A stretch of DNA of 64,000 nucleotides. Origin: Bacteroidota bacterium (GTDB taxonomy: Bacteria; Bacteroidota; Bacteroidia; Cytophagales; Cyclobacteriaceae). Each line of letters begins with the position of its first letter. The stretch's first letter is position 1. Of the stretch, positions 1-64,000 are shown in pieces. The stretch is from contig JAFDYU010000015.1 in assembly GCA_018267285.1 (NCBI GenBank), positions 62,001-126,000 of the forward strand, written 5' to 3'. The translations under genes and the position numbers were made by a program. The notes under the pieces are model-generated. The model worked only from the letters and a program-made list of their open reading frames with translations, did not search any database and was not told the origin of the DNA.

Positions 1-215
1 GTGACGGAGTGCTCGAAGGACCTGCCTTTTCTTTCTATCAGGAGATTATGGATAAGTTCCCCGATTTAAAAGTGCTGGCCAGTGGTGGTGTGCGCGGAAT
101 TGATGACATCAGGCAACTCAACGACATGGGGATTTTTGCCGTAATCTTTGGAAAAGCTTATTACGAAGGCGTCCTCGATTTAAAAGATGTAAAATCGTTT
201 TTGGCTAAGAAATAA
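1..215 (+). CDS. hisA: HisA, C-terminal part (cut by window edge)
   Basis: Only the last ~70 residues are present and the frame is open through the left edge. HisA isomerises ProFAR to PRFAR in histidine biosynthesis, in the cytoplasm, using a (beta-alpha)8 barrel. Visible are a DGVLEGP stretch that follows the catalytic region of HisA, the phosphate-binding loop ASGGVRG, and the final strand/loop with IFGKAYYEG. HisF, the nearest relative, reads differently around the DG motif, so HisA is preferred. The gene to its right is on the other strand, so hisF does not follow directly. Confidence 0.85.
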   Translation, partial: DGVLEGPAFSFYQEIMDKFPDLKVLASGGVRGIDDIRQLNDMGIFAVIFGKAYYEGVLDLKDVKSFLAKK

Positions 216-221
216 CCAACT

Positions 222-587
222 CTATTCCTTATCTACAATATCCGATATCTTGAATTTTTGGATGATGAAATAAAGGAAATTGAAATTGAGCAGGTCTTCG
301 TCTGTTTTTGATGGGGCAACCACCGGCTTATTTTGCGGCTCTACCTTCTTGTTGTTTATTGTTGATACTGCTGGCGTTGATTCTTTAGCTGTTGGTATTG
401 CTTTAGTGGGCTTAACTTCAACATCCATTATCAGCGTTTTGTCATCATTCAAGTTTAACTCAACGTGGCTGTTCAATTCCTGTAGCTCGGGTGTATTGCC
501 TGGTGCTCCTTCTTGGGCAAACACCTGCGATACAACCAATGGAGCCGCTAACAAAACCAGCAATAAAAATTTTATTTTTAACTGCAT
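222..587 (-). CDS. small secreted protein of unknown function
   Basis: 121 residues if started at the ATG at 587. The open frame extends further upstream, but only this start gives a clean signal peptide: MQLKIK, then a hydrophobic LLLVLLAAPLVVS core, with probable cleavage after VFAQ. The mature part is short, polar and Pro/Lys/Thr-rich in the middle (low complexity), with a C-terminal segment rich in Phe, Ile and Asp. No domain is recognised. It converges on hisA with a 6-base gap and is divergent from csaA across 58 bp. It is probably periplasmic or surface-exposed; the role is unknown. Confidence 0.6.
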   Translation of the reverse strand: MQLKIKFLLLVLLAAPLVVSQVFAQEGAPGNTPELQELNSHVELNLNDDKTLIMDVEVKPTKAIPTAKESTPAVSTINNKKVEPQNKPVVAPSKTDEDLLNFNFLYFIIQKFKISDIVDKE

Positions 588-645
588 CTGATTGTGAAAC
601 AACGTAGTTATTTTCGAATCGGTTAAGCAAGCTAAAGAAAAACTT

Positions 646-978
646 ATGATTTCTTGGGATGACTTCAATAAAATCGACCTTCTGGCCGGAACTATCGTCA
701 AATCCGAAGTTTTTGAAGGCACTCGCAAGCCAGCTTATAAGCTTTGGATAGATTTTGGCCCAATTTGGGGGATAAAAAAATCAAGTGCCCAAATCACAGA
801 AATGTATAAACCCGATGAACTTGTTGGCCGGCAGGTGGTCTGTGTAGTCAATTTTCCCCCTAAGCAAATTGCAAATTTTGTTTCTGAAGTTTTAGTCACA
901 GGTTTTCAGAACAACAACGGGCATGTAGTACTTTGCTCCATCGATAAACAAGTGCCTAACGGTGCAAAACTTTTTTAA
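646..978 (+). CDS. csaA: CsaA-type tRNA-binding/chaperone protein
   Basis: 110 residues, the usual CsaA length, forming one OB fold of the tRNA-binding domain type. Family signatures are all present: GTIV near residue 15, RKPAYKLWIDFG, IKKSSAQIT, GRQVVCVVNFPP and VPNGAKLF at the C-terminus. CsaA is described as an export-related chaperone in Bacillus and as a dimer that binds nucleic acid and peptides; the function here is inferred from that. Its stop codon overlaps the ATG of murF-alr by one base (TAATG), so the two are probably translated together. Confidence 0.85.
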   Translation: MISWDDFNKIDLLAGTIVKSEVFEGTRKPAYKLWIDFGPIWGIKKSSAQITEMYKPDELVGRQVVCVVNFPPKQIANFVSEVLVTGFQNNNGHVVLCSIDKQVPNGAKLF

Positions 979-3416
979 TGATGTTGTTCTCTGAGCTTGA
1001 AAGAATTGGTGATGGAAAGATAACACAACTTGCTAAAGATCGGCCAATTGATTTTTTAATCATCGATAGCCGAAAGACGCTGCTTGCCGAACGCTCTGTT
1101 TTTTTTGCCATTGCCGGCTCCAGAAACGATGGCCACCAACATATTGCAGAGCTCTATCAATTAGGCATACGCCAATTTGTAGTTGAAAAACAGATTGATC
1201 AAAAAATATTTCCTGAAGCAAACTTCTTTTTCACGGGCTCTTCCGTAGCGGTTCTCCAGTTTGTAGCAGCGGCACATCGAAAAAGATTCAACCTGCCTGT
1301 AGTTGCCATCACTGGCAGCAATGGAAAAACGATCATCAAAGAATGGCTGTATCAATTACTTTCGACCGATTATAATATTGTAAAAAACCCGGGGAGCTAC
1401 AATTCGCAAGTTGGCGTACCCTTGTCGGTTTGGGCAATGCAACCGTTTCACAACCTCGGAATTTTTGAAGCGGGCATCTCCAGGCCCGGTGAAATGGAGA
1501 AGCTTGAAAAAATAATCCAACCAACCGTGGGTATTTTTTCGAACATCGGCTCTGCCCATGACGAAGGTTTTGAAAATGTTACAGAAAAGATCAATGAAAA
1601 ACTCAAACTGTTTTCTCAAACCAAAATTTTAATTTACTGTGCCGACCATATGCTCATCGATGCGGCTGTCAAAAAAAGCAAAATCAAATCACTGAGTTGG
1701 GGAATCGCCCCCACCGCAGATATTCTTGTAACTAAAACGGACTCGGGTTATTATTTTCAATTCAAAGGGAAGTCTTTCTCATTATCTGTTCCGTTTTCAG
1801 ATAAGGCCTCCATCGAAAATGTTTTGCATTGCATTGCATTAATGCTGTATTTAAAGTACGATGCTAAGGCAATTCAGAAGCGAATCGCTGAATTAAAATC
1901 CATATCCATGCGCCTTCAATTAAAAGAAGGCATCAATCAATGTCAACTTATAGACGACACCTACAACAACGATTTGGCCGGGTTTCAAATCAGTTTGGAT
2001 TTTCTCAATAGCCACCAAAAGAAAAAGAAGACGCTCGTGTTGTCGGATATTTTACAGTCTGGCATGAGCGATTCGGAGCTCACAAAAAATATTTTTTCCA
2101 TGATTGAGAAAAGTGGAATAAATCGGTTTATTGGCATCGGCTCGGCTTTGTTTTCAAATCAAAAATTTTTCACATCAATCTCTTCGAATGCTTTTTATAG
2201 AAACACAAACGATTTTCTTAACGAATGTGATTTTGATTCTTTTGAAAACGAAGTGGTGTTGGTGAAAGGTGCTCGTGCTTTTCAGTTCGAAAAAATTGTA
2301 CACCGGCTTCAGCGAAAAGTACACGGCACCATTATGGAAATTGATTTGGGCAAACTGGTGTATAACCTGAATTATTTTAAGTCGAAATTAAAACCAGAGG
2401 TGAGGTTAATGGCAATGGTCAAGGCGTTTGCCTATGGTAGCGGCAGCGAGGAGGTGGCCAATCTTTTGCAATATCACAAAGTGGATTATCTTGGTGTGGC
2501 CTACGCTGACGAAGGAGTGGAGCTGCGCAAGAAAAATATTTCTTTGCCCATCATGGTTATGAATTCGTCTGAAGAAAGCTTTGAATCGTTGCTTTTGCAC
2601 GATCTTGAGCCGGTAATTTTCAACCTGAAAACTTTACAAGCTCTCATTCATTTTTTGAACCATCGCGAATGCAAAATTCATCTGGAATTGGAAACCGGAA
2701 TGAACCGGCTTGGCTTTAATGAATCAGAATTGAACGAAGCGATTTCGGTTCTTAATGAAAATAAAAACCTTAAAATAAAATCAGTCTTCTCTCATTTGTC
2801 GGGTGCAGACGAAAAAATGCACGATGCGTTTTCTCAGCAGCAGTTCGCTCAATATCAAAAAATGTACGAAACCATTTCATCGTCATTGAATGTAAATCCT
2901 CTGCGGCATATTTTAAATTCGGCCGGCATCCTTCGCTTCCCCAATTTTCAAATGGACATGGTGCGGCTCGGCATCGGGCTGTATGGTGTTGACCCAACAG
3001 AAGAAAAAAACAGTCCGCTCCTGCCGGCCGCTACGTTGAAGACAACCATTTCGCAGTTAAAAAAAATAAAACCAGGCGAAACCATTGGCTACGGCCGCAA
3101 GGGCAAAGCCGAACAAGAAATGACGGTTGCTACGCTGGCGATTGGCTATGCCGATGGCTTCAGCCGAGGTTTTAGCAAAGGCGTGGGCTTGGTTCTAGTG
3201 AACGGAAAAAAAGCCCCCGTGATCGGCAACGTGTGCATGGATATGACTATGGTTGATGTTACGGGCATCGAAGTAGTGGAAGGGGATCAAGCCGTTATTT
3301 TTGGCGATGGGCTTTCCATCCACGAAGTGGCCGCACGTATTGGCACTATTCCTTACGAAATATTGACCAACACCAGCGAGCGGGTGAAGCGTGTGTTTGT
3401 GAGCGAGGGGATTTAA
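978..3416 (+). CDS. murF-alr: bifunctional MurF ligase / alanine racemase
   Basis: 812 residues: an N-terminal Mur ligase (about 1-445) fused to an alanine racemase (about 449-812). MurF adds D-Ala-D-Ala to UDP-MurNAc-tripeptide using ATP; Alr makes D-Ala from L-Ala using PLP. Seen: Walker A ITGSNGKT at 111-118, then AGISRPGEM and DDTYNND of the Mur ligases; in the racemase half, the PLP lysine K482 in AMVKAFAYGSG, GIGLYGVDP, and the second-base region IGYADGFSR. The fusion is known in Bacteroidota and couples supply of D-Ala to its use. Start is ATG 978 (ATG 981 is equally possible), overlapping the csaA stop. An inverted repeat follows at 3438-3505. Confidence 0.93.
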   Translation: MMLFSELERIGDGKITQLAKDRPIDFLIIDSRKTLLAERSVFFAIAGSRNDGHQHIAELYQLGIRQFVVEKQIDQKIFPEANFFFTGSSVAVLQFVAAAHRKRFNLPVVAITGSNGKTIIKEWLYQLLSTDYNIVKNPGSYNSQVGVPLSVWAMQPFHNLGIFEAGISRPGEMEKLEKIIQPTVGIFSNIGSAHDEGFENVTEKINEKLKLFSQTKILIYCADHMLIDAAVKKSKIKSLSWGIAPTADILVTKTDSGYYFQFKGKSFSLSVPFSDKASIENVLHCIALMLYLKYDAKAIQKRIAELKSISMRLQLKEGINQCQLIDDTYNNDLAGFQISLDFLNSHQKKKKTLVLSDILQSGMSDSELTKNIFSMIEKSGINRFIGIGSALFSNQKFFTSISSNAFYRNTNDFLNECDFDSFENEVVLVKGARAFQFEKIVHRLQRKVHGTIMEIDLGKLVYNLNYFKSKLKPEVRLMAMVKAFAYGSGSEEVANLLQYHKVDYLGVAYADEGVELRKKNISLPIMVMNSSEESFESLLLHDLEPVIFNLKTLQALIHFLNHRECKIHLELETGMNRLGFNESELNEAISVLNENKNLKIKSVFSHLSGADEKMHDAFSQQQFAQYQKMYETISSSLNVNPLRHILNSAGILRFPNFQMDMVRLGIGLYGVDPTEEKNSPLLPAATLKTTISQLKKIKPGETIGYGRKGKAEQEMTVATLAIGYADGFSRGFSKGVGLVLVNGKKAPVIGNVCMDMTMVDVTGIEVVEGDQAVIFGDGLSIHEVAARIGTIPYEILTNTSERVKRVFVSEGI

Positions 3417-3437
3417 GATGTAACCTTCATTTGAGAA

Positions 3438-3505
3438 AGTTATCAGAGAACTTCATCAATGGGGAACAATTCACCGCTAAAAAGTTCTCAGCAAGTGAGA
3501 TAACT
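3438..3505. repeat. 68-bp imperfect inverted repeat after murF-alr
   Basis: Left arm is AGTTATC (3438-3444) plus GAGAACTT (3446-3453). Right arm is AAGTTCTC (3482-3489) plus GATAACT (3499-3505). Fifteen bases can pair, with asymmetric spacers. There is no T-run, so it is a poor terminator on its own. It marks the left border of the accessory block. Confidence 0.45.
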
Positions 3506-3534
3506 GTCAGTATAAGGTTTTTCGGCTCAAGTCT

Positions 3535-3579
3535 GCACTGTCGCCATAGGGTTGTCGCTAAGGGTTAGGGTATTGGCGA
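3535..3579. repeat. structured repeat, copy 1 (GCACTGTCGCCA element)
   Basis: GCACTGTCGCCA at 3535-3546, with TGGCGA at 3574-3579 able to pair to TCGCCA. The same 12-mer with a longer stem occurs at 5517-5558. Both lie downstream of minus-strand accessory genes, and an ACTGTC(A/G)GT motif precedes both by about 40 bp. This may be a recombination-type site; nothing in the window proves function. Confidence 0.4.
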
Positions 3580-3634
3580 AGAAGGGGAATTTGAACCCGT
3601 CAGTTGAATTTAGCACTGTTGTGTGCTTGTGCTT

Positions 3635-4432
3635 TCAATATGTTTTGGGTATCAATATTTTTTTTGGTTTATAAAAATAAAGAAAAACAACAGCAACTGT
3701 CATGATTGTTAAATAACTAATCCATCCGTTCCGTTCTACAACATTTTCAAAGCCTTTTTCCACAATTCCATGAAATAGTCCTGTCTCTTTTTTGAAACCC
3801 AAACACCATTGTCCAAAGTTCCATGCGGTATGAAGCCCGATAGGTAAAGCAATTCCGTTAGTTCTTAGTGCTGCAAATCCAAATAGCAAAGCACCTGTCC
3901 CCACTCCAAAAAAGGCTTGAAGCCATGTCATGCCCCCTGCCACATGTTCCAATGAAAATATTATGAGAATAATAATTTGCGCTGTCCAAAGTCCAAAACA
4001 ATGATTTAAACTGAATAAGGGATAGCCACGAAATGCTAATTCTTCGCGGACGGCTACTAAAATATAAAGTGACAGATAAAAAATTATTGTGTAAGAAGAA
4101 ATGGATGAAGTCAAAGCAACCTTATAGTGACCGAATAATAAAACAAACACAAGTTGAAGCAAAGTCATAAATAAACCTATCCCAAAACCGATAACTATCT
4201 TCTTAAAAGTTGCTTTGCCAGGTACTACTCCCACATTTGTCAATTGAAGCTTTTCCGCCTTCGTAAAAAACATTGTCAGGATATAAGTAATAGCTATTGT
4301 GATAATAAGTAATAAATGCTGTTTCCATTCTGTGAGGAAGTCCTTAGTTAAACCTGAAAAGGTTGCAAGAACGATAGCACATAGTAAGCAAAAACACACA
4401 ACTCTAATAAGTGTCAATTTACGATATGTCAT
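3635..4432 (-). CDS. CPBP-family intramembrane metalloprotease
   Basis: 265 residues, about eight hydrophobic segments. The CPBP/CaaX (ABI) core is complete: EE-x3-R at E130-E131-R135 (VREELAFRG), the second motif with H163 in FSLEHV, and the third with H201 and N205 in GLHTAWNF. Members are glutamic-type intramembrane proteases; some process prenylated proteins in eukaryotes, others act in bacteriocin immunity. The bacterial substrate is unknown. It is the last gene (in transcription order) of the minus-strand accessory block and sits alone between two hairpin-rich gaps. Confidence 0.88.
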   Translation of the reverse strand: MTYRKLTLIRVVCFCLLCAIVLATFSGLTKDFLTEWKQHLLLIITIAITYILTMFFTKAEKLQLTNVGVVPGKATFKKIVIGFGIGLFMTLLQLVFVLLFGHYKVALTSSISSYTIIFYLSLYILVAVREELAFRGYPLFSLNHCFGLWTAQIIILIIFSLEHVAGGMTWLQAFFGVGTGALLFGFAALRTNGIALPIGLHTAWNFGQWCLGFKKETGLFHGIVEKGFENVVERNGWISYLTIMTVAVVFLYFYKPKKILIPKTY

Positions 4433-4478
4433 TTATAATTTTTTGTCACGGTGAAGTTTTTGCCAGCATGGCACACAC

Positions 4479-4588
4479 GTTAGTGCGGGAATTAAATGCA
4501 CTAACTGTCCGCCTACGACAAATGTATGTAAAAAGCAATATCGTTTGATTTACTACTGCACCCCGTATTGCGGCAAGCCCTTTGTTAG
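4479..4588. repeat. hairpin-rich gap with three GTTAG/CTAAC motifs
   Basis: GTTAGTGC (4479-4486) pairs perfectly with GCACTAAC (4498-4505), loop 11 nt. A further GTTAG at 4584-4588 pairs with the CTAAC at 4501-4505, with GTCCGCC and GCGGC-like inner arms between. A CTAAC...GTTAG outer pair with GC-rich inner arms is the layout of integron attC sites, but the inner arms are imperfect, so this is a resemblance only. Confidence 0.35.
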
Positions 4589-4649
4589 CGGCTGTGCTAT
4601 TTGTCTATCCGAAAAGGTGTCGCTGAATTGTCAGCACGAAATGTAGTTG

Positions 4650-5036
4650 TCAGGAAACCTTTTTCAACAGTGTCAAAGAGTAAAACCCCAAGGCACTTGA
4701 AATGATACTAAACGATGCAGCAAAAGGAAAGAAAAAAATCAACTCGTCAATACCCCACAACAAAAGAACAAAAGAGGTCACAAGAATAATTTTACTGCTC
4801 ATTGCATTTGTATTTGCATCTGCACTTGAAACAATCCAAAGTATTATTGCAAAAAACAGCAAAGCCAAAGCACTTGCATAACCGTAACCATCGTGATGTC
4901 CAGCTAAGGTCTGGGTCGCACCCATGAACATGAACTTGTTGTCAAGCATTTGGTTAATTGTTTGTTGCACATTTGGGTCGGGATTGGTTTTCCATGTTGT
5001 TGCTCCAACCATGTGTCCTAACAGGTGAAGGAACAT
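4650..5036 (-). CDS. small integral membrane protein, start probably lost
   Basis: 128 residues from the ATG at 5036. Four hydrophobic segments, with HLLGHMVGATTWK near the N-terminus, then FMGATQTL and a DGYGYASALALL stretch. It resembles small four-helix membrane proteins of the LIC_13387 type; I recall this from memory only. The same frame stays open about 15 codons upstream (…KPKAKIILRIAAGL…) and looks like authentic protein, but has no ATG, GTG or TTG there. The native start seems to have been removed by the deletion that joined it to the truncated AraC-type gene upstream. The ATG at 5036 falls inside what should be the first helix. Confidence 0.6.
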   Translation of the reverse strand: MFLHLLGHMVGATTWKTNPDPNVQQTINQMLDNKFMFMGATQTLAGHHDGYGYASALALLFFAIILWIVSSADANTNAMSSKIILVTSFVLLLWGIDELIFFFPFAASFSIISSALGFYSLTLLKKVS

Positions 5037-5059
5037 CAGTCCTGCTGCTATGCGTAAAA

Positions 5060-5482
5060 TTATTTTTGCTTTGGGTTTCCTTCGTCATTCATTCTGTTTA
5101 TCAACTCAGTCCCTTCTGTGTCATACAAGTCAGCAAAACTTACGAGGTTATTTGTGAGATGATACATCGGCACTTGCAGAAATTTGTAAGCTCCTTCAGT
5201 TGTAAGTTCAATTCCGATTGAACCTGTCGCGCCTTTTGGCGAACCAAGCGTTACAGGAACAGCACGAATGCCGATAAAATAAATGTCACCTTCTTTGCAG
5301 ATGGTTTTCTTCTTGTTGTCAGTCGTTGTGAGTGCATTTCTGAACGGGATAATGATTTTTGCTTTTGCATTTGGTGCAATCAGTGTCCCATGATTAACTA
5401 AACCAATGTCGTTTTCACCCAACCAAATCTTAGTGATGTAAGGTTTGAGTTCCTGTGTCGGTTGAAAGAATTGGAGTTTCAC
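5060..5482 (-). pseudogene. AraC-type regulator, N-terminal domain only
   Basis: 140 residues from a GTG at 5482. It matches the N-terminal sensing domain of Bacteroidota AraC-family regulators of the DUF6597 type: FFQPTQELKPYI, then NHGTLIAPNAKAK, GDIYFIGIR and VTLGSPKGATGSIGIE. Full proteins continue for about 120-130 residues into two helix-turn-helix motifs, which are absent: the frame ends in GNPKQK-stop and the small membrane gene begins at once. Without HTH motifs it should not bind DNA by itself. The junction carries AAACCCAAAGCAAAA, which can encode both NPKQK and KPKAK. Confidence 0.7.
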
Positions 5483-5516
5483 TGTCGGTTCAATTTAATT
5501 CAATCGGTTGATGTTC

Positions 5517-5558
5517 GCACTGTCGCCAAGCATTGCCACCTACGGTACGGCTTGGCGA
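5517..5558. repeat. structured repeat, copy 2 (GCACTGTCGCCA element)
   Basis: GCACTGTCGCCA at 5517-5528. A perfect 9-bp stem is formed by TCGCCAAGC (5523-5531) and GCTTGGCGA (5550-5558). The gap 5483-5621 is much more GC-rich than its neighbours. It lies just downstream of the DHFR-like gene, as copy 1 lies downstream of the CPBP gene. Confidence 0.45.
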
Positions 5559-5621
5559 TGTGGCGGCAAGAGCGGCCAAGGCAAAAATGCAAAATAGTTG
5601 CTCAAATTTGTCGGTACGTTG

Positions 5622-6197
5622 TTATAGTCTGTCCACTAAGTAATTCAGTTCAGTCACCCCAATACTAAGCTGTCGGGTAGTCGGCAGTAGTTTTAATTTT
5701 ATTTTGTCTTTCACGTCCTGAAACAAAGGAATACCTTGTCCAAGTATAATGGGATTTACAAAAAGCCAGTAGCCGTCAATTAAGTCAAGTTGAAAAAGCG
5801 AATGTGTCGCTGTCGGGCTACCAAAAAGCAAGATGTCATTACCCGGTTGTTGTTTTATTTCATTTATTCTGTAAGAAAGGTTGTCGCTAATAATTGTTGT
5901 GTTAGCCACCCCCGCACCTTTCATTGTTTTTGATAAAACAATTTTCTGAACATTCTTATACCACTTTGAGTGTTCAATGTCGTGTTTGGTCGCTGTCGGT
6001 TTGTCTCCAGCGGTAGGCCAGTAACTTTCCATCATCTGATAAGTCACTCGTCCATATAATGCTGTGTCGCCTTCACCTATCCGCCTGCCAACATAATTAA
6101 AAAGCTCTTCATTATGTTTAATCCAGTCCATTTCTCCGTTGGGTCCTGCTACAAAACCGTCAAGCGATATGTGCATAAATGAAATTAGTTTTCTCAT
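5622..6197 (-). CDS. dihydrofolate reductase-like (RibD C-domain family) protein
   Basis: 191 residues, the size of the YyaP/YwjB group. N-terminal MRKLISFMHISLDGFVAG is the hallmark strand-helix of this fold, followed by DTALYGRVTYQMM, KIVLSKT, DILLFGSPT and NPIILGQGIPLF near the C-terminus. These proteins have the NADPH-binding DHFR fold but their substrates are mostly unknown; true folate reduction should not be assumed. It lies 27 bp downstream of the SRPBCC gene on the same strand and is probably co-transcribed with it and the ArsR gene. The stop codon merges into a CTATAACAACG sequence. Confidence 0.85.
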   Translation of the reverse strand: MRKLISFMHISLDGFVAGPNGEMDWIKHNEELFNYVGRRIGEGDTALYGRVTYQMMESYWPTAGDKPTATKHDIEHSKWYKNVQKIVLSKTMKGAGVANTTIISDNLSYRINEIKQQPGNDILLFGSPTATHSLFQLDLIDGYWLFVNPIILGQGIPLFQDVKDKIKLKLLPTTRQLSIGVTELNYLVDRL

Positions 6198-6224
6198 ATT
6201 TTCTATTTGTTTATTGTTTGGCTG

Positions 6225-6704
6225 TTACTTTCTGCTCCTTAAAAATTTAAGATAGTTTTCAAGTCTATTTAAGGTCTGTTTACCACCTTCAATAGCGTTT
6301 ACTTTCCTGTTTAGTTCTTCAATGATTGCCTTCGATTTAAATACTGACTTCATTGTCAATAATGTTTTTCCTTTAACTTCCTCGAAGGAAACAGAGACTG
6401 AGAAATTGTAATCTTCGCTTTCTGCACCAGTATGTTTATAGGTCAACAGTGAGGGCTTTTTGACCTCTAAATACTCTATCTTGTTAATCCAGTCCAGTCC
6501 GATACCGTGCATAATAAAATCCCAGACTTTGCCTTTTTCTACTGTCATTGCTTTAGTAGTTAGAGAAAATCCATTTGGCCCCCACCATTCTTTTATATGT
6601 TCGGCAGTTGTCCACACCTCCCAGACTAAATCTATTGGAGCGTCAAGAATTCTTGTGTGTGTAAGAATGTTGTCTTCTTGTTTGAACGAATTGTATTCTT
6701 CCAT
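6225..6704 (-). CDS. SRPBCC (AHSA1-type) domain protein
   Basis: 159 residues from the ATG at 6704, four bases after the ArsR stop; the longer open frame upstream overlaps the ArsR gene and is not needed. AHSA1 features: RILDAPIDLVWEVWT at the N-terminus, EHIKEWWGPNGF, then a beta-rich sheet and a long C-terminal helix. The fold makes a hydrophobic cavity that binds small lipophilic ligands. Pairing with an ArsR-type regulator is a very common bacterial arrangement whose physiological role is mostly undefined. Confidence 0.88.
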   Translation of the reverse strand: MEEYNSFKQEDNILTHTRILDAPIDLVWEVWTTAEHIKEWWGPNGFSLTTKAMTVEKGKVWDFIMHGIGLDWINKIEYLEVKKPSLLTYKHTGAESEDYNFSVSVSFEEVKGKTLLTMKSVFKSKAIIEELNRKVNAIEGGKQTLNRLENYLKFLRSRK

Positions 6705-6708
6705 TTTT

Positions 6709-7035
6709 CTATTTCTTCTTTTTTTGAATTTTTGCCAAATAACTTTCCAGTGAATTGAATTTGTTGTCCCAAAATTTTCGGTATTGGTCAACCCAATCTG
6801 ATACTTCTTTCATTTTTTGCGCATTGAAGCGATAGTAAATTTCACGTCCTTTTTGCTCTTGTCTTACAAGTTGGCATTCTGTTAAAATTTGAATGTGCTT
6901 TGAAATCGTTTGTCTTGAAGAATCAAAGTTTTCGGCAATTGTTCCTGGGGTCATTGGTTGAACTGCCAATAAGCTCACTATTGCCCTACGGGTTGGGTCA
7001 GCGATTGCTTGGAATATATCTCTACGCGCATCCAT
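6709..7035 (-). CDS. ArsR-family winged-helix regulator
   Basis: 108 residues. The winged helix runs from about residue 5 to 90: IFQAIADPTRRAIVSLL, TIAENFDSSRQTISKHIQIL (recognition helix) and GREIYYRFN (wing). There are no Cys/His clusters of metal-sensing ArsR members, so it belongs to the group paired with SRPBCC proteins. A TGCAGT-N6-ACTGCA palindrome 5 bases upstream of the start, overlapping the likely promoter, suggests autorepression of the three-gene unit ArsR-SRPBCC-DHFR-like. Confidence 0.9.
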   Translation of the reverse strand: MDARRDIFQAIADPTRRAIVSLLAVQPMTPGTIAENFDSSRQTISKHIQILTECQLVRQEQKGREIYYRFNAQKMKEVSDWVDQYRKFWDNKFNSLESYLAKIQKKKK

Positions 7036-7039
7036 AATA

Positions 7040-7057
7040 TGCAGTTATATGACTGCA
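7040..7057. promoter_or_regulatory. candidate ArsR operator (TGCAGT-N6-ACTGCA)
   Basis: Perfect 6-bp inverted repeat, arms 7040-7045 and 7052-7057. A second TGACTGCA half-site lies at 7075-7082, 25 bp from the one at 7050-7057. The position over the expected transcription start of the ArsR gene fits a repressor site. Function is inferred. Confidence 0.5.
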
Positions 7058-7086
7058 AATATAGCGCAATCATTTGACTGCACAAC
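7056..7086 (-). promoter_or_regulatory. promoter of the ArsR operon
   Basis: Read on the minus strand: GTTG (7083-7086), 19 nt, then TATATTTG (7056-7063), a full match to the Bacteroidota -7 element TAnnTTTG with a TTG-type -33 element. The ATG follows 20 bases later. Confidence 0.5.
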
Positions 7087-7361
7087 TGTATGGTGTTATT
7101 TTTATTCATTAGCACGAATAAATCTTAGTAAGCATACCGTTTTGGTCGCGGGTGGAAAAGGAAGGCTCTTTGACAAACTTTGGTGTCGCGATGGGTTTGC
7201 GCGGCAAGGCAAAGTGCCACTCCACTTGTCCTGCGCATTACACACAACGTTTGTGTTTATGACGGCTTGGGGATAGGAGCGCAAATGAATAACGATAGGA
7301 ATGATTTGCGCGACCTGCACCGTCACTGTCAACCGTGACTGAGCGTTATTTGAAACACAAA
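7087..7361. other. gap between ArsR and transglutaminase genes, attC-like
   Basis: No convincing gene. The gap is hairpin-rich: GCGCAAAT (7279-7286) pairs with ATTTGCGC (7304-7311), and ACACAA-CGT-TTGTGT (7242-7256) is palindromic. CATTACACACAACG (7236-7249) matches AATTGCCCACAACG (8597-8610) at 11 of 14 positions in the same orientation, so the transglutaminase gene lies between two direct repeats. GCGTTAT at 7343-7349 could be the partner core. It resembles a large attC site, but no integrase is present. Confidence 0.35.
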
Positions 7362-8588
7362 CTACGAATTTACAACGAACCCCCACAATGGCACATACAC
7401 TTTGTTGTGGGCAGTTAAATTTTTCACGTCCACTATTTCGTAAACAGCAATTGCCCAAAACTTTTTGTCGTACCAGTTGGCCTTGACCAAAATCTTAAGT
7501 TTGTCACCGATTGGGGTGTACTTGATACTGAAAATATTTCCCTCTCTTTTTAGCTCAGTCCATTTTTCATTGTCAAGAATCATAACGCTCTCCAGGTATT
7601 CAGATTCAATTGAAAATGTACATTCTCGACCTCGTTCAATCTTTCTAGAAACTGGTAATTCAGCTGCGTTGATTGGATACTCAAAAGGAAAAGTCTCTAC
7701 AAACTCCCTGCTAGTCCCTGAAATTGCTTTCTCAAAAATCTGTTTCGAGTCAAATCCTAGTTTGAAGAAACTGTCATTAATGAATAAGAGATTTTCATAT
7801 TCTCTCAAGGTTATTGTATTGGTGGTCAATTGCCAGTCCTTGTCTCCAGGTAAATGGGAAAAGATGAATGCCTCTGGAGGAACGCAAAACCAATATGGAT
7901 CAAATCTCATCTTGCTCTTAAGAAGTCCTTTATCAGTGGTTTCGCTGTCCGAGCTCCCCCAAGTTACATCTATCAATTTCCAAGTGCCGTCAATTTTGAC
8001 AGCGTTCCATGCATGGTCAATATCTGAGAACTTGTCACCAGGCTTGTATCCGTAACCCTTTGCAAAGCCTGATATTTTTTCGACCTCAAGATTCATCAAG
8101 TGCCCAAGTTCTTGAAATAATGAACTGAATCCTTCACAAACTGCCTTCCTTTTTATTAAAACGCTGTCGGCACTCTCTTCGCTGTATTGTCCTGTATTAA
8201 ATCCTTTATCGTCATAATGTATATGAGTCGCAATCCATGAATAAATAAGACGGGCTTTTTCCAAGTCATTCTTTGCTGGTCTTTTCAAGTAATCTGCTAG
8301 CTCGGAATTATTCCGTGAGTATTTTTCCGGAGTTTCTCGTGCGTACTTGTCCAGGTGAGCATATTTATCTGGTCTTATTGCCTTAGGAATTTTTTTCCTC
8401 GTTGAAGTGCTTTTTGTCGAGCTGGTAGTATTTGAAACCGAATCCGATTGGAAATTCTCGCGAACAGAGTCTTGCTGGGCAATGCCTATCCAATTGTTCA
8501 GTTCTGCTTTAAAGTCCGAGTTGGTCGAATAAAGAAATGTCCCAAGTCCAGCAAACAAAACTACAAGTAATATTAGTCCTCTCTTCAT
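7362..8588 (-). CDS. membrane-anchored transglutaminase-like protein
   Basis: 408 residues. One N-terminal hydrophobic segment (about 4-20; anchor or signal), a Ser/Thr-rich linker to ~65, then a transglutaminase-like domain. The catalytic triad is intact: C151 in KAVCEGFSSLF, H192 in DHAWNAV, D207 in LIDVTWG. The arrangement is that of the kyphoscoliosis-peptidase-like group. The C-terminal 180 residues are beta-rich and unassigned. It probably acts on peptides or amides outside the cytoplasm; the substrate is unknown. It is the single gene of a unit bounded by two similar 14-bp repeats (7236-7249 and 8597-8610). Confidence 0.85.
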   Translation of the reverse strand: MKRGLILLVVLFAGLGTFLYSTNSDFKAELNNWIGIAQQDSVRENFQSDSVSNTTSSTKSTSTRKKIPKAIRPDKYAHLDKYARETPEKYSRNNSELADYLKRPAKNDLEKARLIYSWIATHIHYDDKGFNTGQYSEESADSVLIKRKAVCEGFSSLFQELGHLMNLEVEKISGFAKGYGYKPGDKFSDIDHAWNAVKIDGTWKLIDVTWGSSDSETTDKGLLKSKMRFDPYWFCVPPEAFIFSHLPGDKDWQLTTNTITLREYENLLFINDSFFKLGFDSKQIFEKAISGTSREFVETFPFEYPINAAELPVSRKIERGRECTFSIESEYLESVMILDNEKWTELKREGNIFSIKYTPIGDKLKILVKANWYDKKFWAIAVYEIVDVKNLTAHNKVYVPLWGFVVNS

Positions 8589-8660
8589 AAAAATTTAATT
8601 GCCCACAACGCTCGAATATACGCACATTTAATACGGATCATCTCCAAGCTGTTGCGGATT

Positions 8661-8727
8661 AGCGAACAACTCTGATAGAGCAGAGATAAACTCAAAAACA
8701 ACTTAGCAACTTTTAAAGTTGTTCGCT
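8661..8727. repeat. 67-bp element with 11-bp inverted repeats
   Basis: AGCGAACAACT (8661-8671) and AGTTGTTCGCT (8717-8727) are perfect inverted copies. It lies just downstream of the minus-strand PLP-enzyme gene and at the right border of the accessory block. It could be a 3' hairpin of that gene or the remnant of a small element. Confidence 0.45.
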
Positions 8728-8748
8728 TTGCTACTACTTAAGAATGGC

Positions 8749-9627
8749 TTAGTGCAAACCTCCCGTGTGCAGTACCAAAACCCTTGAGCCTTTTTCAAAA
8801 AATCCTTTCTTCATAAAATCAAAAAACCCAACCATCATTTTGCCGGTGTACACAAAATCGAGGGGCAGGTTGTTTTCTTTTTTCATTTGTGAAATAAATT
8901 GATCCAATTCGGGCGAGCTTTTTGCATAGCCGCCAAAATGATAATTGGTTTCAATGCTGCCGTTTGAAAATTCCCTTCCGGAAAAATCGGAAGCAAAATT
9001 TTTTACTTCCTCGGCTAAGAAACCGCCATCCTTCAAAACCGAAAAACCAATTACTTTTCGTTTGCCTTCAAGCCCACAAATAATTCCGGCCATGGTGCCG
9101 CCTGTGCCTACGGGCAAACACAAATAGTCGAAGTCGATCGGTAAAAGTTTTTCTTTGGCAAATTCACAACAGCCCTTTACGGCAAGCAGGTTTGATCCGC
9201 CTTCGGGTACGAGATAAAATTTTCCGAATAGCTTTTTAAGTTGATTTATAAAATGCGTTTCTTTTTTCAAACGATATTCTTCGCGCGAAATAAAATGTAG
9301 TTTCATTCCGCACTGTTCTGCAAAAGACAAAGTCGCATTCAGTGGTAAAATTTTCTCACCACGAATTATTCCGATGCTTTTAAATCCAGTTTCTTTTGCC
9401 GCAGCAGCTGTGGCGTAAATGTGATTTGAAAATGCTCCGCCAAAGGTGAGCAAGGTTTCGTATCCAAGTTTTCGGGCTTCTTCCAAATTGTATTTCAGCT
9501 TCCACCATTTGTTTCCCGATACAACCGGGTGGTTTAAGTCTTCTCGTTTCACAAAAACGTTCACACCCGATTTTTCAGTCAATTCATCCCTAATTTCTAA
9601 AATAGGTGTGTCAAAATAATTTAGCAT
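8749..9627 (-). CDS. ACC deaminase / D-cysteine desulfhydrase-family PLP enzyme
   Basis: 292 residues, slightly short for the family (~300-340). Fold-type II PLP enzyme: the PLP lysine is K40 in SGNKWWKLKYN, followed by TFGGAFSNHIYA (the SNH motif) and the phosphate loop PVGTGGTMAG. The group includes 1-aminocyclopropane-1-carboxylate deaminase and D-cysteine desulfhydrase; sequence alone does not tell which. In soil-type Bacteroidota without ethylene links, D-cysteine desulfhydrase or a related beta-elimination is the safer guess. It is divergent from the radical SAM gene across 28 bp filled by a palindrome. Confidence 0.85.
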   Translation of the reverse strand: MLNYFDTPILEIRDELTEKSGVNVFVKREDLNHPVVSGNKWWKLKYNLEEARKLGYETLLTFGGAFSNHIYATAAAAKETGFKSIGIIRGEKILPLNATLSFAEQCGMKLHFISREEYRLKKETHFINQLKKLFGKFYLVPEGGSNLLAVKGCCEFAKEKLLPIDFDYLCLPVGTGGTMAGIICGLEGKRKVIGFSVLKDGGFLAEEVKNFASDFSGREFSNGSIETNYHFGGYAKSSPELDQFISQMKKENNLPLDFVYTGKMMVGFFDFMKKGFFEKGSRVLVLHTGGLH

Positions 9628-9646
9628 TTACTAATATATTTAGTAA
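9628..9646. promoter_or_regulatory. palindrome TTACTAA-N5-TTAGTAA between divergent genes
   Basis: Perfect 7-bp arms (9628-9634, 9640-9646) directly against the start codon of the minus-strand gene and 9 bases before the GTG of the plus-strand gene. In a 28-bp divergent gap it is well placed to be an operator for both, but AT-rich palindromes also arise by chance. Confidence 0.35.
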
Positions 9647-9655
9647 TATTGTGGT

Positions 9656-10708
9656 GTGGACGATTCGTATTTTAAAGGGCGCGGGGCGCAGATCAAAACC
9701 GGAAACAAATTCCTTCAGGCCGAGTACGTAACCGACCACATCGAAGGGCTTGATGAACCGCTGCTTGAAAATCCGCACACTCAAATTTTTTACGAAAGTC
9801 CGAAAAAGATTATTAACAAAGTGGACAGCCCCGACTTGGCCGGAATGTATTCCATGAATCCGTATCAGGGCTGCGAGCACGGATGCATTTATTGTTATGC
9901 GCGAAACACCCACGAGTATTACGGCTTCAGTGCCGGGCTCGACTTTGAGAGTAAGATCATCATAAAAAAAAATGCGCCTCAAGTTTTGGAGCAGCAACTG
10001 CTTAGCAAAAACTGGAACGCTGCACCGATTATGTTCAGCGGCAACACCGATTGCTACCAACCGCAGGAGCGAAAGCAGCAAATCACCAGGCGGATGTTGC
10101 AGGTGCTGGCCAAATACAGGCACCCGGTTGGGATGATCACCAAAAACGGCCTCATCACCCGCGACATAGACCTGTTGCAAGATCTCGCAAAAGATCACTT
10201 AGTGCACGTGATGATTTCCATTACAACCCTAGACGAAGACTTGCGCAGGCAAATGGAACCACGCACGGCCAGTGCGCTGAAGCGATTGAAAACCGTGGAA
10301 GAGCTTTCGAAGGCGAATATTCCGGTGGGCATTATGAATGCGCCCATCATCCCCGGTTTAAACCATCATGAAATTCCACAAGTGTTAAAAGCAGCATCCG
10401 AACACGGTGCGCTTACAGCCGGGATGACCATCGTTCGGCTGAATGGCTCCATCGGAAAAATTTTTGAAGACTGGCTCAAAAAAAATTTCCCCGATCGGTT
10501 TGAGAAGGTGTGGAACCAAATCTGCGCCATGCACGGTGGCAATGTAAACGATTCGCAATTTGGCAGGCGCATGCGCGGAGATGGAAACTTTGCCGATGCA
10601 ATTCACCAGCTTTTCAGGTCATCCAAAAAAAAATATTTTGCCGGAAAAGAAATGCCGCCTTACAATCTGACCAAATTTAGAAAAGGCGGGGCTTATTCGC
10701 TCTTTTAA
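9656..10708 (+). CDS. PA0069-family radical SAM protein
   Basis: 350 residues. The radical SAM cluster motif is C73-x3-C77-x2-C80 in GCEHGCIYCYAR, preceded by MYSMNPYQG, characteristic of the spore photoproduct lyase-like/PA0069 group. It continues with MFSGNTDCYQP, GMITKNGLITRD and a C-terminal region with MHGG. The [4Fe-4S] cluster should cleave SAM to a deoxyadenosyl radical; the substrate is unknown. The start is a GTG (9656); no ATG lies in frame nearby. In other genomes the family is often near DNA-repair genes, which is not the case here. Confidence 0.88.
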   Translation: MDDSYFKGRGAQIKTGNKFLQAEYVTDHIEGLDEPLLENPHTQIFYESPKKIINKVDSPDLAGMYSMNPYQGCEHGCIYCYARNTHEYYGFSAGLDFESKIIIKKNAPQVLEQQLLSKNWNAAPIMFSGNTDCYQPQERKQQITRRMLQVLAKYRHPVGMITKNGLITRDIDLLQDLAKDHLVHVMISITTLDEDLRRQMEPRTASALKRLKTVEELSKANIPVGIMNAPIIPGLNHHEIPQVLKAASEHGALTAGMTIVRLNGSIGKIFEDWLKKNFPDRFEKVWNQICAMHGGNVNDSQFGRRMRGDGNFADAIHQLFRSSKKKYFAGKEMPPYNLTKFRKGGAYSLF

Positions 10709-10727
10709 GTGTTGTCAACATTTTAAT

Positions 10728-10735
10728 TAACTTTG
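10728..10735 (+). promoter_or_regulatory. promoter -7 element (TAACTTTG) of the metal-efflux locus
   Basis: TAACTTTG matches TAnnTTTG exactly, 14 bases before the ATG at 10750. No good -33 TTTG is seen at 19-20 nt. Confidence 0.45.
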
Positions 10736-10749
10736 CGTTTGATACACTT

Positions 10750-11121
10750 ATGAAGCGCATCCTTGCCATATCTTTTTTAATTGTTTACATCAACTCGAAT
10801 ACCGAGTTTCATGAGATGATGCGCATTCCGGTTTTGATCGAACATTATACCGAGCACAAAAAAAATAATAATGATATTTCGTTTTGGGAATTCTTGGTGA
10901 TGCACTACAAAACCAATGTAAACCACGATGCCCACGACAAAGAATTGCCCTTCAAAGATCCGGCCCACTCATTCACTTCGCCAACATTAGCCCTGCCGAT
11001 ACATAAAATTGTTTTGAAAGAAACCGAATTTGTTTCTGAAGTTAGCCACGACTCTACGTACTCCGAAACATTCATTGCATCGCACCTGAGCGATATCTTC
11101 CAACCTCCCAGGTTTTCTTAA
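10750..11121 (+). CDS. His-rich small secreted protein of metal-efflux locus
   Basis: 123 residues with a signal-like N-terminus (MKRILAISFLIVYI). The mature part is rich in His, Glu and Met: FHEMMRIPVLIEHYTEH, MHYKTNVNHDAHDKELPFK, and further His residues toward the C-terminus. Proteins of this look are often found directly ahead of CzcA/CusA operons in Bacteroidota, as here. A periplasmic metal-binding or metal-sensing role is likely but inferred. A factor-independent terminator separates it from czcA, so pump expression may depend on read-through. Confidence 0.65.
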   Translation: MKRILAISFLIVYINSNTEFHEMMRIPVLIEHYTEHKKNNNDISFWEFLVMHYKTNVNHDAHDKELPFKDPAHSFTSPTLALPIHKIVLKETEFVSEVSHDSTYSETFIASHLSDIFQPPRFS

Positions 11122-11142
11122 TTTTTATTTCTTATTTATTTT

Positions 11143-11181
11143 ATTGAGGTTGATTCGCCTACCTCAATTTGTCTTTTTTTT
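11143..11181 (+). terminator. intrinsic terminator between the secreted peptide gene and czcA
   Basis: ATTGAGGT (11143-11150) and ACCTCAAT (11161-11168) form an 8-bp stem with a 10-nt loop, followed by a run rich in T (11168-11181). It sits 33 bases before the czcA start. Confidence 0.65.
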
Positions 11182-11213
11182 CATAAAAGTGAATTTTTCA
11201 TTTATCTATTTGT

Positions 11214-14200
11214 ATGCTCGAACGCATCATATCCTTTTCCATCAATAACAAAGTCATTGTTGGCCTGCTCACCATCGGGTTGATAATTTGGGGAAGTTAT
11301 TCCCTAACTAAACTACCCATTGATGCCGTGCCCGACATCACCAACAACCAGGTGCAGGTACTTACGGTTTCTCCTTCTTTGGCAGCCAATGAAATTGAGA
11401 GGCTTGTAACTTTTCCGATAGAGCAAACAATGGCCACGATCCCGGGCATCACCGAGATGCGGTCGTTCTCAAGATTTGGTTTGTCTGTAGTTACGATTGT
11501 TTTCACTGAAGATACAGATGTGTATTGGGCAAGACAGCAAGTGAACGAGCGCCTTACGGTTGCAAAGTCACAAATTCCTGCTGGTGTTGGAAACCCTGAG
11601 CTCGGGCCTATTTCAACAGGGCTCAGCGAAATCTATCAGTATATTATCCGACCCGCCAAAGGCTATGAAAAAAAATACGATGCCATGGAGTTGCGCACTA
11701 TTCAGGATTGGATTGTGCGCAGGCAACTGCTCGGTACTCCGGGTGTTGCAGACGTAAGCAGTTGGGGCGGCAAACTCAAACAATACGAGATCGCTCTTGA
11801 TATCGATAAGCTTCACGGTATGAATGTGGGTATCTATGAAGTACTTACGTCTCTCCAAAAAAACAATCAAAACACGGGCGGTGCTTATATCGATCAAAAG
11901 CCGTATGCTTTTTTTATTCGTAGCGAGGGTCTTGCCAAGAACATCGAAGACATCGAAAAAATTGTAGTACGAACCAACCCATCGGGTACTCCGGTATTGA
12001 TCCGCGATGTAGCTACCGTTCGATTGGGAAACGCCACCCGGTATGGTGCCATGACCTACAACGATGAAGGCGAACAAGTGGGCGCAATTGTGTTGATGCT
12101 GAAGGGTGCAAATTCATCGGCCGTCATAGAAAAAGTAAAAGATCGTATCGAACAAATTAAAAAAACGCTCCCTAAGGGGCTTATCATTGAGCCGTATCTC
12201 GATCGCACGAAGTTGGTGAACAATGCCATTGGAACAGTTACAAAAAATCTGGCTGAAGGAGCGTTGATTGTTGTTTTTGTGTTGGTGCTTATGTTGGGAA
12301 ATTTTCGAGCCGGGCTTGTGGTGGCTTCGGTCATTCCGTTGGCCATGCTCTTTTCCATTTCATTGATGAATTTGTTTGGCGTATCCGGAAATTTGATGAG
12401 CCTGGGAGCGATCGACTTTGGGTTGATCGTTGACGGTGCTGTAATTATTGTAGAGGCAACGCTTCATCATCTCGCCTTACTTAATCGCACAGAAAAAATT
12501 TCGCAGGAGGAAATGAATGCCGAAGTAAAACAAGCATCTACCTCTATGATGACTTCTGCGGCATTTGGACAGATCATCATTTTGATTGTGTATTTACCCA
12601 TCCTTACGTTGGTGGGCATCGAAGGGAAAATGTTCAGGCCAATGGCACAAACTGTAGCGTTTGCCATATTGGGTGCGTTGATCCTTTCGGTTACGTATGT
12701 GCCTATGATTTCCTCTTTGGTGCTGAACAAAAGACCGATCCGCCCTAAAAATATTTCCGATAAGATCATGGCTTTCTTCCATCGCCTGTACAACCCCATG
12801 ATTACGTGGGCACTAAACAAACGGGTTATGGTTATTTCCATTTCAATGGTGCTTTTCATTTTGAGCTTGATTGTATTTTTACGCCTTGGAGGCGAATTCA
12901 TCCCCACATTAGATGAAGGAGATTTTGCGGTTGAAACAAAAATAATTACGGGCAGCTCTCTTTCGCAGACAATTGAAACAACCCAAAAAGCAGCGCGCAT
13001 TTTACTGGATCATTTCCCCGAAGTAAAAGAAGTGATCGGAAAAATTGGTACTTCAGAGATTCCCACAGATCCTATGCCCATTGAAAATGGCGATTTGATA
13101 ATTGTGCTCAAAGATCGTGAAGACTGGGTGAGTGCACACTCGCGCGAAGAGCTGGCCGATGCCATGTCGGCAAAATTGAGTGAAAAAATGCCGGGTGTAT
13201 TTTTTGGTTTTCAGCAGCCGATACAAATGCGGTTCAATGAACTGATGACGGGGGCCCGACAAGATGTAGTCATCAAAATTTATGGAGAAGACATCGACAA
13301 GCTTGTGGCTTATGCCGAACAAACCAAAACTATTTTGCAAACCGTGCAAGGCGCTTCCGATATCTACGTAGAGCCGATGCGTGGGCTGCCTCAAATTGTT
13401 GTACGCTTCGACCGAGATAAATTGGCCATGTTTGGGTTAAGTGTAGAGCAAGTCAATTCCGTTTTGCGTACAGGTTTTGCCGGAGAGGTTGCCGGCATTA
13501 TTTATGAAAAAGAAAGGCGTTTCGATCTCGTGGTGCGGCTTCAACAAATGAACCGATCCGGCATTGAGGATATTAAAAAATTAAACGTAACGACCTTAGA
13601 CAATCAGCAGATTCCACTTGAACAACTGGCGGATATTCAATTGGAATCCGGGATCAATCAAATTCAACGTGACGATGCCAAACGCAGAATCGCCATCGGT
13701 TTTAATGTAAGAGGGCGCGATGTGGAATCTCTCGTTAATGAGATCAGCAAAAGAATAGATTTGAAGATAGACCTCGAGCCCGGGTATTTTCTAAAATATG
13801 GTGGCGATTTTAAAAACCTGCAAGAAGCTAAACAACGGTTGATGATCGCGGTGCCGGCATCGCTGTTGCTGATTTTTGTTTTGCTCTTCCTTTCTTTCCG
13901 GCCGTGGCGGGAAACGTTGTTGATTTACACTTCCGTGCCCTTAGCTGCAATTGGTGGCGTTATTGCGCTGTGGTTGCGCGGCATGCCCTTTAGCATTTCT
14001 GCCGGAGTTGGGTTCATTGCCTTGTTTGGCGTAGCCGTACTGAACGGAATTGTATTGATAGCGGAGTTTAACCGGATTAGGAAAAACGATTCCTCTGCGT
14101 CTGCATACCAAATAGCATTAAACGGAACTCGTGTGCGCTTACGACCTGTACTAATGACTGCGCTGGTGGCTTCTCTCGGTTTTTTGCCAATGGCACTCTC

Positions 14201-14345
14201 TCAAACCTCTGGAGCCGAAGTGCAGCGACCACTTGCCACGGTAGTGATTGGCGGGTTGGTTTCGGCAACGATACTCACGTTGGTGGTGCTCCCCGTACTC
14301 TTTACCTATTTTGAAAAAGTTCACCCAAAAAATGTTGTATCATGA
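11214..14345 (+). CDS. czcA: heavy-metal RND efflux pump, CzcA type
   Basis: 1043 residues, the normal HME-RND length. Inner-membrane proton/metal antiporter with 12 helices and two large periplasmic loops. The TM4 proton-relay motif DFGLIVDGAVIIVE is intact, with D401, D407 and E414, corresponding to the D402/D408/E415 set of CzcA. This favours divalent cations (Zn, Co, Cd, Ni) over Cu(I)/Ag(I), because CusA carries a different TM4 motif. Early residues read KLPIDAVPDITNNQVQV, typical of the family. The stop overlaps the TolC start by four bases (ATGA), and all three pump parts lie together. Confidence 0.92.
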   Translation: MLERIISFSINNKVIVGLLTIGLIIWGSYSLTKLPIDAVPDITNNQVQVLTVSPSLAANEIERLVTFPIEQTMATIPGITEMRSFSRFGLSVVTIVFTEDTDVYWARQQVNERLTVAKSQIPAGVGNPELGPISTGLSEIYQYIIRPAKGYEKKYDAMELRTIQDWIVRRQLLGTPGVADVSSWGGKLKQYEIALDIDKLHGMNVGIYEVLTSLQKNNQNTGGAYIDQKPYAFFIRSEGLAKNIEDIEKIVVRTNPSGTPVLIRDVATVRLGNATRYGAMTYNDEGEQVGAIVLMLKGANSSAVIEKVKDRIEQIKKTLPKGLIIEPYLDRTKLVNNAIGTVTKNLAEGALIVVFVLVLMLGNFRAGLVVASVIPLAMLFSISLMNLFGVSGNLMSLGAIDFGLIVDGAVIIVEATLHHLALLNRTEKISQEEMNAEVKQASTSMMTSAAFGQIIILIVYLPILTLVGIEGKMFRPMAQTVAFAILGALILSVTYVPMISSLVLNKRPIRPKNISDKIMAFFHRLYNPMITWALNKRVMVISISMVLFILSLIVFLRLGGEFIPTLDEGDFAVETKIITGSSLSQTIETTQKAARILLDHFPEVKEVIGKIGTSEIPTDPMPIENGDLIIVLKDREDWVSAHSREELADAMSAKLSEKMPGVFFGFQQPIQMRFNELMTGARQDVVIKIYGEDIDKLVAYAEQTKTILQTVQGASDIYVEPMRGLPQIVVRFDRDKLAMFGLSVEQVNSVLRTGFAGEVAGIIYEKERRFDLVVRLQQMNRSGIEDIKKLNVTTLDNQQIPLEQLADIQLESGINQIQRDDAKRRIAIGFNVRGRDVESLVNEISKRIDLKIDLEPGYFLKYGGDFKNLQEAKQRLMIAVPASLLLIFVLLFLSFRPWRETLLIYTSVPLAAIGGVIALWLRGMPFSISAGVGFIALFGVAVLNGIVLIAEFNRIRKNDSSASAYQIALNGTRVRLRPVLMTALVASLGFLPMALSQTSGAEVQRPLATVVIGGLVSATILTLVVLPVLFTYFEKVHPKNVVS

Positions 14346-15583
14346 AATTGATTCGTAAAGAATTATTATTTGCTTCGTTTGCGGTGATGTTTTTCGTTGC
14401 TGTAGTGCCTGCGCAGAAACTCACACTTGACGAAGCTGTTCAAACTGCCCTGAAAAACAATCCTTCTATCAAATCGGCTGAACACCAAATTGATTATTTT
14501 AAAGAAATAAAGAAAACAGGCACCGATATCGGCAAACTTTCTGCCACTTGGATGCACGGCCAGTACAATTCGGTGTATCGCGACAATAATTTGACTCTGC
14601 TTCAAAACATCCCGTTCCCAACTACGCTCTTCAACCAGGTTCAGCTCGGACGTGAACAAGTTTTTGGTGCCGAGCAAAACCTCATTGTGCAAAAAAATAA
14701 TTTGGTTTTTGAAGTTAGGACGGTGTACTATCAGCTGCTGTACTTAGGTGCGAATAAAAATCTTTTGCTTTCGCAAGACAGCTTATACGCAGATTTTGCC
14801 CGCGCCTCTGCACTTCGATTTAAAACAGGTGAAAGCAACCTGCTGGAAAAGACAACAGCCGAAACGCAATTGATGGAAATCCAAAATTTAAAACGTCAAA
14901 ATGATGCTGATATTAACATTGCACAATCGAGGCTACAGGCTCTATTGAAAAGCGAAACACCTGTGGACGTAGCAGAAGTACTCGCGAAGCGTTCGTTGCC
15001 AACGGATCTTGATTCAACACTTCTGCAAAATAATCCAACCTTAAAATTGGCCCGGCAAGAAATACGTATCAATCAAAAATTTAAACAAGTTGAGCGCAGC
15101 CGCGCACTGCCCGACCTAATGGTTGGTGGCTTTGTGCAAAGTTTAACCGGTGTGCAAAGTTTGAGCGGGCAAGATGTTTTCTTTCCGCGCAGCCATAGGT
15201 TTGCCGGCTTTCAACTCGGTTTGGCTATTCCCTTATGGATCCGGCCTCATCTGGCCCGTGCCAAAGCAGCCTCTTTTCAAGAAGCCATGACCAGAAATAA
15301 TGCGGAAAATTATGAGGTTATGCTTACCGGAAATTTTGCACAAGCTGAACGTGAACTTGAAAAAAATAATGCAACACTAAATTATTTCGAAACCAGTGCA
15401 TTAAATAATGCACAACTTTTGCTGTCTCAAGCTAAGAAAGCTTTTAATGCGGGAGAAATAAGTTATGTAGAATTTTTACAGGCACTAAAAAGTTCAATTA
15501 CCATTCGGAGTAATTACCTGCAGGCTTTAAACCAATACAATCAATCCATACTAAAAATCGAATTCCTTCTCGGAAAATTTTAA
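14342..15583 (+). CDS. TolC-family outer-membrane efflux protein
   Basis: 413 residues with a signal peptide (hydrophobic core to about residue 22, cleavage near VPAQ). Two outer membrane efflux protein repeats of long helices: KLTLDEAVQTALKNNPSI in the first half and LLQNNPTLKLARQEI in the second. It forms the trimeric channel for the CzcA/CzcB pump encoded on either side. It overlaps czcA by 4 bases and lies 9 bases ahead of the adaptor gene, so it is clearly part of one transcript. Confidence 0.9.
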   Translation: MKLIRKELLFASFAVMFFVAVVPAQKLTLDEAVQTALKNNPSIKSAEHQIDYFKEIKKTGTDIGKLSATWMHGQYNSVYRDNNLTLLQNIPFPTTLFNQVQLGREQVFGAEQNLIVQKNNLVFEVRTVYYQLLYLGANKNLLLSQDSLYADFARASALRFKTGESNLLEKTTAETQLMEIQNLKRQNDADINIAQSRLQALLKSETPVDVAEVLAKRSLPTDLDSTLLQNNPTLKLARQEIRINQKFKQVERSRALPDLMVGGFVQSLTGVQSLSGQDVFFPRSHRFAGFQLGLAIPLWIRPHLARAKAASFQEAMTRNNAENYEVMLTGNFAQAERELEKNNATLNYFETSALNNAQLLLSQAKKAFNAGEISYVEFLQALKSSITIRSNYLQALNQYNQSILKIEFLLGKF

Positions 15584-15592
15584 TTTCTAAAC

Positions 15593-16738
15593 ATGAAACG
15601 CATCTTATCATTCATTCTATTTGCATCGGTAATTTTTTCTTGCTCGGCTCCCGCTGAAAAAGGAAATGAAACCGCATTAACCACGGAAGTTGAGCCTGAT
15701 GAAGTCTCTCTGACTGAAGAACAATTTCAATCCTTGCATATTGAATTGTGCAGCATTGAAAAACGTAGCCTTAGCGGCAATATCAAAGCCACCGGGGTAT
15801 TGGATGTGCCCCCACAAAACCTCGTATCCATTTCTGCCCCGCTTGGTGGCTTTGTAAAATCTACCGATCTGTTGGAGGGTATGCATGTAAAAAAAGGGCA
15901 AACGATAGTGGTGCTTGAACACCCCGATTACATTCAACTTCAGCAGGACTATCTGGATGGTAAAAATCAATTGGAGTTTTTGGAATCGGAATATCAACGT
16001 CAACTCGATTTGTCTAAAGAGAGTGTCAATGCTTTAAAATCCCTGCAGCTCGCCAAAGCCAATTATTTTGCTACAAAAGCAAAACTACAGGGGCTCTCTG
16101 CAAAATTAAAACTGATAAACATTAATCCGTCTGAAATAGAGAACGGTGAAATTAAAAGTACCATCAGTATCCCTTCTCCTATTTCCGGGTTTGTTTCTCA
16201 GGTTAAAGTAAATATTGGCCTGCACGTAAACCCTACTGACGTTATGTTCAGAATTGTAGACACCGAGCATGTTCATGCCGAAGCGCAGGTTTTTGAAAAG
16301 GACATTCCAAAATTGAAAATTGGGCAACTCGTGCATATCCGCTTATCCAATGAAGTAAGCGACCGCCTGGCTAAAGTATTTTTAATTGGGAAAGAAATTA
16401 CACCCGAACGAACCGTGCGCGTTCATTGCCATCTGGAGGGCGAAGATCCAAATTTAACACCGGGCACTTTTTTTAGTGCAGTAATCGAAACGGGTTCTCA
16501 GTTGGTTTCCGTGCTTCCCCTTGAGGCCATTGTTAATTTTAATGGAAAGTATTTTGTTTTTGTGCAGAAAGATTCAGTTAAACGCACCTATCAAATGCTG
16601 GAAGTAAATGTTGGGCCAGTTGATGAAGGGTTTCAAGAGGTCAGTAGTTCGGATAGCTCCTTGACTCCTTTCAAAAATAAAATTGTTAACAAAGGTTCTT
16701 TTGATTTGCTGAATTTGTTGAAGAATGCAGAAGAGTAG
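15593..16738 (+). CDS. czcB: RND periplasmic adaptor lipoprotein, CzcB type
   Basis: 381 residues. Lipoprotein signal with the cysteine at C17 (VIFSCSAP). Membrane fusion protein architecture: barrel-sandwich hybrid half-motifs (ISAPLGGFV near residue 82 and ISIPSPISGFVSQV near 193), a helical hairpin between them (QQDYLDGKNQLEFLESEYQR), then beta-barrel and membrane-proximal domains. It links the CzcA pump to the TolC channel. Acidic residues follow the lipid anchor. No extra His-rich metal-binding N-domain is present. Confidence 0.9.
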   Translation: MKRILSFILFASVIFSCSAPAEKGNETALTTEVEPDEVSLTEEQFQSLHIELCSIEKRSLSGNIKATGVLDVPPQNLVSISAPLGGFVKSTDLLEGMHVKKGQTIVVLEHPDYIQLQQDYLDGKNQLEFLESEYQRQLDLSKESVNALKSLQLAKANYFATKAKLQGLSAKLKLININPSEIENGEIKSTISIPSPISGFVSQVKVNIGLHVNPTDVMFRIVDTEHVHAEAQVFEKDIPKLKIGQLVHIRLSNEVSDRLAKVFLIGKEITPERTVRVHCHLEGEDPNLTPGTFFSAVIETGSQLVSVLPLEAIVNFNGKYFVFVQKDSVKRTYQMLEVNVGPVDEGFQEVSSSDSSLTPFKNKIVNKGSFDLLNLLKNAEE

Positions 16739-16766
16739 GTAGCTTGCGTTCTGTAACTAAATCTGG

Positions 16767-17378
16767 ATGGTAGCCCTGATCTTCGGCAGTTTATTGTTGA
16801 GTCTTCTGCATGCAATTATTCCTAATCATTGGTTGCCCATTCTTGCCATTGGAAAAAAGGAAAAGTGGCAGCTTAATGAAGTCCTTTCGATCACGGCTGT
16901 TGCGGGTTTGAGCCATGTGCTCAGCACCTTGTTAATTGGCTGGAGTTTGGTTTTTTTTGGGAAGGAGTTTCTAAAATTTTTTTCTGCTTTTACTCCGTTT
17001 ATCGCTCCGAGTGTTTTGATAATAATCGGTATAATTTTTATTTACCGACATCACAGGCACAAACATTTTCACATTGCCGACCAGCAGCATCAGAGTTCTA
17101 AAGCTAAAATGATACTTACTTTATCTCTGGCCATGTTTTTTTCGCCTTGCTTAGAAATTGAGGCTTTTTTTTTGGCCGCCAGTTCTCAAAATGTGTGGTG
17201 GACTGTTTTGATGTCTGCAATTTATGCAGTAGTCACACTCAGCGGTATGATGGTATGGGTTGGAGTTGCATACCGTGGGCTAAATAAATTCAATTGGCAT
17301 GCGTTAGAACATAAGGCCGGGATAATAACCGGCACAACACTGATACTAACGGGTGTAGCTACTTATTTCATTCACTAA
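16767..17378 (+). CDS. six-helix membrane protein of metal-efflux operon (NicO/RcnA-like)
   Basis: 203 residues with about six hydrophobic helices. Motifs: LLHAIIPNHWLP in the first helix, GLSHVLSTLLIG, then a cytosolic loop with the His-rich run YRHHRHKHFHI, and FSPCLEIEAFF. The helix count, the His in TM1 and the His-rich loop recall the NicO/RcnA nickel-cobalt exporters, but similarity is distant. Its place 28 bp after czcB supports a metal role. It could add inner-membrane export that feeds the RND pump; this is inference. Confidence 0.6.
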   Translation: MVALIFGSLLLSLLHAIIPNHWLPILAIGKKEKWQLNEVLSITAVAGLSHVLSTLLIGWSLVFFGKEFLKFFSAFTPFIAPSVLIIIGIIFIYRHHRHKHFHIADQQHQSSKAKMILTLSLAMFFSPCLEIEAFFLAASSQNVWWTVLMSAIYAVVTLSGMMVWVGVAYRGLNKFNWHALEHKAGIITGTTLILTGVATYFIH

Positions 17379-17380
17379 AC

Positions 17381-19222
17381 TTATTGATTTGGCACCGGGG
17401 CAAAGTCTCCGCGCAACATACGGTATCTTTTTCTTGCCTCGGCTGCATAAACGCTACCGGGGTATTTATTTAAAAACTCACGGTAGATTTCCATCGCTTT
17501 ATTCTTGTTTTTAAGCTGTTGCTCATAAATATCGCCTTGCAAAAAATAAGCATCATCGGCTAAAATATCGTCCGCAAACTCATCAAGTATTTTTTGAAGT
17601 TTTGCAATGGATTCTAAAAATTTTCCCTGCTTCAGCAATAGGTTCGCTTCAAGCCAATAAACATCATCGAGTATTCTCGGGCTTTCTTTTGGATCAAATG
17701 AATCAAGGTGTTTAACGGCTTCATTTAATTTATTTTGATAAATGAGCAACTCAATGGCAGCAAACTCTTTCAAGGCAGCTCCCGTGGTATCAAAAGTTAT
17801 ATTTTCCTTAATTCGCATGCTCAGATCCATGGCATCGTTTGCTATTTCCCGCGTGGTGGCTTGCTTTAAGATGTCAAGGTGCTCTTCGGCCAGCTTAAAA
17901 TCTCCCGCGTAGTACCAAAGTTTTGCGTTTCGAAGTTTTGCTTCGTAGCCGAGAGGCGCTTCGTGTTGCGATTTTTCTACTTGTGAATAGAGTAATGTAG
18001 ATTCCCACGGTTCGTTTTTCAATAAATAAATATCGCCTAAATTAATTTTGCACTGTGCTTTAAGCATTGGCGGTGTTATCGGGTTGGATATTAACTTTGA
18101 TAAATCGCTAACAGCCGAGTCTAATTGATTTAGGTAATAGGCATTTAACATTGCTGCATTTAAATAAGCCTCATTAGTTATTGGTTGATCAGGATATTTT
18201 TTTTCCAAAGCTTTATACTCTGAAATAAGGTATTTAACTGAATCTGTATTGACCGGAAACGATTTGGTAACTTTTGCTTGTTTTGATTTCACTATACCAA
18301 ATAATGCCGGCAAAAAATCATCCGTATTTTGATACTCCTTGGCAACGAAAGAAAAACATTTAATTGCATTGTTGTAGTCATGATTATTCAAAGCAATGTG
18401 CCCGATCTCTAACGTTTTAGAATGCTCTTTTTTAAATCTCTTATCGAAGGCTCTGGCTTGCACAAAGGCATTGTAGAAATTTTTTTGTTGGAGATTAACC
18501 CAAATTAATAGATCTCCAAGCGATTCAGATTCTTGATTTTGTTGTACCCGCTCATAAAGTACGCGTTCAAGAGTTTCAAGCTCTTCGGGTTTGGACAGCA
18601 ACATTTGCAATAAATTTTTTATATACGTGCCGTTGCCGGGTGTGAGCATGGTGTAGTTCAAATATTCATTTACCATCAATTCGCGTTTGCCCTGGATTCG
18701 ATAGAGATTTGCAAGTTCCAATGTAAAGAGTCCGGGTCCGCCCACAGTACGAGCTTGCAGAAGAGCTTCGGTTGCGTAAGCCTGCAAGCCGAAAGAAGAT
18801 AAATAGTCGGCCACCATTTTCATGCGATAAATGTCTTGCCCGTTAACTTTTAAAAGTGATTTGAAAAATTTATCGGCTTTCTGCTGATCACCTCCTTTGT
18901 AATAAACTATAAACAAATCGATTTGATAAGAAAATTTGTTCTCCTTCTTCAGAAGTTTCTCAATGTAGTTTTCGGCTTGCTTAAACTTTGCAAGAGTTAA
19001 TAGCAAATTGAAATAGTTTGAATGAATGGAGGCAATGTTGGAAGAGTTTTTCGCCAACAAAGTATAGGCATCCAAAGCTTTTTCGTTTTCGCCATTAGAA
19101 AGATATTCGTTTGCAATTTTTATTTCTTGCAGGTCTTGTGCCGCAACTTGGGTTGTCAACAACAGCAAAAGCACTATTGTATTTATAAATCTATATTTAA
19201 TAAATACTATAGAAATCATCAT
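17381..19222 (-). CDS. periplasmic tetratricopeptide-repeat protein
   Basis: 613 residues, signal peptide at the N-terminus (hydrophobic to about residue 28, AQDL after it), the rest helical with TPR-like repeats: ANEYLSNGENEKALDAYTLL, CKINLGDIYLLKNEPWEST, and the C-terminal LQKILDEFADDILADDAYFL and YREFLNKYPGSVYAAEARK. The C-terminal repeats look like those of YbgF/BamD-type assembly factors. It is probably a periplasmic scaffold or an outer-membrane-associated protein. It converges with the efflux operon (2-base gap). ATG 19222 and ATG 19219 are both usable. Confidence 0.8.
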   Translation of the reverse strand: MMISIVFIKYRFINTIVLLLLLTTQVAAQDLQEIKIANEYLSNGENEKALDAYTLLAKNSSNIASIHSNYFNLLLTLAKFKQAENYIEKLLKKENKFSYQIDLFIVYYKGGDQQKADKFFKSLLKVNGQDIYRMKMVADYLSSFGLQAYATEALLQARTVGGPGLFTLELANLYRIQGKRELMVNEYLNYTMLTPGNGTYIKNLLQMLLSKPEELETLERVLYERVQQNQESESLGDLLIWVNLQQKNFYNAFVQARAFDKRFKKEHSKTLEIGHIALNNHDYNNAIKCFSFVAKEYQNTDDFLPALFGIVKSKQAKVTKSFPVNTDSVKYLISEYKALEKKYPDQPITNEAYLNAAMLNAYYLNQLDSAVSDLSKLISNPITPPMLKAQCKINLGDIYLLKNEPWESTLLYSQVEKSQHEAPLGYEAKLRNAKLWYYAGDFKLAEEHLDILKQATTREIANDAMDLSMRIKENITFDTTGAALKEFAAIELLIYQNKLNEAVKHLDSFDPKESPRILDDVYWLEANLLLKQGKFLESIAKLQKILDEFADDILADDAYFLQGDIYEQQLKNKNKAMEIYREFLNKYPGSVYAAEARKRYRMLRGDFAPVPNQ

Positions 19223-19322
19223 CGGTGTTAGTTTGTGTAAATCTGTATAAAGAAACGAAGAGCTATACTCATTGTTGATTAAAGTTACTTGAAAGGTTTA
19301 AAATTTATACCTGTTTGATGTT

Positions 19323-19340
19323 TTCACAACATATTGTGAA
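19323..19340. repeat. palindrome TTCACAA-CATA-TTGTGAA upstream of the TPR gene
   Basis: Perfect 7-bp arms 19323-19329 and 19334-19340 in the 250-bp gap ahead of the TPR gene. It may be an operator. A second pair TATGTTG/CAACATA (19445-19469) lies right after the stop of the Ig-like gene and could be its 3' hairpin. Otherwise the gap 19223-19472 is AT-rich with no gene. Confidence 0.3.
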
Positions 19341-19472
19341 TTGTTTACTACTTTTTCCACTTAGTTTGTCTGTTGACAGCTACCTGATTATTTGTTAATA
19401 CATAACCTCTGATGAGTTATTATTTTCATTTTTAGTTTATTTTCTATGTTGTGAATATTTATCAACATACTA

Positions 19473-21080
19473 TCAAAAACTTATTACCAAAGGTCCTACT
19501 TCCCAGTTTGCTCGTATAGGGAAAGCAGTTTTGTTTTCACTGTTTTTGTACAACAGTACTTTTTCTGGGAGTTGTTTAAGATTAAAACTCCCAACATCCC
19601 ATCTTCGGTTGTTATTTTTGTCAATAATTACCAACAATTTATATTCCGCAGGCTGAAGGTAAGAAAAGGTATATTTCTTCTGATTGGTGAATGCTGCAAC
19701 TTTCTTTCCTTTAGAGTCTATCAGTTGCACCTCAAAATTCTTTTCGTCTGTGTTCACCTCAACGCTTAGTATCCCTGTCTCTTTTATTTTAGGTATGTTA
19801 ATTTTCAAATCCGTTGCTTTGGTTGAGTCTTTGTTCACCGTAACGAAAGCACCCTTACCAAAAAGTACTACCGGATTTAAAGTCTCCTCGTTTACAGCGA
19901 TATTAAGTTTGGTTTGTATTTGTATAGTCCTGTTTAGTGTATCGAAAGCAATATCATTCTCCTTTATTGGCTGAAATTGTGTCGAATCGATCTGGATATA
20001 CATGCTATCGTAATTAGCCGATGCAAATAGCGTATTCGTAGTGGCCGACATTGTTATAGTTTTAGTGGGCACATCAAAAGTATATTGCCATTGAGACATT
20101 TTGAATTTATCGTTTACGATTTTAGAATCTGTAAACTTTATATAAACCGCAGTATCTATTCGATTAGCTACACTATCACTTGCAATTACATTCACCTTAA
20201 GCGAATCAGAGCCCTTTATTTCTTTGTAGACAATTAATTCCGAATGATCAGTGCCATACGTATATATAATTGGAGTTTCCGTTCGAAGGAAAACACTGTC
20301 AACTTGCTTGTTAAATCGTATGGTAGAAATTGTGCTCGTATTGCGCACACTCGTTAATTTTAAAGGTCGGGCATCAACGCGTATCAATTCAATTTTGATA
20401 GAATCATTTTTTCCGGGCAAAAAAACAGTATCAACCTTGTATCCGAAACGCTCCGATTGGCTGTCTATTCTTGAGTTTTTATTTTTGTCATCAAATGCAT
20501 AAACGAAATACTTTCCTGCTTTTAGGTTTTGAATGGTGAATATTCCCTGCTTATTTGTTTTAGTAAAAAATACAGGTCGATGTTTAAAAATATCGAATGT
20601 GTCTGATTGGTAAATCGCAACAGTTATTTTTGTAGGTATCCCTTCTTTAAATAGCTCTGTTACAGAACCCGATAGCTTTAACGAGTCTATCGTTGGCCCT
20701 GTACTGAAAGCGAGATGTAAGTCTTCAGTGGGGTTCCCCTCGTTTATGTCCTGAATGCCTTCGCGAAACGCAACACTATACGTGGTTGTATCCTGCCATT
20801 TAGTTGGTGGCGTAATAATAAGTTTGTTGCGTTTTACTGAAAACTTTAGCCTCCCCGCAAGTGCTGGAGTTATTACTATTTCGTCTTCGGCATTTTTAAG
20901 CTTAATAAATTCGCTAAAGGTGAGTTCTATATCTCTTCCTTTAAAATTTTTCTGACCGTTGAAAGGTGTAGATGCTACAAGTGTTGGGGCTTCTGTGTCT
21001 TTCGGCCCGCCCGAAGGTTGTGATACTCGGGCACACTGCCACAAGATTAGCGCAAGAAAGAAAAATTTTATTTTTTTCAC
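19473..21080 (-). CDS. Ig-like (Big_5) domain lipoprotein
   Basis: 535 residues. Lipoprotein signal, cysteine C16 in LILWQCARVSQ, followed by PSGGPKDTEAPTL, the usual start of Bacteroidota Big_5 lipoproteins. The first domain (about 30-130) is Ig-like: STPFNGQKNF, ELTFSEFI, LIITPPTKWQDTTTYSVAF. A carboxypeptidase-regulatory-like fold follows (GIFTIQNLKAGKYFVYAFDD). The C-terminal half repeats the beta-sandwich style (YLQPAEYKLLVIID). Start is GTG 21080, overlapping the methyltransferase stop by four bases (GTGA). An outer-membrane lipoprotein of unknown role. Confidence 0.85.
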   Translation of the reverse strand: MKKIKFFFLALILWQCARVSQPSGGPKDTEAPTLVASTPFNGQKNFKGRDIELTFSEFIKLKNAEDEIVITPALAGRLKFSVKRNKLIITPPTKWQDTTTYSVAFREGIQDINEGNPTEDLHLAFSTGPTIDSLKLSGSVTELFKEGIPTKITVAIYQSDTFDIFKHRPVFFTKTNKQGIFTIQNLKAGKYFVYAFDDKNKNSRIDSQSERFGYKVDTVFLPGKNDSIKIELIRVDARPLKLTSVRNTSTISTIRFNKQVDSVFLRTETPIIYTYGTDHSELIVYKEIKGSDSLKVNVIASDSVANRIDTAVYIKFTDSKIVNDKFKMSQWQYTFDVPTKTITMSATTNTLFASANYDSMYIQIDSTQFQPIKENDIAFDTLNRTIQIQTKLNIAVNEETLNPVVLFGKGAFVTVNKDSTKATDLKINIPKIKETGILSVEVNTDEKNFEVQLIDSKGKKVAAFTNQKKYTFSYLQPAEYKLLVIIDKNNNRRWDVGSFNLKQLPEKVLLYKNSENKTAFPIRANWEVGPLVISF

Positions 21081-21958
21081 TTCGAAGCGATGTAGATTAA
21101 GCTGGAATAATTCATCGTTTTTTTTGCTCGCAAATTGGATGCCAGCCCAATACGGAGAGCCGAAAGTAGCTTCAATACTGCACTCCTCTTTTTATTTCTA
21201 TACGATTCACTTAACATCGAGACATAGTACGAATCAAATGGTAAAGGCAACATTTTTTTCAACTTAAACCCGTTATTCAAAAGTAGCCGTTCCATGGCTT
21301 GTTTGTTGAAGTGCCACAAATGTCGAGGTACATCATAACCCGCCCAGTGTTCTTGGTAATGTTTTGCATCGAACGATTCCAAGTTTGGAACCGCAAGTAT
21401 GATAACCCCTGATTCCTTTAAACGATCATTAAGTTGTCGCAATATCTCGTTGAGATCGTGAAGGTGTTCTAGTACGTGCCAAAGCGTTACAACATCAACA
21501 CTTCGTTTGACTATTGATAGTTCTTCGTAGATTTCTATTTCTGTTAACTCGCTTGCTTTTTTATTTGCTTGCGGAGATGGTTCTACACCTATAATCTCCC
21601 AACCGCTTTTTTTCATTTTATGTAGAAAATTGCCGGTGCCACAACCAAAATCAAGTAAGGTTTTACCCTGGGAAAAACTTTCCACTATTCTTCTCTTTCG
21701 CTTTAAAGCAAAACTTCTTACCAATAAGTACATTTTATCAAAAAGTGTTTGCCGGCCGCCTGTGTGCGATATGTACGATTCCGATAGATAGTATTTTCCT
21801 ATCGTAGATTTATCGGGTCTTGGATCTGTAAAAGTAAAACCACAGGTAGCACATTTTTTCAGATCAAATTTTTCACCGCTTGTCGTGTAGTCGGTGCAAG
21901 TTATGAAGGGGTGAAATCCCGTTGAAGAACAAACCGGGCAAGAAGGAAGGTTAATCAT
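21077..21958 (-). CDS. SAM-dependent methyltransferase with N-terminal zinc ribbon
   Basis: 293 residues. The N-terminal ribbon has cysteines C7/C10 (SCPVC) and C36/C39 (KCATCGF). A class I methyltransferase core follows: motif I LLDFGCGTGNF, then VVTLWHVLEHLHD and ESGVIILAVPN. This is the Methyltransf_23 type found in sugar and surface-polymer modification, but the substrate cannot be read from sequence. It overlaps mnmG by ATGA and the Ig-like gene by GTGA, so it is translationally coupled on both sides. Confidence 0.85.
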   Translation of the reverse strand: MINLPSCPVCSSTGFHPFITCTDYTTSGEKFDLKKCATCGFTFTDPRPDKSTIGKYYLSESYISHTGGRQTLFDKMYLLVRSFALKRKRRIVESFSQGKTLLDFGCGTGNFLHKMKKSGWEIIGVEPSPQANKKASELTEIEIYEELSIVKRSVDVVTLWHVLEHLHDLNEILRQLNDRLKESGVIILAVPNLESFDAKHYQEHWAGYDVPRHLWHFNKQAMERLLLNNGFKLKKMLPLPFDSYYVSMLSESYRNKKRSAVLKLLSALRIGLASNLRAKKTMNYSSLIYIASK

Positions 21959-23817
21959 TTTCCAAGATATACGCTTAAAACGGAAACATCGGCAGGTGAT
22001 ACACCGCTTATTCTCGACATTTGTCCAATCGTTTCCGGTTTTATTTTTTTCAACTTTTCGCGCGCTTCAGAAGATAACGCTTTCACCCGGTCGTAGTCGA
22101 AATCGGGTTTTATTTTAAACCCATCGAGACTCTCGATTTTCTCTGCCAATTTTTGCTCACGTTCAATATAAGGATCGTATTTCACAAGTATTTCTACTTG
22201 TTCTAAAATCTCTTGATTGTATTTGCTAAAGAGTTCCTCTATTTGAGTATCAAATTTTACTAGTTTCTGAATACTAATGGATGGTCGTTTCAACAGATTG
22301 TATAAACTAGTTTTTTCTGCAATAGGTGAAGTTTCTGCACCAAGTAATGCCGTATTAATTTGATCCGGTGATGCCTTGAAGTTTTTCAGTTCTTGAATTG
22401 CCAAAGTTATTTTCTCTTTTTTTGATAGAACGTTCGTTAAACGTTCTTTACTCGCCAGTCCGATTTTATATCCAAGTTCGGTTAACCTCAGGTCTGCATT
22501 ATCTTGACGCAACAAAATTCTGTACTCTGCCCTGCTGGTAAACATGCGATAAGGTTCCTGCGTGCCTTTGTTAACCAGGTCGTCTATAAGCACGCCAATG
22601 TACGCCTCCGATCTTTTCAAAATAAGCGGATCCTTGTCGTGAACTTTATTGTGCGCATTTATGCCGGCCATTAACCCTTGACAGGCTGCTTCTTCATATC
22701 CGGTTGTACCGTTTATTTGACCTGCAAAATACAGATTATCAATTAGTTGCGTCTCTAAAGTAGTTTTTAATTGTGTGGGCGGGAAGAAGTCGTATTCAAT
22801 GGCATAACCTGGCCTGAACATCTTTACATTTTCAAATCCACTAATCTTTTTAAGCGCGTTGTATTGAACTTCTTCCGGCAATGATGTTGAGAACCCATTC
22901 ACGTAAACCTCAATAGTGTTCCATCCTTCCGGCTCAACAAAAATTTGATGTCGTTCTCGATCGGCAAACCTATTTATTTTATCTTCTATGGAAGGACAAT
23001 ATCTTGGGCCTAAGCCCTTAATTCTGCCCTGAAACATAGGCGAAAGACTAAAACCTTTTTCAAGTTCTTTGTGCACGCTGTCGTTGGTATAAGTTATCCA
23101 ACAACTCATCTGTTTTTCTGGTAACGTAGTATTTGTGAATGAGAATTTTCCGGTAGGGTAATCTCCCGGTTGTTCTTCCATAGCCTCATAGTTTAACGAG
23201 CGCCCATCGACACGTGGTGGTGTTCCGGTTTTCATCCTTCCCGACTCAAAACCTAATTGAATCAGTTGTTCGGTTATTCCCGTTGCTGCCTTTTCTGCAG
23301 TTCGGCCTCCACCAAAATTCTTTTCTCCTATATGGATTTTACCATTCAAGAACGTTCCGTTAGTAAGTACAACGGCCTTGCATTTTATTTCAAGGCCAAG
23401 TGAAGTTTTCACCCCCACAACTCGCTTGTCTTTTACAATTAGAGACGACACCATCTCTTGCCAGAAATCAAGATTTTTTGTTTTCTCTAAGGCAAGCCTC
23501 CATTCTTCGGCAAATCTGGCTCTATCGTTCTGGGTTCGGGGGCTCCACATTGCCGGACCTTTCGATCGGTTCAGCATACGGAACTGAATCATTGATTTGT
23601 CTGAAATGATTCCAGAATATCCGCCCATAGCATCGATCTCTCGAACAATCTGCCCCTTCGCAACGCCACCCATTGCCGGATTGCACGACATTTGGCCGAT
23701 GGTCTGCATGTTCATGGTTATGAGTAAAACCCTTGAGCCCATGTTAGCAGCAGCAGCAGCAGATTCGCACCCGGCATGCCCGGCACCAACAACAATTACA
23801 TCATATTCTGGAAACAT
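21955..23817 (-). CDS. mnmG: MnmG (GidA), tRNA U34 modification FAD enzyme
   Basis: 620 residues, normal length. Together with MnmE it installs carboxymethylaminomethyl on U34 of tRNAs. The FAD-binding GAGHAGCES starts at residue 11; also MSCNPAMGGVAKGQIVREIDAMGG, GTFLNGKIHIGE, and in the C-terminal half YRMFTSRAEYRILLRQDNAD, all diagnostic. The end carries the helical MnmE-binding domain with ISGVSPADVSVL. It is preceded by two parS-like sites (23830-23845 and 23872-23887). In many bacteria gidA lies close to oriC. Confidence 0.97.
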   Translation of the reverse strand: MFPEYDVIVVGAGHAGCESAAAAANMGSRVLLITMNMQTIGQMSCNPAMGGVAKGQIVREIDAMGGYSGIISDKSMIQFRMLNRSKGPAMWSPRTQNDRARFAEEWRLALEKTKNLDFWQEMVSSLIVKDKRVVGVKTSLGLEIKCKAVVLTNGTFLNGKIHIGEKNFGGGRTAEKAATGITEQLIQLGFESGRMKTGTPPRVDGRSLNYEAMEEQPGDYPTGKFSFTNTTLPEKQMSCWITYTNDSVHKELEKGFSLSPMFQGRIKGLGPRYCPSIEDKINRFADRERHQIFVEPEGWNTIEVYVNGFSTSLPEEVQYNALKKISGFENVKMFRPGYAIEYDFFPPTQLKTTLETQLIDNLYFAGQINGTTGYEEAACQGLMAGINAHNKVHDKDPLILKRSEAYIGVLIDDLVNKGTQEPYRMFTSRAEYRILLRQDNADLRLTELGYKIGLASKERLTNVLSKKEKITLAIQELKNFKASPDQINTALLGAETSPIAEKTSLYNLLKRPSISIQKLVKFDTQIEELFSKYNQEILEQVEILVKYDPYIEREQKLAEKIESLDGFKIKPDFDYDRVKALSSEAREKLKKIKPETIGQMSRISGVSPADVSVLSVYLGK

Positions 23818-23829
23818 AAATCTTTACGT

Positions 23830-23845
23830 TGTTTCACGTGGAACA
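23830..23845. other. parS: parS centromere site, exact consensus
   Basis: Plus strand TGTTTCACGTGGAACA; its complement TGTTCCACGTGAAACA agrees with the ParB-binding consensus TGTTnCACGTGAAACA at all 16 positions. It lies 12 bases upstream of the mnmG start codon. ParB would load here for chromosome segregation. Confidence 0.8.
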
Positions 23846-23871
23846 AGTTGATCGCGCGGGTCTATTATTCG

Positions 23872-23887
23872 TGTTTCACGTGAAACT
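23872..23887. other. parS: second parS-type site inside the end of ybeY
   Basis: The core is the perfect 14-bp palindrome GTTTCACGTGAAAC. As TGTTTCACGTGAAACT it matches 15 of 16 consensus positions. It overlaps the last codons and stop of ybeY (23876-23878) and lies 42 bp, centre to centre, from the first site, about four helical turns. Confidence 0.75.
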
Positions 23888-24304
23888 TTTGCGCAAAGAT
23901 AAGTAGGTATCTTCCTTTTTTCGCATTAGGGCAGCATCCTTGGTTTTTTTGTCCTTGTACCCACATAAATGAAGGATTCCATGTATAATAACCCTGTGGA
24001 GCTCGGTCTCCTCCTTAATACCGTATTTTTTTGAGTTTTCCACCACCCTTTCAATGCTGATATAGATTTCAGCCGAAATTTCCCCGGTGTTATCAGAATT
24101 GTCGAAAGTTATGATGTCTGTTAGGGTGTTGTGGTTAAGAAATTCTTTGTTGAGGTTAAGAAGGTATTCGTCAGAGCAGAAAATGTAATTTACTTCTGCC
24201 AATCTCTTGCCTTCTCGTTTGGCAGATGCCGTTATCCACTTCTTCAGTTTTAACGGGTTCTTGACTTTAAAATCGACTTCTTCATAAAAAAATCGAATCG
24301 GCAT
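23876..24304 (-). CDS. ybeY: YbeY endoribonuclease / rRNA maturation factor
   Basis: 142 residues. A UPF0054 metalloprotein needed for 16S rRNA 3' maturation and ribosome quality control. The metal motif is seen as H108-G-x-L-H112-L-x-G-Y, but the third canonical histidine (GYDH) is replaced: residues 117-118 are Lys-Asp. ITFDNS and EISAEIYIS precede it as expected. The variant appears common in this phylum, with Asp118 a possible ligand. The gene starts two bases after the stop of the HATPase gene, and its own stop lies within a parS-type palindrome. Confidence 0.9.
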   Translation of the reverse strand: MPIRFFYEEVDFKVKNPLKLKKWITASAKREGKRLAEVNYIFCSDEYLLNLNKEFLNHNTLTDIITFDNSDNTGEISAEIYISIERVVENSKKYGIKEETELHRVIIHGILHLCGYKDKKTKDAALMRKKEDTYLSLRKSFT

Positions 24305-24306
24305 TC

Positions 24307-24720
24307 CTATAGGTTCATATAGAAGCTCAACTCCACCACTTTGCCATTTTCTTTGAAGTCGACTTCATCAGACAGGTGCTTCATCAAAAAAATACCCCGG
24401 CCCCCCGGTTTTGAAATGTTTTCCGGTGAGGTTGGATCGGGCAGCTGCTGGAAATTGAACCCATTGCCTTCGTCCTGAACCCTGAACTTGATTAAACCAT
24501 CTTGCAAGGAAAGTGATAATGTCACGTTCTTAGAAGAATTGTCTTTGTTGCCGTGCTTGATTGCATTGTTAACCGCCTCGGTAACTGCAATCATTATGTT
24601 TCCATAGATATCATCATTGAGTAGGTATTTCTCTTTTGCGTTGTCTATAAAACTCTCAATGATTCTGATGTTTTCAGATAAGGAGGGTATTTCTATACTG
24701 ATGTTTTTAACTCCGGGCAC
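24307..24720 (-). CDS. RsbW/SpoIIAB-like HATPase (anti-sigma type)
   Basis: 137 residues from GTG 24720. GHKL ATPase: N-box EAVNNAIKHGN near residue 50, G1-like VQDEGNGFNF, G2 GGRGIFLMKHL, and no histidine-phosphotransfer domain. Such stand-alone kinases phosphorylate STAS anti-anti-sigma proteins or act as small regulatory ATPases; no STAS partner is seen in the window. In Bacteroidota it is regularly beside ybeY and DUF4175 genes. It starts one base after the DUF4175 stop codon. Confidence 0.82.
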   Translation of the reverse strand: MPGVKNISIEIPSLSENIRIIESFIDNAKEKYLLNDDIYGNIMIAVTEAVNNAIKHGNKDNSSKNVTLSLSLQDGLIKFRVQDEGNGFNFQQLPDPTSPENISKPGGRGIFLMKHLSDEVDFKENGKVVELSFYMNL

Positions 24721-24721
24721 G

Positions 24722-27700
24722 TTAGTTTATTCGTTTAAAGTATTCGTTAACCTCTTTTTTATAGTATGGAAACAGCTTCGGTGGAAGCGATTTTAACAAT
24801 TCTACTTCTTTTTCTTTTAATCTTAAATACTGCTCAAAACTTGGTGGGATATCTTTTTGGTAATCTTTTGCCGTCTGCCCTTTTCTTTCCTGATCAAGGT
24901 CTTGCTCGCGCATAGATTTTTCTGCTTCCAATAATCTCGTGAGTATTTCATTTTGCCTTCGTATCGTCTGTTCTGTGATCTGCTTGTTAACCAAATCCAT
25001 TTCGGTTTGTTCCATTTTTCCCGGCAAATCTCCACCAATCTCTTTACCTCCTTCTCTTTTTAACTTTTCCTGCATTTCTTTAAGAGCATTCCTTATCCGC
25101 TCTTGTTCGGCAGCAAGTTTTGCCAGGTCTTCAGAGTACAACCTTCCTGCTTTTTGCCCGGCTTTTAATTTTTCAATTTGCCTATTTATTTCTTGCTGCA
25201 TCTTTCCCAGGTTAGGGAGCTTTTTTCCGTTTTGTTTCGACCCCTTTCCTTTGCCGGGCATGGCATTGGCCATGGCATTCATCATATTTTCAAAATGATC
25301 GTTCAACATCAATGCAAGGTTATTGATGTTGGTCATGGAGCGTTGCATTTCGGCTGAAGCGTTGCTTTTCTTCCTGTCTTTTATATGTTCAAGTGCTTTG
25401 TTAAGGTGGCTGTTAAGCTCATTGATTTCCCGGGTTGCAATGTTACTTAAGAAAGGGTCTTTTTTAGAAAGCTGTAACAAGCTGTCTGCCAACACTTTAG
25501 AATCATTTTTTAAATTAACCTGCCCCTCTGATACTTGAATATATTTTGGATCCGATTGCTGCACAGTATTAAAATCCTTCATCAAATTTTCCTGATCGAA
25601 TGATAGCTTAATCAAACCATGAACGATTTGCCGTAAGCTTTCCAAATTTTGCGTATCGATTTCCATTTGCATGGAACTCTGCATTTGTTTTAAGCCCTTT
25701 TGTATGTCCTTCATTTTACTAACGGCATTCTTTTGATGTTGAATCGACTTCGAGGGCATGTTCTGCTCCAGCGATTCTTTACTCTGTTGTTCGTTGTTTT
25801 CAAGTTGTTCTAAATCTTCTTTTTCCGGCTTAGGTTGTTCTTCGCCAATTTCGTCTCCGAGTTTGTTGAGCTCTTCTAAAGATTTTTCAAACTTTTTTAA
25901 TTCGTCCTGAAGTTTTTGCTGGTCTTCGGCCAGATCTTTATTTGATTTACTGCCTTCATTGTCTTTGCTGTTGTTATCCTTTTCCGAAGACTTTTCTGTG
26001 TTATTCAGTAACTGCTCTTGTTTTTCTTGTTGCTTGCTCATCTCGCTGATGGCTTGCTCGAGTTTGTATTCGTACTGCAGTTGTTTAAACAGCTCCAGCG
26101 CACGCTCCAATTCTTGCTCAAGGTTGATTTGCTTTTGATTCATCTTTTCAAGGAGGCGTTGAATCTTTTGAGAGTCAACATTTTCTTTCAGCAGTTTTTC
26201 AAGCTCATTAAACAAGGCTTTCGTCTCCTCGTCCAGCAGTTGATCCATCAGCTTTTGGATTTGCTCCGATTTTTCTTTGATCTTCTCGTTTTCCTGGGAG
26301 AAGGTTTCTTTTTGCCGTTCGAGCAATCGGTTCTCTTGCTGAAAGTCTTTAATGTTTTGATCTAATTTCTTTTTTTGCTCGACCAAATCATTCAAAAGTT
26401 TTTTGTCTTGCCAGTCGAGATTGTTTTTCGATCTCAACTTTTGTTCGGCCTCATTGATGGAGCGTTTCAGCTCTTTAGCTTTTTCAACCCCGTTATCAAT
26501 TTTATTTTGGGTAAGATTTTGCTGTTCCGCAACTGTGGTTTTCAATTGAGCCTCTGTTGGTAAAGAAAAAGAATAACTAGCCGAACGTGTAGATTTTCTT
26601 CCATTAACACCATCGTTATCCCAAACCTCAAAATAATAGTTTAACCGATCTCCCGGTTTAAGATGCAGCGAATCGATCGACCAAGAATAAAAATACCTTT
26701 GCGCTGCGGCCGTTGTTACGGGTATTTTAATTGAACTGGTTGGGTTGCTATTTATTTGATAGATCAAATTCAAATTGCTGATGCCATAATCATCTTTGAT
26801 TTCGCCACCCAACAAAATTGATTTGTACAAGACAGAGTCTTGCAACGATTCAACTATAATTTGAGGATGTTGGTCTTTAATAATGTCTATAGAAAAAGAA
26901 ATTTTTTCTTTGCCGTAGCCTGTTTCGTTTTTTAGGTGAATGGAATATTGCTCATTGGTTTTAAATGTGCGGTTGTATTCAAATAATTGATTATCAACCT
27001 GTTTCATGATTATTTGCTCTTGTGCGGATATGAATGCAATGACCGCGCTTTCGGTATGCTCCGCTTTCACATCCCATTTAATTTTTGTGCCTTCAGGCAC
27101 GGCTATATTCCCATCATTCGTAATTATTGCTTTGGGTTTTCCGGTATAAAAAGGAAATTCAGATTCTATTTTTAGTTCGGTCAGCCCCGGTCTGTTCGCA
27201 AGAGTTATTTCATAGGGAGCTGAAAAAAAACCAGCGGCTTCAATTTGAAACCGCAGCGGCTGCTGAAGTTTTTCAAACAGATATTGAAAATTTCCATCAG
27301 CAAGATTTTCCAACTTTAGCTTTTGCGTTCCGGAAATTAAATAAGCCGATTGCGGCAACGAGTTGCCACTCATTTTTACATTCAAATTGAAATCTTCATT
27401 GAAGAAAGCAACTAAATTTTTGTTGGTTACACTAAAGAGAAAGGGAGCTTCGGGTGAAAATTCCTGATTGAAATTTACAATTCGTTTGGTGCTCTTTGTG
27501 AAAATTCCACTGTTGATAAATGCAAGCGCAACAATCAATACCGTAGGAGTAATTAAATAACGTAAATATTTTTTGTTAGCCTTGAGGTCAACGGCCTGTT
27601 CGAACGAAATATTTTCAAGTTGTTTTGATTTCTGAGCAACGCTTGCCTCTGCCAGCGTGCCTTTATCTTTTGAGGAAAGCTGAATAACGTTAAGAAGCTT

Positions 27701-28018
27701 ATCTCCAATAGTTGGAAAATGTGCCCCAATAATTTTAGCGCTCTCCTCTTCGTTAAGTCCTTTACCGTACCACCACCATGTTAAGGGTTTTTTGAAAAAA
27801 TGGATAATGAGGAAGATTAAAGCAGAAATAAACACGGCTAAAACAAAAAAACGGGAGGTGCGGCTTAACCAAAAAAAGTATTCGATTAAACTAACCGAAA
27901 GGAAATACCCCAACAGTATTGCGGGAACAAGGATGCTGCCCCGAACCAGATAATTTTTGTAATACTTTCGCTTAAAAAAAGCGATTTTTTTTACGATGCC
28001 TTTTGCCTCCTCTTCCAT
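24722..28018 (-). CDS. DUF4175-type membrane protein with long coiled coil
   Basis: 1098 residues from ATG 28018 (a TTG 30 bases earlier is possible). Two N-terminal helices (about 25-75) and a third near 155-175, then a beta-rich region to ~470 with YFEVWDNDGVNG. A very long charged coiled coil follows (about 480-800, rich in Gln, Glu, Lys), and a helical C-terminal part with MPGKGKGSKQNGKKLP. This is the Bacteroidota DUF4175 layout; function is unknown. The topology places the large beta/coiled-coil part in the periplasm. It is in one run with the HATPase and ybeY. Confidence 0.8.
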   Translation of the reverse strand: MEEEAKGIVKKIAFFKRKYYKNYLVRGSILVPAILLGYFLSVSLIEYFFWLSRTSRFFVLAVFISALIFLIIHFFKKPLTWWWYGKGLNEEESAKIIGAHFPTIGDKLLNVIQLSSKDKGTLAEASVAQKSKQLENISFEQAVDLKANKKYLRYLITPTVLIVALAFINSGIFTKSTKRIVNFNQEFSPEAPFLFSVTNKNLVAFFNEDFNLNVKMSGNSLPQSAYLISGTQKLKLENLADGNFQYLFEKLQQPLRFQIEAAGFFSAPYEITLANRPGLTELKIESEFPFYTGKPKAIITNDGNIAVPEGTKIKWDVKAEHTESAVIAFISAQEQIIMKQVDNQLFEYNRTFKTNEQYSIHLKNETGYGKEKISFSIDIIKDQHPQIIVESLQDSVLYKSILLGGEIKDDYGISNLNLIYQINSNPTSSIKIPVTTAAAQRYFYSWSIDSLHLKPGDRLNYYFEVWDNDGVNGRKSTRSASYSFSLPTEAQLKTTVAEQQNLTQNKIDNGVEKAKELKRSINEAEQKLRSKNNLDWQDKKLLNDLVEQKKKLDQNIKDFQQENRLLERQKETFSQENEKIKEKSEQIQKLMDQLLDEETKALFNELEKLLKENVDSQKIQRLLEKMNQKQINLEQELERALELFKQLQYEYKLEQAISEMSKQQEKQEQLLNNTEKSSEKDNNSKDNEGSKSNKDLAEDQQKLQDELKKFEKSLEELNKLGDEIGEEQPKPEKEDLEQLENNEQQSKESLEQNMPSKSIQHQKNAVSKMKDIQKGLKQMQSSMQMEIDTQNLESLRQIVHGLIKLSFDQENLMKDFNTVQQSDPKYIQVSEGQVNLKNDSKVLADSLLQLSKKDPFLSNIATREINELNSHLNKALEHIKDRKKSNASAEMQRSMTNINNLALMLNDHFENMMNAMANAMPGKGKGSKQNGKKLPNLGKMQQEINRQIEKLKAGQKAGRLYSEDLAKLAAEQERIRNALKEMQEKLKREGGKEIGGDLPGKMEQTEMDLVNKQITEQTIRRQNEILTRLLEAEKSMREQDLDQERKGQTAKDYQKDIPPSFEQYLRLKEKEVELLKSLPPKLFPYYKKEVNEYFKRIN

Positions 28019-28096
28019 CCAGAGATTTGTACGTCTACGGTGAAACAAAGTTTAGAAATCTAAGGTAGCGTAGGCCATGGAGTAATCAAAAGGAAA

Positions 28097-28471
28097 TTAC
28101 GTTGGCAGCTGGTTAAACCTCCAGCCTAGCTCTTTTTCGAAATACTCGATAACGTGCATTTTCAATAACTTCTCTTGTTCGAGTAAATCAAAATGGGGAA
28201 GTTTTTTTAGTAACCTCCAATGCGGCCAACCCTCTTTGTCGGTTCCGTCCAGTTGGTAGTAACCTGATAAACTCAATACTTTACAAATGGCAATGTGTAG
28301 GAGGTCCTGTTTTTCTTCCTTCGAAAAAGTGCGGGCACCACGCCCCAATTCTTGAACCCCGATTGTAAAAAGCACCCCGTTCAAGTCTTTTGGTTTTTTG
28401 CCAAGCGACTTTTCTAATTCTGCGAGCAGCGCTTGCCAAGTACGCTCAAGTTCAAGATCACGCTTAAGCAT
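28097..28471 (-). CDS. conserved hypothetical protein
   Basis: 124 residues, soluble and helical, with no signal peptide. Segments include VLFTIGVQELGRG, FSKEEKQDLLHIAICKVL and a tryptophan-containing C-terminus (GWPHWRLL, ELGWRFNQLP). I do not recognise a named domain. It overlaps the preceding carboxymuconolactone decarboxylase-like gene by 8 bases, so both are translated from one mRNA, and it precedes the DUF4175 gene by about 80 bp. Confidence 0.7.
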   Translation of the reverse strand: MLKRDLELERTWQALLAELEKSLGKKPKDLNGVLFTIGVQELGRGARTFSKEEKQDLLHIAICKVLSLSGYYQLDGTDKEGWPHWRLLKKLPHFDLLEQEKLLKMHVIEYFEKELGWRFNQLPT

Positions 28472-28808
28472 GGCCGGTTAGTTGTTCCCAATATTCGAAA
28501 GCCCTTCTAAGGTGTGGAACTACAATAGTTCCTCCAATAAGTGTTGCAATACCCATGGCTTCATTAACTTCTTCAGTCGAGAGACCCAGTTCATGGCATT
28601 TTCCTAAATGATATTTAACACAATCATCGCAACGCAACACCATAGAACATGAAAGGCCAATCAGTTCTTTCGATTTTTCGTTGAGCGCACCCGGCTGATA
28701 GGCGTTTGTATCGAGATTAAAAATGCGTTTTAAAATCAAATTATCCGAAGCCAATATTTTTTCGTTCATCTTGCTCCGATAATCATTAAATTGGTTGACT
28801 AACTCCAT
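28464..28808 (-). CDS. carboxymuconolactone decarboxylase-like (AhpD-type) protein
   Basis: 114 residues, one CMD domain. It has the redox-active pair C60-x2-C63 with H67 (MVLRCDDCVKYHLGKC), the AhpD-type peroxidase/disulfide motif, so a thiol redox role is likelier than aromatic acid decarboxylation. The helical flanks are typical (ALNEKSKELIGL before, LGLSTEEVNEAMGIA after). It is the first gene of the minus-strand run toward mnmG and divergent from comF across 35 bp. Confidence 0.85.
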   Translation of the reverse strand: MELVNQFNDYRSKMNEKILASDNLILKRIFNLDTNAYQPGALNEKSKELIGLSCSMVLRCDDCVKYHLGKCHELGLSTEEVNEAMGIATLIGGTIVVPHLRRAFEYWEQLTGHA

Positions 28809-28843
28809 ACACTAAATTTTTTTGTAAAGATGGGGCGTTATCC

Positions 28844-29551
28844 ATGAAATCAAAAGTTATCGAGGTGCACTCTTGGTTATCTGATTTTATTTCTCTGTTT
28901 TTCCCACAAACCTGTATGGGCTGCTCGCTCGGCTTGGCAAAAGGGGAGGAAATATTATGTACAAAATGTATTTTGGAATTGCCGTTAACACATTTCAGTT
29001 CTTTTGAAGAGAACCCGGTAAAAGAACGTTTTATTGGCAGACTGCCGATTAAACAAGCCTGGGCTTTGTTAAGGTATAGGAAATCGGGGGTTGTTCAACA
29101 ATTACTTCATCAATTGAAATACAAGAATTACCCGGAAATTGGGCTGAGACTTGGCAAATTAGCGGGTGAAGATTACCTCAATAATAATGGACATGCAGCT
29201 TTTGATTTTATCGTACCGGTGCCATTGCACGCAGCGAGGCTGAGAAACCGAGGCTACAACCAAAGCACAAAATTTGCCAAAGGAATAGCTAGTGCGTTGA
29301 AAATTCCGGTCGATGAAAAACTGCTTTTTCGCAGAAGCAATACGAATACTCAAACTACTAAAACCCGCGAAGAGCGTTGGGAAAATGTGCAACATGCTTT
29401 TGAGGTAACCGGACAAAATAAGGTAGAAGGAAAAAGAATCTTGCTGGTGGATGATGTTGTTACTACCGGAGCCACACTTGAAGCTTGTGGAGAAAAATTA
29501 ATTAAAGCGGGGTGCAAGGAGTTGAGTATAGCTTGCATTGCGGAAGCATAA
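28844..29551 (+). CDS. comF: ComF-family phosphoribosyltransferase-like protein
   Basis: 235 residues. N-terminal zinc-binding cysteines (CMGCSLGLAKGEEILCTKC), then a phosphoribosyltransferase fold ending with the PRPP loop ILLVDDVVTTGAT. FIVPVPLHAARLRNRGYNQS is the ComF signature. In naturally competent bacteria ComF helps take up transforming DNA; elsewhere its role is uncertain. It ends right at a strong bidirectional terminator. Confidence 0.92.
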   Translation: MKSKVIEVHSWLSDFISLFFPQTCMGCSLGLAKGEEILCTKCILELPLTHFSSFEENPVKERFIGRLPIKQAWALLRYRKSGVVQQLLHQLKYKNYPEIGLRLGKLAGEDYLNNNGHAAFDFIVPVPLHAARLRNRGYNQSTKFAKGIASALKIPVDEKLLFRRSNTNTQTTKTREERWENVQHAFEVTGQNKVEGKRILLVDDVVTTGATLEACGEKLIKAGCKELSIACIAEA

Positions 29552-29552
29552 A

Positions 29553-29579
29553 AAAAGCCCCGCAATTTGCAGGGCTTTT
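29553..29579. terminator. bidirectional terminator between comF and gldJ-like gene
   Basis: AAAAGCCC (29553-29560) and GGGCTTTT (29572-29579) form the stem, with an inner GCA/TGC pairing. The A-run before and T-run after let it serve both convergent genes. Confidence 0.85.
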
Positions 29580-29597
29580 CTTTAATATTATTTTGTC

Positions 29598-30902
29598 TTA
29601 ATAATTTGATCCGGCACGGATCATAGCGCAACGGAAACCGATGGTAGCCGTGGCAGAATCTTGATCTAGGAATCTGCGTGTACCGGGAGACATCCAGTAA
29701 GCCACATCTTTCCACGAGCCACCTTTGTAAACCCGAACTTTGTCTGAAACCAAAGAGATAAACCCTTGGGGGTTTTTGGTGTATTCATAGGTCCGAACAC
29801 CTTTCTGCGTACCATCAGGCAATGTTATGGTGGTGTCTTTGGCCGTTTTGGTGTAGCGATTTCTATAAGCGTTATGGCTGTCGATGAAATCGTCTCTACG
29901 GATAGGATTCAAATCATCAAAATCCTGATGCGAAAGAGGTCTGTAAATATCCATTACCCACTCGCTCACGTTACCAGCCATATTATACAAACCGTAATCA
30001 TTGGGTGGATATTCATAAATATAAGAAGTGATAAGAGCTCCGTCATTCAAACGACCGGCTATACCGGCATAATCGCCCCGGCCTCTTTTAAAGTTGGCGA
30101 GGAAATATCCCATTTGTTTTCCATACGGATTGCGGAGCGCGTGGCCATCCCAAGGATAGATGCGTTGGTGGGTTTGCATTTCTTCCAGCCACTGAGTTCC
30201 GATCAAAGCTTGTGCAGCATACTCCCACTCGGCTTCAGTTGGCAGACGATAAGCAGGAATAACTACACCAGATTCAAGAGGTATTCTTCCGCCACCACTT
30301 TGTTCTGCGGGTGTTTCAATGCCTGCTTTCACGGCAAGGTCTGCATTTACTACTGCAGTTCTCCATTTAGCATACTCATTTGCTTGAGACCATTTGATAC
30401 CTACCACAGGGAAATAGCGGAATCCAGGGTATCTTAAATAATGGTCAACATAAGGGTCGTTGTAGGCCAATCTGGACTTCCATACCAAAGTATCCGGTAA
30501 CGCTGCGCTGTATGCCTTGCCCCCATCTACTTTAGTTGAATCTGTGGTAAGATGATAGAGATATTCGAGCCAGTGAATGTTTGCAATTTCAGTTTCATCC
30601 ATGTAAAACGAAGCGACAGAAACGGTGCGCTCTACGTTGTCGCGGTAGGCCATCACATCTTCTTCAAATGATCCGAGCACGGTGCGGCCGCCTTCGATAA
30701 ACACCATGTTGGGGGCATCGGGCTGCGAACTGTAGGGCATCACAGCAAACCCTTCGGCAGGGTCGTTGGTGTATGCGAGCCCTGTAGCGGTGCTAAGTTG
30801 ACCCGGGTTTTGGGCAGTAGGTTTTCCACCTTTGCGTAAAAAGCAAGAGGAAACCACCAAAGAAAGCCCGACTAAATAAAAAAATGTCTGTAAACGCTTC
30901 AT
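29598..30902 (-). CDS. gldJ: GldJ-like gliding/T9SS lipoprotein with SUMF1 domain
   Basis: 434 residues. Lipoprotein signal with C20 (LSLVVSSCFLRKGG). The rest is an FGE-sulfatase (SUMF1) fold: MVFIEGGRTVLGSFEEDV, FYMDETEIANIHWLEYL, YRLPTEAEWEYAA, NDYGLYNMAGNVSEWVMD, VRVYKGGSWKDVAYW, and the closing TIGFRCAM. ALPDTLVWKSRLAYN and YLRYPGFRYFPVVGI agree with Flavobacterium GldJ rather than GldK. GldJ is required for gliding and stabilises the type IX secretion core. It is shorter than the flavobacterial form (~560), missing an insert. No other gld genes are in the window. Confidence 0.75.
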   Translation of the reverse strand: MKRLQTFFYLVGLSLVVSSCFLRKGGKPTAQNPGQLSTATGLAYTNDPAEGFAVMPYSSQPDAPNMVFIEGGRTVLGSFEEDVMAYRDNVERTVSVASFYMDETEIANIHWLEYLYHLTTDSTKVDGGKAYSAALPDTLVWKSRLAYNDPYVDHYLRYPGFRYFPVVGIKWSQANEYAKWRTAVVNADLAVKAGIETPAEQSGGGRIPLESGVVIPAYRLPTEAEWEYAAQALIGTQWLEEMQTHQRIYPWDGHALRNPYGKQMGYFLANFKRGRGDYAGIAGRLNDGALITSYIYEYPPNDYGLYNMAGNVSEWVMDIYRPLSHQDFDDLNPIRRDDFIDSHNAYRNRYTKTAKDTTITLPDGTQKGVRTYEYTKNPQGFISLVSDKVRVYKGGSWKDVAYWMSPGTRRFLDQDSATATIGFRCAMIRAGSNY

Positions 30903-31221
30903 TTGCTTTGAGTGTTTTGAATGAAAGTAACCGCTAATATAAAAAGATTAATATCAGTTTTCCAAAGCCGCCTGCTTTTTTGAGAATTAATACTGAAGAT
31001 ACAAAAAACGATAGATTAGTTTTCAAGCTGAGCCTGTTGCAACCTGATTTCGATACGAAATCCTAGGTAACTAACGATAATAACGGCAGAATATTACAAA
31101 CTCAAATTGGGAAAAAAATTCCTTTTTTGGGCTGAAAGCAATCGCACAAGGCTTAAAACACCTAAAAAAACAAAGTGGCATGGTATTGAACCTGTTTGGG
31201 TAACAAACAAATACATTTTTT
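30903..31221. other. 319-bp intergenic region, no gene seen
   Basis: AT-rich, several stops in every frame. It must hold the promoter of the gldJ-like gene and of the small gene at 31222. A TGGCATGGTATTGAA stretch (31176-31190) resembles a sigma-54 site but the spacing between its two halves is off by one base. Confidence 0.5.
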
Positions 31222-31479
31222 ATGATTACCCTGAAAGATTTTCAAAGCGCATCGTTTGAAAAGAAGTGCGATTGGGTTACCGGCTACTCCAATTTTTTGT
31301 CGACAAGAAGACTAGGCGATGCAAAAGTTTACCTCTACCACGCGGGCGAGTTTTTTATTGAAGTGTACTACTCGCCTACGTACAAAAAAGTGTTGATGAT
31401 CAATGCCTTCAGCAACATTTCGAGTTTGGATCCTTATCTAGACTCAATCTCTCTCTATGATTTAGGAATCAACCTGTGA
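31222..31479 (+). CDS. small conserved hypothetical protein
   Basis: 85 residues, no signal peptide or membrane helix. Mixed alpha/beta look: MITLKDFQSASFEKKCDW at the start, then VYLYHAGEFFIEVYYSP and KKVLMINAF. The composition is that of a real soluble protein. It converges with mfd, overlapping its 3' end by 11 bases. Function unknown. Confidence 0.6.
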   Translation: MITLKDFQSASFEKKCDWVTGYSNFLSTRRLGDAKVYLYHAGEFFIEVYYSPTYKKVLMINAFSNISSLDPYLDSISLYDLGINL

Positions 31480-34400
31480 TTTGATTCAGCACCTGAAGGC
31501 CGCGCTCAACGGATACGATTTTTTCGATCGTTAAAATTAATTTGCCCGAAGCATCTTTCATGCGGCAAGTTTTAGAATGCTGTTGAACAAATGCCAGGAT
31601 TTTTCCAAAAGTAGCAGACTTAAAATAGTCTTCGTTTCCCGATACAAAATGGATTTTCATCTTTTCGTTTTTGAGGCTGATTTTTTCGAAGCCCAAAATT
31701 TCACCTGCCCAGCGGAGCCGCACGGAATGAATAAGCTGTTGTACAGACTCCGGCATGGTACCAAAGCGGTCGGTTAGCGAGCTGATAAACTTCTCCAGGT
31801 CTGCTTCGGATTTGATGTTGTCAAGCATTGAATACAGTTGCAGCCGCTCGGTTGTGCTGTTTACATAATCATCCGGGATAAGAATTTCCAAATCGGTTTC
31901 GATCACACAATCAGGAACAATAAGTTTTGCTTTTTCGGCAAGTTCTTCTGAGAATAAATCTTTAAACTCTGTTTCTTTTAGTTCTTGAATGGCATCGTCT
32001 AAAATTTTGTGGTAGGTGTCAAAACCCAGATCGGTGATAAAACCACTTTGTTCGGCACCCAATAAATTTCCGGCACCGCGAATATCAAGATCGCGCATGG
32101 CCACTTTAAAGCCATCGCCTAGTTCGGAAAACTCTTCTAATGCGGCCAACCGTTTCCGTGAATCGGAAGAAAGCACAGAACTTGGCGGGGTGAGGAGGTA
32201 GCAATACGCTTTTTTGTTGGATCGGCCTACACGCCCGCGCATCTGGTGCAGATCGCTCAGGCCAAATAAATGTGCGTTGTTGATGATGATGGTATTGGCG
32301 TTCGGAATATCCAAGCCCGATTCAATGATGTTGGTTGAAACGAGCACATCGTATTCGCCTTCGATAAATTTGATCATCACTTTTTCTAACCGGTCGCCAT
32401 CCATTTGCCCGTGGGCAATGCCAATGCGCGAATCGGGTACAAGTTTAAAAATCAGGTTTGCAACCTGCTCGATATCGCTCACTCGGTTATGAACAAAAAA
32501 TACCTGACCGTTTCGTTGCAGTTCATGGCTTACCGCATCTCTGATTTTGGCCTCTTCAAAAACATGAAGTTCGGTAGTTACAGGCTGTCGGTTGGGTGGA
32601 GGAGTTGAAATAATACTTAAGTCGCGCGCACCCATTAACGAAAAATGAAGTGTGCGGGGTATGGGCGTTGCCGTTAGCGTCAACACATCAACGTTTACCT
32701 TTAATTCTTTCAGGCGGTCTTTTGTTTTCACGCCAAACTTTTGCTCCTCGTCAACAACCAATAAACCTAAATTTTTAAACTCAACATCTTTGCTAACCAC
32801 CCGGTGCGTGCCGATGATAATGTTGGTTGTTCCTTCTTTTACAGAAGAGAGGGTTTGTTTGATTTCTTTATCGGATTTAAAGCGCGAAACATATTCCACT
32901 TTTATGGGGAAGCTTGCGAGACGTTCTGAAAACGTGCGATGGTGCTGCATCGCTAAAATGGTAGTAGGCACGAGCACCGCCACTTGCTTGCCTTCGGTGG
33001 CTGCTTTGAAGGCAGCACGGATGGCCACTTCGGTTTTTCCAAAACCAACATCGCCACAAATCAACCGGTCCATGGGGTGAGGTTGCTGCATATCGTGTTT
33101 TACATCGTCAGTGGCCTTGGCTTGATCGGGCGTGTCTTCGTAGATAAAAGATGTTTCCAGTTCAGCTTGAAGAAAACTATCTTGAGCAAACGCATAACCG
33201 GGAGCTTGCTTACGTTTGGCGTAAAGATCGATCAGCTCTTTGGCGATGTCTTTTACTTTCTTTTTTACTTTAGCCTTCTTGCTTTCCCACTCACCGGAAC
33301 CGAGTTTGCTGATGGCAGGAGGTGTACCCTCTTTGCCGGAATATTTTGAGATTTTGTGCAGCGCGTGGATGCTTACGTACAGCAAATCGTCATCGCGAAA
33401 GACCAGACGGATGGCCTCTTGTTCGCGGCCGTTAACATCTTTTTTTTCGAGGCCGGCAAATTTGCCGATGCCGTAATCGATATGCGTAACAAAATCGCCC
33501 GGCTGCAAGGCTTGTAACTCCCGAAATGTTAGAGCTTTTGATTTCGAAAACTTTTCTTTGGTTTTGTACCTATGGAAACGTTCGAAAATCTGGTGATCGG
33601 TATAACAAACAATTTTCGATTGAAAATCGATAAAGCCCTGACGCAATGAAAAATCCAGCGTTTGAAATGTTAATTCGGGATGGATTTCTTCAAAGATACC
33701 CCGCAGGCGTTCGGTTTGTTTTTGCTGGTCCGTTGCAATAAAATTAGCGAAACCATTTTGCTGATGTTCGAGAAGGTTTGCCGCGAGCAGTTCAAAATTT
33801 TTGCTGAAAGACGGTTGGGCCGAAGAATTAAAATCAAACGTTTTAGAAGGAGGTAAATAAAAACGCTGTCCAAATTCAATGCAGGTACGTTTTTCTAAAT
33901 GACTTTTGAAACTCTCGGCATTTTCAAATAGCTGTTGAGGCTCTAACGAGATGGACGTTCCGCTTTCGCGAAGGATTTTATCAAAACTTTGGCAGGCTTT
34001 TTCAAAACTTTTCTGAATGGCATCGCAGGTGAGGCCCTTATCCTTGATCCATATTTTGGTATGATCCCCTATAAATTCAAAAACAGATTGCCGTTCTTCC
34101 TGCACCAGTCGTGTTTGCACGTTGGGCATCAGGCTCACTTTATCGAGGACATCCACCGACAGTTGTGACCCCGGATCGAACTTGCGGATGCTGTCCACCT
34201 CATCGCCAAACAATTCGATCCGGTGCGGAAGCTCATGCGCAAACGAGAACACGTCAATAATTCCTCCGCGCACCGCAAACTGGCCGGCCTCGTACACAAA
34301 ATCGGTCTTTTCAAAATCGTAGGTGTGCAAAAATTCTTCTAAAAAATTTCGATCAAGTTTTTCTCCTTTCTGGATCAAGAAAGTATTCGATGCCAGCGAT

Positions 34401-34810
34401 TTTTTATTGATGACTTTTTCAGACAACGCTTCCGGATAGCTTACAATGATGTTCCCATCGGGATGGTTGCCGATGCGGCTCAACACTTCGGCACGCATCA
34501 GTACGTTTGCATTTTCTACCTCATCGTATTCGTACGGGCGTTTGTACGACATTGGAAAAAATAAAACTTCTGTGCGTCCCAACAGATTTTGCAGATCGTT
34601 TAAAAAATAAGCAGCTTCCTCCCGATCGTGCAAGATGATAAAATGGTTTGCCCTCGTGCCTTTGCAAACGGCCGCAAACAGTACTGCGTCAAGACTGCCG
34701 TGTGCGTTTTTTAAGTGGAGTGTGCTTCGATCGGACGTACGAATTCCTTCGGCTAAAGTTTGAACCCAACTGTCCGTGCGGTAAAGAGAAACCAAGTCGT
34801 GCGCCTTCAA
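31469..34810 (-). CDS. mfd: Mfd transcription-repair coupling factor
   Basis: 1113 residues. Removes RNA polymerase stalled at lesions and recruits UvrA. Domains in order: UvrB-like N-terminal part (about 1-330, with SYKRPYEYDEVENANVLMR), the RNA polymerase interaction domain with FVTHIDYGIGKFAGLEKK, the helicase with Walker A GDVGFGKTEVA and DEEQ box VVDEEQKFG, MRGRVGRS (motif VI), and the C-terminal TRCF domain. The start is TTG 34810: no nearer ATG fits, the protein then begins as Mfd usually does, and a promoter-like element ends 17 bases upstream. Confidence 0.95.
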   Translation of the reverse strand: MKAHDLVSLYRTDSWVQTLAEGIRTSDRSTLHLKNAHGSLDAVLFAAVCKGTRANHFIILHDREEAAYFLNDLQNLLGRTEVLFFPMSYKRPYEYDEVENANVLMRAEVLSRIGNHPDGNIIVSYPEALSEKVINKKSLASNTFLIQKGEKLDRNFLEEFLHTYDFEKTDFVYEAGQFAVRGGIIDVFSFAHELPHRIELFGDEVDSIRKFDPGSQLSVDVLDKVSLMPNVQTRLVQEERQSVFEFIGDHTKIWIKDKGLTCDAIQKSFEKACQSFDKILRESGTSISLEPQQLFENAESFKSHLEKRTCIEFGQRFYLPPSKTFDFNSSAQPSFSKNFELLAANLLEHQQNGFANFIATDQQKQTERLRGIFEEIHPELTFQTLDFSLRQGFIDFQSKIVCYTDHQIFERFHRYKTKEKFSKSKALTFRELQALQPGDFVTHIDYGIGKFAGLEKKDVNGREQEAIRLVFRDDDLLYVSIHALHKISKYSGKEGTPPAISKLGSGEWESKKAKVKKKVKDIAKELIDLYAKRKQAPGYAFAQDSFLQAELETSFIYEDTPDQAKATDDVKHDMQQPHPMDRLICGDVGFGKTEVAIRAAFKAATEGKQVAVLVPTTILAMQHHRTFSERLASFPIKVEYVSRFKSDKEIKQTLSSVKEGTTNIIIGTHRVVSKDVEFKNLGLLVVDEEQKFGVKTKDRLKELKVNVDVLTLTATPIPRTLHFSLMGARDLSIISTPPPNRQPVTTELHVFEEAKIRDAVSHELQRNGQVFFVHNRVSDIEQVANLIFKLVPDSRIGIAHGQMDGDRLEKVMIKFIEGEYDVLVSTNIIESGLDIPNANTIIINNAHLFGLSDLHQMRGRVGRSNKKAYCYLLTPPSSVLSSDSRKRLAALEEFSELGDGFKVAMRDLDIRGAGNLLGAEQSGFITDLGFDTYHKILDDAIQELKETEFKDLFSEELAEKAKLIVPDCVIETDLEILIPDDYVNSTTERLQLYSMLDNIKSEADLEKFISSLTDRFGTMPESVQQLIHSVRLRWAGEILGFEKISLKNEKMKIHFVSGNEDYFKSATFGKILAFVQQHSKTCRMKDASGKLILTIEKIVSVERGLQVLNQITG

Positions 34811-34827
34811 ATCAACAAAACGAGGCG

Positions 34828-34858
34828 CAAATATCGATTACGGCCAATCGATTTGCAA
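34828..34858 (-). promoter_or_regulatory. likely mfd promoter
   Basis: On the minus strand: TTG (34856-34858), 20 nt, GATATTTG (34828-34835), one mismatch to TAnnTTTG. It supports the TTG start of mfd at 34810. Confidence 0.35.
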
Positions 34859-34887
34859 GAGCAACCCGGCTGTAGATTTTTATTGAC

Positions 34888-34895
34888 TAAATTTG
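34888..34895 (+). promoter_or_regulatory. promoter -7 element (TAAATTTG) of small membrane protein
   Basis: Exact TAnnTTTG match, 17 bases before the ATG at 34913; it favours this ATG over earlier in-frame starts that would overlap the mfd start region. Confidence 0.4.
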
Positions 34896-34912
34896 AAAAA
34901 GATTTTTTTGAT

Positions 34913-35110
34913 ATGGACAGTGTGAGGATGTTGTGCAAGTTCATCAGCTATGCTTCAATTCTTTTTCTGATCATAGGTTTGATAAAACCCTGGATGATGC
35001 TGTGGTGGGAAGATGTGCAAAACCGAAGGAAGGTGATTAAACTTTACGGCATAACTGCTGCCATTTTTTATTTAATTTACCTTGGGCTGGGTTTTACGCC
35101 AGGCGCTTAG
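34913..35110 (+). CDS. small two-helix membrane protein
   Basis: 65 residues with two hydrophobic helices (about 8-29 and 44-62) joined by a charged turn (WWEDVQNRRKVIKLYG). The layout is that of many small Bacteroidota membrane proteins. The start was chosen for the TAAATTTG element upstream and because the longer frame lies opposite the mfd leader. It converges with the PG_1098-type gene, overlapping by 17 bases. Function unknown. Confidence 0.55.
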   Translation: MDSVRMLCKFISYASILFLIIGLIKPWMMLWWEDVQNRRKVIKLYGITAAIFYLIYLGLGFTPGA

Positions 35111-36296
35111 CGTGCACCGTAAATTTTTTCTGTTGCCCCGAAAAAGCAAGTAGGTAATTTTCGCCACCATCGGTAAGCTTGAATTTCTTTTTTAGTACTT
35201 CTGGCTTCAGCGGGTAATTGCGTGTGATGATGTTGGCTTTTCGGCCATCGATATTTTTGAGATCGAATTTGGGATTGAGAATTTGGAAAATCCGCCCCGG
35301 AAAATTTTCTACAAGCACGTTCGATGTATAAAGATGTGTGCTGGGGTGGAGCTTGAATAAACCGAATCTTTTGCCAATCAATTTAAATGCTCCGGCTTTT
35401 AAAATGGAAGCATTGGGTTCGTACAGATAAGCCTGGGGTTCACCAAAGTCTGAATCGGAATTTACTTCTTCCGCTTGAGTGAATTTAAAAAAGTGCTTTA
35501 CCTGCCCGTTGTTTTCGAGGTTTACCGTTTCGATACTCGGTTGTACTGTAAAACCTTTCCGAAGTAAGAACAACAGTTCTTTGCACTCATTATCTACGGA
35601 AACCACAAAAACTTTTTTTACAAAAACTAATTCCCTTAACCCTTGCCAGATGTCGAGCAAAGGCGAAGTTTTTAGTAAAACAATATCGGTTAGGTTAAAC
35701 AGCTGTGGCAACAATGTTAAAACATCGGGGTTGTGTTCGGTTAACCGAAATGTTTTTTTGTTTTGTGCATTCCTCCGCGATGGATCTAGATAAAAAAAGT
35801 CAAATATTTTTTTCTCCTTTAAAAAATCTTCGGCAGAACAAGGGTTATAGAAAACATTCTTTACTCCAAGTTCGAGATGGTTGTGTTTAACAACGGTAAT
35901 CAATTCATGATTTAGGTCGACATGATTGACCGATTTAGTGACCCAACTAAGAAAAAAACTGTCGATGCCAAAACCACCGGTAAGATCGGCTCCGTATATT
36001 TCCCGCTCTCCAAATTCTTGTTGGATGATAGTTGTTTTAAATAAGGCAGTAGCTTCTGAGGAGCTTTGTTCAAGATTTAATTGTGGCGGATAAACGATGC
36101 CCTTTGTTTTGTAAAACAATGGGAGTTTAACCTTTGCTTTTTTCCGGCCTGCAATTTGTTGAGCGATTAATTGAGCGGGCAAGTTGTGAATAGATTTTTG
36201 CCGCAACAGAATTTTTTTTTCGTCAGCGGTTTCATTGCAGAAAATAAAATTCTGGACATCATCGCTTGAAATTTTTTGTATTTCCTCGGCCAACAT
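35094..36296 (-). CDS. PG_1098-type methyltransferase with THUMP-like C-domain
   Basis: 400 residues. A Rossmann methyltransferase core sits in the middle: motif I YGADLTGGFGIDS, acidic VNHVDLNHEL, and the DPSRR motif (FFYLDPSRRNAQ) in place of the usual DPP(F/Y). The N-terminal ~90 residues are helical. The C-terminal part (about 300-400) is the THUMP-like domain with HLYTSNVLVENFPGR. By analogy it should modify an RNA base; the target is not known. It stands alone, followed by a convergent small gene. Confidence 0.85.
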   Translation of the reverse strand: MLAEEIQKISSDDVQNFIFCNETADEKKILLRQKSIHNLPAQLIAQQIAGRKKAKVKLPLFYKTKGIVYPPQLNLEQSSSEATALFKTTIIQQEFGEREIYGADLTGGFGIDSFFLSWVTKSVNHVDLNHELITVVKHNHLELGVKNVFYNPCSAEDFLKEKKIFDFFYLDPSRRNAQNKKTFRLTEHNPDVLTLLPQLFNLTDIVLLKTSPLLDIWQGLRELVFVKKVFVVSVDNECKELLFLLRKGFTVQPSIETVNLENNGQVKHFFKFTQAEEVNSDSDFGEPQAYLYEPNASILKAGAFKLIGKRFGLFKLHPSTHLYTSNVLVENFPGRIFQILNPKFDLKNIDGRKANIITRNYPLKPEVLKKKFKLTDGGENYLLAFSGQQKKFTVHAKRLA

Positions 36297-36334
36297 TCAA
36301 CAAAGTTGTGCATTAACCGAGAGGAAGCAAAAAT

Positions 36335-38812
36335 CTATTCGCTGCGGAGAGATTTTACCGGGTTAGCGGTTGCTGCTTTTATCGATTGAAAACCCATGGT
36401 AAGCCAGGCGATCAACAAACAGAAAATGCCCGCGAGCGCATAAACCATAACTCCAATTTCGGTTTTATACGTGTATCCTTTCAGCCACCAGTCAATAGCA
36501 TACCAAGCCAGAGGAGCCGCTACCACAAAAGCAATGACGATCAACTTACCAAATTCTTTAGAGAGCAAAACAACAATGCTGCTTACGGAGGCGCCCATCA
36601 CTTTTCGGATTCCGATTTCTTTGGTGCGTTGTTCTGCGGTGAATGCCGTGAGCGCAAACAAGCCAAGGCACGCAATTATAACTGCCAGCGTGGCGAAAGA
36701 GGCAAAGATTTTTCCAAGCCGTTGTTCCGAATCGTACATCTTGCCGAAGTCTTCATCTAAAAAAGAATATTGAAAAGGTTGGCCGGGTGCCAATTGCTTC
36801 CACACTTTTTCGAGCGATTGAATAACTTCTTGCGAGTTTTTTGCATGAAACCGGAAGCTTATGCTCCCATCGCTTTTGCCGAGAAAAAGCCCGAGCGATG
36901 TAATCCCTTCTTTTAAAGAAGAAAAATGAAAATTATCGATCACCCCGATAACTGTCCAGTATTTAATAGTGGAAGGATCGGGCGAGCCATCGGGTCGGTT
37001 GCCATCAAATGTTTGAATCTTTTGGCCAACCGCATTTGCACCAAAGCCAAATTGTGCCGCAGCCGCTTCGTTGAGTACTACGGCCATGGAATCGGAAGGG
37101 AATTCGTTCGAAAAGCCTCGGCCTTGCTTTATTTTCATGCCCAGCGTCTTTATATAATCATTATCCACCGTCCAGTTTTGAAGGCTTACCAGATTTTCAA
37201 TGGTGGGTTGATTCCCTTCTTTCCAAAATGTGTTGTCGTTTCGCCAGCTGTCGGAGGACTCAACCGGCAAAAAACCAGATATGGTTGCACTTTCTATCGC
37301 GCTGATTTTAGTGGCTTCTGTTTTAAACGATTGTACATTGGGTCTTAACGCATAGGTATCGTGGATGGTGATCACCTGATCTTTTTCAAACCCCAATTTC
37401 TTGGTTTGAATAAAATTTAACTGACGGTTAATGGTGATGGCACCGATGATTAAAAACGTAGAGATTGCAAATTGAAAAATTACCAACGCACTGCGGATAA
37501 ACCCACTTTTCATACCCAACGACACCTGGCCTTTTAGAACATGTACCGGACGAAATGAGGAAAGAAAAAAAGAAGGATAAACGCCTGCGAGCATCCCTAC
37601 CACCAAAGCAACGGCTATTATTGACAAATAGAAGATTGGATTTGAAAAAGGAATTGAAAGTGATTTAGCTGAAAGCGAATTGAACAACGGAAGAACGAAA
37701 TAAGCCAGCCCGATTGCGATTAAAAAAGCAACTACGGTGATCAGTGTAGACTCGGTTAAAAACTGACGAACTAAATGCCCCCGCAGCGAGCCCATAACTT
37801 TGCGTACGCCCACTTCTTTGGCGCGGTTGGCCGAGCGGGCGGTGCTCAGGTTCATAAAATTAACACACGCTATAGCGAGAATGAACAACGCCACGATGCT
37901 GAACAAATAAACATACGTTATGTTGCCGTTGGGTTCCAACTCCACTTTTAAATTGGAATGTAAATGAATGTCGAGCAGGGGCGTGAGCGTGAATTCATAT
38001 TTGTTTCCGGCCGCAAGGTATTTTTCCATAGTAAAATCATTGCCAAGTGCGGCAGAAATTTGCGGGGCAATAAACTTTTTAATGAAGCCCGGAAATTTTC
38101 TCTCGAAGGCACCGGCATCTGTTCCGGTTTTTAACAAAAAGTACGTTTGAAAATTGTTACTCAGGAAGTTGGTTGATTGTGCTTCTTTGGCAGCGGGCCA
38201 ATCGCCCATCAGGGAAATGAGAATATCGAAATGAAAATGCGAAGCACGCGGCATATCCTCGAACACGGCCGTTACTTTTGCGGTGTACTTATTGTCGAGT
38301 GTGAGCAACTGGCCCAGTGCACTTTGGTTGGGGAAATATTTTTCGGCAGTGGTTTTACTAATGGCAACCGATGCTGGCTGGCTTAGTGCCGTGTTGCCAT
38401 TCCCCTCCAAAATTTGTACAGAAAAAATTTTGAAAAACGTGCTGTCTGTCCAAATAACGCGTTGCTCTTTTATATTATCGGTGCCGTTGGCAGGTTTCAC
38501 CAGATAAGAACCGTGGCTTCGAAAACGAACAGCCGATTCAATTTCGGGATAATCCTGGCTCATGGCCTGCGCCAGAGGTGCGGCACTCGTTGCCATGTGG
38601 ATGTGGTTCTCGCCAAATTTTATTTCACCGTTAATCCGGTAAATACGGTCTGCTTTGTTGTTGTATTTGTCGTAGCTCAATTCATCAATTACAAAAAGAA
38701 CAATAATCAAGCAGGCTGCAACACCAATGGCGAGCCCCGATACATTGATGAACGAATAAAATCCTTGCTTGCGCAGATTACGAAAGCCGATGGTGAGGTA
38801 ATTTTTTAGCAT
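36335..38812 (-). CDS. MacB/FtsX-family ABC transporter permease
   Basis: 825 residues with the Bacteroidota eight-helix layout: TM1 (about 20-43), a first MacB periplasmic core domain, an FtsX domain of three helices (VALFILAIACVNFMNLSTARS and RAKEVGVRKVMGS), then a central helix, a second periplasmic domain, and a second FtsX domain (AEQRTKEIGIRKVMGASV). The two (E/K)VG/IGIRKVMG coupling segments would contact an ATPase, but no ATPase gene is next to it. Substrate unknown; lipoprotein or peptide export is typical of the family. Confidence 0.9.
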   Translation of the reverse strand: MLKNYLTIGFRNLRKQGFYSFINVSGLAIGVAACLIIVLFVIDELSYDKYNNKADRIYRINGEIKFGENHIHMATSAAPLAQAMSQDYPEIESAVRFRSHGSYLVKPANGTDNIKEQRVIWTDSTFFKIFSVQILEGNGNTALSQPASVAISKTTAEKYFPNQSALGQLLTLDNKYTAKVTAVFEDMPRASHFHFDILISLMGDWPAAKEAQSTNFLSNNFQTYFLLKTGTDAGAFERKFPGFIKKFIAPQISAALGNDFTMEKYLAAGNKYEFTLTPLLDIHLHSNLKVELEPNGNITYVYLFSIVALFILAIACVNFMNLSTARSANRAKEVGVRKVMGSLRGHLVRQFLTESTLITVVAFLIAIGLAYFVLPLFNSLSAKSLSIPFSNPIFYLSIIAVALVVGMLAGVYPSFFLSSFRPVHVLKGQVSLGMKSGFIRSALVIFQFAISTFLIIGAITINRQLNFIQTKKLGFEKDQVITIHDTYALRPNVQSFKTEATKISAIESATISGFLPVESSDSWRNDNTFWKEGNQPTIENLVSLQNWTVDNDYIKTLGMKIKQGRGFSNEFPSDSMAVVLNEAAAAQFGFGANAVGQKIQTFDGNRPDGSPDPSTIKYWTVIGVIDNFHFSSLKEGITSLGLFLGKSDGSISFRFHAKNSQEVIQSLEKVWKQLAPGQPFQYSFLDEDFGKMYDSEQRLGKIFASFATLAVIIACLGLFALTAFTAEQRTKEIGIRKVMGASVSSIVVLLSKEFGKLIVIAFVVAAPLAWYAIDWWLKGYTYKTEIGVMVYALAGIFCLLIAWLTMGFQSIKAATANPVKSLRSE

Positions 38813-38899
38813 AGTTACTCTAAGACGCTACCGACAGTTGAGAGGTTGCAATTTTTGCCGAAAATAAAAATCAGTAAATTGGTGATTTAGACAAGAGCT

Positions 38900-39736
38900 A
38901 TGAAAAAACAATATCTGCTGATCCTTTTGTTTGTGGCCTGGTGTATCGGATCCACGTGGTGGTATCTGTTTGGCATAAAAGGTGTGAAAACAGACCCCGC
39001 ATTTTTCAGCCCACAGGCCACCCTCATTTCAATTATTGAGATTTTGGCGATGCTGTTGATTGCCTGCCTGCTCGGCTTTGGAATAGCCTGGTGGATTCAG
39101 CACGACTCGGCCGAAGAACAAATTGAAAATATTGATCGCCTAACCACAGAAAACTCAGTATTGAATAAAACAGGGAGTGAACTTAAAAGCCAATCGGAAT
39201 ACTGGAGAGAGAAACACAAACAAGATATGGCCGCAAGTCAGCAAAAGCTGAATCAATCCAATTTGATAACCGATGGGCTGCGACAGCAAATACTAGAGTT
39301 GGAGGCATCTATTGTTTCTGCAAAGCAAGAGTCGCTTGCCGGGCAGTCGCGTACTTCTCAGAGTGAAACCGAACTGGGTTCGCTGCGCTATCGCATCCGG
39401 CAACTTGAGTTTCAGCACAAAGAGCAATCGGAATTAAACGAACGACTCAAAAAAGAAAACGAACATCTGCAAACCAAGCACGACCGGGCTACCCACTCCG
39501 ACCATCCGTTTGTGCGGCCCATAGAACACGATGACAAAGATGATCTAACCAAGATAAAAGGCATCGGCCCATTTATTGAAAAGAGACTTAATATGATTGG
39601 CATCTACACCTTTCAGCAGTTGGGCGAGCTTACCCCCGAGCTAATCGACCGGGTCGGGGCTGCCATAGAATTTTTTCCACAACGAATTGTACGCGATGAT
39701 TGGGTGGGGCAGGCACAAACGTTTGCCACAAAATAG
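38900..39736 (+). CDS. membrane-anchored coiled-coil protein with C-terminal HhH domain
   Basis: 278 residues. Two N-terminal membrane helices (about 5-22 and 44-67) with a short outside loop, then a Gln/Glu-rich coiled coil (about 75-195), and a C-terminal helix-hairpin-helix domain (about 210-270): DDLTKIKGIGPFIEKRL, TFQQLGELT, and FFPQRIVRDDWVGQA. The HhH unit resembles those joined to ribosomal or DNA-binding proteins in Bacteroidota. It could tether nucleic acid or a ribosome-associated complex to the membrane. A TTTG-N17-TAAATTGG promoter-like sequence lies at 38854-38882. Confidence 0.65.
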   Translation: MKKQYLLILLFVAWCIGSTWWYLFGIKGVKTDPAFFSPQATLISIIEILAMLLIACLLGFGIAWWIQHDSAEEQIENIDRLTTENSVLNKTGSELKSQSEYWREKHKQDMAASQQKLNQSNLITDGLRQQILELEASIVSAKQESLAGQSRTSQSETELGSLRYRIRQLEFQHKEQSELNERLKKENEHLQTKHDRATHSDHPFVRPIEHDDKDDLTKIKGIGPFIEKRLNMIGIYTFQQLGELTPELIDRVGAAIEFFPQRIVRDDWVGQAQTFATK

Positions 39737-39740
39737 TTTT

Positions 39741-41114
39741 TCAAAAAAGAGCTTTAACTAGTTCAGACAGCTTGGCAAAAGGAGCCACTTCTATTTTTGC
39801 CTTCTTCAGGTCGATTGACTTATGGTTGAATTTTGAAATATAAATTTTTTCAAAGCCCAGTTTTTCAGCTTCCGAAATCCGTTGGTCAATCCGGTTTACG
39901 GCCCGAAGCTCTCCGCCCAACCCCACCTCTGCGGCAAAGCAAAATTTATCGCTCACCGGTATTTCTTCCATAGATGAGATAATCGAAATGCAGAGCGCAA
40001 GATCAACCGCGGGGTCTTCTACATAAATTCCTCCGGCCATGTTTACAAACACATCTTGTGTGCCCACTCTGAAACCACAACGTTTTTCCAGCACGGCCAA
40101 TAACATGTTCAATCTTTTTTGATCGAACCCGTTGGCGGTTCGTTGCGGGGTGCCGTACGATGCCGGGCTAACCAACGATTGAATTTCAATTAAAAGTGGT
40201 CGGTTGCCTTCAATGGTAGCGCCAATGGTAGCACCACTCAACAGACCTTCCTTTTGCGAGATCAAAATTTCGGACGGGTTTGAAACTTCGCGCAAACCAT
40301 TGCCCAGCATTTCGTAAATGCCGATCTCGGACGTTGAGCCAAAACGGTTTTTTGTGGTGCGCAAAATACGATACGCCAAATGTCGGTCGCCCTCAAACTG
40401 GAGCACGGTGTCCACCATGTGCTCCAACACTTTGGGGCCTGCCAACATTCCGTCTTTGGTGATGTGCCCCACCAGAAACACAGGCGTATTGGTTTCTTTG
40501 GCAAACTTCATAAACTCGCCCGAGCACTGCCGCACCTGGCCAATGCTGCCGGCAACCGAATCCATCATGGGCGAAAATAAAGTCTGGACGGAGTCAACGA
40601 TCACCAGTTGAGGCTCAAGCGTTTCAATAACGCTAAAAATATTTTTGGTATTGGTTTCGGTAAGCGTGAAAAAATTGTCCGAAGTTTTTGTTGCCAACCG
40701 CTCGGCACGCATTTTTATTTGTTGTTCGCTCTCTTCGCCCGTTACGTAAAGTGTTTTTATTTTTTTCAGCGCAAGCCCAAGCTGCAACATCAACGTGGAT
40801 TTGCCAATGCCGGGCTCACCGCCAATTAAAATAAGCGAGCCGGGCACAATGCCTCCACCGAGCACGCGATTGAGTTCGGCATCGGGCGTGGAGATTCTAA
40901 TTTCGCTGGTGGGTTCAATTTCGGTTAAGGTCTTTGCTTTGATGATTTTTGATTTCGAATCCGAAGTGCGCCATTCATTTTTTGGCGAATCGGATTTTGA
41001 GACCACTTCTTCCACAAACGAATTCCACGAGTTGCACGCAGGGCACTTGCCCAGCCACTTGGCCGATTCGTAGCCGCACGTCTGACAGAAGAAAACGGTT
41101 TTAGTTTTGGACAT
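39741..41114 (-). CDS. radA: RadA (Sms) recombination ATPase
   Basis: 457 residues from ATG 41114 (MSKTKTVFF). It helps branch migration and D-loop processing in recombination and repair. Zinc finger C10-x2-C13...C24-x2-C27 (CQTCGYESAKWLGKCPAC). RecA-like core: Walker A GGEPGIGKST (98-107), Walker B LVIVDSVQTL, and the RadA-specific KNRFGST. The C-terminal third is the Lon-like domain (GGIYVEDPAVDLALCISI). The longer frame upstream of the ATG adds a stretch that lacks family similarity. Confidence 0.95.
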   Translation of the reverse strand: MSKTKTVFFCQTCGYESAKWLGKCPACNSWNSFVEEVVSKSDSPKNEWRTSDSKSKIIKAKTLTEIEPTSEIRISTPDAELNRVLGGGIVPGSLILIGGEPGIGKSTLMLQLGLALKKIKTLYVTGEESEQQIKMRAERLATKTSDNFFTLTETNTKNIFSVIETLEPQLVIVDSVQTLFSPMMDSVAGSIGQVRQCSGEFMKFAKETNTPVFLVGHITKDGMLAGPKVLEHMVDTVLQFEGDRHLAYRILRTTKNRFGSTSEIGIYEMLGNGLREVSNPSEILISQKEGLLSGATIGATIEGNRPLLIEIQSLVSPASYGTPQRTANGFDQKRLNMLLAVLEKRCGFRVGTQDVFVNMAGGIYVEDPAVDLALCISIISSMEEIPVSDKFCFAAEVGLGGELRAVNRIDQRISEAEKLGFEKIYISKFNHKSIDLKKAKIEVAPFAKLSELVKALF

Positions 41115-41171
41115 GACAAAGTAAAGATGTGTGGATGATGGGCAAACTTCCAATCTATCATCAAATATTTT

Positions 41172-41179
41172 TACTTTTG
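41172..41179 (+). promoter_or_regulatory. promoter -7 element (TACTTTTG) of DUF3857 pair
   Basis: Exact TAnnTTTG match, 24 bases ahead of the chosen ATG (41204). It lies downstream of the earlier possible starts and so supports the later one. Confidence 0.4.
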
Positions 41180-41203
41180 CCGAAACCTAAAGCCTTTTTT
41201 GTG

Positions 41204-43231
41204 ATGAGATTTTTACTATTACTATTCTTAGCTTTTTCTATTGTCGTTTGTGCGCAAAAGGCTCCGGCCAAATTTGGCGAGATACCGAAGGAAGATATGA
41301 CGATGAACGTTTACCCCTTAGATTCATCGGCCGCAGCAGTAGTATTGGTTGACTACGGAGAGTCAATAATCAAGTACACTACCGGTAAAGGATTTCAAAT
41401 CGTGTTTGAAAGACTACGAAGAGTAAAAATACTTAACAAAGAAGGCCTCAAGTGGGCCGAGCTCAGTATTCCACTCTATCATGATTCTGATCAGGAAGAG
41501 CGAATCTCCGGAATGAAAGTGGTTACGTATAATTTAGAAAATGGGAAAATCCAGGAGACGAAGGCGAAAAGCGAATCCTTTATCAACGAAAAATATGATG
41601 CAAACCTCAACTTTATGAAAGTGGCATGGCCCAAGGTAAAAGAGGGTTCTATCATTGAGATTACGTATAAAGTCACATCCGATTTTCTATTCAATTTTCA
41701 GGATTGGGAGTTTCAAACTACTATCCCTACCAGATGGAGCGAGTACAGGGCCAGAATACCCGAGTACTTTAACTACGAAAAATTCATGCAGGGTTATGCC
41801 AGATTGAGTGTGAATGAAAATGAAATGTCAGCGAATTCTTTCACCGTAAACTCTATTGAACGTTCGGGCGGAAGCTCGCTGAGTAATCCTGTCACAACCT
41901 CATTTAATCAAAATAAAATCGAATATCAGGAAAGTAAATGCAGATGGGCCGCTAAAGATGTGCCGGCATTTAAGCCTGAGCCTTACATGACGGCCTCTCA
42001 AGATTATGTATCCAGGCTAAATTTTGAACTTTCGTTTACCAACTTTTCGGATAAATTCAGTAATCCCGGAATAAAGCGTTATATGGGCTCATGGGAAGAC
42101 ATTAACAGAGCTTATTGGGAGCGTGTTCAAAAAGAAATCAGAGGAAATAATTCATTAAAAAGCAACGTAGACCAGATTATAGCAAATGCAGCCGACCCAG
42201 AACAAAAAGTGGCCGCCATTTTTAATTTCATAAGAGAAAATGTTCTGTGGAATGGAGAGTACAGAAAGTATCCAGAGAACTTACCCAAAAAGACATTGGA
42301 AGAAAAGAAAGGAAGCTCAGCCGAAATAAATATTCTTCTGGCCTCCATGTTGGAGAAAGCACAGATCAACGTAAGTCCCGTTTTGTTGAGCACTCGCGAT
42401 CATGGATTTGTACGGGAAACAATGCCTGTTTCTACTCAATTTAACTATGTAGTATGTCTCGCAAAAATCGGAGATAAAACCTATTTGCTGGATGCAACAG
42501 AAAAATTTTTACCTCTGGGAATGTTGCCCGAACGATGTTTAAACAGGAATGGATTTGTTGTTTCAGAGGAAGGCTTCCAGTGGGTGAGCCTTATGCCATC
42601 CACAAAAACGAAGACAGTGATTATAGCTGATTTAAATTTAGCCCAGACAGGTGAACTTAAAGGATCATTGAGAATTGATAAGACAGGCTATAACTCCGCA
42701 AAAGCAAGAAAAGCGTATTTGGCCAAAAGCGAAAAGGAGTATATTGATGAGTTTGCAAAAAGCACATCATGGACGTTGTCAAATAGTCAATTTCAAAATG
42801 TGAAAGAAATGCACCTGCCATTTAAAGAGGCGCATGATGTTTTAATTAGTGAGCATATAACAGAAGCCGGAGGTACAATATATCTGAACCCTTTTATCTT
42901 GACCAATAAAGAAGAAAACCCATTTAAAGCAGAGAAGAGGATTTACCCGGTAGATTTCCAGCACCCCTTTGATGAAATGTACATCGCGAAAATAACACTT
43001 CCGGAAGGCTATACGTTAGACGAATTACCAAAGGCCAAGTTGCTGGCATTGCCAGGGAATGATGCCAAATACTTGTACAATACAACACAAGTTGGAAACA
43101 CAGTAAGCATCACCAGTAGTTTAACGATCAACAAGGCACTCTTCTCTCAGGACGAATATCCTAATCTACGTGAGTTTTATAGCCAAGTAATAGCTAAACA
43201 GGCAGAGCAAATTGTATTAAAGAAAAAATGA
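41204..43231 (+). CDS. DUF3857 transglutaminase-like protein, catalytic residues lost
   Basis: 675 residues with a signal peptide (MRFLLLLFLAFSIVVCA). DUF3857 beta domain at about 40-300, then a transglutaminase-like domain (about 340-440), then a C-terminal beta domain. The catalytic Cys position reads GSSAE (Ser372), the His position FNYVV (Tyr415), and only the Asp region (YLLDATEKFLP) is kept, so it should not be an active protease or transglutaminase. It is probably a binding or scaffold protein in the periplasm. Its last codon overlaps the next gene (ATGA), whose product is the same architecture with an intact active site. Confidence 0.85.
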   Translation: MRFLLLLFLAFSIVVCAQKAPAKFGEIPKEDMTMNVYPLDSSAAAVVLVDYGESIIKYTTGKGFQIVFERLRRVKILNKEGLKWAELSIPLYHDSDQEERISGMKVVTYNLENGKIQETKAKSESFINEKYDANLNFMKVAWPKVKEGSIIEITYKVTSDFLFNFQDWEFQTTIPTRWSEYRARIPEYFNYEKFMQGYARLSVNENEMSANSFTVNSIERSGGSSLSNPVTTSFNQNKIEYQESKCRWAAKDVPAFKPEPYMTASQDYVSRLNFELSFTNFSDKFSNPGIKRYMGSWEDINRAYWERVQKEIRGNNSLKSNVDQIIANAADPEQKVAAIFNFIRENVLWNGEYRKYPENLPKKTLEEKKGSSAEINILLASMLEKAQINVSPVLLSTRDHGFVRETMPVSTQFNYVVCLAKIGDKTYLLDATEKFLPLGMLPERCLNRNGFVVSEEGFQWVSLMPSTKTKTVIIADLNLAQTGELKGSLRIDKTGYNSAKARKAYLAKSEKEYIDEFAKSTSWTLSNSQFQNVKEMHLPFKEAHDVLISEHITEAGGTIYLNPFILTNKEENPFKAEKRIYPVDFQHPFDEMYIAKITLPEGYTLDELPKAKLLALPGNDAKYLYNTTQVGNTVSITSSLTINKALFSQDEYPNLREFYSQVIAKQAEQIVLKKK

Positions 43232-45138
43232 GAATGAAATATAGACTGCTCATCTTCACCTTGTGTGGATATTATTTTGCCATAGCGGGAGATTTAAAAT
43301 ACCCCGTAAGCACAATACCAGATGAACTTAAAAAAGACGTGAATGTGGTGGTACGCGAAGACCACATCTGGTTTAAGATCAAGTCGAGAAACAGTGCCAC
43401 GTATCATGTACATCGGGTTGCTACTATTCTTAATCAGCGAGGGAACGAATCTGCTACTGAAACCATTTTTTATGATAAACTTACTAAAGTGGTTGATATT
43501 AATGCCTTTGTTTATGATGCGAATGGAAAGCAGATTAAAAAGCTAAAAAAAAATGAAATCATAGACCGGGCTGCAGTAGATGGTGGGACCTTGTTCAGCG
43601 ATGACCGATTAAAGCAAATTGATTTGACTCAAGGCGTATTTCCATACACCGTAGAAATTGAATATGAACTAGACTATAATTTTCTCTACTACATTCCATC
43701 TTCATGGTGGGGAGGAGAAGACATTTCTCATGAGCATGCTTCTTATCAACTGATTTATACGCCAGAGCTACAACCGCGCTACAAACTTTTCAACATCAAG
43801 GTTGAGCCGACAAAAACAAAATTGGACAATGGATTTGAATCGCTCACTTGGGAATTTAAAAACTTACAACCCAATAAAAGAGAAGTATATGGCCCGCCTA
43901 TAGATGAAATCGTTCCCCATATTATTGCTGCTCCTAATGAATTTGAATACGATGGCTATGCCGGTAAAATGGAATCGTGGAAAAGTTTTGGCCAATGGAT
44001 AAACACGCTCAACAAAGGCAGAGACGTGTTGCCCGATGAAACAAAAAGGAAAGTACACCAAATCGTTTCAGGGCTTACCACGAACGAAGAAAAAGTAAAA
44101 GCACTATATCAATTCATGCAAAACAAAACACGTTATGTCAGTATTCAATTGGGCATAGGTGGCTATCAACCTTTCGAAGCATCGGAGGTTGATAAAAACG
44201 GATATGGCGATTGTAAAGCACTTTCAAATTATATGATTGCACTGTTGAAAGAAGCAGGTATATCGGCTAATTATATTTTGATACGCGCAGGAGCATCTGC
44301 GAATGCAATGAATGTAAATTTTCCGAGCACACAATTCAATCACGCCATTGCCGCAGTACCCAACGGAAGAGATACACTTTGGTTGGAATGTACCAGTCAA
44401 ACAAATCCATTTGGGTATCAAGGTTTGTTTACCGGAGATCGAAAAGCGTTGATGATAACGCCCAATGGAGCAGAGGCGGTAAATACGATTCGGTATACGC
44501 CAGAACAAAATCAACAGACGAGGACAGCCAAGGTAACAATAGATTTAAATGGAAACGCACGAGCAAAAATCCGCACGATAAATTCAGGAACTCAATACGA
44601 AAATGATGGCTTGTGTTGGGTACTTGCAGATAGGGTAAAACAAAAAAAGTGGATCGAAGAAAATACACAAATTCCAAACTTCAATATCAATTCATATTCC
44701 ATGACGGATATAAAAAATAAAATTCCTTCAGCCGTAGTGAATATGGAGTTAACACTAAACAGGTATGCTTCGGTGAGCGGCAAAAGGTTATTTATGACCC
44801 CAAACATAATGAACCGTATTACAAACATTCCCGAAATGACAGCCGAACGAAAAACTGATGTGGTACGCAAAACAAATTTTATTGATTATGATACGGTCGT
44901 TATTAGTATCCCGGAAAATATTTACCCAGAGTTTTTGCCAAATGTTGTAAAAATTGATTCAAAGTTTGGCGAGTATGAAACGGGTTTCAAGTTTGATGCA
45001 GGCAAGGTGATTTACACACGCAAGTTGAAAATGTGGAAGGGCCGTTTTCCCAAAGAAACCTACAATGAACTAGTCGAGTTCTACAAAAACATAAATAAGG
45101 CCGACCATATTAAGTTGGTCTTCCTCAATAAAACGTAA
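43228..45138 (+). CDS. DUF3857 transglutaminase-like protein, active-site intact
   Basis: 636 residues, signal peptide at the N-terminus (cleavage near FAIAG). DUF3857 domain at about 50-230, transglutaminase domain with C329 in NGYGDCKALS and H372 in FNHAIAAV; the third residue region is LWLECTS (Glu where Asp is usual). C-terminal beta domain. It is likely an extracytoplasmic peptidase or transglutaminase working with the inactive partner encoded four bases upstream (overlap). ATG 43228 or ATG 43234 may be the start. Confidence 0.85.
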   Translation: MRMKYRLLIFTLCGYYFAIAGDLKYPVSTIPDELKKDVNVVVREDHIWFKIKSRNSATYHVHRVATILNQRGNESATETIFYDKLTKVVDINAFVYDANGKQIKKLKKNEIIDRAAVDGGTLFSDDRLKQIDLTQGVFPYTVEIEYELDYNFLYYIPSSWWGGEDISHEHASYQLIYTPELQPRYKLFNIKVEPTKTKLDNGFESLTWEFKNLQPNKREVYGPPIDEIVPHIIAAPNEFEYDGYAGKMESWKSFGQWINTLNKGRDVLPDETKRKVHQIVSGLTTNEEKVKALYQFMQNKTRYVSIQLGIGGYQPFEASEVDKNGYGDCKALSNYMIALLKEAGISANYILIRAGASANAMNVNFPSTQFNHAIAAVPNGRDTLWLECTSQTNPFGYQGLFTGDRKALMITPNGAEAVNTIRYTPEQNQQTRTAKVTIDLNGNARAKIRTINSGTQYENDGLCWVLADRVKQKKWIEENTQIPNFNINSYSMTDIKNKIPSAVVNMELTLNRYASVSGKRLFMTPNIMNRITNIPEMTAERKTDVVRKTNFIDYDTVVISIPENIYPEFLPNVVKIDSKFGEYETGFKFDAGKVIYTRKLKMWKGRFPKETYNELVEFYKNINKADHIKLVFLNKT

Positions 45139-45945
45139 TCACTTTAGTGGTGATGCGTGTTCTTTTGAGAAACTCTTGTAAACGAGCTTGTCGGCCAACG
45201 AGGGGAAAAGTTTATTAATCCAAACAGCGGCTTTGCCCTGGGTTGTCAATATCACAAAATTCTTTCGTTTCACTGTTGCATCATAAATGTGTTGTGCGCA
45301 CACTTCTGCGCTCATCATTTTTTCTTCATCGCGGGGTGATTCGCCTTGCCTCGAACCATCTTTTGTTAACGCCCTATTTCTGATGTTTGACGTGGTGAAA
45401 CCGGGGCATGCCGTGAGAACATGTATATTACGATACAGCATTTCGGTGCGCAACACTTCTAAAAACCCGTTGAGTGCAAACTTGGAAGCCGAATACCCGG
45501 TGCGAGCCGGCAAACCCCGGAACCCTGCGATGGAAGAAATACCCACAACACTTCCTTTGTTCTTAATGATTTCGGGCAAACAAGCTTGGGTGGCGTACAG
45601 CACACCAAAAAAATTGATGTCCATCACTTTTTTTACAACACTCAAATCAACTTCTTCAAACAACGCGCGCATGGTAATGCCCGCGTTGTTGATGAGCACA
45701 TCAATTTTCCCAAACAAGCGCAACGCTTCTGTAGCCATTTTTTTATTGTCGTCTTCCACGCTAACATCGCTTTGGAAGCATTCCACCGAAATCCCTTTTT
45801 GTTTTAAATCGGCCACAGCCAAATCAATGTCGCTTTTATTTCTTCCGGTGATTAAAATTTTCGAACCGTTTTTTCCGAAAACTTCAGCCAGTGCTTTTCC
45901 AATTCCGGAAGATCCGCCCGTGATGATTACTACTTTATCTTTCAT
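45139..45945 (-). CDS. short-chain dehydrogenase/reductase
   Basis: 268 residues. Classical SDR: NAD(P)-binding TGGSSGIG at 9-16, NNAG in VLINNAGITM, catalytic Ser in VVGISSIAGF, and YxxxK in TGYSASKFALNG. The C-terminal extension with a hydrophobic segment recalls the membrane-associated DHRS7B-type group. Substrate not deducible. It directly abuts the DUF3857 gene end-to-end (convergent, no gap). Confidence 0.9.
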   Translation of the reverse strand: MKDKVVIITGGSSGIGKALAEVFGKNGSKILITGRNKSDIDLAVADLKQKGISVECFQSDVSVEDDNKKMATEALRLFGKIDVLINNAGITMRALFEEVDLSVVKKVMDINFFGVLYATQACLPEIIKNKGSVVGISSIAGFRGLPARTGYSASKFALNGFLEVLRTEMLYRNIHVLTACPGFTTSNIRNRALTKDGSRQGESPRDEEKMMSAEVCAQHIYDATVKRKNFVILTTQGKAAVWINKLFPSLADKLVYKSFSKEHASPLK

Positions 45946-46019
45946 TGTGATTGTGCATTTAAAAAATTAGTTTTTTTTGCTTAACCCAACACCCACATTT
46001 TTAGAGGAGGACGAACGTA

Positions 46020-48968
46020 TTAGTTCATCAACATCTCAATGTCTTCGCGGGTCAAGGCTTTGATTACGCTCTCTTCGCTTTGGATTAAATTCTCGGAAAG
46101 CTTGAGTTTGTGTTTTTGCAGTTGCAGTATTTTTTCTTCTACCGTGTTTCGGGTAATGAATTTGTAAGTGAAAACTTTTTTCTTCTGCCCAATGCGGTGC
46201 GCGCGGTCGGTGGCCTGTGCTTCTACGGCCGGATTCCACCACGGATCGAGAATGAATACATAATCGGCTTCGGTTAGATTGAGGCCGAGCCCGCCTGCTT
46301 TGATCGAAATCAAAAATATCTTAATGTTTTTGTCTTTGTTGAATTTTTCTACTTGCTCCTTACGATCGGTGCTGGAGCCATCCAAATACGCAAACGGAAT
46401 TTTTCTGGAGTGGAGCAACTCTTTTACAATATCGAGGTGTTTTACAAACTGACTGAATATTAAAAGCTTGTGGCCTTCAAGCATGGCGTTTTCGATCATG
46501 TAAGAAATGTCTTCCAGCTTTCCGGAACTGCCCGAATACCTCATGTCAATCATGCGCGGGTGATTCGAAATTTGCCGCAACTTGGTCAACCCTTCCAGAA
46601 TCGTCATTTTAGAATTGTTGATGCCCTCCTTATCAATTTGATCTAAAATTTTGTGGCGGTAATACGATTTCACCTCTTCGTATTTTTGCTCTTGTTCGGC
46701 CGTCATGTTGGTGAAGTGAATGTTCTCCACCTTTTCGGGTAAATCGGTTGCTACCTGAGATTTCAGCCTTCGCAAAACAAACGGACGAATGATGCCGTTG
46801 AGCCGTTTTGTTTTTGCTTCGTCTCCTTTTTTCTCGATGGGCAACTGATATTCGTTTTTGAAAAATGTCTGCCCGCCCAACAGCCCGGGATTGATGAACG
46901 TCATTTGCGACCAAAGATCGAGGGTTGTGTTTTCGAGCGGTGTACCCGTAAGTGTTAGCCGAAACCTGCTTTGCAACTGCATCACTGCTTTGGCAATGTT
47001 AGACGAAGGATTTTTTATTACCTGCGATTCGTCAAGGATGATGTAGTTGAAATGGAATTTTGATAACAGATCGATGTCCAGCCGCGTGATGCCGTAGGAG
47101 GTTAGTACCACATCGTATTTGCCAAACTGAGAAACATCTTTGTTGCGAAAGGTTCCGGTATAGGTAAAAATCTTTAGGTCAGGAGTAAATTTGGTAGCCT
47201 CCATTTCCCAGTTGTAAATCAACGAAGTGGGCATAATGAGCAGTGATGTTCCGGCATTCTCTTCTTCTTTTTCTGATTGAAGCAATGCCAATGTCTGTAC
47301 GGTTTTCCCCAAACCCATGTCATCGGCCAGGCAACCCCCGAGGTGAAACTCATTTAAAAACTTAAGCCAGTTGTAGCCAGCCTTTTGATAAGGGCGGAGC
47401 GTTCCTTGAAACCCGCTGGGCAACTCGGCATCGCGAATGCCGGTGAACGACTGAAGGTTTCGCAGCCGATCGCTCATGTGTACTTTAGCCAATTTGCCCT
47501 CTTCCAACTCTTGCAACAAACTGATGTGGTGTTTTTTAAGCACAGGTTTTTCGTTTGTGCCGTGTGTTTCACTGAGCGCAAACAAGTCGCCATACTTGAT
47601 CAGCCAAGCTTCGGGAATGATGGCGATTTCGCCATTGGGCAATTTAAATTCTACCTTTTTTTTCAGAATGAGTTTTCGCAGTTCCTTAAACGAAATTTCA
47701 AATTCGCCAAACCGGATTTTTGCGTGGATATCAAACCAATCGATATTTTCTTTTACTTCAAGTTCAATAACAGCTTTGCCTACAAAATATTTTTTGTCTT
47801 TGTTGTCGGGCTGGCTTACTTCAAATCCCAGATTTAGCAAGTTTACCCGGTTCTCGTTCAGCCATGAAAAAGCATGGGCTTTTTCAACCGCTGCCCGAAA
47901 CCCCCGAAGCGGCAAGCCTAGCTTTATTAATGTTTGCGAGTATTTTTTTTCGGCTTCGGTATTTCGCTTGATGCGATGAAAAACATAATCGTTGTCTTTT
48001 TTTTCAACCGTTACACTTACACCGGTGAAAGCATCACCCCGAAATTTGTTTTTACCGTATCGGAAGGATAGATCGAATACAATTTTTCCGGCCTCGTCAT
48101 TGGCAGGAGCTTCTGTGTTTTCATTTTGTTCGAACAATGCCGGAACTTCTTGAGTTGTTGCCGTAGCAAGCTCGGAAATAGTAAGCAGCGGGTGGGGGTC
48201 GAACTCGTGTTTGGCAATTTCAAACCCCGAGGCTTCAATGTCATCGAAGGAAGCAATGAGGGGTGCAATAAATTTATTGTAATAGGTCTCTTCTAAATTT
48301 TTAGGAATGACCACATGCTTCTTAGACAAAAACGGTTGAAGTTTTTTCCCATCCACAAACTTTTCAAACCCATAAAGCTTGCCTTTGAAAACCATCCAGG
48401 CCGGCTGGCGGCAAATTAAGTAAGCAACCGGATCGGGGATTTCAACTTTTTTTCCTTTGTAACTGATGGTGGGATAATAGTTGGTAGAATCGTCACTTCG
48501 TTTAAAATGGAATTGAATGGTGGCGCGCTCGTCCAGCACTTCTACCTTTCGCCACGTTGGCTCTCCATCGTTCCCCATTTCAAAAAGAAGTTTGCCTTTC
48601 ATCTTTTCAAGTATGCTTGCCCTTCGTTTTTCCATGTAAAGCTCGATTTGCTCTTGCAGTGGCTCATCCCCTTTTTGGGGATGATAAACCTTACTGAAAA
48701 ACTCTTCGGGCTTCATTATTTTTTTAGAAAAATGTTTCAGCACGGCATCTTGCCCCATACTGTCCATCAGATCGATAAGTTCAAAGTCGCGGGTGTCGAG
48801 GCCTTTAGTAAATTCGCGCGCATTTTTTGACGAGATGCTTTGGTGCTGATAGGTGAGCTTGCCCTTTTCATCCAAGTGCACGATGAAGGATTCGAAAACA
48901 TAGCCGAGGTACTCGTGCTGGTACAACGAGTAAATAATTTGAAAAGGCTGTGTAGCAGATACTTTCAT
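46020..48968 (-). CDS. SNF2-family DNA helicase/ATPase
   Basis: 982 residues. The C-terminal ~500 hold the SNF2 motor: motif I CLADDMGLGKTVQTLAL, motif II LDESQVIKN (DESQ instead of DEAH), motif III LTGTPLENTTLDLW, then the helicase C lobe with LLIFSQFVKHLD, FLISIKAGGLGLNL and motif VI ATDRAHRIGQ. The N-terminal ~470 residues are a bacterial extension with no visible SWIM zinc motif. Such proteins remodel protein-nucleic acid complexes; some sit in defence islands, but the neighbours here are housekeeping. A palindromic element ends 12 bases upstream of its start and may carry the promoter. Confidence 0.9.
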   Translation of the reverse strand: MKVSATQPFQIIYSLYQHEYLGYVFESFIVHLDEKGKLTYQHQSISSKNAREFTKGLDTRDFELIDLMDSMGQDAVLKHFSKKIMKPEEFFSKVYHPQKGDEPLQEQIELYMEKRRASILEKMKGKLLFEMGNDGEPTWRKVEVLDERATIQFHFKRSDDSTNYYPTISYKGKKVEIPDPVAYLICRQPAWMVFKGKLYGFEKFVDGKKLQPFLSKKHVVIPKNLEETYYNKFIAPLIASFDDIEASGFEIAKHEFDPHPLLTISELATATTQEVPALFEQNENTEAPANDEAGKIVFDLSFRYGKNKFRGDAFTGVSVTVEKKDNDYVFHRIKRNTEAEKKYSQTLIKLGLPLRGFRAAVEKAHAFSWLNENRVNLLNLGFEVSQPDNKDKKYFVGKAVIELEVKENIDWFDIHAKIRFGEFEISFKELRKLILKKKVEFKLPNGEIAIIPEAWLIKYGDLFALSETHGTNEKPVLKKHHISLLQELEEGKLAKVHMSDRLRNLQSFTGIRDAELPSGFQGTLRPYQKAGYNWLKFLNEFHLGGCLADDMGLGKTVQTLALLQSEKEEENAGTSLLIMPTSLIYNWEMEATKFTPDLKIFTYTGTFRNKDVSQFGKYDVVLTSYGITRLDIDLLSKFHFNYIILDESQVIKNPSSNIAKAVMQLQSRFRLTLTGTPLENTTLDLWSQMTFINPGLLGGQTFFKNEYQLPIEKKGDEAKTKRLNGIIRPFVLRRLKSQVATDLPEKVENIHFTNMTAEQEQKYEEVKSYYRHKILDQIDKEGINNSKMTILEGLTKLRQISNHPRMIDMRYSGSSGKLEDISYMIENAMLEGHKLLIFSQFVKHLDIVKELLHSRKIPFAYLDGSSTDRKEQVEKFNKDKNIKIFLISIKAGGLGLNLTEADYVFILDPWWNPAVEAQATDRAHRIGQKKKVFTYKFITRNTVEEKILQLQKHKLKLSENLIQSEESVIKALTREDIEMLMN

Positions 48969-48980
48969 GATACCAATGAG

Positions 48981-49093
48981 GCTGCCTCAAAAAGTAATGT
49001 TTGTCGGGTTGAGCGGGTCAAAACTTTTGTTTGGACTCAAAATAGTCTTGGCTACGCTCAGACGGACAATTCAAAGATGCTTTTTGAGGCAGC
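48981..49093. repeat. 113-bp palindromic MITE/REP-like element
   Basis: Perfect 14-bp terminal inverted repeats: GCTGCCTCAAAAAG (48981-48994) and CTTTTTGAGGCAGC (49080-49093). Internal complementarity continues imperfectly (TTTGTCGGGTTGAGCG against GCTCAGACGGACAA). Such long palindromes with a TGAGCGTAG-like core are common repeats in Bacteroidota intergenic DNA. It lies between the SNF2 gene and the outer-membrane barrel gene. Confidence 0.65.
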
Positions 49094-49172
49094 TTTCTCC
49101 ATTTTATGGACAATTCGCAAAAAGCCGAATTGCAACTTACTATTTTTTTATGAATTTTTTTAAGGAGAAAGC

Positions 49173-50384
49173 CTAAAAAACCTCACCCAGATTGACAAAA
49201 ATTCCTTGTGAGCCGCCCATGCCGAAGCCATAATCCATGGCAATATTGGTACGAGAATATTTGTTGAATTTTGTTCTTAACCCAAACCCGGCAGCGGGAG
49301 CAATATGGTTAAAAGCATTTGAGGGCCAGTCAGAAAAACTTTGGGCATTGGCAAAAACAACACCTCCAAACAATCCATTTTTTGAAATAAGAAAACGGTA
49401 TTCGGCTTCGAGGTAGAGCATATTTTTGCTGCGAAACCTTCCTTGAATATAGCCACGCCCGGTGTTGCTGTACGTATCCCAACCGGTGCTCGGCAAATCA
49501 AGGTAAGGAGGGTTGCCATTGAGTGTAATAGAGTTGTAGCTCCAAAATGCCAGAATGTTTTGGCTCTTGCGTGGGAACGGAACATAATGCCGCAAGTCTA
49601 AAAGCAACGATTGCCAATGCGAGTTGCTGCCGAGTGCAGGCAGGTTATCGCGCAACGTAAAGTTGGCGTATGTGCCACCCGCAGGGTTAATGGAATTGAG
49701 CCGGTTATCGAACAAAAGGTTTAATAAAACTCCCGATGACATAGAGCTGCCCGAAATGCCATAGGCATCAATGTTAGAGATTACCACCGAGTCGCCATCG
49801 AAACTATTTGGCGATGTGCCCGAGATCTGCCAGTGATAATCGAGCGCGTAACCAATTCCCGCGTATAGATTTGGTCTGAGTCGTTTCAAAACGGTTTGAT
49901 ATAACCTCAAATAATTAAACGACTGGTTGGCAAATTTATTCAAGCTGGTGTTGCCCCCGAGGCCATAGGTTTTTTGTGGGTACGAATAATACCTCCAGTC
50001 GTTAACAATATTGAATTTGTTTCCCTTGGTCCAAAGGTTGCTTTGAAGGTGAACGATGGTCTGTTTAAGCTGTGTATAAACCGCATCGACATAGACGTTA
50101 GAAAGTTTTGCGACTTTATCTTCGCTTGTATAAAAAGCCCCATTGGCAACAACGATACCCGCGAGTCCACTCGATAGCGAATAGCCTACGGAAGGCGAGC
50201 CTGAAATATGTATTCTCCCCGTCTTTTTCTTGAGCGTGTCGCGCTTCATAATTTTTTTGCCCAAGATATTTTCAGCCACGTCTATAATATCTCTCTGCTT
50301 GGAATAATCGACCGTATCGGTTTGGGCATTTGCGGTAATGGAAGCCGAAAAAATGCTTGCAATTGCAAGGGTGCGAAACGTCAT
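49173..50384 (-). CDS. BamA/TamA-type outer-membrane beta-barrel (surface antigen domain)
   Basis: 403 residues, signal peptide (cleavage after ITANA). No POTRA domains; the protein is nearly all barrel: alternating strands with GGNTSLNKFANQ, LFDNRLNSINPAGGTYANF (the D15-type RDNR-N-P-GG motif), and a C-terminal strand ending in Phe (GIFVNLGEVF). A patatin- or POTRA-less Omp85-type barrel; cargo or function not known. It is divergent in function from the neighbouring SNF2 gene but on the same strand; the MITE-like repeat lies in between. Confidence 0.82.
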   Translation of the reverse strand: MTFRTLAIASIFSASITANAQTDTVDYSKQRDIIDVAENILGKKIMKRDTLKKKTGRIHISGSPSVGYSLSSGLAGIVVANGAFYTSEDKVAKLSNVYVDAVYTQLKQTIVHLQSNLWTKGNKFNIVNDWRYYSYPQKTYGLGGNTSLNKFANQSFNYLRLYQTVLKRLRPNLYAGIGYALDYHWQISGTSPNSFDGDSVVISNIDAYGISGSSMSSGVLLNLLFDNRLNSINPAGGTYANFTLRDNLPALGSNSHWQSLLLDLRHYVPFPRKSQNILAFWSYNSITLNGNPPYLDLPSTGWDTYSNTGRGYIQGRFRSKNMLYLEAEYRFLISKNGLFGGVVFANAQSFSDWPSNAFNHIAPAAGFGLRTKFNKYSRTNIAMDYGFGMGGSQGIFVNLGEVF

Positions 50385-50450
50385 GAATCTTGTACCAAGT
50401 AAAAAATTAATGCTCTAAGACGCAGGTGCGTTCTAAAAGTTTAAGCAAAA

Positions 50451-52172
50451 TTAATATTTCCAGCTTTTTAAGTCGGCATTTTTTGGTGCGCTTTCGCTGA
50501 TGCGTTTTAAAATCTTGGGTAAGTACAGGGTGTTGTACCGCAAACGGGAAACATAATTCGGATTGTTCTGGTCGCCATTCCAACAGTGCTCTGCGCGGTT
50601 GCCGTAATCTACTTCGCCACCATAAAACGGAGACTTTGTTTTCTTTAGGAAATCTTCCATCAGATACACCGCGTTGTTTAAATAATAGTTGTCCATATCG
50701 CCACAGTAAATATGGATTTTACCCTGCAACTTGGGGCCAAGGGTTTTCCAATCGCGTTCCAATATGTAACGCAAGTCGTAATTTTCTTTCCAATAGTTTG
50801 CCACATCGCGATCGATCTCCCCGGTTTCTTTGTTAAAAATCCGTTTGGGGTAACCATCTTCACCTTGTGGTGAATAGACAGCCTCCCAAATATCCCATTG
50901 CTGGCCGGAGCGCGAGTGGGTACCAAGTGCCAGTTCGTAATGATTGGTTTCTTCCATGGTGTTTTGAATCTGGCCCAGGTAGTTGCGGTGTGCCGGCTTA
51001 GGGAGTTTTTTAAAATCGCTTTCGTACCAATACGCATTTTTGTCTTTGTAAAGATCGACCAGGCAATACGCTCGAAAGTCGATGGGATCGGGGCAAGCAG
51101 CAAAACAACCGTTGAACTCATCGGGGTAAAATAGTTGTACGGCCAAGGCTTCCCATCCACCCGTGGAGCCCCCATACGTAAACCGAGCCCAGCCCAGCCC
51201 AATGCCTCTAAATTTCTTTTCAATTTCAGGAAGCAACTCGTACATGATTGCATCGCCATAAGGTCCAACGTTGGCCGAGTTTACAGCATACGAGTCATCA
51301 TAATAGGGGTTGGCGTGTTGTATCTCGATAATCAGAAACCTAGGAAAATTTTTGCTCGTCCATTGTTTGTAAAAATTGTAGGCTTCTTGTTTTTGAAATT
51401 TGCGGTAGCCGTATATGCCAAACCGGTCGCTGTAATCGCTGGTATCCATTTTCGGGTCGGGAGCTTCGGTGCTGAACCCGCCAAAGTCATCGGGGAAGTG
51501 CCCGTGAAAAACCATGAGCGGGTAATGCGCTTCGGGGTGTGCGTCAAAACCTTCTGGAACCAACACGTGTGCACCCAGGTACATAGGCCTTCCATAAAAC
51601 TCACTCAATTTTTTGCTCTGGATTTTGATGTGCTTAATGTATTTGGTGTCTATTGGTTCTTTTATGGGTTCAATTTTTTGATCGAGGTCTGCTTTGAAAA
51701 TTTCTGCATGAGCCGCACGGATAGAAATTTTTTTCGGCTTGCTGTAAAAGTTTCCGGGCTTGGTGTTCCAATGTTGGCCTTCACCCTGATCGGGAGGCAA
51801 TTTTACGGTGTGGCCGCTCTTCAGCTTAAAAGTTTCATAACGGTTGAGCAGCACTTGAAAATAATAATCGCCTTCCGGAATATTTTGAATCGAACGGATG
51901 GGAAACCCAAAAGCTTTTTCGTCTATCACAATTTCTTGGCCGGGCTTCATCCCTTCCACATCAAGGCCAAAGATCAGTTGTGTATTAAGGCCATCGTTAA
52001 TTTGCATACGCGGCTCGCTTTTGTCGTTCTTTGCCAACATGAGCAAGAGCCGGCCGTCTTGTGCTTCGGCTGCCATCTTTTCGGAAAATGAAATAGTGAA
52101 ACGAAATGAACCCGACTGCCGGGAGCAACTCAGAGCTAATAGGCACAACAAAATCAAACATTGGCTTCGCAT
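50451..52172 (-). CDS. esterase-like lipoprotein (alpha/beta hydrolase)
   Basis: 573 residues from ATG 52172. Lipoprotein signal, C16 in LALSCSRQSG. N-terminal beta region (about 25-190), then an alpha/beta hydrolase of the putative-esterase (esterase D) group with nucleophile Ser in FTYGGSTGGWEAL, oxyanion-type MVFHGHFPDDFGG, and a C-terminal His region (GNRAEHCWNG). Probably an outer-membrane-anchored esterase of cell-surface or polymeric substrates. The extra upstream start adds a stretch with no signal character. Confidence 0.82.
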   Translation of the reverse strand: MRSQCLILLCLLALSCSRQSGSFRFTISFSEKMAAEAQDGRLLLMLAKNDKSEPRMQINDGLNTQLIFGLDVEGMKPGQEIVIDEKAFGFPIRSIQNIPEGDYYFQVLLNRYETFKLKSGHTVKLPPDQGEGQHWNTKPGNFYSKPKKISIRAAHAEIFKADLDQKIEPIKEPIDTKYIKHIKIQSKKLSEFYGRPMYLGAHVLVPEGFDAHPEAHYPLMVFHGHFPDDFGGFSTEAPDPKMDTSDYSDRFGIYGYRKFQKQEAYNFYKQWTSKNFPRFLIIEIQHANPYYDDSYAVNSANVGPYGDAIMYELLPEIEKKFRGIGLGWARFTYGGSTGGWEALAVQLFYPDEFNGCFAACPDPIDFRAYCLVDLYKDKNAYWYESDFKKLPKPAHRNYLGQIQNTMEETNHYELALGTHSRSGQQWDIWEAVYSPQGEDGYPKRIFNKETGEIDRDVANYWKENYDLRYILERDWKTLGPKLQGKIHIYCGDMDNYYLNNAVYLMEDFLKKTKSPFYGGEVDYGNRAEHCWNGDQNNPNYVSRLRYNTLYLPKILKRISESAPKNADLKSWKY

Positions 52173-52254
52173 AATAGAAGGTTTAAGGAGAGGAAGATAG
52201 CTCGCATTTTGGTGGATTAAAAACATTCTATTCCATAATTGATAAAGGGTTCTT

Positions 52255-52288
52255 TTTGGTGACTAAAGTATTTTTTCGATTATCTTTG
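52255..52288 (+). promoter_or_regulatory. promoter of the receiver gene
   Basis: TTTG (52255-52258), 22 nt, TATCTTTG (52281-52288), an exact TAnnTTTG match. The ATG is at 52292, so transcription would begin at or next to the start codon. Confidence 0.5.
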
Positions 52289-52291
52289 ATT

Positions 52292-52666
52292 ATGGACATT
52301 TACCTTGTTGAAGACGACAAAATATATTCGGATTTCATCCGAAAGTCGCTGAGTCAGAATTCGGATTACAAAGTCACGGCTTTTTCAAATGCCGAAGATG
52401 GGCTCAATGCCATTGAAGCAAAGTTGCCCGAAGTATTAATCATTGATTACAAACTGCCGGGCATGACCGGGATAAACCTGTACGAAACAATCAAACCCAA
52501 AATAACGGATGCCCATAAAGTTATTATGCTCAGCGCAATAGACGATGGCAACATGGTGCTGAACTTTATACAAAAAGGTGTGCGCGATTATGTAATCAAA
52601 GATGAAAACGTGATCGATGCCCTGGAAGCCGTTATCGAGGGGAAGGAGGATTATTTTTTCCAATAA
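52292..52666 (+). CDS. single-domain response regulator (receiver only)
   Basis: 124 residues, one CheY-like domain and nothing else: acidic pocket VEDD (8-9), phospho-acceptor D52 in LIIDYKLPG, KVIMLSAIDD with Ser, and the conserved Lys in YVIKDE. Output must come through protein contact. It converges on the histidine kinase gene and overlaps its 3' end by 35 bases. The ATG at 52292 is preferred over an earlier TTG because the TATCTTTG element lies between them. Confidence 0.88.
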   Translation: MDIYLVEDDKIYSDFIRKSLSQNSDYKVTAFSNAEDGLNAIEAKLPEVLIIDYKLPGMTGINLYETIKPKITDAHKVIMLSAIDDGNMVLNFIQKGVRDYVIKDENVIDALEAVIEGKEDYFFQ

Positions 52667-53513
52667 AAAAACGGAAAGGTAAAATCAATTTAAAAGTTGA
52701 GCCCGCGCCCTCAATACTTTCGCAGAGCAAATCGGCTCCCATTTTTTCGGCAATGGTTTTGGCAATGAACAAACCATGACCCGAGGAGGTCTCTCCGCCT
52801 GTGGGTTTTGCCGTTAGCGTTTGAAAACGTTGAAATAATTTTTGCCGGTCGGCTGCGCTGATGCCCGGCCCCTGATCTTGAACAGCAACCTCAATGGTTT
52901 TTTCATGACAAAGCACCCGGATGTTTACTGTTTTATTTTCCGCTGAAAATTTCACCGAGTTTGAAATCAGGTTTTCAATAATGCGGCTTAAATGATTTTT
53001 ATCAGCGCGAATGAGCAACGCTCCCGGAGTTTCGATAGTAATTTCGATCTTCTTTTCTGAGGCAATGGGTTGATATTGTTTTACCAAAGCCGAAACCAAA
53101 GCCGACACATTTAGTTCGGCTTCATCCAACTCAATCCCTTTCTCGCCAATCTTACGGCTGTCCAGAAGATTGCGTACCATACCCAAACCATCTACCGAAA
53201 TCTGATGAATCTTCCCCAAGTATTCTTTCTGTTCTTCGGTAAAATTTGTTTTGCTAAGATGGATTAATTGAACAAGGGCAAAAATTCTGTTGAAGGGCCC
53301 TTTCAAGTCGTGTGATACCAAGCCGATGAGTTGAAGCTTTTCATGATTGAGTTTATCAAGTTGCAGATTTTGTGCTTCAAGTTCGAGTACGTGCTTACGT
53401 ATCGTTCGGCCTTGCAGGCGCAGAATGCGTGCTTGTTTTTTCATCTTCACGAGAATAAGAAAAAGCACACCAACCGCAACAATCAAAAGCCCATTAATCA
53501 ACACCTGAAGCAT
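52632..53513 (-). CDS. membrane histidine kinase with no sensor domain
   Basis: 293 residues. One N-terminal membrane helix (about 5-22), a short coiled coil (about 25-60), then DHp with H68 in LVSHDLKGPFNRI, N-box ENLISNSVKF, G1 VQDQGPGIS, and G2 SSGHGLFIAKTI. No periplasmic domain: input must come from the membrane or a partner. Convergent, tail-overlapping with the receiver gene, an unusual layout for a cognate pair. Phosphotransfer between them is likely but unproven. Confidence 0.9.
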   Translation of the reverse strand: MLQVLINGLLIVAVGVLFLILVKMKKQARILRLQGRTIRKHVLELEAQNLQLDKLNHEKLQLIGLVSHDLKGPFNRIFALVQLIHLSKTNFTEEQKEYLGKIHQISVDGLGMVRNLLDSRKIGEKGIELDEAELNVSALVSALVKQYQPIASEKKIEITIETPGALLIRADKNHLSRIIENLISNSVKFSAENKTVNIRVLCHEKTIEVAVQDQGPGISAADRQKLFQRFQTLTAKPTGGETSSGHGLFIAKTIAEKMGADLLCESIEGAGSTFKLILPFRFFIGKNNPPSPR

Positions 53514-53550
53514 AAGCCCAAGTTAGCGGCTTACCATTTAGGATTTGATA

Positions 53551-54012
53551 TTATCGCATTTTTATTTCCTGCTTTTGAACCACCGGTACTTTAATCGTGA
53601 TGCCATGAACGGCTATCCGGATAGATCCCTCAAAAGACAGTTCATATTTTTTTCCACCGAGAAAACCAAAAACGGTATTTAATAAACCCCCATCAAGAGC
53701 AAGCTGTGCCGTGAGCGGAGCTGAAAAATCAGCTTGAGCCGGGATGAGGAGATTGAGGTGCTGATTTATTTCAGCCGATTTTTTCCCGTCCACCAAGATG
53801 TTGATGTTCACACTCTTCAGTTTCATTTTTAACTTGTTCGGATTGTAAAAAACAGCATTGCCCTTTAGTATGGGTTTTCCCTTGTCGCCAATGTCGATGG
53901 CAATTTCATTTACGCCCTTAAAAACCACCGGTTCTTTTGGAGCGCAGGCATTCCAAGCCAGCGAAATAGAAAGTAGAAAGAAATAAATGAGTGGACGATA
54001 AAATATTTTCAT
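53551..54012 (-). CDS. LEA14/WHy-type lipoprotein
   Basis: 153 residues. Lipoprotein signal, C23 in SLAWNACAPKEP. One beta-sandwich of LEA14-like (WHy) type: GNAVFYNPNKLKMKLKSVNI (the NPN motif of the family), then DFSAPLTAQLAL and a final strand ITIKVPVVQKQ. These proteins may stabilise others at the membrane under stress. It shares a 31-bp divergent gap with the 2OG oxygenase gene. Confidence 0.8.
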   Translation of the reverse strand: MKIFYRPLIYFFLLSISLAWNACAPKEPVVFKGVNEIAIDIGDKGKPILKGNAVFYNPNKLKMKLKSVNINILVDGKKSAEINQHLNLLIPAQADFSAPLTAQLALDGGLLNTVFGFLGGKKYELSFEGSIRIAVHGITIKVPVVQKQEIKMR

Positions 54013-54031
54013 GGCCGCAAAATTAACCGAT

Positions 54032-54039
54032 TAAATTTG
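54032..54039 (+). promoter_or_regulatory. promoter -7 element (TAAATTTG), 4 bases from the start
   Basis: Exact TAnnTTTG match. The ATG at 54044 follows after 4 bases, so the mRNA would be leaderless or nearly so. Confidence 0.4.
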
Positions 54040-54043
54040 ATGC

Positions 54044-54652
54044 ATGGAACAGTATGGTTTATTTGAAAAAGTAGCCGAAGATTTAGCCAACGAGGGCATT
54101 TCCATTGTTGATAATTTTCTCGAACCGATTGAGGTTGCTGCCATCTGCGCGGAAGACGAATTTAAAAACAGGGTGTTACTGTTTAAGAAAGCAGGCATAG
54201 GCAAAGCAGGGGAAAGACAAATCAACGAAAACATTCGAGGCGATTATATCCGATGGATTGATAAAACGTCTGCGTCAAAACCGATACAGATTTATTTGGA
54301 AAGACTGAAGCAATTAAGGATCTTTTTAAATCAGGCATTATTTTTAAGCCTGAAAGATGAGGAGGTACACCTAACGGTCTATCCGCCCGGAAGTTTTTAC
54401 AAACGCCATCTGGATCAGTTTAAAAAAGACGACCACCGAAAACTCTCGGTCATCTGCTACTTAAATCAAAATTGGAAACCTGAAGTAGGTGGGCAGTTGC
54501 GTGTCTATTTTAAAAATGAAACCAAAGATTTCTTCCCGCTTGCAGGCCGGTTGATTTGTTTCCGCAGCGACCTGCTTGAGCACGAAGTTTTACCCGCCAC
54601 TCGCGAAAGACTAAGTTTAACTGGCTGGATGTTGGATCGAATTAGTAATTGA
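54044..54652 (+). CDS. 2-oxoglutarate/Fe(II) oxygenase (prolyl hydroxylase-like)
   Basis: 202 residues. A double-stranded beta-helix with the metal triad H122-x-D124 (KRHLDQF) and H180 (LLEHEVLP), and a 2-oxoglutarate-binding Arg at 187 or 189 (ATRERLSLTGW). The PHD/P4H-like region VHLTVYPPGSFYKR precedes the triad. It likely hydroxylates a protein or small molecule; the target is not indicated by neighbours. The start at ATG 54044 fits a promoter just upstream. Confidence 0.88.
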   Translation: MEQYGLFEKVAEDLANEGISIVDNFLEPIEVAAICAEDEFKNRVLLFKKAGIGKAGERQINENIRGDYIRWIDKTSASKPIQIYLERLKQLRIFLNQALFLSLKDEEVHLTVYPPGSFYKRHLDQFKKDDHRKLSVICYLNQNWKPEVGGQLRVYFKNETKDFFPLAGRLICFRSDLLEHEVLPATRERLSLTGWMLDRISN

Positions 54653-54722
54653 TTAGAGATTTTTTATTCGAGCACTGTGTAAATATATTATGCAGTTATG
54701 TGTGTAATCCATACTAACCTTC

Positions 54723-54730
54723 TAATTTTG
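54723..54730 (+). promoter_or_regulatory. promoter -7 element (TAATTTTG) of fumC
   Basis: Exact TAnnTTTG match, 24 bases ahead of the fumC ATG at 54755. The -33 element is weak. Confidence 0.45.
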
Positions 54731-54754
54731 TTCGGCAAGATAAATTCATAAGTC

Positions 54755-56155
54755 ATGAACTACCGCATTGAAAAAGACACCATGGGCGAGGTACAAGTGC
54801 CGGCCGACAAATATTGGGGCGCACAAACCGAACGCTCGCGCAATAATTTTAAAATTGGTCCGGCAGCCAGTATGCCACATGAAATTATTTATGCGTTTGC
54901 CTATTTGAAGAAGGCAGCCGCCATGGCAAACAACGAACTTGGCGTTTTGGCTACCGAAAAAAAAGATTTGATTGCCAAAGTTTGCGATGAAATCCTTGCC
55001 AGGAAATTGGACGATCAGTTCCCCTTAGTTATCTGGCAAACAGGCTCGGGCACACAAAGCAACATGAACGCCAATGAGGTGATTGCGTACCGTGCACACG
55101 TGATGAGTGGAGGCAAACTTACCGATGAAAAAAAAGTACTTCATCCCAATGACGATGTAAACAAATCGCAGTCGAGCAACGACACTTTTCCTACCGCCAT
55201 GCACATTGCCGCGTACAAGCAGGTGATGGAAATCACGTTGCCGGGAATGAAAAAACTTCGCGATACGCTCGCAAAAAAATCGGAAGAATATAAAAAGATT
55301 GTGAAGACCGGACGCACGCATTTTATGGATGCAACCCCGCTTACCCTCGGGCAAGAATTTTCGGGATACGTACAGCAGATAGACAACAGCATGCGCGCAA
55401 TAAACAATGCACTCGGAGCCGTGCACGAGTTGGCGCTAGGTGGCACGGCCGTAGGCACAGGGCTCAACACACCTAAAGGCTATGATGTGCTGGTGGCAAA
55501 AAAGATTGCCGAACTCACGGGCTTTCCTTTTGTTACTGCTCCCAATAAATTTGAAGCGCTCGCGGCACACGATGCCATGGTAGAACTTTCGGGTGCGTTG
55601 AAACGCGCAGCCGTTTCGTTCATGAAAATTGCAAACGACATACGCATGTTAAGCTCGGGGCCACGCTCGGGCATTGGAGAAATTATTATTCCCGATAACG
55701 AGCCGGGCTCTTCTATCATGCCGGGCAAAGTAAACCCCACACAGCCCGAAGCCATGACCATGGTGTGTGCCCAGGTTATCGGCAACGATGTAGCGGTATC
55801 GGTTGGCGGAGCCACCGGCCATTTTGAATTGAATGTTTTTAAGCCGGTGATAGCAGCAAACGTATTGCAGAGCGCACGGTTAATTGGCGATGCTTGTGTT
55901 TCGTTTAACGATAATTGTGCGGTGGGTATCGAACCCAACTTGGCCATCATCAAAGAACACATGGAAAATTCGCTGATGCTGGTAACCTCGCTCAACACAC
56001 ACATCGGTTATGAAAACGCGGCAAAAATTGCCAAGAAGGCACACAAGGAAAACAAAACCTTGCGCGAAGCTGCCGTGGAATTAGGCTTGCTCACTTCAGA
56101 ACAATTTGACCAATGGGTGCGCCCCGAAAAGATGGTGGGCAGCTTGGACAAATAG
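54755..56155 (+). CDS. fumC: class II fumarate hydratase
   Basis: 466 residues, normal for FumC. Interconverts fumarate and malate in the TCA cycle without an iron-sulfur cluster. Motifs: [51 protein letters not shown], and the fumarase/aspartase loop [13 protein letters not shown] with the catalytic Ser. [11 protein letters not shown] and [14 protein letters not shown] further support fumarase over argininosuccinate lyase or aspartase. Confidence 0.96.
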
Positions 56156-56180
56156 AATACATCTTAGAGAGGGAGTATAC

Positions 56181-57083
56181 TTACGTTTTTTTTCTTACGG
56201 CAACACAACGAAACCCCAACCAACCCTCAGGCTTTTGGTATGTTTGTTTTGAATCGAATCGGGCGTCCGCAGCTGTCAGTTGAAAATTTCCACCAACAGC
56301 AATTCCATTTTTAGATGTCATTTCAGATACATTTCCGTGCATACAGCAGAGTCCGTACTGATTCGGAAAGAAAGAGAATGCAGGAAAAATACCACCCTTT
56401 GCCTTAACCAAATATTTTTTGTCATTTTCGCATGGCGTATCGTTACGTATAGCCATTAACAAACAGCCTTTAGAATTGCGCCCGTCCACTTCGTATATTT
56501 TTTTCAGCTCGTTCTTTATGGCTTGATCTTTTGCTTTTGAAACCGAAAGTGCATAAGCCGACCGAGCTATGTTCTCCCACTCTGCGGCATCTGGAAGAAA
56601 AACAGTCCATTTCCCTTTTTCCTTTTTATCAGCAAGAAGTTTAGCGTTACGCCAAATAACATAAGCTTTCGCTTGTTCAAAACTGATTCCTACAATTGGG
56701 TACTCCCAAACGTTGGGAGGGATAACAGCAGCTTTGGGTGCAGCAAAGACTGCGCTTGACTTAGATCGTTCGCTATAAATATGAGTTGTATTAACTTCGG
56801 GGCCTTCATAATCTTTATTGATCGACAGCTCAGCATTTCGGAATACGGGGAGAAAATAATCATTCAGTAATGAGGTATCGGGCATCGGGTTTATGGATGG
56901 GAAATCTACATCCCCGTATTCGGTTTCCTCATTGGCAACCGAATACATAAAAACGAACCAGTCGGCAATGGTGATTTCGGTATCGTCTGCATACAAACCA
57001 TTGTTTACGGGCTGCATACCTGGAGGCTGTGCGTAAATTGATAACGACAGCAATAAAGAGAGAATGGTGATAAGAGTTTTCAT
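56181..57083 (-). CDS. secreted SUMF1 (FGE-sulfatase) domain protein
   Basis: 300 residues, signal peptide (cleavage after IYAQ). FGE-type fold: NVWEYPIVGISFEQAKAYVI, VFLPDAAEWENIARSAY, QYGLCCMHGNVSEM (CC where GldJ-like proteins read YNMAGN), and a final GWLGFRCVAV. It is related to the GldJ/GldK lipoproteins by fold but has no lipobox and is shorter, so it is not a gld gene. The two neighbouring Cys in LCCMHG are unusual for the bacterial gliding group. Convergent with fumC. Confidence 0.82.
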   Translation of the reverse strand: MKTLITILSLLLSLSIYAQPPGMQPVNNGLYADDTEITIADWFVFMYSVANEETEYGDVDFPSINPMPDTSLLNDYFLPVFRNAELSINKDYEGPEVNTTHIYSERSKSSAVFAAPKAAVIPPNVWEYPIVGISFEQAKAYVIWRNAKLLADKKEKGKWTVFLPDAAEWENIARSAYALSVSKAKDQAIKNELKKIYEVDGRNSKGCLLMAIRNDTPCENDKKYLVKAKGGIFPAFSFFPNQYGLCCMHGNVSEMTSKNGIAVGGNFQLTAADARFDSKQTYQKPEGWLGFRCVAVRKKT

Positions 57084-57198
57084 CCGTGTTTTTTTGTTGA
57101 GTTAACAAATTAGTTGGAAAAAAATATTTTTACTCCACTTGTAGTCAAAAAAATTTTAATTGGAACAGTTAGGCGAAAGCTGAGAGCAAATCGATTCT

Positions 57199-58143
57199 TT
57201 ACGAAAATAATTTAGCAACTTGTGCCAAATCCACATTACCACCCGAGAGGATTATCCCCACTCGCTTGCCTTTGAATTTTTCTTTCGATTTGAGCACTGC
57301 CGCAAAAGGCACGGCACCGGAGGGCTCCACAATAATTTTCATCCGATCCCAGATCAACCGCATGGCCGCAACGATTTCGGCATCCGTAACCGTGATCACT
57401 TCTTTCACATTTTCTCGAATGATGGGAAACGTTTTTTCGCCTACCGTAGCGAGCAGTCCATCGGCAATACTCTGCGCCTGAGCGGGTTCAATTTTACCAC
57501 TGATGAATGAACGAAACGTATCGTCCGACCCGGCAGGCTCAGTGCCAACCACAACCGTTGAGGGCGAAAAATATTTTGCGGCAAGGGCTGTTCCGCTAAT
57601 CAAACCACCGCCACCAATGGGTACAAGCAAAAAATCTAAGCCTTTAATATCTTCAAGAAATTCTTTGGCTGCGGTTGCCTGTCCGGTCATCACATCGTAA
57701 TTGTTGAACGGGTGTATTTCGGTGGCACCCGTTTTTGCAATAACTTCAGCCAGCAATTTTTCGCGTGCCGGAATTGTTGGCTCGCATTCAAAAATTTGTC
57801 CTCCAAAACCCGCCACTCCGTTCTTTTTAATTTGAGGCGTAGTACTGGGCATTACGATATACGATTTGATTCCAAGGATTTGAGCGGCACGGGCAACGGC
57901 TTGTGCGTGATTGCCCGATGAGTGAGCGGCTATTCCATTCTTCTTTTGTTCTGCAGAGAGCTGCAGTCCTGCGTTGGTGGCACCGCGCGCTTTAAAGGCC
58001 CCCACTTTTTGAAGATTCTCACACTTAAAAAAAATGGAACAACCCGCAATGTCGTTGATGCTTGTGCTCGTCATCACCGGAGTGTGGTGAATGTAAGGCT
58101 TGATGCGCTCGTGTGCCTGCTCGATCGATTCTTTGGTGATCAT
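57199..58143 (-). CDS. threonine dehydratase / serine racemase-like PLP enzyme
   Basis: 314 residues from ATG 58143, whose ATGA overlaps the nitroreductase stop (an ATG nine bases earlier is possible). Fold-type II: PLP lysine K51 in KVGAFKARGA, SSGNHAQAVA, and the phosphate loop PIGGGGLISG. No C-terminal ACT regulatory domain, so it is the catabolic/racemase type (IlvA-like short, serine racemase, or threo-hydroxyaspartate dehydratase). The exact substrate is not settled by sequence. Confidence 0.87.
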   Translation of the reverse strand: MITKESIEQAHERIKPYIHHTPVMTSTSINDIAGCSIFFKCENLQKVGAFKARGATNAGLQLSAEQKKNGIAAHSSGNHAQAVARAAQILGIKSYIVMPSTTPQIKKNGVAGFGGQIFECEPTIPAREKLLAEVIAKTGATEIHPFNNYDVMTGQATAAKEFLEDIKGLDFLLVPIGGGGLISGTALAAKYFSPSTVVVGTEPAGSDDTFRSFISGKIEPAQAQSIADGLLATVGEKTFPIIRENVKEVITVTDAEIVAAMRLIWDRMKIIVEPSGAVPFAAVLKSKEKFKGKRVGIILSGGNVDLAQVAKLFS

Positions 58144-58727
58144 AAAATCCATTTTATTTTTTCGTCTACCGATTTTCGTTTCCGTGGAGGCAATCCTTCT
58201 TTAGGCATCCCCACATGGATGAAGCCAATCAACTTGTCTTCGTTGCGTAATCCAAAAAAATCTTTTGCTTCTTCAAAATTAGTGATGCCCCCGGTGCTTA
58301 GATAACAGCCAACGCCATAGACGGTAGCCGTAAGGTAGATGTTTTCGATAGCGCAAAAAACAGCACCCATTTCTTCCCATTCGGGAAGGCTCTTTTTTTC
58401 ATCGCGTTTCATACCCACGGCAATGATGTGCGAAGATTCAAACGGTTTGGTCTTCAGCCCCTCGTATTTTTTTTCATCGAATGTACCGTTAGCCTGCGTA
58501 ACCTGTTTATAGCATTCGCCTTGAAACGCTGCCAATTTTTTCAAACCATCGCCCGTGAAAACAACAAACCGCCACGGCTCGGTAAGTCGGTGTGTGGGCG
58601 CCCAGTTGGCATTTTCCAACATTTGTTTGACGATGGCATCGTCCACTTTTTGGCCTGTGTAATCTTTCGGGAAAACGGATCTGCGCGAAAGGATGAGCTC
58701 GTTGAATGCCTCAGAGGTGATCTTCAT
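58140..58727 (-). CDS. nitroreductase-family FMN oxidoreductase
   Basis: 195 residues from ATG 58727 (a TTG six bases earlier is open). FMN-binding RRSVFPKDYTG near the N-terminus, ENANWAPTHRLTEPWRFVV, and the C-terminal GVGCYLSTGG and KLIGFIHVGMPKEG. Single-domain nitro/flavin reductase of the YdjA/putative NAD(P)H type. It overlaps the PLP-enzyme gene by 4 bases, which suggests co-translation. Physiological substrate unknown. Confidence 0.87.
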   Translation of the reverse strand: MKITSEAFNELILSRRSVFPKDYTGQKVDDAIVKQMLENANWAPTHRLTEPWRFVVFTGDGLKKLAAFQGECYKQVTQANGTFDEKKYEGLKTKPFESSHIIAVGMKRDEKKSLPEWEEMGAVFCAIENIYLTATVYGVGCYLSTGGITNFEEAKDFFGLRNEDKLIGFIHVGMPKEGLPPRKRKSVDEKIKWIL

Positions 58728-58756
58728 GGACAAGAAAAATAAAAAACAAAAACTAT

Positions 58757-59188
58757 TCAGCAGGCAATTTTACCCACCCTGCGCTCGTGTCGGCCACCCT
58801 CAAAGGAGGTGTGCAAAAACCGATCGAGTATTTTTTCTGCAAGTTCAGGGCTTATCCATCGCGCAGGCAAGCACAAAATGTTAGCGTTGTTGTGCTGACG
58901 TGCAAGCGCACCCAATTCCTCGTGCCAGCATATCGCAGCGCGGATACCCTGATGTTTATTGGCGGTAATGGCTACTCCATTTGCACTGCCGCAAATGAGC
59001 AAACCCAACTCAAACTCTTTTTTCTCTACAGCCGAGGCAACCGGATGTGCAAAGTCGGGATAATCGGCAGGCTCCAGGCTGTGGGTTCCAAAATCTTTGG
59101 CCTCATACCCGTTTTGTTCGAGCCATTTTTTCAAATGCTCTTTCAGTTCGTAACCCGCGTGATCTGCCCCTACGGCTATTTTTTTCAT
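58757..59188 (-). CDS. rpiB: RpiB ribose-5-phosphate isomerase
   Basis: 143 residues, the usual size. Interconverts ribose-5-P and ribulose-5-P in the pentose phosphate pathway. Seen: VGADHAGYELK with D9/H10, the catalytic C66 in LICGSANGVAIT, H99 in ALARQHNNANI, and LPARWI. The start overlaps tatC by ATGA. The last residue is cysteine (GKIAC). Confidence 0.93.
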   Translation of the reverse strand: MKKIAVGADHAGYELKEHLKKWLEQNGYEAKDFGTHSLEPADYPDFAHPVASAVEKKEFELGLLICGSANGVAITANKHQGIRAAICWHEELGALARQHNNANILCLPARWISPELAEKILDRFLHTSFEGGRHERRVGKIAC

Positions 59189-60030
59189 GAGAGCGGTTGT
59201 TGATCAGCCTTAAGTTCTTTTTCTTCTTCCTGCTGCTTGCGCTTCACCACCATTGCCGATATGAAGATACTTATTTCAAACAACATGTAAAGTGGCAAAG
59301 AAATTAATAGTTGACTGAACGGATCGGGCGAAGGAGTGATGATGGCACCCATAACGAGAATAACAATGATGGCGTGCTTGCGGAATTTGCGCATAAACTG
59401 AGGCGTGAGAATTCCAACTTTGGTAAGAAAATACACCGCCACCGGAAACTGAAATAATAATCCGCTGCCGAGCACCATGCCAACAATGGTAGAAACATAA
59501 GACGTGATGTCAAATTCATTAACGATCTTATCGCTGATGGAATACGTTGAAAGGAACCAAACTGTCATGGGCGAAAGGATAAAGTACCCGAAGGTCACAC
59601 CCAATAAAAAAAGAAACGTTACGGCAAACACCGCACCTCGCGAATTGCTTTTTTCCTTTCTATAGAGCCCTGGTTTTACAAAACGCCAGATTTCCCAAAA
59701 CACATACGGGAAGGAAATGATCAGCCCGATTACAAAAGATGCGGTGATCGACATCATAAACTGGCCGGTCATGTTGCGGCTCTGCACTTTAAAATGAAAC
59801 GGCTTAGCACAAAGCGAATCTTCGGCTCCCACCAGTTTCCCAAGCTTGCACATCCATTCAAATGTTGGAAAATGAATGTCGGCCGGGCCGAAAATAATAT
59901 GATCGAAAATCCAGGGCACAAAAAGGAACGCAAGGATTGTAAAAATAAAGATGGCGGCTACCGAACGCACTACGTGCCAGCGCAACTCCTCGAGGTGATC
60001 GAGGAAGGACATTTCTTTTTCTTCAGACAT
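59185..60030 (-). CDS. tatC: TatC, twin-arginine translocase core
   Basis: 281 residues, six membrane helices. Recognises twin-arginine signal peptides together with TatB/TatA. The N-terminus MSFLDHLEELRWHVVRS is diagnostic, followed by FSVALFVFMVxxP-like segments and a Glu in TM4 region (GLYRKEKSNSRGA loop). No tatA/tatB next to it in this window. The gene overlaps glyA upstream (1 base) and rpiB downstream (4 bases). The C-terminal tail is charged and Glu-rich. Confidence 0.93.
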   Translation of the reverse strand: MSEEKEMSFLDHLEELRWHVVRSVAAIFIFTILAFLFVPWIFDHIIFGPADIHFPTFEWMCKLGKLVGAEDSLCAKPFHFKVQSRNMTGQFMMSITASFVIGLIISFPYVFWEIWRFVKPGLYRKEKSNSRGAVFAVTFLFLLGVTFGYFILSPMTVWFLSTYSISDKIVNEFDITSYVSTIVGMVLGSGLLFQFPVAVYFLTKVGILTPQFMRKFRKHAIIVILVMGAIITPSPDPFSQLLISLPLYMLFEISIFISAMVVKRKQQEEEKELKADQQPLS

Positions 60031-61301
60031 CAGCTAAACAACGGGAATTTTTTCATCAACACATTCACTTTCTTCTTCGTGCTTTTTAGATGCTTTTCGT
60101 CTTGTGGTTTTTGAAGAGCCTCATCAATCAACTCCACCACACGCACCACATCTTTTTCTTTCATGCCACGGGTGGTAACAGCCGGTGTGCCGATGCGCAT
60201 CCCCGAAGTAACCATAGGCGATTGGGTATCGAACGGCACCATGTTTTTGTTGATGGTGATGTCGGCCTTGATCAACGCTTCTTCGGCTACTTTACCGGTT
60301 AGGTTTTTCGAACGGAGGTCGATCAACATCAAATGGTTGTCGGTACCTCCCGAAATAATTTTATAGCCGCGATCAACGAAAGCCTGTGCCATTGCTTTGG
60401 CATTCTTTGCCACCTGAACAATGTATTGCAAGTAGTCATCGGACAGGGCTTCGCCAAAAGCCACGGCTTTAGCTGCGATCACGTGTTCGAGCGGCCCTCC
60501 TTGTGTGCCCGGAAAAACGCCCGAGTCCAGTACCGAAGATATTTTTCGCAATTCGCCTTTGGGTGTTTTCAATCCAAAAGGATTGTCGAAATTTTTGCCG
60601 ATCATAATCAAGCCACCGCGCGGCCCGCGCAACGTTTTGTGCGTGGTGGTGGTAACGATGTGGCAATGCTCCATCGGGTCGTTAAGCAATCCACGCGCAA
60701 TTAACCCGGCCGGATGCGAAATATCGGCCATCAATAACGCGCCCACGCTATCGGCTGCTTCGCGCAATTTTTTGTAATCCCAATCGCGGCTGTAGGCAGA
60801 AGCGCCACAGATAATCATTTTGGGTTTTTCGCGTTGGGCCGCTTCCACAACTTTATCGAAATTGATCAACCCGGTTTCTTGCTCCACACCATAGAACGAA
60901 GGCTGGTAAAGCTTTCCAGAAAAATTAACCGATGAGCCGTGTGTTAAATGGCCGCCATGCGAAAGATCGAATCCCAAAATTTTATCGCCCGGTTTTAAGC
61001 AGGCCAGCATTACGGCTGCGTTGGCTTGTGCCCCCGAGTGTGGCTGAACGTTGGCCCATTCGGCTCCAAATAATTCTTTGATGCGGTCGATGGCAAGCTG
61101 CTCTACTTCGTCCACCACTTCGCAGCCACCGTAATACCGTTTGCCGGGCAAGCCTTCGGCATATTTGTTGGTGAGTACAGAACCCTGCGCCTTCATTACT
61201 TGTGGCGAAGTAAAGTTTTCGGAAGCGATCAACTCAATGCCGTGCTCCTGGCGTTGTTTTTCTTTTTCAATCAAATCGAAGACAAGCTTATCCCTTTTCA
61301 T
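60030..61301 (-). CDS. glyA: GlyA serine hydroxymethyltransferase
   Basis: 423 residues. Converts serine + THF to glycine + methylene-THF, the main one-carbon source. PLP lysine in [15 protein letters not shown]; the N-terminal [47 protein letters not shown]. It is the first gene of a minus-strand run glyA-tatC-rpiB joined by overlaps of one and four bases. The leader upstream (61302-61409) holds no other gene. Confidence 0.97.
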
Positions 61302-61409
61302 ATCTTATTATAGATTATACAGATTCACACGTAAAAAACAGGAGGCCAAAAATAGGGAGAGATGGAAGATTTTACTAAGACATTTATTTGTAATGTTTCG
61401 AAAAGCGGA

Positions 61410-62333
61410 TTACCACCCACCGCTGCTGCCACCGCCACCAAAACTTCCGCCACCGCCCGAAAAACTACTTCCGCCACTGCTCCAACCCGAGCTTGATCCG
61501 GAACTCCAGCCACCGGACCAACCAGAACCCGTGCGGCCTCCGCTTCCACTGTTCATTTTCTTGATCATCTTTTTGCCCCACTCGCTTCGTGCAAAAATTA
61601 ACCGAAGGATTGGGATGGCGATGACGTAAAGGGCGAGCAAAACAAGCGCTGAGCTCCCTAAAATAATCCAGGGAAAGGTGGCATAAAACGGAATCAAGAA
61701 GGCATACAAACCCCAGCCGGTACAACCCTGAACGGATATGGCGAAAAGCGTGAACAACCCAAGGATGCCGAATATAAAGAGACCAAAAAATAGTTTTTCG
61801 GTAAAAGAAAGTTCTGAGGAGGGGCTGAGATCATCGGCCGTGTATTCTCCGCCAATCGCTTTTACGATGGCGCTAACTCCATTATTTATGCCTGCATCGT
61901 AATCGCCTCTGCGAAACTCAGGAGCAATTTCGTTGCGGATAATGCGGTTACTCTGTGCATCGGTGAGCACGCCCTCCAAACCCTGCCCCACCTCGATTCG
62001 CATTTTATGGTCGTCAACGGCTATCAGCAACAACACTCCGTTGTCTTTTTCCTTTTGGCCCAACTTCCATTTTTCGGCCACGCGCAACGAATAGTCTTCC
62101 AGTACCTCTCCATCAAGCGACTGAACTAGTAAAATTGCGATTTGATTTGAAGTGGAATCTTCGTAGGCTTTTAAAGTTTTTTCAAGCTGGTCGACCGTGG
62201 CTTGCTGCAACACGTGTGCGTCATCGTGTACGCGCTGATTCCAAAGTTCGGGCACTGCCTTTTGCGCGAAGGAAGTGGAAACAAAAAAAATGAAAACACT
62301 TTTTAAAAAAGTTGAACGTAAAAATCTAGCCAT
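61410..62333 (-). CDS. TPM-domain protein with Gly/Ser-rich tail (1 of 3)
   Basis: 307 residues. Signal peptide (AQKA after FFVSTSF), TPM_phosphatase domain (about 30-165): VHDDAHVLQQATVDQLEKTL, NQIAILLVQSLDGEVLEDYS, GQKEKDNGVLLLIAVDDHKM, and IEVGQGLEGVLTDAQS. Then two membrane helices and a tail of Gly/Ser repeats ending GGGGSSGGW. TPM proteins of this design (YgcG-like) are membrane-anchored with the TPM domain outside. Function is unsettled; phosphatase activity is reported for plant members. Confidence 0.85.
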   Translation of the reverse strand: MARFLRSTFLKSVFIFFVSTSFAQKAVPELWNQRVHDDAHVLQQATVDQLEKTLKAYEDSTSNQIAILLVQSLDGEVLEDYSLRVAEKWKLGQKEKDNGVLLLIAVDDHKMRIEVGQGLEGVLTDAQSNRIIRNEIAPEFRRGDYDAGINNGVSAIVKAIGGEYTADDLSPSSELSFTEKLFFGLFIFGILGLFTLFAISVQGCTGWGLYAFLIPFYATFPWIILGSSALVLLALYVIAIPILRLIFARSEWGKKMIKKMNSGSGGRTGSGWSGGWSSGSSSGWSSGGSSFSGGGGSFGGGGSSGGW

Positions 62334-62363
62334 GTTAAATTCTATTTCTAACTTTTGATTTTT

Positions 62364-63119
62364 TTACCACGAATCGCTGGAACCCCCGCCACCAAAGCTT
62401 CCGCCACCACCAAAGTCAGACCCTGAATCCCACGAGCCCGAGCCACGCCCACCAAATCCACCGCCCAGCAATGTACCGGCTGCCCAATAGCCGCCAATGC
62501 CGCCACCACCTCCGCGCCTGCGCGACACGAGTACCAGCAACACAATAATAATGATAATGGTAGTCCAGGGCGAACGGCCACTGCGCTTGCGCACGGGCGG
62601 GTCGTTGTTTACATACTGCCCTTTGATTGCCTGAATGATGGAGAGCACACCTGCTTTCACCCCTTCGTCATAATTTCCCTGACGAAACCTTGGGGCAATT
62701 TCGTTTCGGTTGATGCGGCTGGATAGGGCATCGGTAAGCACACCTTCTAATCCCTGCCCCACGTCTATGCGCACTTTTCGGTCTTGAATAGAAATAAGCA
62801 AAAGCACCCCGTTGTCGTTTTCTTTGGTACCCAGTTTCCAGGCTTCGGCCACACGCAAACTGTAGCTGTCGATGTCATCGCCATGCAATGAAGGGATGAT
62901 GAGCACGGCAATCTGGTTGGTGGTGGAATCGCGCTCGGCTTTCAGGGCAGCTTCGAGCTGTGCTTTGGTTGCTGCCGATAGCACCTGGGCTTCGTCATGC
63001 ACCCAACTGCCGCCATGACCGGGCACATTCAACTGAGAAAAAGCGGAAGAAAAAAAAGAAAGCAGAAGAATCGTCAGCGATATTCTTTTCACAAAGGTTA
63101 GGGGTGCTACAAAAAACAT
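62364..63119 (-). CDS. TPM-domain protein with Gly/Ser-rich tail (2 of 3)
   Basis: 251 residues from ATG 63119; a GTG at 63092 would start a textbook signal peptide (MKRISLTILLLSFFSSAFSQ) and may be the true start. TPM domain: WVHDEAQVLSAATKAQLEAA, NQIAVLIIPSLHGDDIDSYS, GTKENDNGVLLLISIQDRKV, VGQGLEGVLTDALS. One C-terminal helix, then a tail rich in Gly ending GGGGSSDSW. It is 30 bp upstream of the paralogue at 61410 and about 55-60% alike by eye over the TPM part: a tandem duplication. Confidence 0.82.
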   Translation of the reverse strand: MFFVAPLTFVKRISLTILLLSFFSSAFSQLNVPGHGGSWVHDEAQVLSAATKAQLEAALKAERDSTTNQIAVLIIPSLHGDDIDSYSLRVAEAWKLGTKENDNGVLLLISIQDRKVRIDVGQGLEGVLTDALSSRINRNEIAPRFRQGNYDEGVKAGVLSIIQAIKGQYVNNDPPVRKRSGRSPWTTIIIIIVLLVLVSRRRGGGGGIGGYWAAGTLLGGGFGGRGSGSWDSGSDFGGGGSFGGGGSSDSW

Positions 63120-63144
63120 TGAAAATAGATTTATTGAGAATAGA

Positions 63145-63795
63145 TCATTCCACCCGTAAATCATCGTGCAGTTCGTTCACGTCATCGGGTGTTTTTACAA
63201 ACCCTTTTTCCAGCAAGATTTCACCACACCGGATAATGGCCGCTTCAATGCCTTCAATCACTTTGCCTAGGCGTATATTTTGAATAATGCCCTGCACCAT
63301 TTTGTCCCATTCTTTTTGTTCCACCACCTTGCTGATGCCGCGGTCGGCCATCACAATTACTTCGCGCTCGAAGAACGAGATGAAAATCATAATGCCAGTG
63401 CGGTGGCGGGTGTGGAAAACTTCCTCGCGAAGAAATGCAGCCTCTGCACGTTGGCGCGTGGCGCGGTCCAGGTGTTGCTGGCCTACAAAAATCTTTTGTA
63501 TGGGAAGAAGATAATTCGAAGTTAAAAAGCCAATGAGGCCCACCAATACAACGGTTAGAAAAATCAGCAGCGGATCGTAGATGGCAAACGCATGGAAATA
63601 GCGATCGGCAAGAACGATCAACAAAAACGCCAGTGCGGCAGCCATCCCGGCAGCTCGGTAGTTGGCAATGGAATACATGCCACTTTTTTCAACAAACACC
63701 GGCACGATCTCGCCCGATATTTTGTCTTCGGCTTGGTGAACGGCCGCTTTAATCCGCTCCAGGTCCTGGGTTGTAAAACGATTGTGGAATGACAT
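63145..63795 (-). CDS. TPM-domain membrane protein (3 of 3)
   Basis: 216 residues from ATG 63795 (the open frame runs 19 codons further upstream without signal character). Two membrane helices come first here (about 44-65 and 72-95), followed by a TPM-like domain: EEVFHTRHRTGIMIFISFFE, REVIVMADRGISKVVEQKEW, GIIQNIRLGKVIEGIEAAI. No Gly-rich tail. It begins with FTTQDLERIKAAVHQAEDKISGEIVPVF, a TPM start. In relatives a LemA gene often precedes this trio; the region to the right here (63853-64000) shows none. Confidence 0.8.
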   Translation of the reverse strand: MSFHNRFTTQDLERIKAAVHQAEDKISGEIVPVFVEKSGMYSIANYRAAGMAAALAFLLIVLADRYFHAFAIYDPLLIFLTVVLVGLIGFLTSNYLLPIQKIFVGQQHLDRATRQRAEAAFLREEVFHTRHRTGIMIFISFFEREVIVMADRGISKVVEQKEWDKMVQGIIQNIRLGKVIEGIEAAIIRCGEILLEKGFVKTPDDVNELHDDLRVE

Positions 63796-64000
63796 AATGC
63801 AAAATCGATTTAAGTCGATGTGCAAATTAATCAAACTAACGGGCAAATACATAAAGTTGAAAGATCTATTTCACCCGGTACTATCGCATTAATAAAATAT
63901 TTGCCGATTGTTTCGGCTGAGTACCTTGGTTGAACAGAGCACGCAACCGATCCGGCTTGACAGGTTGGGTTCAATCCCCACCATCCACGTAGTGTTGTGC

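Follow-up and report, generated by a model that had tools for sequence, protein, structure and literature searches.

The window analysed here, a 64,000-nucleotide stretch of a Cyclobacteriaceae genome, carries between mnmG and ybeY two 16-bp palindromes that are predicted to constitute the chromosomal centromere (a parS cluster), positioned near the replication origin though neither dnaA nor parAB lies nearby; we put the probability of this reading at roughly nine in ten. The two sites are very probably a genuine, origin-proximal parS pair, and in this lineage parS appears to have stayed beside mnmG as dnaA and parAB changed position. The evidence comprises the sites themselves, their rarity, their conservation beside mnmG, the recognition residues of the ParB encoded by the genome and the agreement with the skew-inferred origins of relatives. 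The relevant features are:

23830-23845, no strand: parS site 1, 16 of 16 positions matching the consensus, lying 13 to 28 bases ahead of the mnmG start codon, with at least one equivalent beside mnmG across the phylum
23872-23887, no strand: parS site 2, 15 of 16 positions matching the consensus, containing the ybeY stop codon (TGA 23876-23878, - strand), with stop-overlapping sites in relatives too
23876..24304, - strand: ybeY, rRNA maturation RNase (NCBIfam TIGR00043, 93.1 bits, cut-off 45)
21955..23817, - strand: mnmG (gidA), tRNA-modifying enzyme and conserved neighbor of the parS sites (NCBIfam TIGR00136, 852 bits, cut-off 525)

Sequence and rarity of the two palindromes

The original prediction of two parS-type sites with 16/16 and 15/16 matches between mnmG and ybeY is borne out at the above positions. 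Site 1 reads TGTTTCACGTGGAACA on the + strand and TGTTCCACGTGAAACA on the - strand, agreeing with the consensus TGTTnCACGTGAAACA throughout, and site 2, TGTTTCACGTGAAACT, departs from it at a single position; both fit the description of the 16-bp palindrome TGTTTCACGTGAAACA or a close variant. They lie 42 bp apart from start to start, between two genes that are both transcribed leftward, with a gap of 12 bases separating site 1 from the mnmG start at 23817. No tRNA was detected within the window.

Scanning the window with up to three mismatches recovered one further match, with 3 mismatches. Across the 3.33-Mb genome the two sites are the sole places with 0-1 mismatch, indicating few clustered sites rather than a spread round the chromosome; the search for one-mismatch variants that had been proposed to expose scattered sites of equal quality thus recovered none. 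A further 10 places appear at 2 mismatches, and these are best regarded as background, since the total of 12 at up to 2 mismatches compares with 21 for the reversed control pattern. The reversed control also has 2 places at up to one mismatch in this genome, and composition predicts 0.6 one-mismatch and 0.014 exact matches, so that a lone one-mismatch site means little. In view of these control and composition counts, the case rests on pairing and conservation and not on the bare number of matches. Pairs matching the strict core and lying 24-54 bp apart occur in 278 of 390 genomes of the family, with none for the reversed pattern, and in 56 of 395 genomes of the class (some family members included), with 1 for the reversed pattern.

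Conservation beside mnmG and the alternatives it bears upon

The nearest named relatives by MnmG are metagenome-assembled genomes of Cytophagales/Cyclobacteriaceae, at 81% identity, which points to a member of the Bacteroidota, probably of the Cyclobacteriaceae. A site with at most one mismatch is present in 57 of 60 genomes of the family, representing 59 genera. One of the genomes lacking a strict match (G044) shows the pair between YbeY and MnmG when any base is allowed at the outermost positions, and in 2 of the 60 (G024 and G048) no strict site was found. Among the family loci recovered by the pattern only (L015-L043, n=29), 28 adjoin mnmG and have ybeY upstream, and in all 28 the sites near mnmG lie upstream of it; the 29th (L025) is a single site elsewhere, the other sites of the same genome being outside the sample.

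To avoid the circularity of loci found by the pattern, further loci were chosen by MnmG alone. The phylum set (n=89) combined the 30 best-scoring loci of 147 genomes (our own included) with 59 loci that cover the genera left over, one genus contributing two of them; MnmG had no match in a 148th genome of the phylum. A site within 250 bp of mnmG was found in 81/89 of these loci at up to 2 mismatches and in 73/89 at up to 1, the locus of the window being included in these counts. In a second, named set the corresponding values were 74/80 and 65/80, and the two sets share no locus, with identical sequence round the mnmG start as the criterion. Named relatives whose mnmG loci contain sites include Ohtaekwangia and Chryseolinea. 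When both sets are combined, 138 of the 169 loci possess such a site at up to one mismatch; placing 250-bp windows at random in these loci, 500 times over, gave 2.6 loci with a site on average and never more than 7. The link to mnmG is not universal, with no site within 250 bp in 8/89 phylum loci (L079, L084, L094, L114, L119, L123, L150 and L157) and 6/80 named loci. In three of the former (L119, L123 and L157) sites are located 357-603 bp away from mnmG. Strict sites occur at genes other than mnmG in G072, G096, G123 and G168, the latter three at unrelated genes, and no strict site was found in G150. Within the phylum set the sites are only upstream of mnmG in 34 loci, only downstream in 18, on both sides in 29 and absent in 8. 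In these comparisons mnmG, and not ybeY, is the constant partner of parS.

Several individual loci merit separate mention. In L087-L089, L091, L093, L098, L099, L106, L109, L113 and others, mnmG is flanked by parS sites, the first immediately ahead of its start and the second immediately behind its stop. The pair of G072 (L336:1501-1560) falls where a MurQ-like gene meets an mfd-like one; the mfd of the window (31469-34810) lies 7.6 kb from its parS pair. G131 possesses, besides a two-mismatch site at mnmG, an exact site (L161:6333) about 25 kb away from that gene; the 12-kb stretch that contains it also holds dciA and a RecF/SMC-like gene. In a metagenome-assembled genome that bears the name Bifidobacterium breve (L230), mnmG is Cytophagales-like and accompanied by parS sites, so that the label or the binning looks wrong.

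The distribution around mnmG bears on the possibility that the sites are mainly an operator for mnmG, used by ParB or by another CACGTG-binding protein. The short distance of site 1 from the mnmG start codon and the exclusively upstream placement in the pattern-found family loci would both suit such a role, but in other families the sites are restricted to the downstream side of mnmG (the 18/89 phylum loci above), and their sequence is that of a ParB site for which the ParB of the genome has matching residues. We accordingly consider a primarily regulatory role very improbable.

An equally slim chance attaches to the palindromes acting as RNA in the ybeY-mnmG interval, whether as a hairpin, a terminator or an attenuator; the two could also pair with one another. 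The transcript of this stretch does fold better than shuffled versions (z = -3.63), as any palindrome pair would. On the mnmG-sense strand, however, the pair-breaking C-A combination at positions 5 and 12 of the site is no rarer than the U-G wobble, with 81 versus 51 over all loci, 80 versus 49 over distinct loci and 30 versus 28 in the phylum set, these being counts of sites and not of independent events, with a bias that the opposite strand would reverse. A paired RNA would keep G-U and not be broken by C-A, a pattern not seen here; a C-A count no lower than that of U-G is what is expected if the double strand is recognised. Downstream-only sites and those on both sides of mnmG (29/89 for the latter) similarly speak against an element placed between the two genes, and no Rfam match was obtained in 20000-28000. 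With neither the C-A/U-G counts nor Rfam in its favor, the RNA reading was rejected.

Site 2 also overlaps a coding region. The 3' end of ybeY (24304 to 23876 on the - strand) reads AAA AGT TTC ACG TGA, with the stop codon inside site 2, and the initial proposal that a coding end overlaps a parS site is correct. The overlap also recurs: 108 family and named loci were examined, in 20 of which ybeY was not found. The remaining 88 divide into 16 with a site reaching into the ybeY stop, 9 with a site entirely within ybeY and 63 in which site and gene are separate. As in the window, the TGA is part of the site in 5 of the 16 overlapping loci (L029, L164, L170, L171 and L206); the other 11 share only an outer base or two. 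The overlap of stop and site is a recurrent compaction and not a unique feature.

The cognate ParB and proximity to the origin

The genome encodes one ParB, with parA directly upstream, on contig C10; DnaA is on contig C3 and the window on contig C6. In Caulobacter numbering, assigned from the motif and equal spacing, this ParB possesses Q162, G170, K171, R173, N178, G201 and R204, with an N at contact position 172, where Caulobacter has S172, and a K at position 184. Among solved chains it matches Spo0J best. R173, G201, N178 and R204 make up the parS-specific pattern described in PMC7383237, and the genome thus encodes, next to ParA, a ParB with parS-type recognition residues, albeit with the N in place of S172. 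In 15 relatives the R173/G201 combination was likewise observed at 13 of the 16 ParB loci, the remaining 3 having given no reading. According to the same specificity study, R173 and G201 go with parS binding, and Q173 and R201 with the site of Noc. The Noc system of Firmicutes, with its NBS sites, is comparable in that Noc is a relative of ParB and NBS a similar palindrome, but NBS departs from parS at two of its bases (PMC7383237) and the present ParB has R173/G201 and not the Q173/R201 of Noc. Similarly, the ParB scores 232 bits against the NCBIfam Noc model, below its cut-off of 315.

By analogy with established ParABS biology, the single ParB, encoded with ParA on another contig, would bind each 16-bp palindrome as a dimer and, with CTP, close into a clamp that slides onto the adjoining DNA. 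ParA would then move the loaded region, among the first DNA to be replicated, toward the daughter cells, and SMC-ScpAB may be loaded at the sites too. ParB loading and ParA-driven segregation belong to this established biology (reviewed in PMC7333895), as does CTP-dependent clamp sliding. An ScpA is present in the genome (contig C16, 33717-34376); in contrast, no known condensin was found in the two gut Bacteroidetes included in a Hi-C study (PMC10197239).

In many other bacteria mnmG (gidA) and parAB are found together near the origin. A C-terminus that, by eye, we take to be YidC-like lies upstream of parA-parB at L013:2899-3282, recalling the yidC-mnmG-parAB order that occurs in other bacteria.

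The position of the origin was approached through a two-state fit to the GC skew of codon third positions (GC3) in 20 evenly spaced stretches of 20 kb in each of 4 complete relatives, out of 15 complete genomes, which places the origin to within some 2.5% of the chromosome on either side. The interval inferred for the origin contains parS in three of them, at 0.3% (G036), 0.7% (G012) and 1.6% (G193) of the chromosome from its midpoint; in the fourth (G030), where the skew is weak (36% of variance), parS falls just outside, 3.7% from the midpoint. The corresponding distances of dnaA are 14.0% in G036, 44.7% in G012, 42.3% in G193 and 16.7% in G030. In G012 (L289-L308) and G193 (L309-L328) this distance of 42-45% from the origin puts dnaA within or close to the terminus inferred from the skew. 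Among the 15 complete genomes, mnmG/parS is at least 13% of the chromosome away from dnaA in 13 and at most 0.6% in 2, and its distance from parB ranges from 7.7 to 44.4%.

The genome of the window itself is in 25 contigs and its origin is placed mostly from these relatives. On its own contig the best change point of the skew (third-position skew corrected for gene strand, plain GC skew being too noisy) is at 89-91 kb, 3-5 kb from parS at 85.86 kb; this is a weak step, reached by 13/500 permutations at the parS position and 36/500 at the best place. Across the 208 kb of this contig, DnaA boxes formed no cluster, near the sites or elsewhere, with 2 one-mismatch boxes at most in any 600 bp; oriC is not placed to the base. 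The suggestion that the locus is origin-proximal is consequently supported by the skew of the four relatives (inside the interval in 3/4 and just outside in the 4th) and weakly by the local change on its own contig. That dnaA and parAB are absent from the window, a point the original prediction had noted, fits the clade as a whole, given the separation of mnmG/parS from dnaA in 13/15 complete genomes. The mapping of skew and dnaA, put forward at the outset as a check, places the skew origin of the four relatives at or near mnmG-parS.

The remoteness of dnaA and parB from mnmG-parS in most complete relatives examined could alternatively suggest that the sites are vestigial, left over from an ancestral origin region and no longer bound by ParB in the species of the window. 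An unselected 16-bp palindrome would not survive while MnmG drops to 46-69% identity, and in the family pairs, among the matches listed, the sites are kept while the spacer between them varies freely; we hold this to be the least probable of the alternatives, at no more than a few chances in a hundred.

As a predicted centromere, the pair closely resembles the chromosomal parS of the ParABS systems of B. subtilis, Caulobacter and P. aeruginosa, with the same 16-bp palindrome, few clustered copies, an origin-proximal position and a matching ParB and ParA. It differs from chromosomal parS elsewhere in that it adjoins mnmG with parAB, and usually dnaA, far off, and in having two sites 42 bp apart with one over a coding end. 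In the Hi-C study (PMC10197239) the origins of 12 gut bacteria, including two Bacteroidetes, are marked by parS clusters and not always by dnaA; the gut Bacteroidetes clusters, placed there by Hi-C and GC skew, share with the present pair the marking of an origin that is not always at dnaA. The main text of that study mentions none of mnmG, gidA and ybeY. Among the titles and abstract openings searched, no description was found of a link between parS and mnmG in Bacteroidota or of phased parS spacing. The element is hence of a known kind (parS), in a clade-wide arrangement with mnmG for which the literature searched, covered to that extent, yielded no earlier description. A parS cluster beside mnmG would offer a simple origin landmark in a phylum where dnaA guides poorly, and would aid origin calling, the estimation of growth rates from read coverage and the choice of a genome start point. 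It also poses the question of what keeps parS next to mnmG when dnaA and parAB change place, dnaA being near the opposite side of the chromosome in two of the sampled genomes.

Spacing of the paired sites

A spacing of 42 bp corresponds to 4.0 helical turns, and the original prediction had accordingly set the two sites on the same face of the helix. The arithmetic is right, but the spacings of relatives cluster elsewhere, near 25, 37, 46 and 56 bp, with 42 mostly in a trough, and the significance of a shared helical face was rejected on this ground.

The clustering itself, with clusters about one helical turn from each other, is suggestive of a periodicity, and only that. At a period of 10.5 bp R is 0.405 in 28 genera of the family (jitter P = 0.013), 0.47 in the 50 named loci with pairs, out of 73 after removal of near-duplicates (reached in 0 of 4000 jitters), and 0.33 in 30 other genera (P = 0.034). 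Helical phasing is taken as a lead only, since the jitter null takes no account of shared descent, the best period is loosely defined (8.5 to 11.5 across subsets) and the pairs of the 390 family genomes are the first 75 among the matches listed. A more far-reaching model, in which the centromere of Bacteroidota is anchored to mnmG and not to dnaA/parAB and the spacing of tandem parS sites (roughly 25, 36, 46, 57 bp) keeps neighboring ParB dimers at a constant helical offset of about 0.4-0.5 turn, as if side-by-side ParB clamps had to face different sides of the DNA, is offered as a tentative idea with perhaps one chance in four of being right. In all subsets the mean phase at 10.5 bp falls at 3-5 bp, close to half a turn. 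In the well-sampled genus g61 a spacing of 42 bp sits at the edge of a 43-47 cluster and not in a gap.
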